Shown one piece after another: positions 1 through 64,000 of a DNA stretch of 64,000 bases. The translations under genes and the position numbers were made by a program. Every line of letters begins with the position of its first letter. Within the stretch, counting starts at the first letter, position 1. Below the pieces are notes generated by a model. The model worked only from the letters and a program-made list of their open reading frames with translations. It was not told where the DNA came from and made no database searches. Source of the stretch: Rhodothermales bacterium (GTDB taxonomy: Bacteria; Bacteroidota; Rhodothermia; Rhodothermales; Bin80); assembly GCA_022822185.1 (NCBI GenBank), contig JAJECE010000061.1, positions 1 to 64,000 on the forward strand, written 5' to 3'.

Positions 1-2
1 GG

Positions 3-914
3 GTCGCCGCGGGAAGAATTCGGTTCACGGCAGGTCACGATGCCGGCAGTTTCTTTCGCTCCGGAGGGTGGGGTGGATTTGGGATCAGGGAACCGTCTCT
101 GGTGGTCTTTATGGAGTCACTTGAAGAGGGCAGGCTGCTGCCTCGGATGGCCTCGGCAATGTCTGTACCGGTTTGTGAACTGGGCCAACTTGGCAGACGA
201 GGGTTTTTAGACCGGGACATTAATGGGAGAACCCGTAGTGGAGAAGTTCGCGGTCCCCTGGATATTGAGGCACTGACCCCGTCACCGGAATATCCAGTGT
301 TATGGGGACACGACACATGGCGTGAGCGTCAGTTGATCGTGGCACCGGATTCGCAGGGGCGAAGCCGGGAAGGCTACCGGAAACAGGCCGCAGAACTCTG
401 GCGGAATGGCGCATCCCGGCTGCATTTTAATCGCGATTTTGGGCTTGCATCACAGGCACTGGCCGCGTGCCTGACCGAAAAACCGTGTATTGGCGGAACA
501 GCCTGGCCAAGTTTGATCACCAGAGAGCAGTGGGAGATCCCACTGGTTCTCTGGGCCAACACAACCATTGGGCTGATCTCTTTCTGGTGGGCAGGAACAC
601 GTCAGCAACTTGGACGCTCCCGATTAACGATCTCCCGACTTCCTGAACTCTTCTCTCTGGATGCCAGACAGTTTACCAAAGAACAACTTGATCAGTGCAG
701 GAAAATGTTTGACGACTTTCGAGGCAGAAATTTCCTGCCCGCCAATGAAGCCTACCGGGATGAGGTGCGCATGGCACTGGATCGGGCCGTATTGGTGGAT
801 CTTCTGGGGTTGGAGGGGCAGTTGCTGGATCATCTCACAATCCTGCGCGAACAGTGGTGCAATGAGCCCAGTGTGCATGGGGGAAAGACATTGAAGCCCG
901 AAGTTGACCGTTAA
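3..914 (+). CDS. C-terminal part of a large protein, possibly an N6-adenine DNA methylase / restriction-type protein; 5' end outside window
   Basis: Frame of the 102..914 ORF is open back to base 3 (VAAGRIRFTAGHDAGSFFRSGGWGGFGIREPSLVVFM...), so it is truncated by the window edge. The segment HFNRDFGLASQALAACLTEKPCIGGTAWPSL...LVLWANTTIGLISFWWAGTRQQLGRSRLTISRLPEL resembles the target-recognition/C-terminal region of Eco57I/PglX-like methylases. Confidence 0.5.
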   Translation, partial: VAAGRIRFTAGHDAGSFFRSGGWGGFGIREPSLVVFMESLEEGRLLPRMASAMSVPVCELGQLGRRGFLDRDINGRTRSGEVRGPLDIEALTPSPEYPVLWGHDTWRERQLIVAPDSQGRSREGYRKQAAELWRNGASRLHFNRDFGLASQALAACLTEKPCIGGTAWPSLITREQWEIPLVLWANTTIGLISFWWAGTRQQLGRSRLTISRLPELFSLDARQFTKEQLDQCRKMFDDFRGRNFLPANEAYRDEVRMALDRAVLVDLLGLEGQLLDHLTILREQWCNEPSVHGGKTLKPEVDR

Positions 915-969
915 ACTCATAATCTGTATAAGTGGAACCATCTCTCAATTCTCGGATAAATACGTTCAG

Positions 970-2148
970 ATGAACAGAAAGCAGCAGGGGATCTGTCTGA
1001 TTGGATCCACCGGATCCATTGGTACGCAATGTCTGGACATTGTCCGCAGAAACCCGGAACGACTAAGTGTGGCCGCGCTCTGTGCAAACCGGAATGTAGA
1101 CCTGCTGGCCAGACAGGCACTGGAGTTTTTGCCGCATGCAGTTGCGATGGCCGATCCGTCCAGAGCGGAGGCACTTCAATGCGAACTGGACGGGACAGGA
1201 ATTCAGGTACTCGGCGGAAATCATGGCGTATGCGAATGTGCAGCGATGCCGGAGGCAGACATTGTTCTGGGGGCTGCCACAGGAGTTGCGGGACTGAAGC
1301 CCGTCCTGTCGGCACTCTCGGCGGGAAAAATCTTAGCGCTCGCCAACAAGGAAACACTCGTTGCTGCCGGGTCGCTTACTATGGAAACGGCCAGAAAACA
1401 TAATGCCAGGATCATTCCGGTAGATAGCGAGCATTCTGCCGTATTTCAATGTCTGGAAGAGGGGGGAGCCCGGAATGTGGAGAAAATTCTTCTGACTGCA
1501 TCCGGAGGCCCCTTCAGAAATATGGACCGCGCAGATTTTGAGCGGGTTACTCCAGCGCAGGCACTCCGGCATCCGAACTGGGACATGGGGCCGAAAGTAA
1601 CCATTGATTCGTCTACGATGATGAACAAGGGACTGGAGGTGATTGAAGCCTACTGGCTGTTTGGGGTGACCGAACAGCAGATAGAGGTCGTTGTACATCC
1701 GCAGTCCATTATCCATTCCATGGTCCTGTTCCGGGATGGGTCGGTAAAAGCACAACTCAGTCTGCCGGATATGCGGCTGCCGATTCAGTACGCACTCAGC
1801 TACCCGGACAGGTGGCCCTTCCCTGAAGGGCGTATTGACTGGACAAGTTCGCAGTCGCTGGACTTCCATCCACCCGACCTGAAAAGATTCCCATGCCTGC
1901 GTCTGGCCATGGAGGCATTGGCGGCGGGAGGGAATGCATCTGCGGTTCTGAATGCGGCCAATGAAGCGGCCGTGGATCTTTTTTTGAAAGAAAAACTCAG
2001 TTTCATGGAGATCCCCCATCGGATCGAAAAGGCGCTCAGTGCACTGTCTGGCCCCGTTTTGAACACATACGAGGAGGTGCTGGAGATTGATCATCGCACC
2101 CGAAGGCATGTATTAGAGGCAGTCAGACGGAACACCTGCACGCTGTGA
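970..2148 (+). CDS. dxr: 1-deoxy-D-xylulose 5-phosphate reductoisomerase
   Basis: N-terminal GSTGSIGTQCLDIVRRNPERL, LANKETLVAAG, PVDSEHSAVFQCL, TIDSSTMMNKGLEVIEA; ATG at 970 preferred over the 904 extension. Confidence 0.97.
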   Translation: MNRKQQGICLIGSTGSIGTQCLDIVRRNPERLSVAALCANRNVDLLARQALEFLPHAVAMADPSRAEALQCELDGTGIQVLGGNHGVCECAAMPEADIVLGAATGVAGLKPVLSALSAGKILALANKETLVAAGSLTMETARKHNARIIPVDSEHSAVFQCLEEGGARNVEKILLTASGGPFRNMDRADFERVTPAQALRHPNWDMGPKVTIDSSTMMNKGLEVIEAYWLFGVTEQQIEVVVHPQSIIHSMVLFRDGSVKAQLSLPDMRLPIQYALSYPDRWPFPEGRIDWTSSQSLDFHPPDLKRFPCLRLAMEALAAGGNASAVLNAANEAAVDLFLKEKLSFMEIPHRIEKALSALSGPVLNTYEEVLEIDHRTRRHVLEAVRRNTCTL

Positions 2149-2174
2149 AGTATACCGTACCCAAACAAAAATAG

Positions 2175-3605
2175 TTGGTGCTTCCTGTGAGTATTCTCTG
2201 GATTCTTTTCACGTTTATTCCTGCCCTGATGATTCTCGTGTTTGTACACGAACTGGGGCATTTCTGGGCCGCACGCCTGTTCGGCATGCGAGTCGACCGC
2301 TTTTCGATCGGGTTTCCTCCGAATATCTTGAAGAAACGATTCGGGCAGACCGAGTATGTTCTTGGGCTGACCCCGCTTGGAGGGTATGTTAAAATTGCCG
2401 GTATGGTGGACGAGAGTCTGGATACCGATTTTAAGGATGAAGAGCCGCAACCTGATGAATTTCGGTCAAAGCCGCTCTGGCAGCGCATGATTGTCATCAG
2501 TGCCGGTGTGATCATGAACATGATTCTGGCCCTCGTCATCTTCTTTGCGCTTACCTGGGGATTTGGGGGCAGCCGTATTGCGCATACCGAAGACGGATCT
2601 ATGTTTGTTGCCGACAGTTCGGTGGCCGAGGTTGATATCGGGATGCAGACCGGGGACCGCCTGCTCACCATCGGGAACCACACCTATGTGCCGGGTGGAG
2701 ACCCGGTCCCTTTGAACTCGCTTCTGGCCGATGATCTCACATTTGAAGTGGAGAGGGAGGGTCAAATCCTGACCCTTCCTGCCCCGGAAAACCTGATGAC
2801 CCGAATCCAGGAGTTACCCGAAGGCGGTCTCTATGGACTGGGAATCTATACATGGCCTAGTACGCTTGGATCTACTGCCGAGGGAATGCCTGCGGATGCA
2901 GCAGGATTACAGGCAGGTGACCGAATTACCGCCGTGAACGGCACCCCCGTAAAGTACTGGCTGGAACTGGTCGATCATATTGGAAGATCCAACGGCGATT
3001 CGCTTCTGGTGACCTGGGAGCGCATGGAGGAGCAGGGTACGGCCCTGCATGAGGCCATCGTGGTACCCGTCATGAATCCGAAATGTGATTATGTAATCGG
3101 GATTGGATTTCCGCAGACACAGATCCGTTATGGCCCGGTCAGATCTGCGGAGATCGGACTGTTCGATACCTGGGACAACACCAAGACCATCGTCATCAGT
3201 CTATGGCGGATCGTCGCAGGCAAGGAGAGTGTGCGGGATAATCTGGGCGGACCGGTGATGGTTGCGAATGTGATTGGAGATGCGGCAAGTAGCGGAATAC
3301 GTCCATTTTGGTATATCGTGGCTGTGCTGTCCATTACGCTGGCAATCGTAAATATTCTGCCCATCCCGGTGTTGGATGGCGGACATTTAATGTTCCTCTT
3401 CTATGAATTGATTGTGCGCAGGGAGCCCCCGCTGAAGGTACGAATCTTTTTGCAGCAGGCCGGAATGATTCTACTGCTGGTCTTGATGGCGTTCCTGATT
3501 ACGAATGATGTGATCCGTGCGATCACCAATTCCGATGAAGAGGAAGTCCGTGATGTGGAGCCTGTGGTCTGCCAGATGGATGAAACTGAAGCCGAAGCGG
3601 AGTAA
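2175..3605 (+). CDS. rseP: RIP metalloprotease RseP (site-2 protease, M50, PDZ domain)
   Basis: HELGH zinc motif in FVHELGHFWAARLFGMRVDRFSIGFPPNI; C-terminal NILPIPVLDGGHLMFLFYE. Confidence 0.95.
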   Translation: MVLPVSILWILFTFIPALMILVFVHELGHFWAARLFGMRVDRFSIGFPPNILKKRFGQTEYVLGLTPLGGYVKIAGMVDESLDTDFKDEEPQPDEFRSKPLWQRMIVISAGVIMNMILALVIFFALTWGFGGSRIAHTEDGSMFVADSSVAEVDIGMQTGDRLLTIGNHTYVPGGDPVPLNSLLADDLTFEVEREGQILTLPAPENLMTRIQELPEGGLYGLGIYTWPSTLGSTAEGMPADAAGLQAGDRITAVNGTPVKYWLELVDHIGRSNGDSLLVTWERMEEQGTALHEAIVVPVMNPKCDYVIGIGFPQTQIRYGPVRSAEIGLFDTWDNTKTIVISLWRIVAGKESVRDNLGGPVMVANVIGDAASSGIRPFWYIVAVLSITLAIVNILPIPVLDGGHLMFLFYELIVRREPPLKVRIFLQQAGMILLLVLMAFLITNDVIRAITNSDEEEVRDVEPVVCQMDETEAEAE

Positions 3606-3741
3606 TAGATCCCCCAATGAATTTGTACTAACGGGCGGGTTCTTTTCGTTTGTACACGGATGCAGAAACAAGTTCTCCATTAAAGGAGTTCTATGGGTCT
3701 GCGCTACAATACTCTCATCTCCATTCTGATTGAAAACCGTG

Positions 3742-6246
3742 ATGCGCATCATATTTCCGCTATTTATTACATTGGTCGGCGCGAATGCCGTAATGGCTCA
3801 GGGGCTTTCTGGAAGCACGCTGGCCAGCAGCCGTTCTTATGCCCCCGAAGAACTTGAGATTATGGGAATCTCGGTCGCGGGGGTGGAGACGGAGACGATG
3901 CAGAGTTTCGCAATCCGCAGCAGTGGACTGGCCGTTGGACAGACTCTGGTCCTGCCGGGAGATCCTGCGATTTCGGAGGCGATACGGAATATCTATCGCC
4001 TGCGCGTGTTCTCGGATGTCAAGATTGTGGAGGAGCGCAGAGTGGACAGCGGGGTATTTCTGGTGATTCATCTCACCGAAGAGCCGCAGTTGGCGGAATT
4101 CACGTTTTCAGGAATCAAAAAGAGGGATCGGCGCAAACTGGAGGACAAGGTGACGCTGTTCAAGGGCACCCGTGTTCGTCCGACAGACCTGGAACGCTCC
4201 AAGCAGGTGATCAAAGACCACTTTGCCGAGAAGGGATATCTTCTGGCGGAGGTGGAGGTGACCCGGACCCCCGGACCCGAAAATACGGTCAACCTTGACT
4301 TTGCCATTGATCGGGGCGAGAAGGTTCGGATCCGGGAGGTGATAGTATCAGGGAACGAAAATATCAGCGGTCGTTCTGTTCGCCGGAAGATGAAAAAAAC
4401 CAAACCCCGGCGCCCGCTCCTCTTCTGGCGCAAGGCCCGCTTTGACCGCATGCAGTATGAAGAGGATAAGGTGAATGTGATCAATCACTTTAACTCGAAG
4501 GGATATTACGATGCGCGTGTGCTGAAAGACTCCGTATGGCTGGATATCTCGGGCGAGAAGCCGGGGATGATTGTATCCATGGAACTGCATGAAGGGCCGC
4601 AGTACCATGTCCGAAATATTGAATGGGAAGGCAATACGATCTATCCAGATGAAGTCCTGTCCTCTGCACTAGGGGTGGAGGCCGGAGATGTGTACAACTC
4701 GGAACGGATCGAGCAAAACCTTCACGGGAACCAGTCCAGCAGTGACGTATCAAGCCTGTACATGAACCGGGGACACATGCTCTTTCGTGTACAGCCGGAG
4801 GTTCGGGTTCTGGAAGGCGATTCGCTGGACCTGTACTATGATCTCTATGAGGGGGATATTTTCAGTTTCGGGGAGATCACCATCGCCGGCAATGATAAGA
4901 CCAAGGAGCATGTGGTGCGCCGGGAGTTGTATACCATCCCCGGACAGACCTTCAGCCGGGAATTGATTCAGGAGACGATCCGCAGGCTGTCCCAGTTGAA
5001 GTACTTTGATCAGGAAAAATTGGGAGCAGGCCCCTCCATTGATCTGGATCAGGAAGAAAAAGAAGTAAACCTGGCCTATAACCTTGAGGAGATCGGCAGT
5101 GATCAGCTGGAGTTGAGCGGTACTTACGGCCGGTGGGGGGTGATTCTGATGCTGCGCTTTGCGTTCAACAATTTCAGTGCGCAGGATTTCTTTAAGGGGA
5201 GTGCCTGGCGGCCGCTGCCGTCGGGAGACGGCCAGCAGCTCTCGGTCAGCCTCCAGACCAGCGGGCGGCAGTATCAGAGTTATTCTCTGGGCTTTACCGA
5301 GCCCTGGCTGCGCGGCCGGCCGACACCGGTGGGCTTCCAGGTGTCGCATTCAAGATTTAGCGGGCTGGGATTCTATGGCTACAGCAGTATCTACGATGAT
5401 GATGACACACGTCAAAGCGATCTCGGATTTGCGAACACCTCTGTCCGCGTCTTTTATGAGCAGCGGCTGCGGTGGCCGGATGATAAATTCAGCACCAGTA
5501 CCTCACTGGGCTATCAGTTCTATTCCAACCGGAACTATACCTCGGCGCTTCCGATTGGACGGAGTCAGCAGGTGACCGTACGTCAGGCGTTATCACGCAG
5601 TTCGGTGGACCATCCGATTTTCCCGACTGCAGGCTCAACATTTCTGCTGTCAGGGGAGCTGGCATTGCCGGTATCGGACTTTATCCAGTACCATAAATGG
5701 AAGCTCAGCACCTCCTGGAACGTGCCGATTCTGCGTAAGCTGACCACAAGCTTCTCTGCCGACTTTGGCTATATCGGCTCACTCACCGGCGGGGATGTTC
5801 TCTTTGAGCGCTATGTGGTTGGCGGATCCCCCTTTGATCATCAGGGATACCGGAATAATTTTGGAAAAGACATTATCTATATGCGGGGATATCCCGCCCG
5901 GGTGCTTGGCCCGCGTCGAGGAAATGAAGCCGTGGGAGGTCGTGTGCTGAACAAGTTTGCGTCGGAATTGCGGCTGCTTGCCGTTCAGACCCCGCAACTC
6001 ACCGCTGCGCCGTATCTTTTCATGGATGCGGCCAATACCTGGGATACATTTGAGACGTATAACCCGGGGCAGCTGTATCGTTCGGCCGGGGTAGGTGCGC
6101 GCTTATTCCTGCCAATCCTGGGTATGCTGGAAATTGCCTATGGGTATAACTTTGATGAGTTTGCTCCCATTTCCGGTCAGCGTTCGAATCATGACGGTTC
6201 ACGGAAGTGGTTCTTCCAGTTTACGCTTGGCCAGGGATTTAACTAG
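3742..6246 (+). CDS. bamA: Outer membrane protein assembly factor BamA (POTRA repeats plus beta-barrel)
   Basis: Repeated POTRA-like segments (IREVIVSGNENISGRSVRRKMK), barrel with VGGSPFDHQGYRNNFGKDIIYMRGYPARVLGP and terminal FQFTLGQGFN; downstream of rseP and upstream of skp. Confidence 0.93.
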   Translation: MRIIFPLFITLVGANAVMAQGLSGSTLASSRSYAPEELEIMGISVAGVETETMQSFAIRSSGLAVGQTLVLPGDPAISEAIRNIYRLRVFSDVKIVEERRVDSGVFLVIHLTEEPQLAEFTFSGIKKRDRRKLEDKVTLFKGTRVRPTDLERSKQVIKDHFAEKGYLLAEVEVTRTPGPENTVNLDFAIDRGEKVRIREVIVSGNENISGRSVRRKMKKTKPRRPLLFWRKARFDRMQYEEDKVNVINHFNSKGYYDARVLKDSVWLDISGEKPGMIVSMELHEGPQYHVRNIEWEGNTIYPDEVLSSALGVEAGDVYNSERIEQNLHGNQSSSDVSSLYMNRGHMLFRVQPEVRVLEGDSLDLYYDLYEGDIFSFGEITIAGNDKTKEHVVRRELYTIPGQTFSRELIQETIRRLSQLKYFDQEKLGAGPSIDLDQEEKEVNLAYNLEEIGSDQLELSGTYGRWGVILMLRFAFNNFSAQDFFKGSAWRPLPSGDGQQLSVSLQTSGRQYQSYSLGFTEPWLRGRPTPVGFQVSHSRFSGLGFYGYSSIYDDDDTRQSDLGFANTSVRVFYEQRLRWPDDKFSTSTSLGYQFYSNRNYTSALPIGRSQQVTVRQALSRSSVDHPIFPTAGSTFLLSGELALPVSDFIQYHKWKLSTSWNVPILRKLTTSFSADFGYIGSLTGGDVLFERYVVGGSPFDHQGYRNNFGKDIIYMRGYPARVLGPRRGNEAVGGRVLNKFASELRLLAVQTPQLTAAPYLFMDAANTWDTFETYNPGQLYRSAGVGARLFLPILGMLEIAYGYNFDEFAPISGQRSNHDGSRKWFFQFTLGQGFN

Positions 6247-6270
6247 ATCTTCGGACAAATTTTTGCACGT

Positions 6271-6810
6271 ATGAGAACGTTTTTCATTTTCGGGATGCTT
6301 TTTGTGTGGACTGCTCTGGCGGCGGCTGCACAGCACAAGATTGCTTATGTGGATTCGGATTTGATTTATGAAAATTACCCGGAGTTCTCCACGGCGCAGC
6401 AGTCTCTAGACCGGGTCGCCGAGCAGTGGGAACAGGAACTCTCGGAGCGGCAGGATCGCTTAGACGAGATGTTTGAGGAGTATCAGGCCCGAGAACTGTT
6501 GTATACGGCCGAATCACGGCAGCAGAAACAAAACGAAATCATTGCCGCCGAAGAAGAGCTTGAACGCATGCGGCGGCAGTATTTTGGGCCGGAAGGCCAG
6601 TTATTTGAGCAGCAGCAGCAGATTCTGCGTCCGATCCAGGAAAAAGTTCTGATCGCGATTGAGGAGGTGGCCGAGGCGGAGGGCTACGATTATGTATTTG
6701 ACCGGGGGGGCGATTTTGTTTTTTTGTACACCAATGAAAGGCTCGACATTACAGACCTCGTTCTTGAGGAGTTGGGCATTGACATTACCCGCACCACTTT
6801 GGGGCGGTAA
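6271..6810 (+). CDS. OmpH/Skp family periplasmic chaperone (copy 1)
   Basis: Signal peptide, KIAYVDSDLIYENYPEFSTAQQSLDRVAEQWEQEL, coiled-coil, VLIAIEEVAEAEGYDYVFDRGG. Confidence 0.9.
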   Translation: MRTFFIFGMLFVWTALAAAAQHKIAYVDSDLIYENYPEFSTAQQSLDRVAEQWEQELSERQDRLDEMFEEYQARELLYTAESRQQKQNEIIAAEEELERMRRQYFGPEGQLFEQQQQILRPIQEKVLIAIEEVAEAEGYDYVFDRGGDFVFLYTNERLDITDLVLEELGIDITRTTLGR

Positions 6811-6837
6811 GCTTCACACTTTAACTTCATTAATTCT

Positions 6838-7425
6838 ATGCGACTCTTTTCGCTTCAACACAGTGCAGGATTTTTTCTCGCTGTTTTCTTTTTCGGCTTT
6901 GCAACCGCTTTGCAGGCACAACAGCTTCCGGCGCTGCGGATTGGCTATACGGATCACGAAGTATTGATCTCCAATATGCCCCAGACTCGTACGATCCAGG
7001 AGGAATTACAGGCGGAACTCGAAAGCGGGCAGCGGATTCTGCAAAGTATGCAGGAGGATCTCGCCGGCAAGGTGGATCGTTATCAAAAGCAGCAGGCGCT
7101 CTTATCGGAGGAGCGCAGGCAGGAGCGTCAGCAGGAACTGATTGGTCTGGAAGAGGAACTGCGTAACAAGGCCGGCGAATTAGAACAGGATCTGGTGCAG
7201 CGTGAACTGGATCTCATGGGGCCGATCTATCAGCAGGTCGATACCGCAATTCAGACGATTGCGGCAGAAAAAGACCTTGACCTTGTACTTCGCACCCAGG
7301 CAGGCCCGGCACAGCCGATCCTGCTCTATGCAAACGAGGACCGGATCGTAGATATCACGCTTGAGGTTGCCCGGGAACTGGGGATTGATGTGGATGCGGC
7401 GATGCAGTCTGCCGGCAGCCAGTAA
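6838..7425 (+). CDS. OmpH/Skp family periplasmic chaperone (copy 2)
   Basis: Signal peptide, [42 protein letters not shown], coiled-coil, [16 protein letters not shown]. Confidence 0.88.
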
Positions 7426-7469
7426 GATCTCTGTTCATATCGCCTTCAACGAAATCAACCATTACTTTC

Positions 7470-8276
7470 ATGGAAGGCGTTAGGCGGGTTACGACCCAGA
7501 CGTTCCGCCAGATGAAGGCCGCCGGCAGCCCGATTGCTGTGCTGACCGCGTACGATTATACGATGGCGCGTATACTGGACGGTGCCGGCGTGGATGCACT
7601 TCTGGTTGGCGACTCTGCGTCCAATGTCGTGGCCGGCCACGAGACGACCCTTCCTATCACACTGGAGCATATGATCTATCATGCGCAGTGTGTCGTTCGC
7701 GCGGTAAAGCGGGCGCTTGTCATTGTGGATCTGCCATTTGGCACCTATCAGGGCAACAGTAAGGAAGCATTGATCTCCTCTATTCGTGTAATGAAGGAAG
7801 CCGGTGCCCATGCAGTCAAGATTGAAGGGGGTGTGGCTGTTGTCTCAGCCATTGAGCGCATCCTTGAGGCGGGAATCCCGGTTATGGGGCATCTGGGGTT
7901 AACCCCGCAGAGTATTTATCGTTTTGGGACGTACAAGGTGCGTGCCCAGGATCCTGTAGAAGCTGATCAACTCCAGGAGGATGCATTTGCACTTGAAAAA
8001 GCCGGATGCTTTGCGATTGTGCTGGAGAAGATTCCTGCAAAACTTGCTGAGAAAATTTCCGCATCACTGCGGATCCCGACGATTGGGATCGGGGCGGGAA
8101 ATGCGTGTGATGGCCAGGTGCTGGTGACACATGATGCATTGGGATTGAACAATGATTTTCATCCACGGTTTGTCCGGCATTATGTGAATCTGACCGAGTC
8201 TATTTCGGAGGCTGTCCGGGGATATGTGGCGGATGTGCGCAGCCGCTCTTTTCCGTCATCGGAGGAAAGTTATTAA
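7470..8276 (+). CDS. panB: 3-methyl-2-oxobutanoate hydroxymethyltransferase
   Basis: [84 protein letters not shown]. Confidence 0.97.
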
Positions 8277-8311
8277 TTTATTTCGCCGTATCAAGTACGA
8301 AACAAACGAAC

Positions 8312-9112
8312 ATGATTAGTTCTCGCCGCCGCCCGCTCATTCTGGTCACGAATGACGATGGGATTCATGCACCCGGTATCCGCGCTTTAACGAAAGCGAT
8401 GGACGAGGTGGGGGATGTGGTGGTTGTGGCCCCCGTGGATGATCAGACTGCGGTGGGGCATTCCATTACCCTGGATGAGCCTCTTCGGGTGGAGGCCCAT
8501 AATTTTGGGGGTGACCTGAGTCATGTACGGGCATTAGGAATTACGGGAACGCCCTGTGACTGTATGAAACTGGCATTGCACGAGTTACTGCACCGTAAGC
8601 CGGACTTAGCCGTCAGCGGAATCAACCGGGGGTCCAACATTGCGATTAACGTGATCTATTCGGGCACGATCAGTGCTGCAACGGAGTCATCTGTGAACGG
8701 GATTGACTCCATTGCCTTCAGCCTTGATTCAAAGGATTCCGATGCGGATTACTCCCCCGCCGGCAGTTATGCCAAGGTGATTGCCCAGAAAGTGCTCCGA
8801 AGCCAGCTCCCCCGGGGCGTGGTTCTCAGTGCAAACATCCCTAATCTTCCACATCATGAGATCCGAGGGATCCGGGTTGCCCGTCAGGCCCGCTCAAGAT
8901 GGGAGGAGGGATTTGTCGGGCGTACGGATCCATCCAACCGGTCTTATTACTGGTATCGCGGTATGATGAATGTATTGGACAAGGGAGATGACACCGATAC
9001 CGGGGCACTGGAGGATGGGTATGTATCGGTGACACCGCTCCAGTACGACCGCACGGCCCACGGATGCATCAATGTACTCAAGACTTGGCGCTGGTCTGAG
9101 CAGTTGGACTAA
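8312..9112 (+). CDS. surE: 5'/3'-nucleotidase SurE
   Basis: ILVTNDDGIHAPGIRAL, VSGINRGSNIAINVIYSGTISAATE, YVSVTPLQYDRTAH. Confidence 0.97.
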   Translation: MISSRRRPLILVTNDDGIHAPGIRALTKAMDEVGDVVVVAPVDDQTAVGHSITLDEPLRVEAHNFGGDLSHVRALGITGTPCDCMKLALHELLHRKPDLAVSGINRGSNIAINVIYSGTISAATESSVNGIDSIAFSLDSKDSDADYSPAGSYAKVIAQKVLRSQLPRGVVLSANIPNLPHHEIRGIRVARQARSRWEEGFVGRTDPSNRSYYWYRGMMNVLDKGDDTDTGALEDGYVSVTPLQYDRTAHGCINVLKTWRWSEQLD

Positions 9113-9113
9113 A

Positions 9114-10082
9114 TCAGATCCCCCTGAAATAGCCGCACATCTGATCAAGGGCTACATTCCCGCCGCTCAGAATCACCCCCACCTTCCTCCCTTCCGCCTT
9201 CACGGCGCGGCTCAGCAGTGCGGCCATCCCCAGGGCTCCCGTTGGTTCCACAACGATTTTCATCCGTTCCCACAGCAGCTGCATTGCAGACAGGATCGCC
9301 TTATCGGATACAGTGACGATATCGTGTGCGAGGTCACGGATAATCTGAAAGGGCAGGTGACCGAGTGAGGGGGTGCGGGCACCATCTGCGATGGTATCCG
9401 GATTATGTACCGTATGCAGTGTGCCACTCTTAAAACTGCGCACGGCATCATTGGCGGCTTCGGGTTCAACTCCAATCACCTGGATGGTATGGTGTCCAGA
9501 TCCTTGGACAGCAAGAGCTGCCCCCGACAATAGCCCGCCGCCGCCACAGGGGACCAGAAGTATTTCCAGATCTGAACAATCCTGCAGCAGTTCCCGCGCT
9601 GCGGTTGCCTGGCCCGCGATAATATGCGGGTGATCATACGGGGAAATAACAGGGAGGCCCTGTTCCGCGGCCAACTTTTCAGCCAGTACTTCGCGGCTCA
9701 CTTCGTTACGGTCATAGAGAATGATCTCGGCCCCATATTCAGCGGTAGCGGCTCGTTTTACACACGGAGCATCACGGGGCATGATAATTGTGGGCTGGAT
9801 CCCTAAATGTGCTCCGGCAAGTGCAACGGCCTGGGCATGGTTACCGGAGGAAAACGTAAGGATTTTCCTGTTGGATGCGGGGAGTTGGCTTAAGGTATTG
9901 TAGGCACCCCGGAATTTAAAACTTCCTGATCGCTGAAAATTCTCACACTTAAAATACACGCATGCGCCAAGATGTGCGTCTACGGTTTTGGAGGTGAGCA
10001 CGGGGGTTTTATGGGCAACTCCCTGAAGCCGTTCGGCGGCCGAACGGATCTCGTCAAACCCTATCTGATAGGGTACCGTCAC
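9114..10082 (-). CDS. PLP-dependent threonine ammonia-lyase / serine racemase-like enzyme
   Basis: KTPVLTSKTVDAHLGACVYFKCENFQRSGSFKFRGAYNTL (PLP lysine), SSGNHAQAVALA, VPCGGGGLLSG. Confidence 0.93.
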   Translation of the reverse strand: MTVPYQIGFDEIRSAAERLQGVAHKTPVLTSKTVDAHLGACVYFKCENFQRSGSFKFRGAYNTLSQLPASNRKILTFSSGNHAQAVALAGAHLGIQPTIIMPRDAPCVKRAATAEYGAEIILYDRNEVSREVLAEKLAAEQGLPVISPYDHPHIIAGQATAARELLQDCSDLEILLVPCGGGGLLSGAALAVQGSGHHTIQVIGVEPEAANDAVRSFKSGTLHTVHNPDTIADGARTPSLGHLPFQIIRDLAHDIVTVSDKAILSAMQLLWERMKIVVEPTGALGMAALLSRAVKAEGRKVGVILSGGNVALDQMCGYFRGI

Positions 10083-10411
10083 GGCAGGTCATCCGGGTCT
10101 TGTGAGGAACTCCGTTCGATACCTTCGGACGGCTCACGTTCAACACGTACGGTGACATCGGTCACGAGCGCTGCGATTGCGGCAACGGCGGCAACCATTG
10201 GCGCAAGCAAAACGGCGGCACCGGATCCTACAAGCCCAACATACATGGGAAATTCGGCAAGGGTCCGCCCATCTTTAAGGATCGTAATCCTACGTGCTTT
10301 GCCTTCTCGTGCAAGTTCTTTGACTTTGTCAACCAACTGGGATCCTTCGACTTTGATTTCTTCAAAGCGCTCTCCGAGTCGTTCTCCGATATTACTGTTT
10401 CGTGAGGTCAT
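10079..10411 (-). CDS. DUF4342-like small membrane protein
   Basis: IGERLGERFEEIKVEGSQLVDKVKELAREGKARRITILKDGRTLAEFPMYVGLVGSGAAVLLAPMVAAVAAIAALVTDVTVRVE; overlaps the PLP enzyme start by 4 nt. Confidence 0.75.
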   Translation of the reverse strand: MTSRNSNIGERLGERFEEIKVEGSQLVDKVKELAREGKARRITILKDGRTLAEFPMYVGLVGSGAAVLLAPMVAAVAAIAALVTDVTVRVEREPSEGIERSSSQDPDDLP

Positions 10412-11073
10412 GGTGGAGTAGAATGTTGTTGCTGTCGGGTACGCAGTTTGTCGCTTGTAGTTGCATGTGTAATAAAAGGGAATGACTCAAAATATACGGA
10501 TTGCGGGATTTAGGAGGCACGGTTGCTTCATGTTGCAAGATTATAGTGCAAAACCAGAAATCTGCGGAATCGGGTTCTATTTGGATACAATTTTCGCTGT
10601 AGGTGTAGAATGATATGGTACGGTACACCTAGATACATACAGCAGGCGTTTGCAGATAGAGAGACTTATAAAGTGTGGGGCAGGGGGAATTTGCCGGGGA
10701 GTGTGTATCTTTTGGGTAGAGATGTCACACAGGTTCCCGGCATACGATTCTACGGTAAACTTGAGCACGTATTGTGAGCGCACCATCCCGCGTCCACTAT
10801 CTCTGCCGGGTCCCTGGATTAAGATGCAGTTCGCCGATCTGACACGGATCAGATCCGCCGTGAATGCATGGATTTTGAGAAGTTTCTCCGCATACGGAAA
10901 ACATCTCCTGCATCCTTCTCCGGAATATCTAACTGGACAAATGTATTGGGTATTTCTGAATAAAAACGGGGGTTCCATACAGATTGCAGAGAGAGCTGGT
11001 ATCCTGGGATGTACGCAAAACTCAGGGCAGAGGATGGAACTCATTAGTTTTCTTTTTTTTTGAATACGGGCAC

Positions 11074-12213
11074 ATGGATACAGGCCAAAGGATTGTGATT
11101 ATAGGTCCGATGTATCCCTACCGGGGGGGTATTGCCCATCTGTCCGAAACTCTGGCCGCCGGCCTGCTCAGACGGGGGCATCAAGTTTCCGCAATCACCT
11201 TCACCCGCCAGTACCCGGAATTTCTTTTTCCAGGACGAACACAATATGAAACAGAAGTCGCTCCCTCCGACAGGGCGGTGGAAGCGGAGCGGATCATTGA
11301 TTCTATCAACCCTTTTTCGTGGTGGAAGGCGGTCAGGCGTATCCAGGAAATAGGGACAGATGTGGTGATTTTTCGTTACTGGATGCCATTTTTTGCACCT
11401 GTTTTTGGCACAATGGTACGAAGGCTTGCTCGCAGTGGAATTCATTCGGTGGCTGTGGTGGATAATGCATTCCCACATGAGCGCAGGCCGGGAGATGTGG
11501 CTTTGGGACGCTACTTCTTTAAGGCGGTACAGGGCTGTGTTGTCATGTCTTCCTCCGTGGAAAAGGATCTGGATCACCTGAATGTTTCCTGCCCCCGCGC
11601 ATTTGCCCCCCATCCAATCTATGACATCTTCGGTGAGGCGGCCAATCCCACCCAGGCACGTTCAAAATTACAGATTGATCAGGATGCACCGGTCATTCTT
11701 TTTTTCGGGTTTGTGCGGCGATATAAGGGGCTTCAGATTCTTCTGGACAGCATGCGGGAGGTTCGGGATCGACTTCCGGATATCTGTTTAATCGTCGCCG
11801 GTGAATTTTATGAGGATGAAGCATCTTACAGGGATACGATTGCCTCGTTGGGGTTGACCGGCCAGGTGAGGCTTATTAATGAATACATCCCCAAAAAGGA
11901 AGTGGCGGATTATTTTGCGGTGGCCAACGCTGTCGTACAGCCGTATTTATCTGCAACTCAGAGCGGGGTTGCACAGGTTGCCTATCAGTTTGATACGCCT
12001 GTGATTACGACAGATGTCGGGGGGCTTGCCGAAGTAGTGCTCCACGAAGAATCCGGCCTCATTGTGCCTCCGAATGATCCGTCAGCATTGGCCGGGGCCA
12101 TTCTGCGGTATTTTGAGGAGGGGATGCAGGACGATCTTGTCCGGGGTGTGCAGCGCCACAAACAGTCTCTGGGCTGGGACAGGCTGCTGGATGCGGTGGA
12201 ATCCATCATGTAA
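11074..12213 (+). CDS. Glycosyltransferase family 4
   Basis: RIVIIGPMYPYRGGIAHLSETLAAGLLRRGHQVSAITF, VILFFGFVRRYKGLQILLDSM, PYLSATQSGVAQVAYQFDTPVITTDVGGLAEVV; internal ATG at 11074 preferred over 10984. Confidence 0.9.
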   Translation: MDTGQRIVIIGPMYPYRGGIAHLSETLAAGLLRRGHQVSAITFTRQYPEFLFPGRTQYETEVAPSDRAVEAERIIDSINPFSWWKAVRRIQEIGTDVVIFRYWMPFFAPVFGTMVRRLARSGIHSVAVVDNAFPHERRPGDVALGRYFFKAVQGCVVMSSSVEKDLDHLNVSCPRAFAPHPIYDIFGEAANPTQARSKLQIDQDAPVILFFGFVRRYKGLQILLDSMREVRDRLPDICLIVAGEFYEDEASYRDTIASLGLTGQVRLINEYIPKKEVADYFAVANAVVQPYLSATQSGVAQVAYQFDTPVITTDVGGLAEVVLHEESGLIVPPNDPSALAGAILRYFEEGMQDDLVRGVQRHKQSLGWDRLLDAVESIM

Positions 12214-12228
12214 TCGGGGGGATGTGTT

Positions 12229-13371
12229 ATGAGCGGTCAACCCTGTCGTACCGTTTATCATCGTTGTTTCGCACTGGCGCTGCTCATTGCCGGCTGTGCT
12301 ACATTGAACCAAACCGGTTCGGAGAATTTTTCGTCTCCCTCTTTATGGCAGCCTGCCAATGTAATTCAGGATGCTCGACAACTGGCATTACAGGATGCAT
12401 CCGGGTCGCCTGAAGGTATCGTAGATTACATGAAGGCCAGAATGGTTGGAGTACAGCCGGTATTCGGTGACTCCATGATCTTTTCTTTACTGGGATCCAG
12501 GCGTGTAATTCAGGGAGGCAGGTTGGGGGATGCAGCGGGGTTGGGAAATTCGTTCTGGCCGGATCCAAGATCAGATTCAGGTGCCTACATGATCACGGAA
12601 CTCAGATCCTTGGAAGATCTCCCGATGAATAAGGGATCAGCGGTCATGCTGCCCCGCCACTTACTGACTTCTGAACGTATTCAGCAAGTGATCCGCCATG
12701 GTACGGAGGCGATTCTGAGCATCGGAGATGTGACCCGGCGTTTTGCATCTGCGGCAGGTGCCAATGCCCTCATATTGGAGATTGCACCACATATTCTTGC
12801 GAATCTCTCCGGGTTATCTGCGGACAGCCTTGTCCAGGGAGTGCTGCCTGTGGGCGGATACCGCCTTCCTGAACCGATACACATAGAGAACTGGATCAAT
12901 ACCTATGAATCCCCTTTGAATGTAATGGGATTTATTGCAGGTCAGGACCCGCAGTATGCATCACAGCTCATCGTGATTGCTGCAGATCCAATGTCGAGTG
13001 CTTCGGATTCCGATTTTCTGCAGTGGATGCCCTCGGCCGTTCTGCTGGAACTTGTACGCATATATTCAGCAGCAAGGGTAGGGGGGCTATTCCCGCGGCG
13101 GTCTCTACTGGTTGCTACGGGAACCGGGGCCGCATTGCAGGCCGTGTTGGAGTATCCGGTATGGCCGCGGCAAAATATCAACACGGTCGTAACACCGGGA
13201 CGATTTGGGAACGGCCATCTGCAGGTCGGCAGGGATACGATCCCTGTTTTCGGATACACATTCCCCGAACTCCATGCCCCCGATAATCTGGATGCCTGGA
13301 TTACAGCGATCCTGGAGGACGTTCACGGTAAATTAAAGTATTTGGATGATCAGCAGTTGGAGGAGAATTAG
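12229..13371 (+). CDS. Lipoprotein with M28 aminopeptidase-like domain lacking metal ligands
   Basis: Lipobox LLIAGC; NVMGFIAGQDPQYASQLIVIAADPMSSASDSDF aligns by eye with the M28 pattern NVxGxxPGxDPxxxDExVVIxAHxDH, with the H/D ligands replaced. Confidence 0.55.
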   Translation: MSGQPCRTVYHRCFALALLIAGCATLNQTGSENFSSPSLWQPANVIQDARQLALQDASGSPEGIVDYMKARMVGVQPVFGDSMIFSLLGSRRVIQGGRLGDAAGLGNSFWPDPRSDSGAYMITELRSLEDLPMNKGSAVMLPRHLLTSERIQQVIRHGTEAILSIGDVTRRFASAAGANALILEIAPHILANLSGLSADSLVQGVLPVGGYRLPEPIHIENWINTYESPLNVMGFIAGQDPQYASQLIVIAADPMSSASDSDFLQWMPSAVLLELVRIYSAARVGGLFPRRSLLVATGTGAALQAVLEYPVWPRQNINTVVTPGRFGNGHLQVGRDTIPVFGYTFPELHAPDNLDAWITAILEDVHGKLKYLDDQQLEEN

Positions 13372-13523
13372 CGGACCAAAGTGAGTGCACCGGCCTGCAC
13401 GATCAAAACCGGGCATCAATCATCACGGATGATTGGCCTGTTTCCCTGTTATTTTTCAATGAGCGGCCCCGTCAAACTAAATAATACCGGTCGATCATGT
13501 TCCACGCCCGCAGATCCCAACAC

Positions 13524-14150
13524 TTACTCTTCAATGAAGAGGCGGTACAGCCATTCATATAGATGACCCGCGGCGGGTTGATGTACGTCCAAATCGCCAC
13601 GGCCAATCGCCGTTCCCATGGGACGCGGTCTTTCACGTGCTGCCAGCCAGGCATGAATCTGTGCCCGTAACTCTTTATGTGGTTTGAATTTACGATCATT
13701 GGGTGGAATCCCGTTGATATAATCACAGGCAAGAGGCCAGATCGGGTCTTCATCAGGAATTAGTTCACGGATAAAATTCTCCAATTCGCCCGAAGAGTGA
13801 TTGTCAGGCATCATCCAGATCCCGACCCGGGGCTGAGAATCAATGATCGTCCCGGGCTTTTCAGGCTTCGTAGGAACTTGAAATTGAATGTGGTTCTGCA
13901 ACAGTTTTGCAAGTTGTTTCCACCTCCTGTCTGGATCATCATTCGCATCAATGAGAATGCCGATTGTCTCTCGGTCAAAAGTTGAAAATTCGGGATAGAT
14001 AGATTCAAACAACCGATCAATACCCTGTTTCTCAATAATTTTAAATGGAATGTCGTCACCGTAATAGGAATTCCAAATATGAATGACGACATGCTTATCA
14101 TTACTCCCCTCAACGAGTAGCACTTTTTGGGAATCTACTTCTTTGGACAT
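13524..14150 (-). CDS. TOPRIM-type DUF3226-like protein, effector partner of adjacent ATPase
   Basis: KVLLVEGSNDKHVVIHIW (TOPRIM Glu), ETIGILIDANDDPDRRWKQL (DxD-like), C-term PMGTAIGRGDLDVHQPAAGHLYEWLYRLF; starts 4 nt after the upstream ATPase. Confidence 0.7.
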   Translation of the reverse strand: MSKEVDSQKVLLVEGSNDKHVVIHIWNSYYGDDIPFKIIEKQGIDRLFESIYPEFSTFDRETIGILIDANDDPDRRWKQLAKLLQNHIQFQVPTKPEKPGTIIDSQPRVGIWMMPDNHSSGELENFIRELIPDEDPIWPLACDYINGIPPNDRKFKPHKELRAQIHAWLAARERPRPMGTAIGRGDLDVHQPAAGHLYEWLYRLFIEE

Positions 14151-14154
14151 ATAT

Positions 14155-15312
14155 TTATCGTACCTCTATGTCCTGGTCAGCTGCAATTTCGAGATGTTTC
14201 TCGGAATACTCAACGGTTCGTAGTTGACCATCTTTCTTGTCTAAGCGCACCAACGTTCCATCAGCGTTTTCATTGTCAACTGCCGCCCTTGCGAAGGCCC
14301 TGACGCAATCAAAGCTGTGAGTTGTGGCAAAGACCTGCACATTATATTTTTCTGCAGCTTCAAGCATCATTTCCCAGAAACCCTTCAATGCGGAGTAGTG
14401 AATTCCATTTTCAACTTCGTCAATGACCAGAAAACCATTACGGCTATGAGCCAGGGCAAGGGCAGCAGCGAATAGGCGCATAATGCCATCTCCGAGACTA
14501 CTCAGGGGGATTTGTTTCGGAAAATTATCAGATTTTACCACGATACGACGGCCCCCGCCATGAAATCTTCCATTCGATTCTCCAATCGCCGCAACCCGTT
14601 CTATTTGTGTGTCTGTCAGCCTGATCGCCATTAATGCGAGAGATTCCAGATCGGTAAAAACAACATTATCCCAAAAACGTGCCAGCATAGAACTGCCCGG
14701 AAGTCCTGGACCGAGTGATTCACATGCAATGGGATGGGGCAAATCGGAATCACCCAGCATCCTTTTTCGTAATCTCCGAGGTACACGACGAAACGATTCA
14801 GCTTCGGGGAAATCAGGTAATTCCAGGAAACAGGGAATCATGGATTTTGAACCATGAATGGTGATTCTCAGTGCCTTGATGTTTGAGTCTAGATGGGCAA
14901 TTTCACTGAACAGGTCAAGTTGTATAGAGGACAATTCTTCCGCATCGGTCATTTCAATACGAAGTTGATCCTGTTCTCTGCTCGGACCAATGGAGATCGT
15001 TTGATCCAGCGAGGCATCTCTACCAAAAAAGAGAGTCATGTAGTCTAGAACCGGATCATAATTTCCTGCATGGTTACTTACATATTCATATCGCTTACGC
15101 AACAATTCTTCAAATATATCATGTCTGCCCCTAGCCGCGTATACACGCACTGCTTCAAGCACAGAGGTCTTACCAACCCCATTCCGCCCTGCAATTAGCG
15201 TGACGCGTCCCAGTTTTTTGATGGAAAGATCCTGAATGCCCCGAAAATTCCTAATGGACAGATCAGGGAGATGCAATTGGGCGGGTTGGTTCTCCGACAT
15301 GTGAGGATTCAA
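14155..15312 (-). CDS. ABC/AAA-type ATPase (AAA_15/AAA_21, OLD/RecF-like)
   Basis: Walker A LIAGRNGVGKTSVLEAV; signature SLGDGIMRLFAAALAL; Walker B GFLVIDEVENGIHYSAL; switch QVFATTHSFDCVRAFA. Confidence 0.88.
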   Translation of the reverse strand: MNPHMSENQPAQLHLPDLSIRNFRGIQDLSIKKLGRVTLIAGRNGVGKTSVLEAVRVYAARGRHDIFEELLRKRYEYVSNHAGNYDPVLDYMTLFFGRDASLDQTISIGPSREQDQLRIEMTDAEELSSIQLDLFSEIAHLDSNIKALRITIHGSKSMIPCFLELPDFPEAESFRRVPRRLRKRMLGDSDLPHPIACESLGPGLPGSSMLARFWDNVVFTDLESLALMAIRLTDTQIERVAAIGESNGRFHGGGRRIVVKSDNFPKQIPLSSLGDGIMRLFAAALALAHSRNGFLVIDEVENGIHYSALKGFWEMMLEAAEKYNVQVFATTHSFDCVRAFARAAVDNENADGTLVRLDKKDGQLRTVEYSEKHLEIAADQDIEVR

Positions 15313-15441
15313 GGTTTATGGCTGAAGAAACAGAGCAATTGGTATCTCTCTTATACACAAATGCGACGATAAAGTTGAAAAATTATAAAATTAATGCCAT
15401 CCTGCTGGTCTGGATTGCCGCCTCTCATACTTGAAGATCCG

Positions 15442-16089
15442 CTAAAAGAGAACACCAGCCAGGATCGCCCATCCCTGATTGTTCAGGACGGTTAATTCGC
15501 CCGTTGCAGAATCAGGCTTTGTGACATCCTGTTGGCCCCGGTAATATCTCGCCTCCAGTGTTAAGCGCTGTGCGGCTACATCAAAATCAATCCCGATCCC
15601 GCTCATCAAACCGTAATCAAGGGTTTCAATGGATTCGTTTTCTTCAATAAAAATCTGCCCGGTATCGCTGGATTCCACCAGAATTGCGGACTGCACTACA
15701 AATAAGGCTGCACCTCCAAGGAAAATCCGGGGACGGACAATTCCTGAGGCAGCAAACCGAAATTGCGCCAGAACGGGCACAGACAGATACGAGGCTCTGC
15801 TAGTTAACAAACCGGGGAAGTCATTGTACTGCACCCGGGTTTTTGCACCCATACGAAGATAGAGTACTTCGCCAACTGCGCTAAGTCCACCGGCAATATG
15901 TAACTCAGCGGCCCCTCCACCGGCAACCCCGGTAATGCTTTCCCACGTCGTTTCTCCTGTGGCAAGATTGCCTGCAAAGGTTGTATTGATCATGCCGAAT
16001 TTGAGGGACCCGGTAACGCGTTGAGCATTGACCGAGGTCGTTCCGGTCAGGAAAAGCCCAAATAATATCAGCAGATTAAAACTTCGCAT
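15442..16089 (-). CDS. Outer-membrane beta-barrel protein (PorT/OmpW-like fold)
   Basis: Signal peptide, alternating beta-strands, LMSGIGIDFDVAAQRLTLEARYYRGQQDV, C-terminal GWAILAGVLF. Confidence 0.72.
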   Translation of the reverse strand: MRSFNLLILFGLFLTGTTSVNAQRVTGSLKFGMINTTFAGNLATGETTWESITGVAGGGAAELHIAGGLSAVGEVLYLRMGAKTRVQYNDFPGLLTSRASYLSVPVLAQFRFAASGIVRPRIFLGGAALFVVQSAILVESSDTGQIFIEENESIETLDYGLMSGIGIDFDVAAQRLTLEARYYRGQQDVTKPDSATGELTVLNNQGWAILAGVLF

Positions 16090-16302
16090 GTATTCCGTAG
16101 GTTGATCCGATTCAAGTTAATACTCGCCAGGATAAGATAGGGGACGTTGCAAGATTTCGGGCAGGAATGGGAATTTGAGAAGGAAGCCTGCCGTTTCGGG
16201 GTTCCTGATTCGGTTCTATCTTTACATTTCGGCAGGTGGCCATGAATGCGATCCATGGAACCGCATTCACCGGTTGTCGTAAGCGGGGGATACCCGGATT
16301 AA

Positions 16303-16590
16303 ATGTCTATCTCAAGGAAAGAAGTTCGTCATATTGCGAAGTTGGCCAGACTGCAATTTACAGAGGCCGAAGAGAAGGTGCTGGCTCATGACATGAGCCG
16401 GATTCTTGATTACATGGGGACCCTGAATCAGCTTGATACCTCCCAGGTAGAGCCCGTCACCCATGTGCATAATCTTACGCATGCAGTACGTGCAGATTCT
16501 GTTCAGGAGCGTATCGGGCATGAAGAAGCACTCCGTAACGCACCGGATACCGATGGGGAGTATTTTCGGGTTCCGAAAGTGATTGGGTAG
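16303..16590 (+). CDS. gatC: Asp-tRNA(Asn)/Glu-tRNA(Gln) amidotransferase subunit GatC
   Basis: VRHIAKLARLQFTEAEEKVLAHDMSRILDYMGTLNQLDTSQVEPVTHV...FRVPKVIG. Confidence 0.95.
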   Translation: MSISRKEVRHIAKLARLQFTEAEEKVLAHDMSRILDYMGTLNQLDTSQVEPVTHVHNLTHAVRADSVQERIGHEEALRNAPDTDGEYFRVPKVIG

Positions 16591-16601
16591 CAGTTGATTC
16601 T

Positions 16602-19103
16602 ATGGGCAGATCTAAAGCGGTGCAGTCCCGCCAGTTGCAGAAATCATGGTGGGCGGCGCAATCTCCTGTGTTGCAGCACATTGTCTGTATTGCGGGGCTC
16701 ACTGTGGTTGCCTTTTATTTTTCCTGGGCAACCCTTTTCAGCGGAAAAAGCCTGGTCGGGGGAGATACCGTAGAATGGAGAGCCGCCGCCCAGAGCATGA
16801 TGGAGCACCGCGAAGAAACCGGGGAGGAGCCTCTCTGGGCAGCGAATGTGTTTGCAGGTATGCCGGGTTATCTTATCTCAAGGCCTGATCTGGTTCTTCA
16901 AATTGACGAATTGCCCCGTGCATTACGTAAAATTTCCTGGCCTTTTTCGCATGTCATTTTCATGCTGCTGGGAGGGTACTGGCTGGTCTGGTATCTCACG
17001 CGTGACACCTTGAATTCGCTGCTGGCGGCATGTGCGTATACCATGACCACCTACCTGCCCGTGATTCTGATTGCAGGCCATAATACCAAGTTCATTGCAT
17101 TAGCCTTTGCGCCCTGGTTACTGTTGACCTTTGTTCATGCAATACGGAAGCCCGGTATGATTTCAAGTCTCCTGTTTACCATTGCTCTGGCCGTGAACCT
17201 CAGGGCAGGGCATGTACAGATCACCTACTACGTAACGTTTCTGATCCTGGTATGGTGGGTTGTACTATTTTTGGAGGCGCGAAGGCGTAAGACACTCCCG
17301 CAGTTTTTCCAGTCTACCGGACTCCTTGCGATTGGCTGTGTATTGGCATTACTCATGGTTGCCGAGTATTACTGGCCGACGCTTGAATACAAGGAGTACA
17401 GTATTCGGGGAGCATCTGCCGGAGGAGGGGCAGGCGGGTTGAGCTGGGAGTATGCAATGCGATGGAGCCAGAGCCCGGGGGAACTCTTGACCTTGCTTAT
17501 TGCCGATGCCTACGGTGGGTCTACGTATTACTGGGGCCCCAAGCCCTTTACAGGTGGTCCTCATTATACGGGCAGTATTGTACTGGCGCTTGCCGCCGTT
17601 GCATTATGGCGAATTCGGTCACGGCTTGTTGCCATACTGGGAATTGCGGGCGGCCTGATGGTCCTGTTTGCATTCGGACGGCATTTTGAAGTGCTGAATC
17701 AGATCATGTTCAATTACTTCCCGCTGTTTGACGCTTTCCGGGCCCCGGAGACCTGGCTGATTGCCGTTGCACTCGTTCTGGCGATTCTGGCAGCACTGGG
17801 ACTTGCCTACATTGTGCGTCTTGAACCATCTGCCGTGGCACAGCGCATCAAATGGCGTTCCGTATTGATTGTTTTCGGGGCAACAGGCGGTGTGCTGTTA
17901 TTCTTAATGGCAACCGGGAATTCACTGTTCGACTTTCAGAAAGAGGGCGAACTTCAGCAGGCCGTCGCCTATGTCGCCCAGTCTGCCGGGAGAAATCCAT
18001 CCGATTCTCAGGTTATTGCCGCTGCAGAACAACTGCTTGACGAACAAATCATCCCCCCACGTAAAGAGTCATTTACAGCGGATGCACGTCGTTCATTTCT
18101 GTTTATTTTTCTGGCGGGCCTCATGCTGATTGCATTTCAACGCAGAGTATTCCCCGCCTGGATTTTGCAGATAGTTCTGACGATCCTGATCGTTCTTGAT
18201 TTAGGAGGTGTGGCTAAGAGATACTTGAATACCGACAATCTCAGTGTGTCAAAATATTCTGCAAACCGTGTAGTAACATTAGATGTTGATGAGTATGTAC
18301 TCCAGAGAGAAGGGCAGTTTCGTGTTCTCTCACTGGAGCGTAAGGATCAGACTGGACTTGCACGTCCATCATTCCATCATGAATCGTTAGGTGGCTACAG
18401 TGCCGCGAAATTACGCCTATACCAGGACTTTCTGGACAACCTTCTTTTTGATCGAAGTACCGGAATGCCTAACGAAAATGTACTGGATATGATGAATGTT
18501 CGATATGTGTTTTCCCAGGCTCCCATTGCGGGGGCGCTCAATGTAGAATATGGCTCTGAGTCGGGATTGAGTGTCTATGAGAATCTTGATGTTCTTCCGC
18601 GGGCATACTTTATTGGAGAGACAGAAGTGGTTGAAGATCCAGATGATGCAATGCTTCGTCTCCTCGATTCCGACTTTGATCCAGCGCTTCAGGCATTACT
18701 CGCAGGACCCATTGAAGAAGATGTTCACCCTATTGATTCGTCCAGTACGATCCTCGTCAATCCAATTGAGTATGGGCCGAGGCAAATTATCCATGAGGTG
18801 GAGACAGATGCACCAAGACTTCTGGTGATCAGTGAACTATACTATCCCGCAGGCTGGACTGCCACGCTTGATGGCGTGCCTGTGCCAATTCATCGCACAA
18901 ATTATCTGTTGCGTGGGGTCGTCATACCTGCGGGCCGACATACGCTTGAGATGGTCTTCAACCCCGCCAGTTATGTCTGGGGAAAAAGAATCAGCATGAT
19001 TTCTACACTGATGGTATACGGCCTCGTATTTTTCCTGCTTGGGCTGAGTGGTTATCGCTATTTTAGAGGGACTCACAGGGGAGTCCAGACATCATCCATT
19101 TAG
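16602..19103 (+). CDS. YfhO-family membrane protein (GT-C-like)
   Basis: Multiple TM helices, LVGGDTVEWRAAAQSMMEHREETGEEPLWAANVFAGMPGYLISRP, AGHNTKFIALAFAPWLLL, C-terminal YYPAGWTATLDGVPVPIHRTNYLLRGVVIPAGRHTLEMVFNP. Confidence 0.9.
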   Translation: MGRSKAVQSRQLQKSWWAAQSPVLQHIVCIAGLTVVAFYFSWATLFSGKSLVGGDTVEWRAAAQSMMEHREETGEEPLWAANVFAGMPGYLISRPDLVLQIDELPRALRKISWPFSHVIFMLLGGYWLVWYLTRDTLNSLLAACAYTMTTYLPVILIAGHNTKFIALAFAPWLLLTFVHAIRKPGMISSLLFTIALAVNLRAGHVQITYYVTFLILVWWVVLFLEARRRKTLPQFFQSTGLLAIGCVLALLMVAEYYWPTLEYKEYSIRGASAGGGAGGLSWEYAMRWSQSPGELLTLLIADAYGGSTYYWGPKPFTGGPHYTGSIVLALAAVALWRIRSRLVAILGIAGGLMVLFAFGRHFEVLNQIMFNYFPLFDAFRAPETWLIAVALVLAILAALGLAYIVRLEPSAVAQRIKWRSVLIVFGATGGVLLFLMATGNSLFDFQKEGELQQAVAYVAQSAGRNPSDSQVIAAAEQLLDEQIIPPRKESFTADARRSFLFIFLAGLMLIAFQRRVFPAWILQIVLTILIVLDLGGVAKRYLNTDNLSVSKYSANRVVTLDVDEYVLQREGQFRVLSLERKDQTGLARPSFHHESLGGYSAAKLRLYQDFLDNLLFDRSTGMPNENVLDMMNVRYVFSQAPIAGALNVEYGSESGLSVYENLDVLPRAYFIGETEVVEDPDDAMLRLLDSDFDPALQALLAGPIEEDVHPIDSSSTILVNPIEYGPRQIIHEVETDAPRLLVISELYYPAGWTATLDGVPVPIHRTNYLLRGVVIPAGRHTLEMVFNPASYVWGKRISMISTLMVYGLVFFLLGLSGYRYFRGTHRGVQTSSI

Positions 19104-19125
19104 TCGCTGTTACTTTGGCGAAACA

Positions 19126-20424
19126 GTGAAGCGGATACTGTTGATTACTTATTATTTTCCTCCATCTGGAGGATCAGGTGTGCAGCGGATGCTTAAGTTC
19201 GCACGCTATCTCCCTGATTACGAATGGTCACCTACAGTGTTGACGGTTGACCCAAAGTTCGCAGCATTCCCATCAGTGGATGCCTCTCTTCTTCATGAGG
19301 TTTCTCCTGAAATGGAGGTGATCCGTACGCGGGCATGGGATCCATTCAGGCTGTATGGGCGCTTTCAGGGGAAGAAGAAGGGGGATGTGGTGGAAGTTGG
19401 ACATGTCGGCGACAATACAGACAGATTCAAGCAGATTGCCCGTTGGCTCCGAGGAAATATTTTTCTTCCAGATGCCAGAATCGGGTGGGTTCCTTTTGCA
19501 TCCCGGGCTGCCCGAAAACTAGTACTGGAACAGAAATTCGATGCAATCATGAGCACGGGACCACCGCATTCAAGCCACTTGGTTGGATTCGCTGCACACA
19601 AAGCGTCCGGCCTTCCCTGGGTGGTGGATATGCGGGATCCGTGGGTTGAGATCTACTATCGTGATCAGATGTACGAAGGAAAGATTGCGAAAAAAATCCA
19701 GTCTGTACTGGAGCGCAGAGTTTTGAGCACGGCCAGTGCGGTGGTTTCCGTGAGCAGGCATGTCGGGATTGGCCTTAAGCGCCGGGTTGAGATACAGCAC
19801 CACGAAACGATCTCCAATGGATTCGATCCCGCCGATATTTCCCACAATCAGGCCACGCGAACCAGAAAGGAAGATGTATTCACGCTTGCATATATTGGAA
19901 CGTATAATCTGCGCAGGCACTCAAATGCACTTGTTGCCGCACTGCAGCAATTACAAAAAACTATGCCATTAGAGGTTCATCTCGTAGGAAAAGTAGATAT
20001 AGCGGCTCTAGAGGATTATCGTACGAACGGGATTCCCGTTAAAGGAGTTGGCTATCTTCCTCATAATGAAGCAGTTGCTTACATGCAGGACGTGGATGTT
20101 CTTTTACTGCCATTACCACGCGTAGACGGCCATCATGGTGCAGGAGATGTTTCGGGGAAAGTTTTTGAGTATATGTCGGCTCGCAGGCCCATTCTGGCTT
20201 TAGGACCCACAAATGGAGATCTGGCGGATATTCTGAATCAGGTTCGTGCAGGTCATATCTTTGACCATGAAGATGAAGAGGGAATACTTGGTTTTCTGAA
20301 AGATTGTGTAGAATCCAGATCTGAGGTCTGGTCAATTAATGATGATGCTTTGGCGGAGTATGAACGTCCCCGTCTCACAGGCAGACTTGCGCATCTGCTT
20401 CATCAGCTTTCATCAGACTCGTAA
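19126..20424 (+). CDS. Glycosyltransferase family 4
   Basis: GTG start then KRILLITYYFPPSGGSGVQRMLKFARYLPDYEWSPTVLT; FEYMSARRPILALGPTNGDLADIL. Confidence 0.88.
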   Translation: MKRILLITYYFPPSGGSGVQRMLKFARYLPDYEWSPTVLTVDPKFAAFPSVDASLLHEVSPEMEVIRTRAWDPFRLYGRFQGKKKGDVVEVGHVGDNTDRFKQIARWLRGNIFLPDARIGWVPFASRAARKLVLEQKFDAIMSTGPPHSSHLVGFAAHKASGLPWVVDMRDPWVEIYYRDQMYEGKIAKKIQSVLERRVLSTASAVVSVSRHVGIGLKRRVEIQHHETISNGFDPADISHNQATRTRKEDVFTLAYIGTYNLRRHSNALVAALQQLQKTMPLEVHLVGKVDIAALEDYRTNGIPVKGVGYLPHNEAVAYMQDVDVLLLPLPRVDGHHGAGDVSGKVFEYMSARRPILALGPTNGDLADILNQVRAGHIFDHEDEEGILGFLKDCVESRSEVWSINDDALAEYERPRLTGRLAHLLHQLSSDS

Positions 20425-20433
20425 CATCAACGA

Positions 20434-21507
20434 ATGCGTGTATGTACGTTAGTTGGAGCCCGGCCGCAATTCGTGAAAGCGGCCGCGGTGAGCCCAGCAC
20501 TCAGGGAAGTTGGAATCAGAGAGAAACTGATCCATTCCGGGCAGCATTACGACAAGTTGCTCAGCCAAGTCTTTTTTGACGAGCTTGGAATTCCTGCATC
20601 CGTTCCAAATCTTCAGGTCGGGTCCGGTTCTCATGCAGTCCAGACAGGAAAGATCATGGCTCGACTGGAGCAATTTATCCATAAAACGGGGCCGTACGAT
20701 GCGTTCATTGTTTATGGAGACACAAATACGACCCTTGCCGGAGCATTGGTCGCCGCAAAGGAAAATATCCCCATCGCACATGTTGAGGCAGGGGTGCGCA
20801 GTTTTAATTCGTCGATGCCCGAAGAGATTAATCGAATTCTTACTGACCATGTCTCTCAGTGGCTTTTTGCACCAACGGAGACGGCCGTAGAAAACCTGGA
20901 GCGGGAGGGATTAAAAGAGAAGACTGTACTTGTTGGAGATGTCATGCTGGATGCCACACGCATGTTTGCGGATCGGGCAAAAAAACAGTTCCCTCTGGAA
21001 TCCATTCTCCGCCATGAATCCGGAAATTATTATCTGGCAACCGTGCATCGCCCATCCAATACAGATATTCGGGAAAATCTTCAAAGCATCTTTTCTGCAT
21101 TCGGGCAGTTAGCGCTACCGGTAATTTTGCCACTTCATCCCCGAACTAAAGCCGTACTGGGTCACATTACCGTTCCAGATAACGTAGAGATCACCCCGCC
21201 GGTCAGTTATCTCACCATGTTAATGCTCACCTCCAATGCTCGCTGTGTACTCACCGATAGTGGCGGACTCCAAAAAGAGGCCTATTGGTTGGGGGTTCCA
21301 TGCGTACTCCTTCGTGAAGAAACGGAGTTCCCCGAAACGCTCATAAACGGATGGAATACATGTGCCGGTGTGAATCCTCAATCTATCCTTAATGCTGTGA
21401 CGCGCGAACCAGCCGGTCCCCAATGTAGATTTGGTCAGGGGCCAGAGGGGAGGCCTACCCGTATGATTGCACATGCACTTTTGGAGGCAAAAAACGACTC
21501 GACTTAA
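20434..21507 (+). CDS. wecB: Non-hydrolysing UDP-N-acetylglucosamine 2-epimerase
   Basis: VGARPQFVKAAAVSPAL, VYGDTNTTLAGALVAAKENIPIAHVEAGVRSFNSSMPEEINR, TDSGGLQKEAYWLGVPCVLLREETEFPE. Confidence 0.95.
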   Translation: MRVCTLVGARPQFVKAAAVSPALREVGIREKLIHSGQHYDKLLSQVFFDELGIPASVPNLQVGSGSHAVQTGKIMARLEQFIHKTGPYDAFIVYGDTNTTLAGALVAAKENIPIAHVEAGVRSFNSSMPEEINRILTDHVSQWLFAPTETAVENLEREGLKEKTVLVGDVMLDATRMFADRAKKQFPLESILRHESGNYYLATVHRPSNTDIRENLQSIFSAFGQLALPVILPLHPRTKAVLGHITVPDNVEITPPVSYLTMLMLTSNARCVLTDSGGLQKEAYWLGVPCVLLREETEFPETLINGWNTCAGVNPQSILNAVTREPAGPQCRFGQGPEGRPTRMIAHALLEAKNDST

Positions 21508-21574
21508 ATCCGAACCTGTTTATCCCCAGAACATTACTGAACAAAGATGCTGGATACCGATAGTACGGCCCCCC

Positions 21575-22516
21575 TTATCCGGTTTCCATAAAGCGGTCAA
21601 TCCTTGCTTTAAGTTTGACAGTTTGCTCTATGTGATTTGATTTTGCCTTGATGGTCTCCAAATCTATATTCTGCAGATTTTTTGAGGAACAGGCTTCAAA
21701 ATAATCTACTAGTCCACGCAGGCGGCTTTGGTGATTAATATGATTAAGTCCATCGCTTAAAAACAGAACAGGGATTCCCATGGCGGTTGCAGGAAGGGCC
21801 GTATGGATTCGTGACGTAATGACTAGTTCAGCCGAAGCGACCTGTCTTATATACTCCAACGCAATCTGCTTTGAGTCCTGATTTTCAAGGGTGTGCCGAT
21901 CAATGATCTGGGATGCATACGTAATCGGCCGGCCCGTCTTAGACAAAATTCGCCTTAGTCTCTGGCAGGCAATCTTATAGGCAATATATTTCAGCGGGTA
22001 TTTCAGTAGTTGGCGAAGCATCACCACTGGACCTCGTGAGAATAGGATGATCGGCTTTAAGCGATCAAAAACGCTTGTCACTAAGATACCGGATGGCTTG
22101 GGGGAGGAATTCGGGAATAGATGTGATTTCTGGTAACATAGCGTCAGGCAACCGGAAAAATAGGCCTTAACACCATGGTTCCTCAAGAGATTTAAAGTAT
22201 AGTCGTCCCGGCAGCCGATGGGTTCGTGCTTTTTGAAATAATCAATAGATTCCTTTTTTGTGAACTCCTTTTCAACGGTCGGATTGATATGGAATGAAAT
22301 GAATAACGGCTCAATTTTATCTGCTGGAGGCCAGTTTTCGGGGTTTTCCATAAACCAGCCATTACAGATCAATCGCACCTTAGGGCCTCTGTATTTGTGC
22401 AGTTGCTCACGATTGATGGCCACAAATTCCTTTTTCCATACGAACTCTATGACGAGTGACTGGACCCAGTCCCCCAGGTTGACTGAGTTCGGATAACCTA
22501 CAATGGCAGTATTCAT
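21575..22516 (-). CDS. Polysaccharide pyruvyl transferase family protein
   Basis: MNTAIVGYPNSVNLGDWVQSLVIE, EPIGCRDDYTLNLLRNHGVKAYFSGCLTLCY, ELVITSRIHTALPATAMGIPVLFL. Confidence 0.85.
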   Translation of the reverse strand: MNTAIVGYPNSVNLGDWVQSLVIEFVWKKEFVAINREQLHKYRGPKVRLICNGWFMENPENWPPADKIEPLFISFHINPTVEKEFTKKESIDYFKKHEPIGCRDDYTLNLLRNHGVKAYFSGCLTLCYQKSHLFPNSSPKPSGILVTSVFDRLKPIILFSRGPVVMLRQLLKYPLKYIAYKIACQRLRRILSKTGRPITYASQIIDRHTLENQDSKQIALEYIRQVASAELVITSRIHTALPATAMGIPVLFLSDGLNHINHQSRLRGLVDYFEACSSKNLQNIDLETIKAKSNHIEQTVKLKARIDRFMETG

Positions 22517-23622
22517 TGTTGTAGTTTCAATAGAGAACTGAATTTGCTCATCCGATGATCAGAGGGATATTTTCGGATGATCCGCTCTCTAGCCCGGTGT
22601 CCAAGATCAGGATTCGCATTTCGTATAAAGCTTACCACTGGTTCCAGGTTTTTTGGGTTTTTGATCAGATGTCCTGCATCTCCGATTGCATCAGGGATAC
22701 CAAAAATAGGCCGTCCAATCGGAATGCACCCGCAAAGCATTGCTTCACACAAGACATTCGGGAGCCCTTCAATGATAGATCCCTGAAAATAGAAACTGCT
22801 ATCCTGATATTCGTTCAGCAGCACATCCTGACCTACGGGTTCCCGAATAGATAAATTGTCTAACCGTGGAATAGACACTATCTCCCTAAGTTTAGAGGAA
22901 AGCCCGATGATCTTGAAATTGTAATCCGGCATCAATTGCGCCAATTCAATAAACAGGGGAATCCCTTTTCTCCGAAAAACTTCCTCGTTCCTGATGATTC
23001 CAACGGTCAGGACGGTTGGAGATTTTTTTCTTGCCGATAGCGTCCAGAAGGTTGAATCGTATCCGGTTGGCACTTCTTTAACGGGGGTCTTGAGTTCAGG
23101 AATAAAGAGGAGGATCCCGGATTCAATATTGTTGCCGGATTGATTCGTTACAGGGCAGCCATCTTGAAGGCTTTTATGCACTACCCAAATCAGATCTGCT
23201 GCTTTATAATTAAATCTGCCGATAACCTGTCGGATATTCTTTCGGGAAAACAGGCCATGATAGTTTTTGTAATTAATGGCATCATAGCCGCCTACGATGA
23301 TTAAGCTGGGAATTTTCAGGACTTTTGACAGTATGATGGGCAGTAGCGCGTGATAATCATTAAACCAACTTATGGTGGCCCTTGCATTTAGTCCACGGAA
23401 AAGGATCATTGCAAACTCTCTTACCCTGTTCAGGGCAAAAGAAAGCAGATTTTTCCTGGGTGGTGAAAAGATCGTCACAACTTGGTATCCCATGGCTCTG
23501 AGCAAAGCAAGATCTTTTTCTACAAAAGAGCTCTTGGTGCTGAACACTACGATAACTGTGGGAGACTTGCCTGATTTTGGGTCGCTAACTGTTTGTAGGG
23601 TACGACTGGAACTCATCCGCAA
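22513..23622 (-). CDS. Glycosyltransferase (GT4-like)
   Basis: LTVGIIRNEEVFRRKGIPLFIELAQLMPDYNFKIIG, SSFYFQGSIIEGLPNVLCEAMLCGCIPIGRPIFGIPDAIGDAGHLI; 4-nt overlap with the next gene. Confidence 0.85.
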   Translation of the reverse strand: MRMSSSRTLQTVSDPKSGKSPTVIVVFSTKSSFVEKDLALLRAMGYQVVTIFSPPRKNLLSFALNRVREFAMILFRGLNARATISWFNDYHALLPIILSKVLKIPSLIIVGGYDAINYKNYHGLFSRKNIRQVIGRFNYKAADLIWVVHKSLQDGCPVTNQSGNNIESGILLFIPELKTPVKEVPTGYDSTFWTLSARKKSPTVLTVGIIRNEEVFRRKGIPLFIELAQLMPDYNFKIIGLSSKLREIVSIPRLDNLSIREPVGQDVLLNEYQDSSFYFQGSIIEGLPNVLCEAMLCGCIPIGRPIFGIPDAIGDAGHLIKNPKNLEPVVSFIRNANPDLGHRARERIIRKYPSDHRMSKFSSLLKLQQ

Positions 23623-23891
23623 CTTACTTCTCCTGGAGGGGGTACAGGCATTCTTGGGAATTATCTATATTAGATCCAATAGATGTAGAGATCATAATGA
23701 GGAATGACGAGTTCAGGTCAGTCAGCCTATATTGGACGGTTCACATCTGCATGATGAATTCATCATGTGTTCAATGGACGGTCATTTCATGTTGATCCTA
23801 ATCCCGATTGACAGCACTCTAATGGTAGTCCTCAGCGAATCAAACTCATTTAACGCAGAATTCAGAATCAACGTTCAACGTTGATAGCTAA

Positions 23892-24932
23892 ATGCTGGAC
23901 AAATTAGAAAAACTTTGGCACGGCATCCGGTGGACGGTTTTTGGCCGCCAGTTGACTCTGGGGGAACAGGGAAAGTCTTCCGGTGCCCGGCGGCGAGCGA
24001 TGATCTTCAGTTTAGTGGCATCGCTCATGATCTGGCTGATGCTCAGCCTGTCGGAGAATTATTATCTGCCGGTAGAATATATAACCTGTGCGGCACTGGT
24101 CGAGGACATTTCGCCTTCCTGTGTTTCAGGAATCGATGAAGATTCCGTGTTAGCGCAACCGCTGCCGGGGTCCATTCGAGCAACCCTGTATGGTCCAGGA
24201 ATTAATCTGCTGGTTCAGCGTTTTCGTGCACGCTACTGGAATAGTCCAATCACCTTTGACTCGGATCAGCCAATAGTGGACGCACAATTATTGCTTCGGA
24301 TCCCCGAAGAAGTAAGCATTGAAAGTATCATACCCGAGAGTGTCAGCTTTCAGAAAGAAGCACGAAGCGAACTTCGGCTCCCCATTGAATCACGGGTCCA
24401 GTTTGTCGCCAGACCGCCACATTTTTTTATCGGTGAGCCGCAGCTTGATCCAGATAGTGTGTGGGTTTCAGGTCCCGTATCGGTCATAGATCAACTGCTG
24501 GCATGGCCCACAAAGTCAGACACGATTGCGGGAGTAGGCGATAGCGTTCATTATCAGGTTGATCTGCTGGATTCTCTTTCCGGGCTGATAAGTTTAAGGA
24601 CGAAAACAACCACCGTTTCCCGACTTTCCCCGTCATTCACAGAAGGGCAGAAAGAACAGGTACGGGTAGAGATTGAGGGCATTCCGAACGCAAACAGTGT
24701 CGTTCAACTGGCCCCCGAGTCCGTAACGATCACCTATCAAGTCCCCCTGCCCCAATTCCTTGAAGCGGAGCAATCAGAATTGATCCGGGCCGTGATCTCC
24801 TACTCCGAGATCTATGACGACACCACCGGGCGCGTGAAGCCAACCGTAGAATATCCGGACGAATTTATGTTACGCCAAGTCGCCGTTTCGCCGGAGCGGC
24901 TCCGATATTTCATCAATATCGGAGCCCAATAA
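23892..24932 (+). CDS. YbbR-like domain protein
   Basis: Single N-terminal TM (SLVASLMIWLMLSLSENYYLPVEY) followed by repeated beta domains (VPESVSFQKEARSELRLPIESRV, LDPDSVWVSGPVSVIDQL). Confidence 0.78.
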   Translation: MLDKLEKLWHGIRWTVFGRQLTLGEQGKSSGARRRAMIFSLVASLMIWLMLSLSENYYLPVEYITCAALVEDISPSCVSGIDEDSVLAQPLPGSIRATLYGPGINLLVQRFRARYWNSPITFDSDQPIVDAQLLLRIPEEVSIESIIPESVSFQKEARSELRLPIESRVQFVARPPHFFIGEPQLDPDSVWVSGPVSVIDQLLAWPTKSDTIAGVGDSVHYQVDLLDSLSGLISLRTKTTTVSRLSPSFTEGQKEQVRVEIEGIPNANSVVQLAPESVTITYQVPLPQFLEAEQSELIRAVISYSEIYDDTTGRVKPTVEYPDEFMLRQVAVSPERLRYFINIGAQ

Positions 24933-24998
24933 TCTGACGATCCGGCAACATTGAAGTGAGGGCATGGTTCAATGGGCCGATCCTGACAACTGCGAACG

Positions 24999-25655
24999 AT
25001 GGTCTGGCCGCTTTGGCCCAAAAGCAACGTTGAATACCACAGTACTCCGCAGGGGATTCTCACTGAGTCGGGGATCTGGTACAGAACGACCATAGACCTT
25101 TTGAACGAATATGCAGGCGCACTTTTCGAGCGTGAGCCACTTGGGTTACATCTCGCCCGCTCAGATACCTGGATCCGCTCTCCTCATACACTGTCGATCT
25201 GGATACTTGCATTCGGGATCATGGTCTATCAGCCCTGGAAACTAGCGATTGCCGTTCCCGTTTTCTTTCTTGTCTGGCAGATTCTGTCCCCGGCATTGGT
25301 TACCCGAAGTATATCCTTTTTACTGAGAGTACTGGATGCCGTATTGCTTCAGGCGATTCTCTATGCAGGGACGATGTCCGTATTAGCCATGTCCGGCCAG
25401 TATGTGGCCGTCGCAGTCGGAATAGGGGGATTTATCTGCTTTCGCTGGGGAATCCTGACCTATTTGACGCGCCCCGTTGTCGCCCGATGCTGGAAAGCAA
25501 TGTACAAACTTCCCGTACCAGATCATATATTGCGGGCGTTTATGATTCGGAGCGCATTAAAATGTGGGATCAATCTTACCGGCTTTGAGGAGATTGAACA
25601 AAGTGTTATCGAGAATATGTTTCGGAAGAAGACATCTGGAAGAAGGAAATCGTAG
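24999..25655 (+). CDS. Hypothetical membrane protein
   Basis: Open frame directly upstream of menF; several hydrophobic helices (IWILAFGIMVYQPWKLAIAVPVFFLVWQIL). Confidence 0.55.
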   Translation: MVWPLWPKSNVEYHSTPQGILTESGIWYRTTIDLLNEYAGALFEREPLGLHLARSDTWIRSPHTLSIWILAFGIMVYQPWKLAIAVPVFFLVWQILSPALVTRSISFLLRVLDAVLLQAILYAGTMSVLAMSGQYVAVAVGIGGFICFRWGILTYLTRPVVARCWKAMYKLPVPDHILRAFMIRSALKCGINLTGFEEIEQSVIENMFRKKTSGRRKS

Positions 25656-27053
25656 ATGATAAATCATGTGCATGGCAATTCAGTTGATGAATTGCGAACA
25701 GGGGTAAGACAATTACTTGAAAGGGCGAACCATATACCATCAACGGGGATCGCCAGTGTTTCAGTGGAGCTAGATGGGGGAAGTCCGCTGGACTGGTTGA
25801 TGAGCCGGCCGCAGGGAGGGCGTATTTACTGGTCGGGAAGGGATTATGGAATTGAAGTCGCGGCGTTTGGCGAGGCAGACTGTCATTATTCCTCTTCGGC
25901 TGCAGATCTGGACGAACTTCGCAGTGGACTGGGAACTAGGCTGGCAGGCTGTGAGCACGGGGTGCGTTATTACGGGGGAATTCGATTTGATCTGAATCAA
26001 TCAGACGAGCAGCAGTGGTCATCTTTTGGTGCCTGGCGATTTGTACTCCCGCGATTTGAGGTTCGCAGGAACGCAAAAGGCACCCTACTGCGCTGTAATC
26101 TTGTGCTTCCGAATGATCAGGCACAAACAGGCTTGATTCTTGAGCAGGTGGATGGATTGCAGGATTCCGCCTGGAAAACAAACCCCTATTCCCGTCCGCT
26201 CCGTCATCGTTTTCGCCCGGATTTTGAGGATTGGGGGCTGATGGTGAATAGTGCCCTGCAGGCGTTCAGTGACACCCCGTTAGACAAGGTGGTTCTTGCA
26301 CGAGAGGTTTCGGCAGATTTTTCAGACCCAATTGATCCGGGATCCATTATTCAGGCCCTGAAAAAGATATCCCCCAATTGTTTTCATTTTCTTTTTGAGC
26401 CCGCTGTGGGCGAAGCATTTTTGGGGGCATCACCGGAACGGTTATTCAGACGGGAAGGGCGATCTGTTGAGAGTGAAGCGGTGGCAGGCACCCGTCCACG
26501 CGGCACATCGGATATCGACGACACAAGAATGGTTGAGGAATTATTTCGGAGTGCAAAAGAGCAGCGAGAACATGAATTTGTCCGAATCAGCTTACAGGAA
26601 GAGATCTCCTCACTGGCAGCATATGTAACGATGGATACCCTTCCATCCATTATGCGTCTGGCTTCAGAGATCCACTTAGTTTCCCGGCTGCGTGCGATCA
26701 TGCGGCGGGAGTATACTAGTCTAGACGTATTGCAGGCACTGCATCCATCGCCTGCAGTCGGGGGGTACCCCTCTGAACAGGCACTGGATCTAATTCGCAG
26801 GGAGGAACCCTTTGATCGGGGATGGTATGCGGGGCCGGTAGGTTGGCTGGGCGTGAATGAAGCAGAGTTCGCGGTTGCAATCCGTTCCGGGCTTGTGTCT
26901 GGATCCATAATCCGACTCTATTCAGGTGCAGGGATCGTCCGGGGATCCACACCTCTGGATGAATGGGATGAAATCGGACACAAGATCGGTGATCTGGCAC
27001 AGGTGTTAGGGTTGTATGCTTCTGCCGTTCAGCCAGAATTCCAGTACGGATGA
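25656..27053 (+). CDS. menF: Isochorismate synthase MenF
   Basis: Chorismate-binding domain: LDKVVLAREVSADF, FEPAVGEAFLGASPERLFRREGRSVESEAVAGTRPRG, LHPSPAVGGYP, YAGPVGWLG, AGIVRGSTPLDEWDEI. Confidence 0.95.
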   Translation: MINHVHGNSVDELRTGVRQLLERANHIPSTGIASVSVELDGGSPLDWLMSRPQGGRIYWSGRDYGIEVAAFGEADCHYSSSAADLDELRSGLGTRLAGCEHGVRYYGGIRFDLNQSDEQQWSSFGAWRFVLPRFEVRRNAKGTLLRCNLVLPNDQAQTGLILEQVDGLQDSAWKTNPYSRPLRHRFRPDFEDWGLMVNSALQAFSDTPLDKVVLAREVSADFSDPIDPGSIIQALKKISPNCFHFLFEPAVGEAFLGASPERLFRREGRSVESEAVAGTRPRGTSDIDDTRMVEELFRSAKEQREHEFVRISLQEEISSLAAYVTMDTLPSIMRLASEIHLVSRLRAIMRREYTSLDVLQALHPSPAVGGYPSEQALDLIRREEPFDRGWYAGPVGWLGVNEAEFAVAIRSGLVSGSIIRLYSGAGIVRGSTPLDEWDEIGHKIGDLAQVLGLYASAVQPEFQYG

Positions 27054-28798
27054 GTCAGAGTAATGCGGAACGAGCACGCCTGATCATTGGGGAGTTCGTG
27101 CATTGTGGTATTGAGCAGTTCATTATTGCTCCGGGGTTTCGCAGTGCGCCGCTTGCCTTGGCCGCAGCCAGTCATCCATCTGCACAGGTAAAGGTCCATT
27201 TTGACGAGCGGGGCAGTGCCTTCTTTACACTGGGATACGGCCGGGCAGCCCGTAAACCGTGTGTCTGGATGACCACATCAGGGACTGCTGTGGCGAACGG
27301 TCTTCCTGCCGTAATCGAAGCTGCAATGGATGAAGTGCCCATGATTTGCCTCACAGCAGATCGACCTCCTGAACTTCGTGATACAGGTTCGAACCAGACG
27401 ATTGACCAGGTTCATATTTTTGGACGTTACCCCAAATGGTTCGCAGATCTGCCTGCTCCCACCGAAGAGCAGGATGAGTCCTTTATCCGCACAACCATTG
27501 ATCATGCGGTGCACCGGTCACAGAACGGCCCTGTCCATCTGAATTGTATGTTCCGGGAACCGTTACTGGAGAAGAATGACCAAACCCATTCAATCCCGGC
27601 AATTCCATGGCCGGATACAGGGGATCCTCAGACCCGCTATCAAACCACCGTTAAATCCACCGTTGATTTAGACGATAAGTTATTAGAGAAAATATCCGGG
27701 GCTCGGCGTGGCTTGATTGTATCCGGGAGATTGCAAACCATGGAGGAGGCAAAAGCGATCCATGGACTGGCCGATTATTTAGAATGGCCTTTATTGGCAG
27801 ATATTTGTGCTCCCGTCCATACTGCGGAGAATTTCATCAATTCCTCCGACCTGATTGTGCGCAGCAAATTATTTGCAGAAAAATATTCTCCAGATCTGAT
27901 CCTGCATATTGGTGGCCCATTGGTGTCCAGGGAGTTGCAGCATTATTTAGCCAACTCCCCTGCAAAAACGTATGTGCTGGTTGCCCCGTCAGACAGCAGA
28001 ATTGATCCATGCCATGTCGTAACAGATCGCATTCACGCAACCATTGCAGGTTTTTGTGATGCTCTATTGACAGATCTACCCTCTAGCGATCAGATGGACA
28101 CGGAATGGCTGAATATGTGGAACCGTATATATCCGCTGATCCATCGAGGGATTTATGACGAGATGACAGAAGACATCTCGGAACCAATGCTGGTAGTACT
28201 GCTTGCCAGTCTCTTGAGCCGTATGAATTGGGGATTCGCGGCCAGCAGTATGCCGATTCGCGACTTGCAGATGTTCTTTTATCGGAGCAAAGATTCTCCA
28301 CGTTTTTTTGCGAATCGTGGTGCTAGCGGAATTGATGGTACACTTGCAACGGCGGCGGGAATCGCCCAGGTACAGGCGGGGCGCGGAGTGGTTCTTCTGG
28401 GAGATTTGGCTATGCTGCATGACCTGAATTCCTTGAGCCTTCTGCGAGATTGTGAAGTTGTCATCATTGTGATTAACAACAATGGAGGCGGTATCTTTCA
28501 CATGCTTCCGATTGCGCTGGAGCAGGAAGCGTTTGAAAAAGTACTGGGGACTCCCCATGACATGGATTTTCGGCGCGTTGCCGAGCAGTTTCAGATTCCC
28601 TATTCTCTGGTAAATTCCTGTGACCAATTTCGGGAGATTTGGTGGTCACTGAAGCCTAAATCAGGCCCATATCTGATTGAAGTACAAACAGATCGTACAC
28701 AGAATGCCGAATTACATAACAAACTCTATCGTCTCAGCATCGAAACCGTTGAGGAAGTGATCCAGAAACTTGAGACGGAGGATCATCTCAGATCGTAA
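27050..28798 (+). CDS. menD: 2-succinyl-5-enolpyruvyl-6-hydroxy-3-cyclohexene-1-carboxylate synthase
   Basis: GIEQFIIAPGFRSAPLALAAA, TSGTAVANGLPAVIEAAMDEVPMICLTADRPPELRDTGSNQTIDQ, FANRGASGIDGTLATAAGIAQ, VINNNGGGIFHMLP; ATGA overlap with menF. Confidence 0.97.
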   Translation: MSQSNAERARLIIGEFVHCGIEQFIIAPGFRSAPLALAAASHPSAQVKVHFDERGSAFFTLGYGRAARKPCVWMTTSGTAVANGLPAVIEAAMDEVPMICLTADRPPELRDTGSNQTIDQVHIFGRYPKWFADLPAPTEEQDESFIRTTIDHAVHRSQNGPVHLNCMFREPLLEKNDQTHSIPAIPWPDTGDPQTRYQTTVKSTVDLDDKLLEKISGARRGLIVSGRLQTMEEAKAIHGLADYLEWPLLADICAPVHTAENFINSSDLIVRSKLFAEKYSPDLILHIGGPLVSRELQHYLANSPAKTYVLVAPSDSRIDPCHVVTDRIHATIAGFCDALLTDLPSSDQMDTEWLNMWNRIYPLIHRGIYDEMTEDISEPMLVVLLASLLSRMNWGFAASSMPIRDLQMFFYRSKDSPRFFANRGASGIDGTLATAAGIAQVQAGRGVVLLGDLAMLHDLNSLSLLRDCEVVIIVINNNGGGIFHMLPIALEQEAFEKVLGTPHDMDFRRVAEQFQIPYSLVNSCDQFREIWWSLKPKSGPYLIEVQTDRTQNAELHNKLYRLSIETVEEVIQKLETEDHLRS

Positions 28799-28941
28799 CC
28801 GAATTTCCCGCATTCCAGTGAATTAAAAATGCCCTTGATCTATATGTACCAAGAGCGTCCAGATCGGGCACTTCCTGTGCCAAAAAGGAGTGCCCCGCTT
28901 TACGGGTACTCCGCTAAAACGTGAACGGTTGGCAAGCATCC

Positions 28942-31900
28942 ATGTCTGAAGATGTAGACAAGCCTCTCCGTATTGCAGTTGCGCATCTGTTTACTACCGG
29001 AAGGAACACAAAGAGAGACGCAATCGTGCATCTTGCCTGCAAACGATATGAACAAGGCGCAAACCCGCAGGAGAGAGACTGGATTGTAAATCCTGAACGC
29101 AAGATAACGCGGCGTGTCTACCGTCATACGGGGATCAGTACAAAAGAGTCTGCGGGAAAGCCGGTATGGCATGATGTTCGTGGAGAGGTAAGGTTGTTTC
29201 TGGACGGGGTGGATGTTCTTTTTGTCTTTGATTCCAATGCAGAAAGATGGTTCCGTGATGTAGTCTATGGGGGCATTGCTCCGCCGGATATTGTTGACTT
29301 ACTGGATGCGTACAAATTTTTCCTGCCAGAAAAGTCTCCTCCATATTCAGATCTCGCAATCGTGGATATGGAGGCTTCTATTCCCCAACACAGCGGCACT
29401 CGGAAGCTGAACAAAGTGCTGTCTGGAATGTCCAGAATGCTGGAAGCGGTGCTAGAAGTCATTCTGAAGCCTGAACAGATTCGGAATGGATTTCGCACCC
29501 CAAAGTCCCACTATCCAGTCTATAACCTGCTTGACTGGTCGCTTGCCATTGAAGGAGCATCGCCCGCATTCAAGACATTACAGAGAGTTGCCGCCCAGGC
29601 TGCCGGAATTCGGTGGGAAACAGATCAGATGGAGGGGGCTTCCTACCGCGCTCCCGTGAACATGGACAATGAAGAATTGTTGCTCTTTATTGAAAATTGG
29701 AAGCCATCCAGATTAATTCAAGAGGATCGCAAGCCCTATAATGAGGATTTCATGGCAGGCGAAATACCGGAGCGGTATTTGAGGGATAAGAGCACCAGAT
29801 CTCTTTTGCAAGTACTTGAGTTCATCCTGAAGTCTCCGGGAACCGAACCTCAGGATGTGGGGCGGGTCAAGCAAAATTTAGATGCGATAAAATCTCAATG
29901 TCAGGAACTACAGAAGCACATTTTTCGGACTTTGCGACAGGTATATTGGATTGCAGAGGTCAAAAAGTCACCGGACCATTCTGATCGCTACAGTGAAAAA
30001 TATGAGGACATTTGTTCCGCATATCATGAACTGATCAACTGTTTGAAAACATTTGAATCCTTATCCTTGCGGCTTCAAGTCAATGAACTGTCACAACTGC
30101 CGCCAATCATTGTCAATGATGAGCACCTAGATCTGGTATCTAAATGGATTAAAGCATCCGGTCAAGCAGGGAAACTGCAACGTTCCCTGTTGAAGACCAG
30201 AAAGAAATTCTCGAAACCCGGCAAATCACTTCCAGATCAAGCAGTTCTCCGTATGGTGAAGCGGGTATTTAAGGATATGGAGACATTAAATAGAGAATAC
30301 TTCGCATCGGATGCTTCCATTCAAGATGAATACCTTGAACTGGGGTTTAACGTGCTGTATTCTGACCATCGCTTTGATGAACGGCCAGAACAGCGATGGT
30401 ACGCCGAGTTCATCAGCAAGGCTATTAATTTTGGCAATCAATATGTTGCGGAAGCTCGAACGGGGACAGGAAAGACACTAGGATATCTTATTCCTGCATG
30501 TGAGCATTCACGCATCAATAAGAGGCGACAGGTGGTCGTGGCGACGGCTACGATCAACCTGATGGATCAGATTCTAACCAAAGAATGGCGAACCCTGACT
30601 TCACCCCGAGGATCTCCGTATCGTAACCTGAAAATTGCAACGCTCAAGGGAAAGCGGAATTATCTGTGCGTAACGCCGCTAAAGAAGTTGTTCAGCGATC
30701 TGAATTCAGATAAGCATAATGAATCCGAACCGGGATTCGCTGACCTTGTTGCAGAAGGCCGACTTGCCTGCCTCTATCTGTTTCAGATTCTCACTCGAAA
30801 GAATGGCCAATGGGATAGTGCAGCTGATTTTCATAAAAGATTTCCCCGAATCGCAAAGGAGTATCCCGTGGATGCAGAGACCGCATGCAAGCCGGAATTA
30901 TGCAAGATGGGGAAGGATTGTATTTACCCTCAGGCCGTTCGGCGTGCTCAATATGCCAATGTAGTGATCACCAATCATCACAAACTGGCGAATCTTGATG
31001 ATGAAATCAAAAAACGTGCCTCGGTCTGTATCATTGATGAGTCCGACCAGTTTCCAGACAATCTACGATCAGCGCTGAGCGAAAGCATTACGAGAGAGGA
31101 TGTATGGGATTTTATTCGGAGAGTAGCCGGAACAGAAAAACGCCGCGGCTTTGTACAGGTACTACAGGAGAAACTCAAAAAAGAAGTGAAGCTGGGCAAA
31201 CTCAAAAAAGAGAACGCAGATGGCTTATTCCGAAGCCTCAGACAAATTGAAGAATCGTGTAATCAAATATTTTTTCGGCTCAGGGACGTAACGTTCGTAG
31301 GGGAGGATCAGTATGCAAAGCGATGGAAGGACTTGGGCCAAAGACAGCAGGATCTGCTTCAGGACATGTTAGATGACTTGGGGAGACATCTGAACATGAT
31401 TGAGCAGGAGATCAAGAAAATTTTAGACTCTGATCGGTACCGCCAAACCCAGGATCTATCTCGGAATCTATCGTCGGAAAAAGATCGATTGGTTCAATAC
31501 CGTTATGAAGTTATAGGGCTCTTGGATTCAATGGAGGCAATCCTGCCTTCCATCTACAACGGAGACGGGCAGTTTATCGTTACCTATCAGCAATCTCAAT
31601 TTAACTGGACACTGGCCAAAATGCCATTCAAGATTGGCGATCAGGCGCGTGATTTGGTAAAGGGTTTTGAGACCACCATCTTTACATCGGCAACTCTGTA
31701 CGTAGATCAGGTTACCGACTTATTTGTTCTGGAACTGTTTGATGATCTCACTTCCGAATCTCCGTTTACGGCGGAAACGCGGATTTCGACTCCGTTTGAA
31801 TACTCTAAACAGGCTGGTGGAGCCGTAACATCGTTCATTCCATGCTACAAATATGGTGCCTCCAACAGAGAATGGGAGCGGCAAGTAATAGAGACTATCG

Positions 31901-32535
31901 CCCTGTTGTCTATCGCTCTGGATGGGCGAACACTGGTCCTATTTACGGGCTGGGCGAAAATGCCCATGATGTATCAACACATCCGGGCTATGCTGGAAAA
32001 ATATGATATTCCGGTTCTGTTGCAAGACAAAACGGGAAGCAGCGAAACAGTTATTGAGGAGTTTGACGGGTTGGAGGAGAGTGTGCTTTTGGGAACCGGC
32101 CGGTTCTGGACGGGGGTCAATTTTCCCGGGCCAACTCTAAGCCAGCTCATTATTGTACGACTTCCCAATGCTGCCTTAGGAGACCCGCTTGTGAGAGAAC
32201 GCGAAGAGAGATGGTCAGACGATAAATTCTGGCATCGTTGGTATGGACAAAATACCCGGCGTAAGCTAAACCAGGGATTTGGACGTCTTATAAGGAAAAA
32301 AGAGGATCGGGGACTTTTTGTACTTCTAGACAGGCGCATACTTTGTCACCAGCACATGAAGTGCCATCGAAGCGCTATCCCCATAGAACTGAACAGCCAA
32401 TTCAATTCTCCCGTGGAACTTGCGTCTTGGGGAATCAAGAGGTTAGGACTTTCCCCCGAATTGAAAGAACGGGAGATCAATCTGGAACAGGTTTATCAGG
32501 AAATCCAATATGCATCCGAATTCATTCAAATTTGA
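28942..32535 (+). CDS. DinG/XPD-family ATP-dependent helicase with degenerate N-terminal DnaQ-like exonuclease domain
   Basis: Walker A VAEARTGTGKTLGYLIPA; four Cys consistent with an XPD-type Fe-S site (NYLC ... ACKPELCKMGKDC); CIIDESDQF (motif II); FTSATLY; GRFWTGVNFPGPTLSQLIIVRLP; QGFGRLIRKKEDRG (motif VI). N-term TTGRNTKRDAIVHLACKRYEQ...IVNPERKITRRVYRHTGIS resembles the DnaQ exonuclease fold. Confidence 0.88.
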   Translation: MSEDVDKPLRIAVAHLFTTGRNTKRDAIVHLACKRYEQGANPQERDWIVNPERKITRRVYRHTGISTKESAGKPVWHDVRGEVRLFLDGVDVLFVFDSNAERWFRDVVYGGIAPPDIVDLLDAYKFFLPEKSPPYSDLAIVDMEASIPQHSGTRKLNKVLSGMSRMLEAVLEVILKPEQIRNGFRTPKSHYPVYNLLDWSLAIEGASPAFKTLQRVAAQAAGIRWETDQMEGASYRAPVNMDNEELLLFIENWKPSRLIQEDRKPYNEDFMAGEIPERYLRDKSTRSLLQVLEFILKSPGTEPQDVGRVKQNLDAIKSQCQELQKHIFRTLRQVYWIAEVKKSPDHSDRYSEKYEDICSAYHELINCLKTFESLSLRLQVNELSQLPPIIVNDEHLDLVSKWIKASGQAGKLQRSLLKTRKKFSKPGKSLPDQAVLRMVKRVFKDMETLNREYFASDASIQDEYLELGFNVLYSDHRFDERPEQRWYAEFISKAINFGNQYVAEARTGTGKTLGYLIPACEHSRINKRRQVVVATATINLMDQILTKEWRTLTSPRGSPYRNLKIATLKGKRNYLCVTPLKKLFSDLNSDKHNESEPGFADLVAEGRLACLYLFQILTRKNGQWDSAADFHKRFPRIAKEYPVDAETACKPELCKMGKDCIYPQAVRRAQYANVVITNHHKLANLDDEIKKRASVCIIDESDQFPDNLRSALSESITREDVWDFIRRVAGTEKRRGFVQVLQEKLKKEVKLGKLKKENADGLFRSLRQIEESCNQIFFRLRDVTFVGEDQYAKRWKDLGQRQQDLLQDMLDDLGRHLNMIEQEIKKILDSDRYRQTQDLSRNLSSEKDRLVQYRYEVIGLLDSMEAILPSIYNGDGQFIVTYQQSQFNWTLAKMPFKIGDQARDLVKGFETTIFTSATLYVDQVTDLFVLELFDDLTSESPFTAETRISTPFEYSKQAGGAVTSFIPCYKYGASNREWERQVIETIALLSIALDGRTLVLFTGWAKMPMMYQHIRAMLEKYDIPVLLQDKTGSSETVIEEFDGLEESVLLGTGRFWTGVNFPGPTLSQLIIVRLPNAALGDPLVREREERWSDDKFWHRWYGQNTRRKLNQGFGRLIRKKEDRGLFVLLDRRILCHQHMKCHRSAIPIELNSQFNSPVELASWGIKRLGLSPELKEREINLEQVYQEIQYASEFIQI

Positions 32536-32735
32536 TCTTACATCTATGACATGTCATGAATCCATGTCCGACAGGCATTGCAGGGGGGCTGCGTATGCCG
32601 AAATCAATCCCATGATCGTCCATGAACTGGAGACACTCAAACGGAGCCAAACGGCTTTTTTGAGCCTTCTGCGTGTCGCTGAAACTCAAACAGCATGCAT
32701 ACACTGATTACGAATTAAATCTGACTTACTTGAAT

Positions 32736-33620
32736 ATGTCTGACAGAAAACATCACTTTACCTACCGCCCAGCCGTTGAGGGCCCCATAGTATGGGAGCA
32801 GGGGGGCGAATACACGGATATCCGGTACGAAACAGGAATTCCAGATACAGAAACCGCAGGGATCGCAAAAGTGACGATCAATCGCCCTGAGGTGCGTAAC
32901 GCGTTTCGTCCGCTGACAGTGGCCGAGATGCAGGATGCTTTTACAAAGGCGCGTGACGATGCATCCATTGGGGTTATCATTTTGACGGGAGAAGGGCCGG
33001 ATGCCTTTTGTTCCGGTGGAGATCAGCGCATTCGCGGGGATCACGGATACACAGAGGAAGGCTCGGGAACCCAGCGCTTAAATGTCCTTGACCTGCAGAG
33101 GCAGATCCGAACCTGCCCCAAGCCCGTGATCGCCATGGTGGCGGGATGGGCGGTCGGCGGCGGACATGTATTGCATGTCATCTGTGATCTTACCATTGCT
33201 GCAGATAATGCCAAATTTATGCAGACCGGCCCGAAAGTGGGCTCGTTTGATGGCGGGTATGGAGCAAGTTATCTCGCCCGGCATGTAGGTCAGAAAAAAG
33301 CCAGAGAGATCTGGTTCCTGTGCCGCCCTTATAATGCGGCGGAAGCCCTGGATATGGGACTGGTAAATACGGTCGTAAACCTGGATGATCTGGAACGTAC
33401 CACGGTTCAGTGGTGCAGAGAAATTCTGATGAATTCCAATATTGCCATCCGGATGCTGAAGGCTGGGTTCAATGCAGATTGCGATGGACAGGCAGGGTTG
33501 CAGGAATTGGCAGGACATGCAACCATGTTGTTTTATATGACTGAGGAAGGACAGGAGGGGAAAAATGCATATCTGAGTAAACGCCCGCCAAACTTTGACA
33601 AGGACGGGTACAAGCCATGA
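32736..33620 (+). CDS. menB: 1,4-dihydroxy-2-naphthoyl-CoA synthase
   Basis: [93 protein letters not shown]. Confidence 0.97.
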
Positions 33621-34501
33621 GTGGAAACCGTGTCCGTGCATGGGTTTTAGCGTCCCGCCCGAAAACGCTGCCCGTTGCAATTGCTCCCATCCTGATAGGG
33701 TCCGCAATGGCCTGGGATGATGGAGGCTTCCATTCTGGTGCCGCCTTGATTGCAGCGGCCTGTGCGCTTCTGATCACAATTGGAACGAACCTGTGCAACG
33801 ACTATGCTGATTTTATCAGCGGTGCAGATACAGAGGATCGAAAAGGTCCTACACGCGTCACACAGGCCGGTTTAATTGCTCCCGGTCATGTTAAGGCGGC
33901 AACCATTCTGGTATTCTCCCTTGCAACCGTCTTGGGAATGTATCTGGTTGATCGGGGAGGATGGGGCGTTCTTCTTGTTGGTCTTGCGTCAATTATGGCA
34001 GGAATCCTTTATACGGCCGGTCCCTGGCCGTACGGCTACAAAGGTCTCGGAGATGTATTTGTCCTGATTTTCTTTGGCCCGGTAGCCGTTGCAGGAACCT
34101 ATTATGTCCAGACCCTTGAACTTACCTCAACGGTGATCATTGCCGGCTTTGCCCCCGGTTTATTATCTGTGGCAATCCTGACCGTCAATAATATCCGTGA
34201 TATAGAGGAGGACCGGAACGTAAATAAAAAAACATTGGTGGTTCGGTTTGGGCGTAAGTTCGGTATCGGTCTATGGCTCGGCTGTGTCACAATTGCCGCC
34301 TTGCTGCCGCTGGAATTTGTTCGTGCTACAGGTGATCATGTATGGGCGGGGATGACCGTCTTAATTTTAATTCCGGCCATGAGCACACTGCATAAGCTCG
34401 TTACCATTCACGATTCTGCTCTGCTGAATCCACTTCTCGGACAGACAGCGCTTTTGCTTCTTGTGCACAGTGTAATCTTTGCATTGGGGTGGGGGATTTG
34501 A
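33617..34501 (+). CDS. menA: 1,4-dihydroxy-2-naphthoate polyprenyltransferase
   Basis: [81 protein letters not shown] overlap with menB. Confidence 0.96.
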
Positions 34502-34554
34502 CTTCATCCCATAGATCATTTGAAAATCCAGATGGATAAATTCGCAAATCATTT

Positions 34555-35073
34555 ATGGCAAATCAAATGAATAGAACACTGGAGAGGCGATTTAGTAACT
34601 CGCTCCAATTTTTACAGACTGCATCTCCTCCACCGGCACGAATTCTTGACCTGGGGACTTCAAATGAACTCGGCATACGCATGCAGGCTGCAGGATACGA
34701 AGTCACAAATACGGAAGGCGATCTGGAACAGGTTAGGACTCCTCTGGGGAAGGAGACGGATATTGTAACCGCATTTGAAATATTGGAGCATCTGGTTTCG
34801 CCTTCCAATGTTTTGCGTTCAATCCAGGCCCCCATACTGATTGCGACCGTGCCCCTCCGTCTGTGGTTTGCTTCCGCGTATTGCAACCCGTTGGATCCAT
34901 GGGATCGGCATTTCCATGAATTTGAAGACTGGCAGTTTGACTGGCTCCTGGAGCATGCCGGCTGGAAAATCATCCATACCGAAAAATGGACAAGTTATGG
35001 AGACTGTAACGGACTTCGCCCGCTTCTTCGCCGATTTACACCTCATTACTACGCGGTTGAAGCCATCCGGTGA
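34555..35073 (+). CDS. Small class I SAM-dependent methyltransferase
   Basis: ARILDLGTSNELGIRMQAAGYEVTNTEGDL (motif I), DIVTAFEILEHLVSPSNVL. Confidence 0.8.
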   Translation: MANQMNRTLERRFSNSLQFLQTASPPPARILDLGTSNELGIRMQAAGYEVTNTEGDLEQVRTPLGKETDIVTAFEILEHLVSPSNVLRSIQAPILIATVPLRLWFASAYCNPLDPWDRHFHEFEDWQFDWLLEHAGWKIIHTEKWTSYGDCNGLRPLLRRFTPHYYAVEAIR

Positions 35074-35109
35074 TCCATTCGGTTAACCCACAAATGGTAA
35101 TGACGGTGA

Positions 35110-36132
35110 TCAGAGTGCGTGCAGAACGGATAAGTCCAGATCAGATTTCTTGATCATACGTCTACCCGATAGCAGTTCCGGACGATTCAATGCTAGTGGA
35201 TCATTGAGTACATCGTGCTCAAATACATTATAGGTATCCAGACCGTGTGCTTCATCAGGAATGGTTTTCGCTAATTCAACTAGCCCCAGCATTCCGACAC
35301 CGGATTCATAGGACGAACTGATGATACATCGAATGCGATCAGACTGCGCCTGGCGAATTGTTTCAATGGTTCCGGTGATCCCTCCTGAAAGGGTGGGTTT
35401 CAGGACATAAACCTCTGCAAGTTGCCGGTATTGTTTTGCTCCAGGTTCTCGGAGGGTTTCATCCAGGGCCAGGGGAATATGACTGGATCGGGCAAACGCT
35501 GCAAGGTCAGCCGGATCCTTCAGCGGTTCTTCAATATAGCCGATGGACAGGTTACGTGTACGCTCAAGGAATATCTTGGCAACTTTGAGTGTCCATGTCC
35601 GGTTTGTGTCAATACGGATCTCCAGATCGGGATGTTCTCGACAAACCGAATGTACAAATGCAAGGTCATCGTCCAGTGCCTGCCTTCCAACCTTAATCTT
35701 TACAGCTTGGTATCCCTGGAGCGCAATCGTGGGCAGGGCATTTTTGTAACTTTGCTCGTTCAATAATCTGCAACAGGTAACCGGCGACGGTTCAGTTGCT
35801 GCCTGATTTCTTATTGCTGCCTTCAGGTTAAATTGAGCAAGTTCGAATCCAAACTGAACGGAGGGGAAGAGATTGTAGATGTCAAAATCAGTGGACGCTG
35901 CCGGGATATCTGGAAGCGATTTTGCGAGGATGATTGCCTGGGACTGCACTTCCATGATTGATTCCCGGCTGAATCCTGGCAGTGGTGCAATATCTCCCCA
36001 GCCTTCATCCGTTCCACTCTGAAGGCAAACCAGTATCCCATCCCGATGCGAATAGAACTGGCTGGCCAGTTCAAGGGAACGAGTCAGCGGCAATTGATAC
36101 CGATAGAGCCTGACCGAATCAATGATTCTCAT
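35110..36132 (-). CDS. menC: o-succinylbenzoate synthase-like enolase superfamily enzyme
   Basis: AVKIKVGRQALDDDLAFV (KxK), LEIRIDTNRTW, GYIEEPLKDP, IPLALDETL, YVLKPTLSGG; ATG at 36132 preferred over 36186; genomic context with men genes. Confidence 0.88.
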   Translation of the reverse strand: MRIIDSVRLYRYQLPLTRSLELASQFYSHRDGILVCLQSGTDEGWGDIAPLPGFSRESIMEVQSQAIILAKSLPDIPAASTDFDIYNLFPSVQFGFELAQFNLKAAIRNQAATEPSPVTCCRLLNEQSYKNALPTIALQGYQAVKIKVGRQALDDDLAFVHSVCREHPDLEIRIDTNRTWTLKVAKIFLERTRNLSIGYIEEPLKDPADLAAFARSSHIPLALDETLREPGAKQYRQLAEVYVLKPTLSGGITGTIETIRQAQSDRIRCIISSSYESGVGMLGLVELAKTIPDEAHGLDTYNVFEHDVLNDPLALNRPELLSGRRMIKKSDLDLSVLHAL

Positions 36133-36580
36133 TTTGAAAAATTCCTGGCTTGGGATACATCCATGTCTGATTTCGGTTTCCCTCAATCAACAATTACTTT
36201 ATCCGGCAGGGATAGCCGGTGAAACCTGATAAATGCTGTCTGGAGAGATTAGAGTGCATCCATAATGGCGGTACAGTTAATCTGGCCGCAAACGGAACAT
36301 CGGACATCTCTGCTTGTATAGGCTCGTATTGGGATGCTATGATTGTGTAACTTTGATGTCTCCAATCATGGTAACGGAGTCAAACTTAGATCTGGGATGA
36401 AACCACCAATAGTAAGAATATCTAACCAACTGCATGATGGATGCCCAAGTAGTCATCACGCAGTCTTCGGTGTAGCAGTACACCCAGGGTTAAATGGTCA
36501 GAGCGTGAACGATATAGTGGTGGAAGATTTGCTCTGGCACCAAATGCGGGAAGATAAGACAAGAACATATCAGTAAGCGA

Positions 36581-36910
36581 ATGAAACGGATTATTTGTTA
36601 CCATATTGACATTGTTAACTATAAAACGGGAGCTCGCGCTTCGTTTGTACGTTTGGATAATGCCAGAGATGATACAGAGATTATCGCTGATGTGGATAGC
36701 GTTATACGGGAAATCCACGAAGGAAACTACGATAGAAAACTAAGGCGGACTTCAGTGGTTGAGGAGGGACAGAATCTAACCGAATTAGATGTTAGGGTAA
36801 ATGCCTTGGATAATTGGGATATGCTGATTGCGTCGGTTCCAATCAATGACAACGGAATAAGCCCCAGATACAGGTATGAAACTGCAAGCGTTAAGGTGAC
36901 TGACGAATGA
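36581..36910 (+). CDS. Hypothetical protein (orphan, accessory region)
   Basis: 109-aa ORF with ordinary charged composition; no family recognised. Confidence 0.45.
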   Translation: MKRIICYHIDIVNYKTGARASFVRLDNARDDTEIIADVDSVIREIHEGNYDRKLRRTSVVEEGQNLTELDVRVNALDNWDMLIASVPINDNGISPRYRYETASVKVTDE

Positions 36911-37231
36911 TCTTGGAACAACGGAGATTTTGATGGAATTGACTATGTCAGAACATCAAGCGCATCAGGCAAGAGGGCGAGTAGGCAAAATCTCGCCATC
37001 TGCATTAAATAAGCGGAGTCCTATCATAGGCTTTGTTGATTCAATGAGGAAAACGCGGTACTGTATGCGACTAGAATGGCCAATGCTAGTGGTGATTTGC
37101 CTTGAAACCGACTTGTGGATGACACTTTCCTGCTACGGTGATCGATCCCCCTTTGTGCAATCACATCGGCCGATCACTGTAAGATGTCCCGCAGTCCTTA
37201 GTGCTTCATTGTCCTCAAACTACTCACTGCC

Positions 37232-37492
37232 ATGAAAACTATGTCTCCAGTTCGTATCGCTAAAATAGAAGATACCGGCAGGAAGATTATTCTTGATGAT
37301 AATTCTAAATGGGAGGTATATTTCGATGATCTTCCTACATCATCCAGATGGTCACCCACCAACTGGGTCATTGTATGGCAGCGAGATCAGCTTGACCCTT
37401 GGCAGTGGGGGACCCAAGCTCTTTATCCTTATGTAACGATCATAGAATATCTTGATTCAGGAAGAAAGGTGGGAGTAAAGCAGATAAAGTAA
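37232..37492 (+). CDS. Small hypothetical protein immediately upstream of FRG-domain gene
   Basis: 86-aa ORF (VRIAKIEDTGRKIILDDNSKWEVYFDDLPTSSRWSPTNWVIVWQRD) ending 26 nt before the FRG gene, same strand. Confidence 0.55.
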   Translation: MKTMSPVRIAKIEDTGRKIILDDNSKWEVYFDDLPTSSRWSPTNWVIVWQRDQLDPWQWGTQALYPYVTIIEYLDSGRKVGVKQIK

Positions 37493-37518
37493 AAACGTCT
37501 CTGCAAAATACAGAATAA

Positions 37519-38385
37519 ATGATCGAAGAAATAAATATCGATGATGCAGATTCTTTATGGAATGAAGTAACTAACTTTCAGAAAGCCTCCGGTTCTAATA
37601 ATGAATTTATTTATCGAGGACATTCAAATTCTAATTGGAATCTTCTGCCAACTGTCTTGCGTCGTGAATCAATGCGTCAATTGAAGGAAGCTAACGAAGA
37701 TTCCATCAATTGTGAGCACTTAGTATCAAAAGAATTTAAACTATTACAAGATTTTATACATAGTTGCGATCAAACAGGTATTACTGTCCCAAATGACTCT
37801 GTGATGTTTCGCAGGGAAAACCTTACGCAGTTAAGTTTGGAGAAATATATTGAACACCCCGAAAAATGGCCCAGTGAGAAATTACTAGAAACGATGGCTA
37901 TGGCTAGACTCCATAGTCTTCCCACAAGACTTCTTGATTGGACAAAAAATCCTTATGTTGCTGTGTACTTTGCTGCTAGTCAGGCATTAAGGATGAGACG
38001 AGATTGGGATGGATCGCAGAAGCTTTCCATACTTGTGTTCAACAAGGGATTGTCAACTATTGACAACTTCGGTCCGATAAAAGTACTTCGTATACGTGGT
38101 GCTATTTCCCAGAATATTGTTGCTCAGCAAGGGCTTTTCACAGTTCACCCGATACTTGAAAAAAGAGGCGAACCCTTAATGATCAGAAGTTTAGAGGAAT
38201 ATCTGCCTGATAAGATATCGGTTCAGAAACTAACTGTACCAATAAAGGAATCCGTAGGATTATATAGGTTATGCAATCAATTTGGCTTTAACGCAGCGAA
38301 ATTATATCCCGGCACAGATGGTGCCAGTAGATCTGTCATTGAAAATCAATTGTACACTCTTGCCAGCCGAGTGAGAGAAGAATAA
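37519..38385 (+). CDS. FRG-domain protein
   Basis: EFIYRGHSNSNWNLLPTVLRR, MARLHSLPTRLLDWTKNPYVAVYFAASQAL, QNIVAQQGLFTVHPILEKRG: characteristic FRG motif set. Confidence 0.85.
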   Translation: MIEEINIDDADSLWNEVTNFQKASGSNNEFIYRGHSNSNWNLLPTVLRRESMRQLKEANEDSINCEHLVSKEFKLLQDFIHSCDQTGITVPNDSVMFRRENLTQLSLEKYIEHPEKWPSEKLLETMAMARLHSLPTRLLDWTKNPYVAVYFAASQALRMRRDWDGSQKLSILVFNKGLSTIDNFGPIKVLRIRGAISQNIVAQQGLFTVHPILEKRGEPLMIRSLEEYLPDKISVQKLTVPIKESVGLYRLCNQFGFNAAKLYPGTDGASRSVIENQLYTLASRVREE

Positions 38386-38522
38386 ATATTTATGCAGATG
38401 CGGAGCATTCAATCTCCAGGATAATAGTACGATCTGATAAAGTTCACCACTGAGTACTATGCGTCTTGATACATTCCGAACCGAATAAAAGATCTGACAT
38501 TTTCTAATTGAGCAGCAAACAC

Positions 38523-39794
38523 ATGTCCAACCATTCTCCGTTCGGCGTGGGAATTTGTCTCAGAGCCAATTGGCAGAGCGTTGGGATCATTCTAGAATGT
38601 ATCAGAAAAGAAATGCCCGCGTGCATATTAAGCTGGCAGTGGCCGGGGGTTCTGGTGGATGAGACGTTGAGCAGGTTGGGGATTGAGAGCGTTATCACGA
38701 CAAGAAAAGATCTCAAGACTAGTCAGATCCATCCAGACTCCTGTGAGAGCAGTCGCATAGATTACGAGAAGATCCTTCAGGGATCGGACAAAATTGCGAC
38801 CATCCTGCATACATCAGGCACCTCTAATGAGCCCAAAGCCGTGGTGCATACGCTGGACAATCATCTTGCGAGTGCCCGGAATGCCTGTCTGAAACTGAAT
38901 CTGAACCGCAAGGATCGATGGCTGTTACGTCTTCCTCTGTGGCATGTATCCGGCATGAGTATCGTCTTCCGATGCCTGATTTCTGGTGCCGACATCGTGA
39001 TTCCTAACCCGGAAATGCCACTCATCAAGGCATTGCACACTCACAGGATCACCCATGTATCCATGGTTGCCGCCCAGCTTATGCAGATTATGGATCAGCC
39101 GCCCCCTGCAAGTCTGCGTGCTGCCATCGTAGGAGGCGGCCCGACCCCTCCGCCTGTTCTGGAACAGGCGCTGAGAACCGGCTGGCCGGTTCGGACTACC
39201 TACGGCATGACCGAAACGAGTTCCATGGTGACGCTCAGTGATGAAAAATCCCCCCCTGACTCCGCAGGACCGGCGATTCAGGGGCATGAACTTAAGATTG
39301 CCGAAGATGGCACCATCCTTGTCCGAAGTTCGGCGGTCTGTCTGGGATACTTACGTGAAGGCAGTCTGCAAAGCGCGACCGATGACGAAGGCTGGCTTCA
39401 TACCGGAGATCTGGGCCGATTCGGTCCAACCGGAGAACTCTATGTTCTAGGGCGCAAGGACAACGTGTTTATTTCGGGTGGGGAAAATATCAGCCCTGAA
39501 GAAATTGAACAGGCACTGCACCGCCTCCCTGAGGTGCAGGAAGCCATTGTGGTCCCGGTGCCTGATCCGAAATTTGGTCAGCGTCCAGTCGCCTTTATCT
39601 GTGGGGATGTCGAATTTGAACGCCTCCCGCATGTGCTTGCGCAATATCTCCCGAAGTTCAAGATCCCAGTCGTTTACCCCTGGCCGACAGAGATCCCTTC
39701 AACGTCTGTTAAGCGGAATCGCAAAGCATTCGCGAATTTGGCAGTTCGGCTCCAAAGCAGACAGTCTCCCATACCGGACGGATCGTTATTTTGA
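38523..39794 (+). CDS. menE: o-succinylbenzoate-CoA ligase (AMP-forming)
   Basis: ATILHTSGTSNEPKAVVHTLDNH, TTYGMTETSSMVTL, LHTGDLGRFGPTGELYVLGRKDNVFISGGENISPEEIE. Confidence 0.92.
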   Translation: MSNHSPFGVGICLRANWQSVGIILECIRKEMPACILSWQWPGVLVDETLSRLGIESVITTRKDLKTSQIHPDSCESSRIDYEKILQGSDKIATILHTSGTSNEPKAVVHTLDNHLASARNACLKLNLNRKDRWLLRLPLWHVSGMSIVFRCLISGADIVIPNPEMPLIKALHTHRITHVSMVAAQLMQIMDQPPPASLRAAIVGGGPTPPPVLEQALRTGWPVRTTYGMTETSSMVTLSDEKSPPDSAGPAIQGHELKIAEDGTILVRSSAVCLGYLREGSLQSATDDEGWLHTGDLGRFGPTGELYVLGRKDNVFISGGENISPEEIEQALHRLPEVQEAIVVPVPDPKFGQRPVAFICGDVEFERLPHVLAQYLPKFKIPVVYPWPTEIPSTSVKRNRKAFANLAVRLQSRQSPIPDGSLF

Positions 39795-39849
39795 TGGGAA
39801 CCTCAGGATATTCCATCTTCTTGCATGTCATGCAATCACGACTAAGCAG

Positions 39850-41918
39850 CGATCCGGCCTGTCCGGCTCTGCGAAAGAACGGAAATCGCCCCTTTGCCAT
39901 TCCCCGCTATCTGATCCGGCGGTTTATGGACTGCCTGTGCTGTGTATCCGGTTAACGGCGATACAGGTTCATGCGCAGGATAGGGAAGTGCGCGTAAGCG
40001 GAGAATTCTCTCAGAAGCGTATTCAGGAGCGGACGGCAAACTCCAAACAGAGCAGCATCATCGGTGTGTCTAGACACGGTGCACAGGTCGCTGCATCCGA
40101 AGCAGACTTGATGGCGTTGGTGAGCCTTTATAATTTTTCCGGAGGCATCTCCTGGTTTGATCAATCTGGGCGGCTCCGGAAGCCGGTCTCACAGTGCTAT
40201 GGGCTCGTATTGAATGAGCAGGGGCATGTTCTCTCAATTGATCTGAGCGGCAATGGACTGGTCGGGTTCATTCCACCCGGAATATGGACAATGGATAAGA
40301 TGGGAGTCCTAGATCTCTCGGAGAACCAATTGGATTTTCTGAGCACCGCGTCCATCGCCAACCTGACCTCACTGAAAGAATTGATTCTTTGGCGAACCGG
40401 CTCTCCGGCCTAATTCCTCCCGAACCAAGGCAAATGCCTGCACTGGAAAAATTGTCCCTCTTCCAGAACCGGTTAAGCTGGAAGATCCCTCCGGAATTAG
40501 GGGCAATGAAGACACTGAAACAACTGTACCTTGATTTCAACGGGCTGGAGAGGGCAGGATCCCTGCTGAATCAGGAGAGATTCCAGGGCTCACGGAATTG
40601 TTTCTGGATGCAAATAACCTGACCGGGAGACTCCCGGTGAAACTGACGCAGTTACGCTCCCTCGTCTCACTTTTTGCCGGGTTTAATCATTTGGACGGCC
40701 CGGTTCCGGCAGAGTTGACAGCACTGGAGAATTTGTCTCTGGAGGGGAATCAGCATACCGGCCATATCCCGGCGGAACTTGCCATGACCGGAAATCTGAC
40801 CAAATTACATCTCGCACATAATCGACTCACGGGCCCCATTTCGTAAGGATTTGCTCGATTGTTTTTGCTGACTACCCTGGATTTAGAGGAAAATCAGTTG
40901 ACGGGAAGCCTGCCTGCAGATATAGGAGACAGCCGAAATATGCGATACCTGAATCTCTCCCGTAATCAACTCAAAGGACCGGTCAATTCACTGCCGCGCA
41001 CATTAGATGAGCTCCATTTACGCCAGAATCAACTGACCGGCACGTTTTCCGCTGTCGTTGGTCCCCTCACATCGCTCCGCAAAATTGATCTTCGGGGAAA
41101 TTCCTTTTCGGGAACCCTTGAAGGTGTGTACAGCCATCAGAGACTGGTTGAAATTCGGCTAAGCAATAACCGGTTTACCGGCGCATTTTCACCCGCGCAC
41201 AGGACAATGTACTATCGGGAGCATCTGGATATTGCTCATAACAAACTCCGCGAAATCAGGCAGCTCACCGAATGGGAATTTTGGGATACGATCCAGGTTT
41301 CGGGGAATCAGTTTGACTTTACAGATCTGCTGCCGAATGCCGGACTGATCCATCGCGGCTTATTTTCGTATGCACCGCAGGATTCTTTAGTCACCCGGGT
41401 AACAGGAAATGGAACCGAAAGAATGTTCAGCGCAGCCGATTCGGCGGCTGGAAATACCTACCCATGGTATCGGAACGGAAACGCCCTGAATGGCGCAAAT
41501 TCAGCCTCCGTACGTATCAGCATCCATGAACCCGTCGCGGAGTATTACCGTAAGATAACCAACGATATGCTGCCAATGTCTGACGCTCACCAGCACGGTC
41601 AAGTCAACCGATGCCATCTCTGCAGGTAACGATTATTTGCCGGAGAAAATCGAAAGGATCACCGTTGGTCAGAATTCCCCCAACCCTTTTCAAACAGAAA
41701 CCGTCATCCCGATCGTAATGCACCAGCCTAGCCGGCTGAAAACCATAATTTGCGATGATATGACCGGCCGGGAGACATTCACGCTCGTTCAGCGTATCAT
41801 GAGCGCGGGTAAGCATGTCATACCGGTTCCCGCCGCCGGACTCACTTCGGGAATTTATCGCTATGTGGTTGATGTCGGGGGAGACCAGATTGTGCATTCC
41901 ATGGTGCTCATCCAATAG
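39850..41918 (+). pseudogene. Leucine-rich-repeat surface protein with T9SS type A C-terminal sorting domain, disrupted by frameshifts and an in-frame stop
   Basis: Successive ORFs in different frames (ending 40413, 40622, 40846, 41629, 41918) read as one LRR protein: LSIDLSGNGLVGFIPPGIW / NRLSGLIPPEPRQMPALEKLSLFQNRL / LFLDANNLTGRLPVKLTQLRSL / LTTLDLEENQLTGSLPADIG / VGQNSPNPFQTETVIPI...GIYRYVVDVGGDQIVHSMVLIQ. The 5' boundary is uncertain. Confidence 0.85.
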
Positions 41919-41971
41919 CCAAAATAACTTCCAGAAGAATCCACTGATCCATTCCAGACTAATTTGATCTC

Positions 41972-43588
41972 ATGTTCTCAAGACGATCTTTTTTGCAGTT
42001 ATCCAGCGGGGGGTTGCTGGCATTGTCCCAGTTTCATCGTGAATGGGAGGCGGATATTGCGATCATTGGGGGGGGAACCGGGGGATGTGCGGCGGCACTG
42101 GCCGCGCTGAAAATGAATCAAACCGTGATTCTCACCGAAGAGACTGACTGGATCGGCGGGCAGTTCACGCAGCAGGGAGTCCCGCCGGATGAGCACCAAT
42201 GGATTGAAGAACATGGCGCGAATGCAAGCTACCTCGCCTTTCGAAGCGAAATACGAAACTACTACCAGAGGCATTACCCTCTGCGCAACCCTGGCGCAGA
42301 GCTTCTCAATCCAGGCACCTGCGGGGTTTCGAGACTCTGCCACGAACCCCGGGCCGCACTTGCGATCCTGAACAACTGGTTTGCGCCTTATTTGAGTAGC
42401 GGACAACTCCGAATCATGCTCAATACCCGGCCCGCTTCTGCAGAGGTCTCCGGCGACCGGATTCAGGCAGTTCATGTATCGCCCATGGCGGGGGTCATCC
42501 GGGCAAAGTATTTTATTGATGCAACAGAGGATGGGCTGCTGCTTGAACTCTCGCAGACGGAATACGTGACCGGGGCAGAACCGGATACGGGTGAACTGCA
42601 TGCATCTCCGCGGCCCGGTCCCCAGAATATGCAGGCTCCGACATGGTGCTTTGCAATGGATTACCGGCCGGGGGAAGATCATACCATTGAGCGGCCCGCT
42701 TCCTACGGGTACTGGCGGGATTATATCCCTCCAATTGATCCTCCATGGCCGGGAAAACTCTTCAGTCTGACCTATAGCCATCCCATTACACTGGAGCCGA
42801 GGACGGCATCGTTTGATCCCCGTCCAGAAGCCGTCACCGAAAATTTCAATCTATGGGTCTATCGCAGACTCATTGATCCGGCATTATTCCCATCTGGCAC
42901 CTACGCAGGGGGAATTTCCCTAGTGAATTGGCCTCAGAATGATTATATTGAAGGCAATCTCTTTGGTACACCGGACAGCGACCTGCACCGGCAGGCCGCA
43001 CATGATCTCAGTCTGTCATTCTTTTATTGGCTTCAGACGGAGATTCCCCGGGAGGATGGGGGTCAGGGCTGGCCTGGACTCCGGTTACGGGGAGATGTGA
43101 TGGGGACAACAGATGGGCTTGCCAAAGCACCCTACTTGCGGGAATCCAGAAGGATTCAGGCCGAGTTCACCGTCGCCGAGGATCATGTCGGAGCAGAAGC
43201 CAGAGAGGGGAGCAGTCGGGCAGAATCCTTTCACGATTCCATCGGAGTGGGAAGCTATCGGATAGATTTACATCCGTCCACCGGAGGAGATAATTATATT
43301 GATGTCGCCTCGCTGCCCTTCGAGATTCCACTGGGCGCATTAATTCCGGTCCGTATGGAAAACCTGCTGCCGGCAGCAAAAAATATCGGTGCGACGCATA
43401 TAACCGGTGGATGCTACCGCCTCCATCCGGTTGAGTGGGGGATTGGGGAAGCCGCGGGTGCCCTTGCGGCCTGGTCGATTTTACAATCCACCACACCCAG
43501 AACAGTGCGTACCCGTCATTTGAGCGAGTTCCAGGACTTACTGGCCGGTCAGGGGGTGCAGCTTCGATGGCCCGAATCCATCTACTAA
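41972..43588 (+). CDS. FAD-dependent oxidoreductase (FAD_oxidored family)
   Basis: SRRSFLQLSSGG N-term; DIAIIGGGTGGCAAALAALKMNQTVILTEETDWIGGQFTQQGVPPDEHQWIE; YFIDATEDGLLLEL; IGATHITGGCYRLHPVEWGIGEAAGALAAW. Confidence 0.9.
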   Translation: MFSRRSFLQLSSGGLLALSQFHREWEADIAIIGGGTGGCAAALAALKMNQTVILTEETDWIGGQFTQQGVPPDEHQWIEEHGANASYLAFRSEIRNYYQRHYPLRNPGAELLNPGTCGVSRLCHEPRAALAILNNWFAPYLSSGQLRIMLNTRPASAEVSGDRIQAVHVSPMAGVIRAKYFIDATEDGLLLELSQTEYVTGAEPDTGELHASPRPGPQNMQAPTWCFAMDYRPGEDHTIERPASYGYWRDYIPPIDPPWPGKLFSLTYSHPITLEPRTASFDPRPEAVTENFNLWVYRRLIDPALFPSGTYAGGISLVNWPQNDYIEGNLFGTPDSDLHRQAAHDLSLSFFYWLQTEIPREDGGQGWPGLRLRGDVMGTTDGLAKAPYLRESRRIQAEFTVAEDHVGAEAREGSSRAESFHDSIGVGSYRIDLHPSTGGDNYIDVASLPFEIPLGALIPVRMENLLPAAKNIGATHITGGCYRLHPVEWGIGEAAGALAAWSILQSTTPRTVRTRHLSEFQDLLAGQGVQLRWPESIY

Positions 43589-43592
43589 AGGC

Positions 43593-46262
43593 ATGGCGCG
43601 TCTGCGTACCCGCTATATACGATTGCCAAAACAGCAGCGACGGCTGGTCGCGGTGCTGTTGGGGGGCTTTGCAGTTCTCCTGGTGAATAGCCTGTTCCTG
43701 TATTTGGTAGAGGGATCCACGGCGCTGCTCTATATGAGCAATGTGCTCCTGCATATTGGTCTGGGAACTCTTTTTGTGCTTCCCTCCGCGGTATTCCTGA
43801 TGCTGCACCTGTCCAAGATGCCCCTGCGCAGTAACTGGAAAGCGACTCTGGCAGGAACCGTTACCGGCACGTCGCTCGTTACGCTTCTGTCCAGCGGATT
43901 TGGTCTGGTTTTTCTGGGCTCCACCTGGGCGGGCGGCGCACTCCTGTACGTTCATGTGATTTCTGTCGTCTCGTCCATCGTTGGATTTGTGATCCATATT
44001 TCCCTGAAAGAAGGGATCCGGTACCGATTCCTTGAATGGGGGCAGGCATTTCGTTCCGGGGGGATCCATCTATGGCGCCATCCACTGTCGCTGACCCTGG
44101 TCGTCGGACTGGCGGTGACGTTTCTGGTGGGTCTGTTGCCCTGGCTGCAGGGCAGTGGTTCCATCTATGTGGAAGAAACCGGCGAGAACCCCCTGGCCGC
44201 GTCTCAGGCAATCCTGGCCCATGAGGAATACTTGAGTGAGGAGGATTTAGGGCGGTCGGAGTCCTGTGGACAGGCGGGATGCCATCCGGATGTGGTGGCA
44301 CAATGGGAGGCATCCGTGCACCGGTTCTCATCCTTCAATAACCCCTACTATCTGAAGAGTATTGAAGCATTAATTGAGCGGGGCGGCAATGATCCTGCCC
44401 GGTGGTGTGCGTCATGCCATGATCCCCTGGTCCTCTTTACTGGACGGTTAACGGATGAACAGATTCTGGATTTTGAGCATCCGACCTCGCAGGCGGGGAT
44501 TACCTGTTTTTCCTGTCATGCAATTGAGGCACTGCGAGATGTCAGGGGCAATGGCCGATATGTCATCTCTTCGCCGGATGAATATCCGTTTGCCCGGGCT
44601 GAGGATGATACCCGCCAGTGGATTCATAATACGCTGGTCCGTGCAAATCCGGGCCCGCACCGGGAGGCGATGCTGAAGCCGGTTCATCAGACCATGGAAT
44701 TCTGCGGCACCTGTCATAAGGTCGGCCTGCCCCCTGAAGTCAATAATTACCGATGGAAACGCGGGCAGAATGAATATGATGCCTGGCAAAGCAGTGGCAC
44801 AAGCGGGAACACCGTTCGTTCCTTTTACCTGCCGGAATCACCGCTTTCCTGTATTGACTGCCATATGCCAAGAGTACGTTCAGATGATCAGGGGGGCCTG
44901 GATGGATTCATTCGCAGTCATACATTTGCGGCGGCAAATACAGCAATCCCTTCCATTAAGGGATATCCCGATCAGGTTGAAGAGGTGCAGGAAGTGCTCC
45001 AGTCATCTGCATCGGTAGATATTTTTTCGGTGACGGTGGATGGCCGGATCTATGGCCCGGATGAAGTGATGCCGCTCCTGCGGGCAGGTGCAGAGGTGGA
45101 GGTGAGTGTAGTGGTACGCAATCGGCGTGTCGGGCATTTGCTTCCCGGAGGGACGAACGACTCCAATGAGATGTGGCTGGAGTTTGCCGCAAAGGATTCA
45201 TCCGGGCGCAGGATCCTCATCTCCGGTGATCTGGATGCAGATGGGCAGGTCGATTCCACCGCCCATTTCTGGGGAGCCGTACAGGTGGATCGTGCCAGTC
45301 AGCCCATTAACCGGCGGAATGCTCAGGACTGGATTGCGACCATCTATGCCCGTATGATCGGGCCGGGCACCGCACATACGGTACATTATGGGTTCCGCGT
45401 ACCGCCTGGCACCATGATCCATACGCTGTCGGCCCGGCTGTATCACCGCAAATTCAAGTGGTACTTCCATAACTGGACCTTCCGGGGCCGTGTAGCCCCC
45501 GGCCAGCCGGATTCTCTTGCACGCAAAGAGGTAGATCTGCGAAAATGGGAACTAGGGCCCGGTGAAGCACCCGAAATCCCGATTACGCTCATGGCCTCCG
45601 CCAGGCGGTCCGAAGGCGTGCAGCCCGATACGACCTACGACACCTGGGAGCGCTGGAATGATTATGGGATCGGGCTGTTTCTTGAAGGCGATACGCGCGG
45701 AGCACTGGAGGCATTTGGAGAGGTTTCCGTAATTGCTCCTGAAAGCCCGGAAGGGCCCATCAATCTGGCACGGGTATATCTTGCGGAGGGTAGCCTGGAA
45801 GCCGCAGAAACCCGGCTTGAGGAAGCCGAAATGCGTGCACCCGGTTACCTCAAGACCGCGTATTTTCGAGGGGAGGTCCTGCGGGGGTATGGGGAATATG
45901 ATGCGGCCATCACAGAATGGCTGAAGGTATATGAGACGTATCCGAACGACCGCGTACTGCTGCTTGCCATCGCCCGCATGCACTACCTGATGGAACGGTA
46001 TGAAGAGGCGCTCACATGGATTGACCACGTACTGAACATTGATCCGGAGGATCTGGGCGGCTTGTATAACCGGATGCTCACGCTCGGCGCACTGCAGCGG
46101 ACAGAAGAACTTCAGGAGGCACAGCGATTGTATGAATTCCACAAAGAAGACGAGACAGCACTTGCTGTCACCGGCCCTTATAAGCAGCGTCACCCGTCAG
46201 ACAATATGATGGCACAGCCCATTCACCGGCACCGCTTACGGCCCGCCGGATATCAGCCCTGA
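43593..46262 (+). CDS. Membrane-anchored multiheme cytochrome c with C-terminal TPR domain
   Basis: N-terminal TM bundle; heme-binding motifs CGQAGCH, CASCH, CFSCH, CGTCH, CIDCH; C-terminal TPR (GPINLARVYLAEGSLEAAETRLEEAEMRAPGYLKTAYFRGEVLRGYGEYDAAITEW). Confidence 0.9.
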   Translation: MARLRTRYIRLPKQQRRLVAVLLGGFAVLLVNSLFLYLVEGSTALLYMSNVLLHIGLGTLFVLPSAVFLMLHLSKMPLRSNWKATLAGTVTGTSLVTLLSSGFGLVFLGSTWAGGALLYVHVISVVSSIVGFVIHISLKEGIRYRFLEWGQAFRSGGIHLWRHPLSLTLVVGLAVTFLVGLLPWLQGSGSIYVEETGENPLAASQAILAHEEYLSEEDLGRSESCGQAGCHPDVVAQWEASVHRFSSFNNPYYLKSIEALIERGGNDPARWCASCHDPLVLFTGRLTDEQILDFEHPTSQAGITCFSCHAIEALRDVRGNGRYVISSPDEYPFARAEDDTRQWIHNTLVRANPGPHREAMLKPVHQTMEFCGTCHKVGLPPEVNNYRWKRGQNEYDAWQSSGTSGNTVRSFYLPESPLSCIDCHMPRVRSDDQGGLDGFIRSHTFAAANTAIPSIKGYPDQVEEVQEVLQSSASVDIFSVTVDGRIYGPDEVMPLLRAGAEVEVSVVVRNRRVGHLLPGGTNDSNEMWLEFAAKDSSGRRILISGDLDADGQVDSTAHFWGAVQVDRASQPINRRNAQDWIATIYARMIGPGTAHTVHYGFRVPPGTMIHTLSARLYHRKFKWYFHNWTFRGRVAPGQPDSLARKEVDLRKWELGPGEAPEIPITLMASARRSEGVQPDTTYDTWERWNDYGIGLFLEGDTRGALEAFGEVSVIAPESPEGPINLARVYLAEGSLEAAETRLEEAEMRAPGYLKTAYFRGEVLRGYGEYDAAITEWLKVYETYPNDRVLLLAIARMHYLMERYEEALTWIDHVLNIDPEDLGGLYNRMLTLGALQRTEELQEAQRLYEFHKEDETALAVTGPYKQRHPSDNMMAQPIHRHRLRPAGYQP

Positions 46263-47551
46263 TTCGGGGTGGAAAATTCGTCGTACTGCTCCCGCCGGAT
46301 ATCAATCCCGCACCGGCTGAACTTGGATTCCAGTTTCTCGTATCCCCGGTCTAAATGATAGATCCGGCCGACATGCGTGGTTCCGCCGGCCACCAATCCT
46401 GCAAGAACCAGCGATACGCTCGCACGTAAATCCGTACTCATCACGCGTGCACCGGTCAGCCGGGCACCTCCGTTGACGGTGACCTGATTCCCGTTTACGG
46501 AAGCTTGCAGCCCCATGCGGGCCAGTTCAGGAATGTGATTGAACCGATCTCCGTACACCTGATCGGTTACGGTGGCTTTGCCGTGTGCACAGGCCAGAAG
46601 CACCGTCCACTGTGCCTGCAGATCGGTCGGGAATCCAGGATAGATTGCGGTGGTAATGGAGACAGGGTTTACGGCTTCCGGCGGCGTTACGATCACTGAA
46701 CCATTTTCAATGACATATTCCGCGCCGGTCTTTTGGAATGCCTCCAGAAAATCATCTCCTAGATGGTCCGGCCGGGTGCGAGTCAGATGTACGGGCTCGC
46801 CGGGTGTACCGGCGATTGCGGCAGCAATCATAAAGGTCCCCAGTTCAATGCGATCCGGGCAGTTACTGTAGTCAACGGCCTGCAATTCGCGGACCCCCTC
46901 CACCTCAATTGTCCGTGTTCCGATGCCGCTTAGTTTTGCTCCCATAGCCTGGAGCATTTCACAAAAGACGATCACATCCGGCTCAATGGCAGCATTCTCA
47001 ATGCGACTGCCGCCGCTGCCCACGCTGGCCGCCAGAAGCAGGTTGATGGTTGCACCGACGCTGGAGGGCTCAAACCGATAGGACCCGCCCGGCAGTCCCC
47101 CGTGCGGGAGTCTGGCGACCACATACCCTTCATCCAGATCAATGGTGGCCCCCAGCGCCTTCAATCCTTCCAGATGCAGATTCACCGGGCGGGGCCCCCA
47201 GGCACATCCCCCCGGCAGGGAGACGCGTGCCTGGCCGCAGCGACCAAGGAGCGCCCCCAGCATATAGAACGATGCCCGCATTTTCTTGACCAGTTCATAC
47301 GGTGCCTCGGGGAAGCCGATCCGGCTTGCGTCAATCTGGAGACCGCGGCCTTTACGTTCCACCGAAGCACCCGTAATTCGGAGCACATGAGAAAAGGTGG
47401 TAATGTCACGCAGATGCGGGATATGATCCAGATGTGTGACTCCGCGGGGCAGGATTGCAGCAGCCATGAGCGGCAAGGCAGCATTCTTGGACGCGCTGAC
47501 AGGGAGCGTACCGCAAAGCGGCGGTCCTCCGTGAATGACAAGTTTTTCCAT
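46253..47551 (-). CDS. murA: UDP-N-acetylglucosamine 1-carboxyvinyltransferase
   Basis: LVIHGGPPLCGTLPVSASKNAALPLMAAAIL, GGCAWGPRPVNLHLEGLKALGA, GFPTDLQAQWTVLLACA, VMSTDLRASVSLVLAGLVAGG. Confidence 0.95.
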   Translation of the reverse strand: MEKLVIHGGPPLCGTLPVSASKNAALPLMAAAILPRGVTHLDHIPHLRDITTFSHVLRITGASVERKGRGLQIDASRIGFPEAPYELVKKMRASFYMLGALLGRCGQARVSLPGGCAWGPRPVNLHLEGLKALGATIDLDEGYVVARLPHGGLPGGSYRFEPSSVGATINLLLAASVGSGGSRIENAAIEPDVIVFCEMLQAMGAKLSGIGTRTIEVEGVRELQAVDYSNCPDRIELGTFMIAAAIAGTPGEPVHLTRTRPDHLGDDFLEAFQKTGAEYVIENGSVIVTPPEAVNPVSITTAIYPGFPTDLQAQWTVLLACAHGKATVTDQVYGDRFNHIPELARMGLQASVNGNQVTVNGGARLTGARVMSTDLRASVSLVLAGLVAGGTTHVGRIYHLDRGYEKLESKFSRCGIDIRREQYDEFSTPNQG

Positions 47552-48009
47552 AATCAGTCAGAATTTTTCGTGCGGCAACATCCTAGGTGGAGGTACGCCG
47601 CCTTGCGTCAAATTGTACGCTCAGAATGTCCGGTGAAATGACCGTCTCAGCAGGATTCGCAGCATCTTCACGGGATATTTCCGCGTGCACATCCGTTACA
47701 GTCCATATCGGGGAATTGGTTCCGATTCGGTATTCATTCCAAATTCTCCCGTTCAACGCTGCATAAAGCAATTGAGTGCACATTCGGGGCGCATTTTATT
47801 GAAGTCGGATACGATGGCATTTGAATCGAATTCTCGGTTCGTCGTAAAATGGAGAATGGCCATCCGGCCGAATAGAAGACATTCGCCGGATGAACCTGAC
47901 TTTCAGTCAATCGGTGCGAACCGTGCAGACATTTCCCGGGTGGACCAAATATGTTGAGATACGATGGGTGCACATTTTGTAATGGGCTCATTGAGCAACT
48001 GATCCAACA

Positions 48010-49191
48010 ATGAAGCGAAGTGATCCCCAACCTCCGCCCGTCTATATGGACTATGCGGCGACGACCCCTCTGGATCCCGCGGTCATGGCCGCGATGCAAC
48101 CGTATTATACGCACAATTTTGGCAATGCATCTTCGGTACATTCTCTCGGCAGATCTGTGCGAGGTGCCATTGAGGAGAGTCGTGAGAGGATTGCCGCATA
48201 TCTCCATGCAAAACCGGAAGAAATTATCTTCACCAGCGGGGCCACCGAAGCGAATAACCTCGCATGCAATCTCTTAGGGACCCAAGAACATCTGATCACA
48301 TCCAGTATTGAACATAAAGCGGTCCTGGAACCCGTGAAAGTACTGGAGGCCTGTGGAGTTCAGGTAACTCGTCTTGTGCCTGATCCAGAAACAGGATCCC
48401 TGACGCGGTGCCAGATTGCTGATGCCGTCTGCCCGGATACGCGCATGATCTCGGTCATGTATGTGAATAACGAAACCGGTGCGGTGACACCGCTGGAAGA
48501 GATCTCCACGCTCCGTGATGAGCATGACCTCCTTCTGCATACCGATGCAGCACAGGCGGCAGCATGGCTGCCGCTCAATGTGGATCAACTCGGAGTGGAC
48601 CTGATGTCCCTTTCGGCCCACAAGATGTATGGCCCCAAAGGGGCGGGGCTCCTTTATGTCCGGGACCGTGTACAACTCATCCCGCAGATTCTTGGCGGCT
48701 CCCAGGAGCGGGGGCGCAGAGGGGGGACTGAAAATGTTGCCGCCGTCATTGGAATGGCAGCGGCCATGGGCCTGATTGAAAAAAACAGGGATACACATGC
48801 AGCTCGCATCCGGCAATTCCGGCAGGATCTGCAGGCGCAGCTGCTTGCTGCGATTGGAGATCAACTGGTCATCAGCACACCGGCCAATGCCGCGCCTCAC
48901 ATCCTCAGTGTTGCATTCAAGCCGGCAAATGGACATCCAATGGATGGGGAGATGCTGCTTCTGAATATGGATTTAGAAGGTGTTTATGCCTCTGCCGGTT
49001 CTGCCTGCACCAGCGGGGCAATTACCCCAAGCCATGTCCTGCTTGAACTGGGCATCCCTGAAGTTACTGCCCGCGCATCATTACGGCTTTCACTTGGCCG
49101 TCCAACCGGTGCAGAGGATATCCGCAGGACCGTGGAGTGTATTGATAAGGTGGTAAAACACATGCAGGCACGGAGACAGCATGAAGGGTGA
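48010..49191 (+). CDS. Cysteine desulfurase (NifS/IscS family)
   Basis: VYMDYAATTPLDPAVMAAMQPYY, FTSGATEANNLA, LSAHKMYGPKGAGLLYVRD, RRGGTENVAAVIGMAAAM, SACTSGAITPSHVLLELGI. Confidence 0.95.
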   Translation: MKRSDPQPPPVYMDYAATTPLDPAVMAAMQPYYTHNFGNASSVHSLGRSVRGAIEESRERIAAYLHAKPEEIIFTSGATEANNLACNLLGTQEHLITSSIEHKAVLEPVKVLEACGVQVTRLVPDPETGSLTRCQIADAVCPDTRMISVMYVNNETGAVTPLEEISTLRDEHDLLLHTDAAQAAAWLPLNVDQLGVDLMSLSAHKMYGPKGAGLLYVRDRVQLIPQILGGSQERGRRGGTENVAAVIGMAAAMGLIEKNRDTHAARIRQFRQDLQAQLLAAIGDQLVISTPANAAPHILSVAFKPANGHPMDGEMLLLNMDLEGVYASAGSACTSGAITPSHVLLELGIPEVTARASLRLSLGRPTGAEDIRRTVECIDKVVKHMQARRQHEG

Positions 49192-49834
49192 GGCGCTGAT
49201 TGTCTTTGCCCGGTCTCCCCGTTCCGGTCCGGTAAAATCCAGGCTGACCAGACTGATCTCAGGGGAAGAGGCAGCCGAACTCTATCAGATGTTTCTGATG
49301 GACAGTCTGGAGCAGTATGCATCTCTGAATGTAGCGGTGCGCCTCTATATGTCAGACGGCATCCCTCCCGATGTGCCTGTTTATGAGGCAACGATCCATC
49401 AACAGCGCGGAGACAGACTCGGGCCGCGTATGCAGCATGCTTTCCAGGAGACCGCCGAAGCGGGATACCGGCAAATGATCATTATCGGAACGGATCATCC
49501 GACCCTGCCGGATGCATTTCTTTGTGATGCGTTTCAGGCGTTATCCAGTCCGCCGGCGGTGTGCATTGGTCCTGCAGAGGACGGGGGGTATTATCTTTTA
49601 GGGATGAATCCACTGATTAACGGCTTATTTGACGGGATGACCTACAGCCGGCCGGATGTTTTTGAGCAGACCTTGATGCGGATGTATCAATCCGGGGCGA
49701 ACGTCGTTCAATTGCCGAGGTGGTACGATGTGGATACACCGGATGACCTGCGCCGGCTGGCTTCAGACGAAAAAATCGTGCCGGTGAATACGCTGAATAT
49801 TCTAAAGCAGTTGAAAGCAAAATACGACATCTAA
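49181..49834 (+). CDS. TIGR04282/DUF2064-type glycosyltransferase
   Basis: LIVFARSPRSGPVKSRLTRLISGEEAAELYQMFL, GDRLGPRMQHAFQ, IIIGTDHPTLPDAFL, IGPAEDGGYYLLGMN; overlaps the cysteine desulfurase end. Confidence 0.9.
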   Translation: MKGEALIVFARSPRSGPVKSRLTRLISGEEAAELYQMFLMDSLEQYASLNVAVRLYMSDGIPPDVPVYEATIHQQRGDRLGPRMQHAFQETAEAGYRQMIIIGTDHPTLPDAFLCDAFQALSSPPAVCIGPAEDGGYYLLGMNPLINGLFDGMTYSRPDVFEQTLMRMYQSGANVVQLPRWYDVDTPDDLRRLASDEKIVPVNTLNILKQLKAKYDI

Positions 49835-49893
49835 GTGCTTGACGGCTTAAATGCAGATGCAGCAATCTAAACATAAACGATCCGCTCTGATCC

Positions 49894-50823
49894 GTGAATC
49901 ATTCGCATAATCATACGGTCAGCGTTTTTGGATCCGCCTCATTATCTAATCTGGGGCCGGGATTTGACACGCTGGGACTATGCATCAAGGGGATCGGAGA
50001 TATCATTGATGCACGGTTTTCCGCGGAGCCGGGAATCACGATCACCTCCGATGCCCCCATTCCTCTGGAAGCCAAAAACAATACGGCAGGCCGTGCGGCG
50101 CATCTGGTGATGACCAAAGCTGCGGATAAGCGGGGACTGCATCTGCATATCAAAAAAGGAATCCCGATTGGATCGGGCATCGGGGGATCGGCGGCCAGTG
50201 CTTCCGCAGGCGCATGGGCGGCAAACCTTCTTTTAGGCAGGCCATTCACCAAAAATGAACTGGCGTATGAGGTGCTGGAAGCGGAGCGCCTCGCCAGCGG
50301 TGGAACGCTTCATGGAGATAACGCCCTGCCGTCCCTGCTGGGAGGGCTCATCCTTACGTCTCCCGTCAAACCGCTGGACTACCGGCGTATCTTATTAACA
50401 AGTCCTATGCATCTGGTGGTTGTCCTGCCCAAAAGAACGATTCTCACAGCAGATGCGCGAACGATCCTGCCTCGGGTTGTGCCAAGGCTGGAAGCCGTGC
50501 ATAATGCAAGTGATCTGGCATTTATGCTGCATTCGTTCATGACGGGAGACTGGGATACACTTGCCCCCTATATGATGCGGGACCGTATTGTGGAGCCGGC
50601 GCGAGCAAGTCTGGTTCCCTGCTATACGAAGGTGCGTAAAGCCGCACTAGATGCCGGCGCATGCGCGGTGGCATTAACCGGATCCGGACCTGCGATGTTT
50701 GCGATTATGAAAGATGCCGAGTCGGGATCCGCAATTTGCAGTGCAATGGTGGAAGCAGCGGGAGAGGGCGCAAAAGGGATCGTTACACAGGCAGATATGC
50801 ATGGTGTCCGACCGTGCAGCTGA
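49894..50823 (+). CDS. thrB: Homoserine kinase
   Basis: GHMP kinase: VFGSASLSNLGPGFDTLGLCI, GIPIGSGIGGSAASASAGAWAAN, ALTGSGPAMFAI; followed by thrC. Confidence 0.95.
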   Translation: MNHSHNHTVSVFGSASLSNLGPGFDTLGLCIKGIGDIIDARFSAEPGITITSDAPIPLEAKNNTAGRAAHLVMTKAADKRGLHLHIKKGIPIGSGIGGSAASASAGAWAANLLLGRPFTKNELAYEVLEAERLASGGTLHGDNALPSLLGGLILTSPVKPLDYRRILLTSPMHLVVVLPKRTILTADARTILPRVVPRLEAVHNASDLAFMLHSFMTGDWDTLAPYMMRDRIVEPARASLVPCYTKVRKAALDAGACAVALTGSGPAMFAIMKDAESGSAICSAMVEAAGEGAKGIVTQADMHGVRPCS

Positions 50824-50827
50824 ACAC

Positions 50828-52078
50828 ATGAGATACCTAAGTACGCGGGGGAACGTACCGGCCGTTGACTTTTCGACAGCCTTATTAAAGGGACTGGCCC
50901 CTGATGGTGGACTCTATGTTCCGGAAAAACTCCCGGCAATTGAGCCGCAGGCATGGAAATCCGCAACAGATTTTCCGGCGATGGCAGCCCGGATATTCAC
51001 GCCATGGCTGGCCGATGAAATTCCTGGGAGAACGCTGGCATCGGTACTCAGTCAGGCACTTAGTTTTCCGGTCCCCCTAGTCAAGGTAGGCAATGCATGG
51101 GTTCTGGAACTCTTTCACGGCCCGACCCTTTCGTTCAAGGATTTTGGTGCACGTACGATGTCACGTCTCATGAATCACTTCGTTAAGGAGGATCCGCTTA
51201 CGATACTGGTCGCCACTTCCGGGGATACCGGAAGTGCAGTGGCAGACGGCTTTGGGAATCTTCCGAATCTGCGGGTCGCGGTGCTGTACCCGAAAGGCCA
51301 GGTCAGTGCAACCCAGGAGAAACAACTCATTGTACGACGCAAAGGAGTACGCGCCTTTGCGGTCCGTGGCACCTTTGACGACTGTCAGGCAATGGTCAAG
51401 GGACTTCTTGTTTCCCCCGGCAGTCTGCGCCTGTCTGCCGCAAACTCCATCAATGTAGGGCGCCTTTTGCCGCAAATGCTCTACTATTACTGGGCGTTTG
51501 CCCAAGGGCAGTGGGACGCGGCAGATGTATGTGTTCCCTGTGGCAACCTTGGAAATCTGACGGCAGGGGTGCTTGCTTCGCTTTGCGGGCTTCCCGTACG
51601 TAAATTCATGGCTGCCCATAATGCAAATGATGGATATCCAAAATTCCTGGCCGGGCACAGGGATGCGTTTGGGGAATCTGTCCGGACCTTGTCGAATGCG
51701 ATGGATGTAGGCCGGCCGAGTAATTTTGAGCGCCTCAAATTTTTGCTGCCCGAAGATGAGATGCGCTGCAGAATTCAAGGCAGTTCATGTTCGGATGAGA
51801 ATACGCTGACCTCCATCCGGCGCGTCTACGAGGAAACCGGCTATATGGCGGACCCGCATACCGCGGTGGCACTTGCTGCTGCAGGGGATCAGACGGATCC
51901 GGTGGTCGTACTGTCAACGGCGCATCCTGCTAAATTTCCAGATACCGTAAAGCGTGCGTTAGGGCATGCTCCCCGTTCCGTCCCTGCATTGACGGGGCTG
52001 GAGTCCCTGCCGATTCGGGTTCAATCCCTTGAACCAACATCGGATGCACTCCGTTTGAGTCTGGAATCCTGGAATTAA
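50828..52078 (+). CDS. thrC: Threonine synthase
   Basis: MRYLSTRGNVPAVDFSTALLKGLAPDGGLYVPE, ELFHGPTLSFKDFGARTMSRLM, VATSGDTGSAVADGF; ATG at 50828. Confidence 0.95.
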   Translation: MRYLSTRGNVPAVDFSTALLKGLAPDGGLYVPEKLPAIEPQAWKSATDFPAMAARIFTPWLADEIPGRTLASVLSQALSFPVPLVKVGNAWVLELFHGPTLSFKDFGARTMSRLMNHFVKEDPLTILVATSGDTGSAVADGFGNLPNLRVAVLYPKGQVSATQEKQLIVRRKGVRAFAVRGTFDDCQAMVKGLLVSPGSLRLSAANSINVGRLLPQMLYYYWAFAQGQWDAADVCVPCGNLGNLTAGVLASLCGLPVRKFMAAHNANDGYPKFLAGHRDAFGESVRTLSNAMDVGRPSNFERLKFLLPEDEMRCRIQGSSCSDENTLTSIRRVYEETGYMADPHTAVALAAAGDQTDPVVVLSTAHPAKFPDTVKRALGHAPRSVPALTGLESLPIRVQSLEPTSDALRLSLESWN

Positions 52079-52082
52079 CGGA

Positions 52083-52784
52083 ATGCCCCCTTTTGCTCCA
52101 TCGGACTGGCCGCGGAATGAATTGCGAGAGGCAGCAGAAGTGCTTTGGCACTGGCATTATGCCGTGCAGGCCGGTGCACCGTCGCAGATCCATCGCAGTC
52201 GTGCCCACCGTGTGTGCGAGAAGTTCAAGTTGCCGGTTCATCTGGTGGATGCGCAGTTTCGTGAGGACGGATTTCCTGTGATCCGGGCCATGACCGATCT
52301 TTTTGACTATGGGGACCGCCTGGCAGGCAGTCATGCACTGCTTTTGGCCAAGTTGGCGGGATATACTGCAAACTGGATTGAGGATCCAGTCCGGCAGTTT
52401 GGGCGGGCCGTCTTTCTGACACGCTCCCTTTGCCTGCTCAAAGAGGATCTTCAGTCAGGACGACATTTTATCCCGCTGGATGGATTACACCGTAAGAATG
52501 TAACTCATGCAGATCTGATGCACGGGCGGCTTTCGGATGGACTCCGATCCGTATTATGGAAGCAGGTCGTTTATGCAAGAGATGCCTATGCTTCATGCAG
52601 AGCACTAAATCATGACCTCAGTGGATGGTGCAGACGGCGGTTCCGGATTTACTGGGCAGGCGGACTCCATCTTCTGACACGTATTGAATCACGAAAGTTT
52701 GATGTCTGGTCAAAGCCGGTCAAACTTACCTTGCTACACAAAACACGCATATATTTAAGGGTCTATACAGGGAAACCAATTTGA
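52083..52784 (+). CDS. Divergent squalene/phytoene synthase-like protein
   Basis: LFDYGDRLAGSHALLLAKLAGY...FGRAVFLTRSLCLLKEDLQSGRHFIPLDGL resembles the squalene synthase core, but Asp-rich motifs are not preserved. Confidence 0.55.
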   Translation: MPPFAPSDWPRNELREAAEVLWHWHYAVQAGAPSQIHRSRAHRVCEKFKLPVHLVDAQFREDGFPVIRAMTDLFDYGDRLAGSHALLLAKLAGYTANWIEDPVRQFGRAVFLTRSLCLLKEDLQSGRHFIPLDGLHRKNVTHADLMHGRLSDGLRSVLWKQVVYARDAYASCRALNHDLSGWCRRRFRIYWAGGLHLLTRIESRKFDVWSKPVKLTLLHKTRIYLRVYTGKPI

Positions 52785-53782
52785 TGACAGTCTATAAGGA
52801 TGCAGGTGTGGATATTCAGGCGGCGGATGAGGCGCTAAAGCGCTTGAAGCCACTCATCCGCTCAACGCACACTCCCGGAGTAATCCGGGATGTCGGGGCG
52901 TTTGGCGGATTCTTTCAACTCGACATTTCCGCGTACCAGCAGCCCATACTGGTTTCCTCTATTGACGGGGTGGGGACAAAGGTGAAGGTGGCGGTCAAGG
53001 CAGGCGTGCATGATACGGTGGGGGAGGATTTGGTGAACCACTGCATCAACGATATCGCGGTGTGCGGGGCAGAGCCGATGTATTTTCTTGATTATTTTGC
53101 GGCGGGGGAATTATCTGCTGAAATTTTGGAGGCTGTGGTTCAGGGGATGGTCAGGGGATGCAAACATGCCGGTATCGCCTTGATTGGAGGCGAAACAGCG
53201 GAGATGCCCGACTTGTACTCGCTCACCGACTACGATCTGGCGGGGGTCATCGTAGGTCTGGTGGACAAGGAGGCAATCATCGACGGGAGCAGGATTCAGA
53301 AGGGGGACCTACTCTGGGGGATCCCCTCCTCAGGGCTTCATACCAACGGCTATTCCCTTGCACGCAAGGTGCTCCTGGGAACCCTGTCAGGATACCGGCT
53401 GGACGAGCGGCCCCAGGAACTGGACGGGAAAAGTGTTCAGGAGGAATTATTGAGCATCCACAGGTGTTATCTACATTTGATCCGTGATCTGAAAGAGGGG
53501 GCACATGCCTTTGTTCATGTGACCGGGGGCGGCATTGAGGGGAATACACATCGCCTGCTTCCCGATGGACTCCAGATTCGGGTGAATTATGAAAATTGGG
53601 AGCGTCCGGCTGTCTTCAGACTTATTCAGAAGCGTGGGGCAGTTCCCGAAGACGACATGCGGGAGACCTTTAACCTGGGAATTGGGTTGATTGTGATTGC
53701 ACCTCCATCGGCCGAAGAGGAGATCCGGCGGATTGCAGCGGTGCATCATGAGAGGATCATCGCAGTGGGAACCGTATATTAG
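52781..53782 (+). CDS. purM: Phosphoribosylformylglycinamidine cyclo-ligase
   Basis: YKDAGVDIQAADEALKRLK, SSIDGVGTKVKVAVKAGVHDTVGEDLVNHCINDIAVCGAEPMYFLDYFAAG, LIGGETAEMPDLY, HVTGGGIEGNTHRLLP. Confidence 0.97.
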   Translation: MMTVYKDAGVDIQAADEALKRLKPLIRSTHTPGVIRDVGAFGGFFQLDISAYQQPILVSSIDGVGTKVKVAVKAGVHDTVGEDLVNHCINDIAVCGAEPMYFLDYFAAGELSAEILEAVVQGMVRGCKHAGIALIGGETAEMPDLYSLTDYDLAGVIVGLVDKEAIIDGSRIQKGDLLWGIPSSGLHTNGYSLARKVLLGTLSGYRLDERPQELDGKSVQEELLSIHRCYLHLIRDLKEGAHAFVHVTGGGIEGNTHRLLPDGLQIRVNYENWERPAVFRLIQKRGAVPEDDMRETFNLGIGLIVIAPPSAEEEIRRIAAVHHERIIAVGTVY

Positions 53783-53834
53783 TTCATATCTTACGATTAC
53801 AGTGCTGTAACCGCCATAAAATATTTGATTTTTC

Positions 53835-54518
53835 ATGGGATCAATTACTCTGATCTTGCTACTGAGTTACTTTGCGGGATCCATTCCCGGCAGTGTATGG
53901 GTGGGACAATTGCTCTACGGGGTGGATGTGCGCAGGCATGGAAGCCTGAATGCAGGGGCAACGAATGTCTTCCGGGTACTGGGCTGGAAAGCAGGTATCC
54001 TGTCAACCGTCATTGATGTCGGGAAGGGATTGTTGGCCGCCGGTGTGATTGCGACCATCCGGATTGATGAACTTCCGTCAGGATTCGCATTCTGGCAGGT
54101 GGAATCGGTCATTCGCCTGTTGGCCGGAATCGCGGCGATCATTGGCCATATGCTTCCGGCCTGGGCCCGTTTTCAAGGCGGCAAAGGGGTCAACACCGCC
54201 GCGGGGGTTCTATTTGCAATTACCCCGAAAACGATGTGGATTGTGATCGGAATTTTCATGCTGGTGCTGTTCGGATCAAGGTATGTGTCTCTGGCAAGTA
54301 TGATTGCAGCATTGACGTTCCCGGCGACCGTGGCCATCCGAATGTTTGTTTTTGATATTGAGGCACTGGACCGGAGTCTGCTCCTGTTTGGCAGTATCTT
54401 CGCACTTGCCATTGTTTATGCGCACCGGAGCAATATCCAGCGACTTCTTGCCGGCACGGAGAATAAGGTGCAGAATTTCCGGCTGGCCCATGGTATGCGT
54501 GGGCGGGGTGAATTGTAG
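53835..54518 (+). CDS. plsY: Glycerol-3-phosphate acyltransferase PlsY
   Basis: SYFAGSIPGSVWVGQLLYGVDVRRHGSLNAGATNVFRVLGWKAG, GHMLPAWARFQGGKGVNTAAGVL. Confidence 0.95.
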   Translation: MGSITLILLLSYFAGSIPGSVWVGQLLYGVDVRRHGSLNAGATNVFRVLGWKAGILSTVIDVGKGLLAAGVIATIRIDELPSGFAFWQVESVIRLLAGIAAIIGHMLPAWARFQGGKGVNTAAGVLFAITPKTMWIVIGIFMLVLFGSRYVSLASMIAALTFPATVAIRMFVFDIEALDRSLLLFGSIFALAIVYAHRSNIQRLLAGTENKVQNFRLAHGMRGRGEL

Positions 54519-54532
54519 TCGCAACTAGTTGC

Positions 54533-55552
54533 ATGTCACGTGCAATCTCTGTTTTTGGTGCGGGCAGTTGGGGCACCGCACTGTCGGTGAGTCTATCTGG
54601 CGGGGGACACGCAGTCACACTCTGGGCACGGAGACAGGAGCTGGCGAGTTCGATTCAGCGTGAGGGGTGCAACCCCGAATATCTGCCGGAGATCTCTGTT
54701 CCGGCATCGGTAACCGCAACATCGGATCTTGCATTCGCGGCGCAGCGGGCAGACTGCTGGGTAATTGCAACGCCGTCCCATGTCGTGCGCGGGATTGCGA
54801 CCGATCTGCGTCCCTACTGTAATCCGGAGACTTTGCTGATTTCGGTTGCCAAGGGGATTGAGTCCAGAACTGGACAGACAACCACCGCGGTACTCTCCGA
54901 TGTCGTCAGCCCGCCTGTTCCCCAGGGGAACCTGGTGGTGCTGTACGGGCCGAGCCATGCCGAAGAAGTTGGCACCCGGAAACCAACCACACTGGTTGCT
55001 GCATCCACCGATATGCGGCAGGCCGAAGCAGTGCAGGAAATTTTTATGACGGACCGGCTCAGGATTTACGTGAACAGTGATGTGAAGGGAGTTGAGATTG
55101 GGGGAAGTGTGAAAAATATCATGGCGATTGCATCGGGAATCAGTGACGGGGTGGGCTATGGAGATAATGCCAGAGCGGCGCTCATCACCCGGGGAATTGC
55201 GGAGATCCAGCGTCTGGGAAACGCACTAGGGGCCAACCCCCAGACCTTTACCGGTTTGACCGGTCTGGGCGATCTGGTCGTTACGTGTACTAGTCGACAC
55301 AGTCGGAATCGTGATCTTGGAGAAAAAATCGGGCGTGGAGCAAATCTCGCTGAGGTGACAAACTCCATGAGCATGGTTGCAGAGGGGGTCAAGACCACCA
55401 AAGCGGTACACCGGATGGCACGGCACCTTGGCATTGAGATGCCGATCACAGCGGCGGTATACGGGATTCTTTTTGAGGGAAAGCAGCCCCGTGATATGGT
55501 TCAGCGGTTAATGACACGATCCGCAAAACAAGAAGAGTGGCTGCAGGTTTAG
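54533..55552 (+). CDS. gpsA: NAD(P)H-dependent glycerol-3-phosphate dehydrogenase
   Basis: ISVFGAGSWGTALSVSLSGGGHAVTLWAR, YGPSHAEEVGTRKPTTLVAA, GVEIGGSVKNIMAIASGISDGVGYGDNARAALITRGIAEI. Confidence 0.97.
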   Translation: MSRAISVFGAGSWGTALSVSLSGGGHAVTLWARRQELASSIQREGCNPEYLPEISVPASVTATSDLAFAAQRADCWVIATPSHVVRGIATDLRPYCNPETLLISVAKGIESRTGQTTTAVLSDVVSPPVPQGNLVVLYGPSHAEEVGTRKPTTLVAASTDMRQAEAVQEIFMTDRLRIYVNSDVKGVEIGGSVKNIMAIASGISDGVGYGDNARAALITRGIAEIQRLGNALGANPQTFTGLTGLGDLVVTCTSRHSRNRDLGEKIGRGANLAEVTNSMSMVAEGVKTTKAVHRMARHLGIEMPITAAVYGILFEGKQPRDMVQRLMTRSAKQEEWLQV

Positions 55553-55590
55553 GAACCCGGATGCGTACAGGTACGCCTGTGTCTGGTTCC
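55552..55590. repeat. Nested inverted repeat downstream of gpsA
   Basis: GGAACC (55552-55557) ... GGTTCC (55585-55590), enclosing GCGTAC-AG-GTACGC (55563-55576). Confidence 0.5.
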
Positions 55591-55699
55591 AGTTGATGCC
55601 TTATTTGTTGTGATGCGTATCATTTGGAAGTAGTGCGCGGCGGGATTGGGAATTGTTCGTTCTCCATTGAATCATCAATTCAAACAGTGACTTGCAGTC

Positions 55700-56377
55700 A
55701 TGACCAAGACACATCTGGAGCGAATTGTGGCAGAGGGCGAGGGGCTTTTGCTTGAATTTAAGCATCGCCTGCCCGATAGCGAGCGGATTGCCCGCGAAGT
55801 GACGGCACTCGCAAATACCAGCGGGGGGTATCTGTTAATCGGGGTGACCGATAACGGGAATCTGAGTGGGGTGAAGGATCCTGAAGAGGAGATGTATGCA
55901 CTCAACCATGCACTTGCGGAGCACTGTACACCCGAGATCGGTCTGCGCTCAGAGTACATCAAGATCAGTCGAACCCGTACGGTGGTCGTGATCCGGATTC
56001 CGGTCAGCGAGGTCCGTCCCCACTATGTTCAGGATCTTTCAACCCGTCAGAGATCCATCTTTGTTCGATATCAGGATATGTGCATTGCGGCGAGCCGTGA
56101 AGCGCAAAAATTGATGCGGCGGAGGCCGGATACCGAGAATGTATTGATCCAGCTTGGAGAGAAAGAGCGTTTGCTCCTCAAGTTCCTTGAAGAAAAGGGC
56201 AGGGTAACGGTCTCCCGTTTTGCACGGTATGCCAACATCCATCCCGGCCGGGCATCCCGCATGATGGTCCGGATGACAAGAGCGGGAGTTCTTGTTCATC
56301 ATATTGATTTGCACGAAGATTATTTCACCGCGGGGAAAGCGCTGCAGTCCGCCCCCCAAATATCGCCTCATCCATGA
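55700..56377 (+). CDS. AlbA_2 (Schlafen-type) domain protein with C-terminal winged-helix-like region
   Basis: EGEGLLLEFKHRLPDSERIAREVTALANTSGGYLLIGVTDNGNLSGVKDPEEEMYALN; C-terminal LLKFLEEKGRVTVSRFARYANIHPGRASRMMVRMTRAGVL. Confidence 0.85.
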   Translation: MTKTHLERIVAEGEGLLLEFKHRLPDSERIAREVTALANTSGGYLLIGVTDNGNLSGVKDPEEEMYALNHALAEHCTPEIGLRSEYIKISRTRTVVVIRIPVSEVRPHYVQDLSTRQRSIFVRYQDMCIAASREAQKLMRRRPDTENVLIQLGEKERLLLKFLEEKGRVTVSRFARYANIHPGRASRMMVRMTRAGVLVHHIDLHEDYFTAGKALQSAPQISPHP

Positions 56378-56850
56378 GATATTCAGTATCTCTGTCGTGT
56401 CTCTAACGATATCTCCAAAGTGGATTCCATCGAAATTAAAAATCAATGGTGTCATCATCTGTCAAGAAAAAAACTGGTTGCGATTTGGTGCCGGGCCATT
56501 GTATGATTTCCAGGCTTCCGATGGTCGGATCTGAGAAATAACCGTCGTTTCGCCTGCCTTCCTGGAACCTCGCATCCATTTCACCGTATAGGCGGCTATC
56601 CTTCATGGAACAAAGTCAGATACTCTGAATAGACATGACATGCTCGGTAACCGGACAAAGCAGAATTTCAAATACAGTTCATGGAACTTTAATCGCAATA
56701 TAGGAGTTAAGTGAATCCTAACGCTTATATTGACTGCGCTTTGGATCGTAACAGTGGATGAGGTTTGAGCGGTTTGTACACCGAAGCGATGCCGTCTCTA
56801 GATTGGGGAGCGTCTTTCTTGTAGCAACAAAATCATCAAATAGAACAATC

Positions 56851-59800
56851 ATGCTTAAAAACATACTCAGAATCTATGCGTGTAGTCTCTGTATCTTACT
56901 GGCATCTATCGTGTCGGCAGATCAGGTCGTACATGCTCAGGATCATTCTGTCCAGGGTACAGTGGTCTCTGCGGTAGATAACTCGCCATTGCCCGGTGCC
57001 TCGGTCGTAGAGACGGGCACCTTGAATGGCACCGCTGCCGATGTAGATGGGTCATTTTCGCTGGAAGTATCCAGTCCGGACGCATCCCTCTCGGTCACTT
57101 TCATCGGCTTTGTAAGTCAGACCATTGCCATAGAGGGCCGGGATGAAATTACCATTGCTCTGGAAGAAGATACTGGCCTTTTAGAGGAGGTTGTTGTGAC
57201 CGCAGGAGGCATTGAGCGGAGGGAGCGTGCAGTTGGATACTCGGTCACAGAGGTTGGCGGTGAGGATCTGCGTGAGGTGCGTGAAAACAATGTTGCTAAC
57301 GCATTGTCGGGTAAAGTTGCCGGTGTCATTGTGACGAAACCTGCTACAGGGCCGGCAGGCTCCAGCCGTGTAATCATACGCGGGGCCTCTTCGCTTGGCG
57401 AAGACAGTCAGCCGCTTTATGTGGTGGACGGTGTCCCCATTGACAACACAACCCAGGGGAGTGCAGGTATGTGGGGCGGCAGTGACGGCGGGGACGGCAT
57501 CGGTTCCATTAATCCCGATGACATCGAAAAGATGACGGTCTTGAAGGGCCCGTCGGCGGCGGCACTCTACGGGACCCGTGCCAAAAACGGAGTGATTCTC
57601 ATTACGACCAAAAAAGCATCCCCCGGCATGGGCCTAGGAATTGAGTTTTCCAGTAATACCACGTTTGAAAATGTTCTGGTCAACACGGACTGGCAAACCG
57701 AATATGGTCAGGGAACCCGCGGTGCCAAACCTACTTCGGCTGACGAGGCCCTCTCAACTGCGGACGATTCCTGGGGACCCAAACTAGATGGTGCGCCGAC
57801 GATCAGCTGGGATGGCAGTGAGCAGCCGTACAGTCTGGCTTCCGATCCGGTTACGTCCTTTTACAATACCGGCCTGACCAGTACCAACAGTTTGGCCCTG
57901 ACGACCGCAAATGAAGCCAGTTCACTGCGGATCGGGTTCTCGCATTTACAAAATGAAGGGATCAGCCCCAATTCGGGACTGGAGCGTACGACACTTTCTG
58001 TGCGGGGAACTTCACAGTTTGGTGAACGCCTGAGCGCAGATGCAAAAGTCAATCTGATACGGGAATTTGTTGTGAATCGTCCGAGACTCAGTGACTCACC
58101 GGGGAATGCAAACTATTCGGTCTATCAACTGGCCCGGAATGTAGATGTGGAATCCCTGCGGTGCCCGCCGGAAGACGCAAACTGTACCGAACTGGGAACA
58201 GATATAGACGGCACAGAATTGCATCGGGGACTGTTTGGAAATACGTTCCAGCAGAACCCCTACTGGGCCGCCCATCAGTACAAGAATCAGGACAAAGATT
58301 TTCGTGTACTCGGATTTGTGTCACTGTCCTATAAGTTTGCAGACGGGATCAATCTGAGAGGCCGTTTTGGCGGCGACACCTATGATATCCGCCGTACGGG
58401 GCTCACCCCCTGGGGGACGGCATATCAGCGAAACGGCTCTCAATCTGAGAGAAATATTGAAGTCACCGAGATCAATACCGACTTTCTCTTAACGATTGAT
58501 CGCAGTTTGACCAGTTCCATTGGACTCCAGGCGACCGCGGGAGGAAATATCCTCTACCGTCAAAGTGAAAACCTGACACTCTCAGGTGGAGGCGGGTACA
58601 GTGTACCGGGGCTGGAAGTGGTGACCAACCAGAACACCCGATCCCATGGCTACGGCTTCAGCGAGAAGCAGATTAACTCGCTGTACGGATCCGCTGAGTT
58701 GGCTTATAACGATTTCTTCTATCTCACACTGACCGCACGGAATGACTGGTCGTCCACTCTTCCGATAGAAAACAACAGTTATTTCTATCCATCCATCAGC
58801 GGTAGCCTGGTTTTGACGGATGCCCTGGAACTTCCTGGTTGGGTCAGTTTTGCAAAACTTCGCGCCTCGTGGGCTCAAGTCGGTGGAGATACGAACCCCT
58901 ATCAACTTGCGCTCACCTACGGACTCAGTGGAAGTCACCTTGGACAGCCACGCGGAAACATTGCACAGGGAAGTATCCCCCTGGCAGATCTTAAGCCTTC
59001 CCAGACGGTTGGGATTGAAGGCGGCTTTGACATACGCTTTATTGAGAATCGTTTTGGAATTGACTTTACGTATTACACCGAAACGGCTACCGACCAGATT
59101 CTGTCTACCACCATCTCGAATGCATCAGGATTTGGGAGTCAGGTGATTAATGCAGGCGAAATTTCCAATCAGGGAGTTGAACTGCTGATCACCACAACCC
59201 CGGTTCGCATGGGAGACTGGCGGTGGAATTTAGATTTGAACCTGTCGCGCAACCAGAATGAGGTGGTTGAACTGGTGGAAGGTCAGACTTCCCTGGTGCT
59301 TGCAGAAAGTCGGCACAGAGGAAATTACGTGACCGCAGATGTAGGCGAGCCCTACGGTTCGATCAAGGGGCGAAAATATCTTCGCCAGAATGTACCCACC
59401 GGGGAAGATGCCTCGGATTGTGATGCAACCGGCCCCATCGTACATGATGCAGACGGACTCCCGATGCGGACCACGGATCTGTGTGTCCTGGGAAATGGCA
59501 GTCCCGACCTGAGTGGTGGTATTCGGAGTTCATTACGTTGGCGGAATCTTACCCTGAACTTGCTTTTTGACATGCGCTTTGGTGGTGACCTGTTCTCGGT
59601 AACCAACAGTGCAGGGTACAGCAATGGACTCCACAAGAACACCCTTCAGGGCCGTGATGTCGGCTATATTGTTGGGGATGGTGTCACGGCAGATGGATCG
59701 GCAAATACCGTCCAGGTTGACCCGCAGGATTACTTCCAAAGAATTGGCGGAGGAACGATTGGGGAAGAATTCATCTATGATGCAAGTTTTGTAAAGCTTC

Positions 59801-60027
59801 GGGAGATGATGGTCAGTTATAATCTGCCAGCCCGTTTATTTGCTCGCACTCCAATCAAATATGCTTCCGTTTCTCTGGTTGCCAGAAATCTCTGGCTTAT
59901 CCACAGCAACGTAGACAATCTTGATCCAGAATCCCTGTACAACAGTACAAATCGCGGTATTGGACTAGAGCATTCAGGGGTGCCGCAGACACGAAGCATT
60001 GGCATTAACCTCAATGTCCGTCTGTAG
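56851..60027 (+). CDS. SusC/RagA-type TonB-linked outer membrane protein
   Basis: VQGTVVSAVDNSPLPGASVVETGTLNGTAADVDGSFSLEV (carboxypeptidase-regulatory-like), RVIIRGASSLGEDSQPLYVVDGVPIDN, IEKMTVLKGPSAAALYGTRAKNGVILITTKKA. Confidence 0.96.
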   Translation: MLKNILRIYACSLCILLASIVSADQVVHAQDHSVQGTVVSAVDNSPLPGASVVETGTLNGTAADVDGSFSLEVSSPDASLSVTFIGFVSQTIAIEGRDEITIALEEDTGLLEEVVVTAGGIERRERAVGYSVTEVGGEDLREVRENNVANALSGKVAGVIVTKPATGPAGSSRVIIRGASSLGEDSQPLYVVDGVPIDNTTQGSAGMWGGSDGGDGIGSINPDDIEKMTVLKGPSAAALYGTRAKNGVILITTKKASPGMGLGIEFSSNTTFENVLVNTDWQTEYGQGTRGAKPTSADEALSTADDSWGPKLDGAPTISWDGSEQPYSLASDPVTSFYNTGLTSTNSLALTTANEASSLRIGFSHLQNEGISPNSGLERTTLSVRGTSQFGERLSADAKVNLIREFVVNRPRLSDSPGNANYSVYQLARNVDVESLRCPPEDANCTELGTDIDGTELHRGLFGNTFQQNPYWAAHQYKNQDKDFRVLGFVSLSYKFADGINLRGRFGGDTYDIRRTGLTPWGTAYQRNGSQSERNIEVTEINTDFLLTIDRSLTSSIGLQATAGGNILYRQSENLTLSGGGGYSVPGLEVVTNQNTRSHGYGFSEKQINSLYGSAELAYNDFFYLTLTARNDWSSTLPIENNSYFYPSISGSLVLTDALELPGWVSFAKLRASWAQVGGDTNPYQLALTYGLSGSHLGQPRGNIAQGSIPLADLKPSQTVGIEGGFDIRFIENRFGIDFTYYTETATDQILSTTISNASGFGSQVINAGEISNQGVELLITTTPVRMGDWRWNLDLNLSRNQNEVVELVEGQTSLVLAESRHRGNYVTADVGEPYGSIKGRKYLRQNVPTGEDASDCDATGPIVHDADGLPMRTTDLCVLGNGSPDLSGGIRSSLRWRNLTLNLLFDMRFGGDLFSVTNSAGYSNGLHKNTLQGRDVGYIVGDGVTADGSANTVQVDPQDYFQRIGGGTIGEEFIYDASFVKLREMMVSYNLPARLFARTPIKYASVSLVARNLWLIHSNVDNLDPESLYNSTNRGIGLEHSGVPQTRSIGINLNVRL

Positions 60028-60056
60028 CATCTAATCACTTGAAAAACTCGAATACA

Positions 60057-61583
60057 ATGACTAAATTGAATAAACTTTCATTCGCGTCCGCGTTGTGCTT
60101 ATCTCTCCTGCTTATCTCTTGCGATTCAGGTTTTGAAGAGATGAATGTCAATCCGACGCAGGCCGATCAGATTGATCCTAATTTTAAGCTGACCAATATC
60201 CAGGTTCGGATTAGTGGTGAGCGGTACGAGAATTGGCGGACCAATCTGATCTACAGTTCCACGATGATTCAGCATTTTGCGGCCTTACCGGGCTATTGGT
60301 CAGGGGACAAGTACTTTTACAATCCATCCTATTCCTCCGCAATGTGGGACCGGTATTATGCCAACCTTGCACGGAATGTGGAGGATCTTCTCGTACAGAC
60401 CGCCGAAGACCCGGAAATGGTCAACATGCATCATATCACGCAGATCCTTCGCGTGGTCATGTATCATCGGCTGACCGATCTCCATGGAGACATTCCATAT
60501 TCGGAAGCAGGGAAGGGATTCACGGAAGGAATTACCCAGCCCAAGTATGATGCACAGTCCACGATCTATCCAGACATGTTGCAAAAACTTGAATCGGCAG
60601 CAGCAGCACTGAGTGGTAGCAGTCCATCGTTTGGCAGCGGGGATCTGATGTATCAGGGCGATGTAGAGAAGTGGAAAAAGTTTGCGAACTCCCTGATGTT
60701 GCGGCTGGGTATGCGTCTAGTCAAGATAGACCCCGGTGCGGCACAAAGCTGGGTCCAGAAAGCCATTGCCGGTGGAACCTTTGAGAGTAATGATGACATT
60801 GCCTATGTTCCTCATAACGACCCGTCCGGCTGGAGAAATGGCAACGGGCAGGTGTTCACCTCCGACGGTAACCCGCGGATCAGCGAAACATTTGCCAACT
60901 GGATGGTTGCCCATGATGACCCAAGACTGTATGTCTACGCTCAAAGCCCGGTTGCGGGTTCTGCGCCGATTGGGCTCCCGAATGGCAAAACTGCCGGTGG
61001 ATCCGATGCGGATCATGGCATTGAAAATCATTCCACCTGGGTGGATTGTGATTCCGGTGTGACACCCTGCGGGATGGATGTGTATCTGGTTCCCAATGAT
61101 GTGATCAAGGGACAGGATGATCCGATGTTCTTCATGACCTACGCCGAGGTGGAACTCCTGAAGGCCGAGGCTGCGGTGCGCGGCTGGCACAGCGGAGATG
61201 CTGCAATGCATTATGCGAATGGTGTTCGTGCCGCCATGGAATACCTTGCAATGTATGGCGAGGCAGCCGTGATTCCAGGTGCAGACATTGACGCTTATCT
61301 GGATGCGAATCCTTACGATCCTGCGCAGGGATTGAAGATGATTAACGAGCAGCTCTGGGCGGCCGTTCTCTTGAATGAGTACGAAGCGTACGCAAACTGG
61401 CGGCGAACCGGATATCCCGAACTTACACCGACTAATTATCCCGGCAATGTAACCGGCGGTACAATTCCTCGCCGTTTACGCTACCGGGCGAATGAAGCAG
61501 TCGCGAATCCGGAAAATTACTCTGCAGCTGTGAGCGCACAGGGAGCAGATGAGTTAACCACACGCATGTGGTGGGATAAATAA
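60057..61583 (+). CDS. SusD/RagB-like lipoprotein
   Basis: Lipobox LLLISC; FEEMNVNPTQADQIDPNFKLTNIQ; follows SusC. Confidence 0.93.
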   Translation: MTKLNKLSFASALCLSLLLISCDSGFEEMNVNPTQADQIDPNFKLTNIQVRISGERYENWRTNLIYSSTMIQHFAALPGYWSGDKYFYNPSYSSAMWDRYYANLARNVEDLLVQTAEDPEMVNMHHITQILRVVMYHRLTDLHGDIPYSEAGKGFTEGITQPKYDAQSTIYPDMLQKLESAAAALSGSSPSFGSGDLMYQGDVEKWKKFANSLMLRLGMRLVKIDPGAAQSWVQKAIAGGTFESNDDIAYVPHNDPSGWRNGNGQVFTSDGNPRISETFANWMVAHDDPRLYVYAQSPVAGSAPIGLPNGKTAGGSDADHGIENHSTWVDCDSGVTPCGMDVYLVPNDVIKGQDDPMFFMTYAEVELLKAEAAVRGWHSGDAAMHYANGVRAAMEYLAMYGEAAVIPGADIDAYLDANPYDPAQGLKMINEQLWAAVLLNEYEAYANWRRTGYPELTPTNYPGNVTGGTIPRRLRYRANEAVANPENYSAAVSAQGADELTTRMWWDK

Positions 61584-61608
61584 TTGATCCCTGCTTACTC
61601 ACAAAACG

Positions 61609-61647
61609 GGGGCATTCGCAAGCACGGATGCCCCTGCTTTATTTTAT
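61609..61647 (+). terminator. Probable rho-independent terminator after SusD gene
   Basis: GGGGCAT (61609-61615) / ATGCCCC (61628-61634) stem followed by TGCTTTATTTTAT. Confidence 0.5.
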
Positions 61648-61705
61648 GCCGATCACAGGATGCGATCTTACGCATCTAAATGAACACCGAAGCCTGCGAT
61701 ATGCG

Positions 61706-63409
61706 TTACTCTGCATAGTCGAAGTCTAGCGATCTGGATCTTGTTCTGCCGGAAACCTGATCCGTGACGGTCAAGGTGAGTGTGAGCGGTCCTGGCCTTT
61801 TCCATTGTCCAATATCAACCACCATAAATTCACGAACCGTCGCCGCATCGCCCGTGTAGTCGAAAGAGGCCGTAATCGGATCTGCGCCCTCACTGCTGAG
61901 CGTATATTGAACCGTATAGCGGGTCTGATCCAACTCGTTGAAACGCAGGAAATAGATTTCAAAGTACAGGGCAAGCGGGGTATCGGGGCCGATCTCACGC
62001 TCGACATAAGGGGCTGCGCTATCGAAAGTATCTGCAGATTTTAATCGGAGCGACTTCAGGTCGCTGACCTCCAGTGAGGCGCCGTTTCCATTTAGCGTTT
62101 TCAGTGTATCCAGATCCGCAACTCCAATCGCCCAGGCAGCTCCGGGCTGTGGAGGGATCGAATCAGGAATCGTCCAGTGCAGTGACCACTGCATAGTGAT
62201 TGGAGATGCGGAGTACTCCTTCGTGATCCAGGAATAAATTCGTTGCTCTGACTTGGCTCCCTGTGGCAGATGATAACGTCGGACCTGGATATTCTGCGGT
62301 TCAAATGCGGGCCCTCGCGTGGTGAAGCCGACACTTAAAATATAATCCGACGATTCTTCCTGCTCCAATTGCCGCATGCGGCGGATCATGCGACGGCTCG
62401 GACGAACGGCCGCCGCATCAATGCTCCAGTACATCTCTAACCGCGTCGTGCCATCCCGTTCTAAAAAGCGGCTGAATCGTAACGGGGGACGAAGTTCGAT
62501 GGCGTTGCCATACGCCCTGGTTGTACTGCGCGGGACGGTTTTCGCACGGCTCAGTTGATGCTGATCGTCTCTTGTTCCGGCATCCTGGATCGCTTTCTGT
62601 GAGAATTCGTAGGGACGCAGGGGGGAGGATGTTGCGAGTGTGTTATAACTGGTGACCGCGTCATAGACGGTACCATAGTGCGGATGCTCCAGCGCTAACT
62701 GAGCAAATACATCCTCAATCCAGAGAAGAAGAAGTCCAACCCTCCGCCGGGTTCCGCGAAGATTTGGCGGAATTAACGATTCGGATGTATCAATGCGATA
62801 GGGTCTTCTGCGGGACATCTGCACAAACAGATAGTGGGCATCATCGTGAATATTACGGTAGACCCACATCTCATTCCGCGGAAGGCGATACTGAAGTGGC
62901 AAAACCTGAAGGTTGGGATCTTTCAGCGTAATCACCCGCTGGCGCCAGGGCTGCCCGAAGCGTACAAATATCCGGCCGCGATCATCTACGCCCAATGAAT
63001 CTCTTCGGTAGGGGTAGTTCTGTTGTGCATGGTAAATTCGATATAAATGCTCTTCCAATCGTTCATTATCGTAGGTCGCAGGTAACGGATCCTGACGATG
63101 CCACCAGATGACAATGATTTCTGTATCCTCACGGGTGCCCTGATCGGTAAGGAGTAAACGGGCCGATTGATGGGCCGCGGATTCCTCCGGCGTAATCAGT
63201 AGAATCCAGCGCAGATGCCACGCCAGTTTTTCCGGATCGCCGACATTGGGATCGGCTGCCTGCTTCAGCCACTCGAGATAGGACCGTGTCGCTTTCGGGT
63301 AGGAAACGACTTCCTCTTCAATAAAAATTCGAGCAATTTCTGCTTCCTGCGCCCAAAGCGGAGATAGGATCAGATATGGAAGCCAGAAGATGGAAAAAAA
63401 ACGTCTCAT
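61706..63409 (-). CDS. GWxTD-domain protein
   Basis: Signal peptide; IVIWWHRQDPLPATYDNERLEEHLYRIYHAQQNYPYRRDSLGVDDRGRIFVRFGQP: GWxTD-like with PRxxVxxxyG-like layout. Confidence 0.75.
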   Translation of the reverse strand: MRRFFSIFWLPYLILSPLWAQEAEIARIFIEEEVVSYPKATRSYLEWLKQAADPNVGDPEKLAWHLRWILLITPEESAAHQSARLLLTDQGTREDTEIIVIWWHRQDPLPATYDNERLEEHLYRIYHAQQNYPYRRDSLGVDDRGRIFVRFGQPWRQRVITLKDPNLQVLPLQYRLPRNEMWVYRNIHDDAHYLFVQMSRRRPYRIDTSESLIPPNLRGTRRRVGLLLLWIEDVFAQLALEHPHYGTVYDAVTSYNTLATSSPLRPYEFSQKAIQDAGTRDDQHQLSRAKTVPRSTTRAYGNAIELRPPLRFSRFLERDGTTRLEMYWSIDAAAVRPSRRMIRRMRQLEQEESSDYILSVGFTTRGPAFEPQNIQVRRYHLPQGAKSEQRIYSWITKEYSASPITMQWSLHWTIPDSIPPQPGAAWAIGVADLDTLKTLNGNGASLEVSDLKSLRLKSADTFDSAAPYVEREIGPDTPLALYFEIYFLRFNELDQTRYTVQYTLSSEGADPITASFDYTGDAATVREFMVVDIGQWKRPGPLTLTLTVTDQVSGRTRSRSLDFDYAE

Positions 63410-63451
63410 TATCGTTGGATACAATTGGAGATCTCGGAAAATGGTACGTAC

Positions 63452-64000
63452 ATGCTGATCGGTCGTTGGCTCTGCATCGGAACTGGTTTAGGTTTGATAG
63501 TCCTAGCAGGCTGTACACGGGAGCGCCCGCTCTTTACGCGGATGGAGCAAACGGGTATATCCTTTGAAAACCGAATTGTTGAACAGGATGCATTTAATGT
63601 GCTGGAGTATGAATACTTTTATAACGGGGCCGGGGTTGCAGCGGGCGACCTGAATAATGATGGGCGGGTGGACCTCTACTTTATCGCCAACATGGCTCCG
63701 GACCGTCTCTATCTGAACCGCGGCAACTGGTCATTTGAAGACATTACCGAACAGGCCGGAATCGTCCATGCGCCCACATGGACGACAGGTGTGACCATGG
63801 CGGATGTAAATGGAGACGGCTTCCTTGATCTTTACGTGTGCCGGAGCGGGAATGTAACCACAGACCGCCGCCGGAATTCCCTCTATATCAATCAGGGCAA
63901 CCTGACCTTTAAGGATGAAGCCGCCGCCTATGGCCTCGATGATGCTGCCTATTCCAATCATGCTGCATTCTTTGACTATGATCAGGATGGCGATCTGGAT
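63452..64000 (+). CDS. CRTAC1/VCBS-repeat lipoprotein (N-terminal part; runs off window)
   Basis: ATG at 63452, lipobox IVLAGC, then GVAAGDLNNDGRVDLYFIANMAPDRLYLNRGNWSFEDITEQAGI and MADVNGDGFLDLYV, FFDYDQDGDLD; frame open to window end, so absent from the ORF track. Confidence 0.9.
   Translation, partial: MLIGRWLCIGTGLGLIVLAGCTRERPLFTRMEQTGISFENRIVEQDAFNVLEYEYFYNGAGVAAGDLNNDGRVDLYFIANMAPDRLYLNRGNWSFEDITEQAGIVHAPTWTTGVTMADVNGDGFLDLYVCRSGNVTTDRRRNSLYINQGNLTFKDEAAAYGLDDAAYSNHAAFFDYDQDGDLD

What the first reader, a model, noticed from the sequence alone, without database searches (positions are those of the whole stretch)
13524..15312. Two-gene AAA ATPase + TOPRIM (DUF3226-like) module resembling OLD/PARIS-type anti-phage systems
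Seen: a minus-strand pair separated by 4 nt. The first gene has full ABC-ATPase motifs (GRNGVGKT; SLGDGIMRLF; FLVIDEVENG; FATTHS). The second has a TOPRIM-like LLVEGSNDKHV...ILIDANDD and a C-terminal GTAIGRGDLDVHQPA motif. Known: ATPase-TOPRIM pairs act as defence systems (class 2 OLD/Gabija GajA as fusions; PARIS AriA + AriB with a DUF4435 TOPRIM). Inference: this is a related split system using a DUF3226-type TOPRIM effector. The pair is isolated between a lipoprotein gene and an OMP gene, which suits a cargo insertion.
Basis: partly seen in the sequence, partly recalled or inferred. Interest (0 to 1): 0.75.

Follow-up and report, generated by a model that had tools for sequence, protein, structure and literature searches.

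The report
Two-gene ATPase–nuclease phage-defence candidate (PDC-M38)
A pair of adjacent genes, an ATP-driven sensor and a small metal-dependent nuclease related to the phage-defence OLD nucleases, forms a mobile, catalogued but untested candidate bacterial immune system, and this locus hints at how sensor and nuclease divide the work.

Summary
In detail: an ABC-type ATPase (14155-15300/15312, minus) and a 208-aa DUF3226 protein (13524-14150, minus), 4 nt apart, both intact. The pair matches both parts of PADLOC's candidate system PDC-M38 (A 5e-81, B 2e-34), so it is already catalogued, though I found no paper naming PDC-M38 or DUF3226. It is not PARIS (no DUF4435) and not AbiL by PADLOC's models. 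The DUF3226 model (pLDDT 89) is closest to class 2 OLD Toprim regions, AriB next. Most of the class 2 OLD catalytic set has counterparts of the same order in 34 homologues (here E14, D18, D68, N70, E124, R162). Pairing is near-universal and the two trees agree. The pair rides prophages, plasmids as small as 4 kb, and once sits inside an Hma defence operon. In the window it fills a slot that holds other cargo, or almost none, in relatives; against a sister species 1.5 kb of it is a divergent allele between conserved flanks. Six sites keep an intact ATPase without an intact DUF3226; one shows the reverse, suggesting ATPase = restraining sensor, DUF3226 = costly nuclease effector. Function, trigger and target are untested.

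The parts
14155..15300 (-). ABC/RecF-like ATPase (AAA_15/AAA_21), PDC-M38A; likely ATG start at 15300 (alternative TTG at 15312)
   Evidence: structural match to Rad50/SMC heads, PtuA, OLD
13524..14150 (-). DUF3226 protein, PDC-M38B, predicted OLD-type Toprim nuclease, 208 aa
15166..15189 (-). Walker A GRNGVGKT (Lys invariant in 34/34)
14485..14499 (-). ABC signature SLGDG
14416..14433 (-). Walker B FLVIDE (D, E invariant 34/34)
14314..14328 (-). ATTHS H-loop (His invariant 34/34)
14158..14166 (-). C-terminal tail E-V-R; E-[hydrophobic]-R lies within the last six residues of 45 of 51 ATPase ORFs
14109..14111 (-). DUF3226 E14, Toprim glutamate (34/34)
   Evidence: equivalent by order/spacing to BpOLD E400 (PMC6755086)
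14097..14099 (-). DUF3226 D18 (D 29, E 4 of 34), equivalent to BpOLD E404
13941..13949 (-). DUF3226 D68-A-N70 (DxD position; D68 34/34; position 70 D 21, N 10, E 3)
13779..13781 (-). DUF3226 E124 at the start of a predicted helix (34/34), equivalent to BpOLD E508
13665..13667 (-). DUF3226 R162 (K 28, R 6 of 34), equivalent to BpOLD K562
13854..15353 (.). 1.5-kb allele tract: 24.5% mismatch to the sister species G396 against 6.1% in the flanks; breakpoint inside DUF3226 at about codon 99
13372..15441 (.). variable cargo slot between the lipoprotein-like gene (12229-13371) and the OMP_b-brl_2 gene (15442-16089)

Best explanation
A two-gene, mobile, abortive-infection-type defence system of the split ATPase-Toprim kind (PADLOC candidate PDC-M38). 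The ABC/RecF-like ATPase forms the sensing scaffold and probably holds DUF3226 inactive, perhaps through its conserved E-x-R C-terminal tail. When a phage product or invading nucleic acid perturbs the ATPase, DUF3226, a class-2-OLD-like two-metal Toprim nuclease, is released or activated, cuts nucleic acid (DNA nicking/cleavage slightly favoured over tRNA cleavage, on active-site resemblance only) and stops phage growth with growth arrest of the cell. Shown here by computation: gene pair, predicted folds, catalytic residues, co-inheritance, mobility, allele exchange, asymmetric decay. Inferred: complex formation, restraint, trigger, nuclease activity, target, defence phenotype.
For: Both PADLOC PDC-M38 models match the adjacent genes. 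DUF3226 model pLDDT 89.1/pTM 0.86; Foldseek top four = class 2 OLD Toprim regions 6njw, 6njx, 6njv, 6nk8 (prob 0.92-0.98, TM about 0.5 over full length), AriB at ranks 13 and 23; PDB profile hit AriB E 0.0036. Class 2 OLD metal and lysine residues (E400, E404, D455, D457, E508, K562; PMC6755086) have counterparts in the same order, similarly spaced except the last, in 33-34 of 34 sequences. ATPase catalytic residues invariant. Near-universal pairing, from 4-nt overlaps to about 10-nt gaps in most loci; distance-matrix correlation r = 0.87, 0 of 5000 permutations as high; matching clades in both trees. Mobility: viral/prophage contigs L132-L136, beside phage tail genes on a Plesiomonas plasmid, plasmids of 4.1-40 kb, embedded between hmaB and hmaC (L053). 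Patchy: 16 of 395 phylum genomes, 17 of 114 order genomes. Decay asymmetry: 6 independent sites keep an intact ATPase with DUF3226 lost or broken, 1 the reverse.
Against: No experimental data. Structural E-values are modest (best 0.017). The window copy has N70 and R162 where most have D and K, so catalysis may differ; the T506 position of class 2 OLD is not conserved; the E124 to K/R162 interval (38) is shorter than in BpOLD (54). Apart from the Hma operon, flanking genes are not visibly richer in PADLOC hits than control genes, so defence-island evidence is weak in this phylum. Decay counts are few and rest partly on draft assemblies.
Confidence: 0.72

Rival explanations
1. Addiction / toxin-antitoxin or plasmid- and prophage-maintenance module: DUF3226 is a toxin restrained by the ATPase, and phage defence is secondary or absent.
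For: Carried on very small plasmids, where the pair is most of the cargo (Klebsiella 4.07 kb, Citrobacter 6.4 kb); putative toxin lost while the putative antitoxin stays; F. nucleatum AbiLii is toxic alone (PMC3985639).
Against: The Hma-embedded location and chromosomal exchange of alleles at a fixed slot fit defence better; in the same paper AbiLi did not counteract AbiLii; related ATPases in PARIS, Septu and Gabija serve defence. The two readings overlap: PARIS is both.
Confidence: 0.15
2. It is a divergent PARIS system: AriA-like ATPase with an AriB-like tRNase effector, triggered by anti-restriction proteins.
For: AriA models hit the ATPase (1e-23); AriB is the best PDB sequence hit for DUF3226; same split layout; the 6:1 decay asymmetry fits AriA restraining AriB.
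Against: Published PARIS detection demands DUF4435 (PF14491; PMC9122126) and gene 2 shows none; PDC-M38A scores far above AriA (271 vs 83 bits); the DUF3226 fold is nearer class 2 OLD than AriB.
Confidence: 0.07
3. Cellular DNA-repair or housekeeping module (RecF/Rad50-like ATPase with a Toprim partner).
For: Closest folds of the ATPase include Rad50 and SMC heads; class 5 OLD in Sulfolobales serves the cell cycle rather than defence (PMC12796447); an orphan ATPase paralogue in this genome is under purifying selection.
Against: Patchy presence, different neighbours in almost every genome, plasmid and prophage carriage, pseudogenes, allele replacement.
Confidence: 0.04

Closest known systems
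PDC-M38 (phage defence candidate, PADLOC-DB 2.0.0)
   Same: Both components match, adjacent; the same ATPase-then-DUF3226 order in all intact homologous pairs seen
   Different: Nothing structural; it is a candidate by annotation only. This report adds fold, active site, mobility, allele exchange and decay pattern
PARIS (AriA ATPase + AriB DUF4435 Toprim; class 4 OLD)
   Same: Split ABC ATPase and Toprim encoded by adjacent genes; AAA_15/AAA_21; prophage and satellite cargo
   Different: Effector is DUF3226 not DUF4435, 208 aa against about 310; fold nearer class 2 OLD
Class 2 OLD / Gabija GajA
   Same: Toprim with two-metal residue set E, E/D+4, DxD, helical-domain E and K; ABC ATPase partner
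   Different: Here two separate proteins, and no GajB helicase next to the pair
AbiL (AbiLi/AbiLii)
   Same: ATPase scores 170 bits to a PADLOC AbiLi model over its full length
   Different: Second gene matches no AbiLii model
Septu PtuA and retron-associated PtuA ATPases
   Same: ATPase fold and profile similarity
   Different: Partner there is an HNH nuclease, not a Toprim

Membership tests
PDC-M38 | PDC-M38A ATPase | tested here: met
   E 5.4e-81, residues 15-384 against model 3-383/383
PDC-M38 | adjacent PDC-M38B protein | tested here: met
   E 1.8e-34, 4-nt gap
PDC-M38 | antiphage activity | not testable with these tools
   no paper found naming it; most PDCs unvalidated (PMC12988326)
OLD-type Toprim nuclease (class 2 active site) | Toprim fold of the OLD type | tested here: met
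   Foldseek ranks 1-4 are OLD Toprim regions, prob 0.92-0.98; E-values modest (0.017-0.05)
OLD-type Toprim nuclease (class 2 active site) | E, E/D+4, DxD, helical E, K residues | tested here: met
   E14 34/34, D/E18 33/34, D68 34/34, D/N/E70 34/34, E124 34/34, K/R162 34/34; window has N70 and R162; assignment by order and spacing, not superposition
OLD-type Toprim nuclease (class 2 active site) | T506 equivalent (T-x-E before the helical glutamate) | tested here: not met
   position 122 is variable: E 11, M 9, A 5, others
OLD classes 1-3 | ATPase and Toprim fused in one protein | tested here: not met
   two genes with a stop between
Gabija | GajB UvrD-like helicase next door | tested here: not met
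   neighbours are a lipoprotein-like and an OMP gene
PARIS | AAA_15 or AAA_21 ATPase | tested here: met
   both above curated cut-off
PARIS | DUF4435 (PF14491) partner | tested here: not met
   only PF11536 is above its Pfam cut-off in gene 2; rule in PMC9122126
AbiL | AbiLii partner | tested here: not met
   gene 2 hits only PDC-M38B among PADLOC models

The most novel reading that the evidence does not exclude
DUF3226 systems are a separate, experimentally undescribed class of split OLD-type immunity: a class-2-OLD-like (DNA-cutting) Toprim nuclease kept in check in trans by an ATPase whose conserved C-terminal E-x-R tail docks the effector, with whole alleles (ATPase plus catalytic half of the nuclease) swapped between species at a fixed chromosomal slot to change trigger specificity.
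Probability: 0.3. Interest if true: 0.7.

Novelty: new member of a known kind. Interest (0 to 1): 0.46.

Why it matters
ATPase-Toprim pairs are a widespread part of bacterial immunity, yet among the split ones PARIS is the one with a worked-out trigger and target that I could find. The PARIS literature itself notes that Toprim domains occur in many uncharacterised defence systems and that the rules separating AriB (tRNA) from OLD/GajA (DNA) are not understood (PMC12409363). DUF3226 combines PARIS's split layout with a class-2-OLD-like active site, so it directly tests whether layout or active site decides the target. The prophage-borne copies give ready-made constructs for a laboratory strain.

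Tried and rejected
Phage genome records (INPHARED) hold no match at the thresholds used; E. coli complete genomes have no DNA match to the Citrobacter pair; single-protein scans of IMG/VR gave nothing, whereas an alignment of closer sequences found five viral contigs. Neighbour enrichment for defence genes: 108 neighbours vs 72 control genes in PADLOC showed no excess; only the Hma embedding is specific, so I do not claim defence-island residence in general. Positive selection as the cause of divergence from the sister species was rejected: synonymous divergence rises with it (dS 0.80 in the ATPase, over 2 in DUF3226 codons 1-80, 0.05-0.17 in flanking genes), which means allele replacement. 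No Rfam family, tRNA, or promoter/terminator excess at the locus, and no clear flanking repeats. NCBIfam and PHROGs gave nothing specific for DUF3226. The two proteins were folded singly; no complex could be predicted.

Full report
What is there. On the minus strand, 14155-15300 (TTG alternative at 15312) encodes an ABC-type ATPase and 13524-14150 a 208-aa DUF3226 protein, with 4 nt between them. Pfam gives AAA_15/AAA_21 and DUF3226 (5.8e-48). PADLOC's candidate defence models PDC-M38A (5.4e-81) and PDC-M38B (1.8e-34) match the two genes, well above AriA and GajA models. The system is therefore already listed as a candidate; I found no paper in the held library with the terms DUF3226 or PDC-M38, and a 2026 paper states that most PDCs lack experimental validation (PMC12988326). 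A near relative in a named record is a Rhodothermales metagenome-assembled genome.

The small protein. An AlphaFold2 model from eight sequences is confident (pLDDT 89.1, pTM 0.86). Its four best PDB matches are Toprim regions of class 2 OLD nucleases; PARIS AriB follows at ranks 13 and 23. E-values are modest (0.017 at best). A 31-sequence profile finds AriB first among PDB sequences (E 0.0036), and RNase M5, another Toprim nuclease, weakly. Class 2 OLD uses E400, E404, D455, D457, T506, E508 and K562 (PMC6755086). DUF3226 has E14, D18, D68, N/D70, E124 and K/R162 in the same order; intervals from the first glutamate on are E+4, E to D +54, D to E +56, E to K +38, against +4, +55, +53, +54 in BpOLD. 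They are conserved in 33-34 of 34 sequences. The T506 equivalent is not conserved. The window copy has N70 (10 of 34 do) and R162 (6 of 34 do). The residue correspondence rests on order, spacing and fold, not on a superposition I could inspect. A 541-aa single ORF in another genome (L086) joins an AAA domain to a stretch matching DUF3226 and weakly the OLD-like Toprim model, which ties the family to fused OLD proteins.

The ATPase. Walker A, signature, Walker B and H-loop residues are invariant or nearly so. Folds nearest to it are Rad50/SMC heads, retron and Septu PtuA, and OLD (model pLDDT 77.5). Its extreme C-terminus is E-[hydrophobic]-R in 45 of 51 ORFs, from Rhodothermales to Acinetobacter plasmids and viral contigs; a docking tail is my inference.

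A pair by every measure. DUF3226 follows the ATPase on the same strand, from 4-nt overlaps to about 10-nt gaps in most loci. Pairwise distances of the two proteins correlate at r = 0.87, with 0 of 5000 permutations as high, and maximum-likelihood trees share the main clades. Part of that correlation reflects shared descent of whole loci, which is itself the point.

Mobility. 16 of 395 genomes of the phylum and 17 of 114 of the order have DUF3226; neighbours differ in almost every genome except between sister species. The pair sits on plasmids of Citrobacter (6.4 kb), Klebsiella (4.07 kb) and several Acinetobacter, beside phage tail genes on a Plesiomonas plasmid, and on five IMG/VR contigs, one of them between a phage integrase and a gpD baseplate gene. 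In G302 it lies between hmaB and hmaC of an Hma defence operon, the embedded arrangement. Beyond that case, flanking genes show no excess of PADLOC hits over control genes.

The slot in this genome. In relatives the interval between the same OMP gene and the lipoprotein or glycosyltransferase gene holds other things: two small ORFs, a beta-propeller protein, a metal-efflux-like operon, an FRG-domain protein, an AAA_14/DUF4143 protein, or almost nothing. The sister species G396 has the pair in the same slot, but a tract from about 13854 to 15353 is 24.5% mismatched against 6.1% outside. It covers the ATPase and the first ~99 codons of DUF3226. Synonymous divergence jumps with it, and dN/dS stays low (0.18 ATPase; 0.32 DUF3226 overall, 0.12-0.13 in its first 80 codons). 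I read this as recombinational allele exchange at a fixed slot with both genes kept functional, not diversifying selection.

Who restrains whom. Of loci with readable partners, about 40 have both genes intact. Six independent sites keep an intact ATPase with DUF3226 lost or broken (G000:C121 with its G396 orthologue, G279:C38, G302:C16, G463:C32, G397:C129, G190:C63); one plasmid shows a broken ATPase with intact DUF3226. An order-wide DUF3226 search was added so that both kinds of orphan could be seen; its three further intact DUF3226 genes all have the ATPase upstream. The bias fits a costly effector (DUF3226) and a partner that is safe alone, as in PARIS where AriA sequesters AriB (PMC12409363). 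Numbers are small and several genomes are drafts.

Mechanism and verdict. Shown by computation: pair, predicted folds, residues, co-inheritance, mobility, allele exchange, asymmetric decay. Inferred: complex, trigger, nuclease activity, target, defence. Works like: split OLD/PARIS-type abortive infection. Member of: PDC-M38 (both sequence features met); not PARIS (DUF4435 absent), not Gabija, not AbiL, not fused OLD classes.

Noticed in passing
L070:9457-10626 (own genome G000:C121) and L072:9528-10667 (G396): A second, orphan copy of the ATPase (about 51% identical to the window ATPase) without DUF3226, at the same site in both sister species, dN/dS 0.20; in the own genome its signature reads SLGDD instead of SLGDG.
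   Followed up: partly
L053:8968-11617 and L076:16165-18565: At the same Hma-embedded site G302 has ATPase + DUF3226 + an apparently N-terminally truncated AlbA_2 ORF, while G463 has ATPase + full-length AlbA_2 and no DUF3226: reciprocal loss.
   Followed up: partly
L067:9661-11361, L076:16165-17394, L136:6332-7654: SLFN_AlbA_2-type proteins recur near the pair (L067 and L076 are 39.6% identical to each other; L136 matches the Pfam family), a possible third partner.
   Followed up: no
L071:9178-10338 (G396 ATPase): The sister-species ATPase is one of the few that lack the E-x-R C-terminus (ends DIRIV), although its DUF3226 is intact.
   Followed up: no
L086:8255-9880: 541-aa fused AAA + Toprim protein whose Toprim start matches DUF3226 (7.7e-6) better than the OLD-like Toprim model.
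   Followed up: partly
L125:5162-10999: In G395 the same OMP-lipoprotein slot holds a three-gene metal-efflux-like (RND) operon, judged from sequence only.
   Followed up: no
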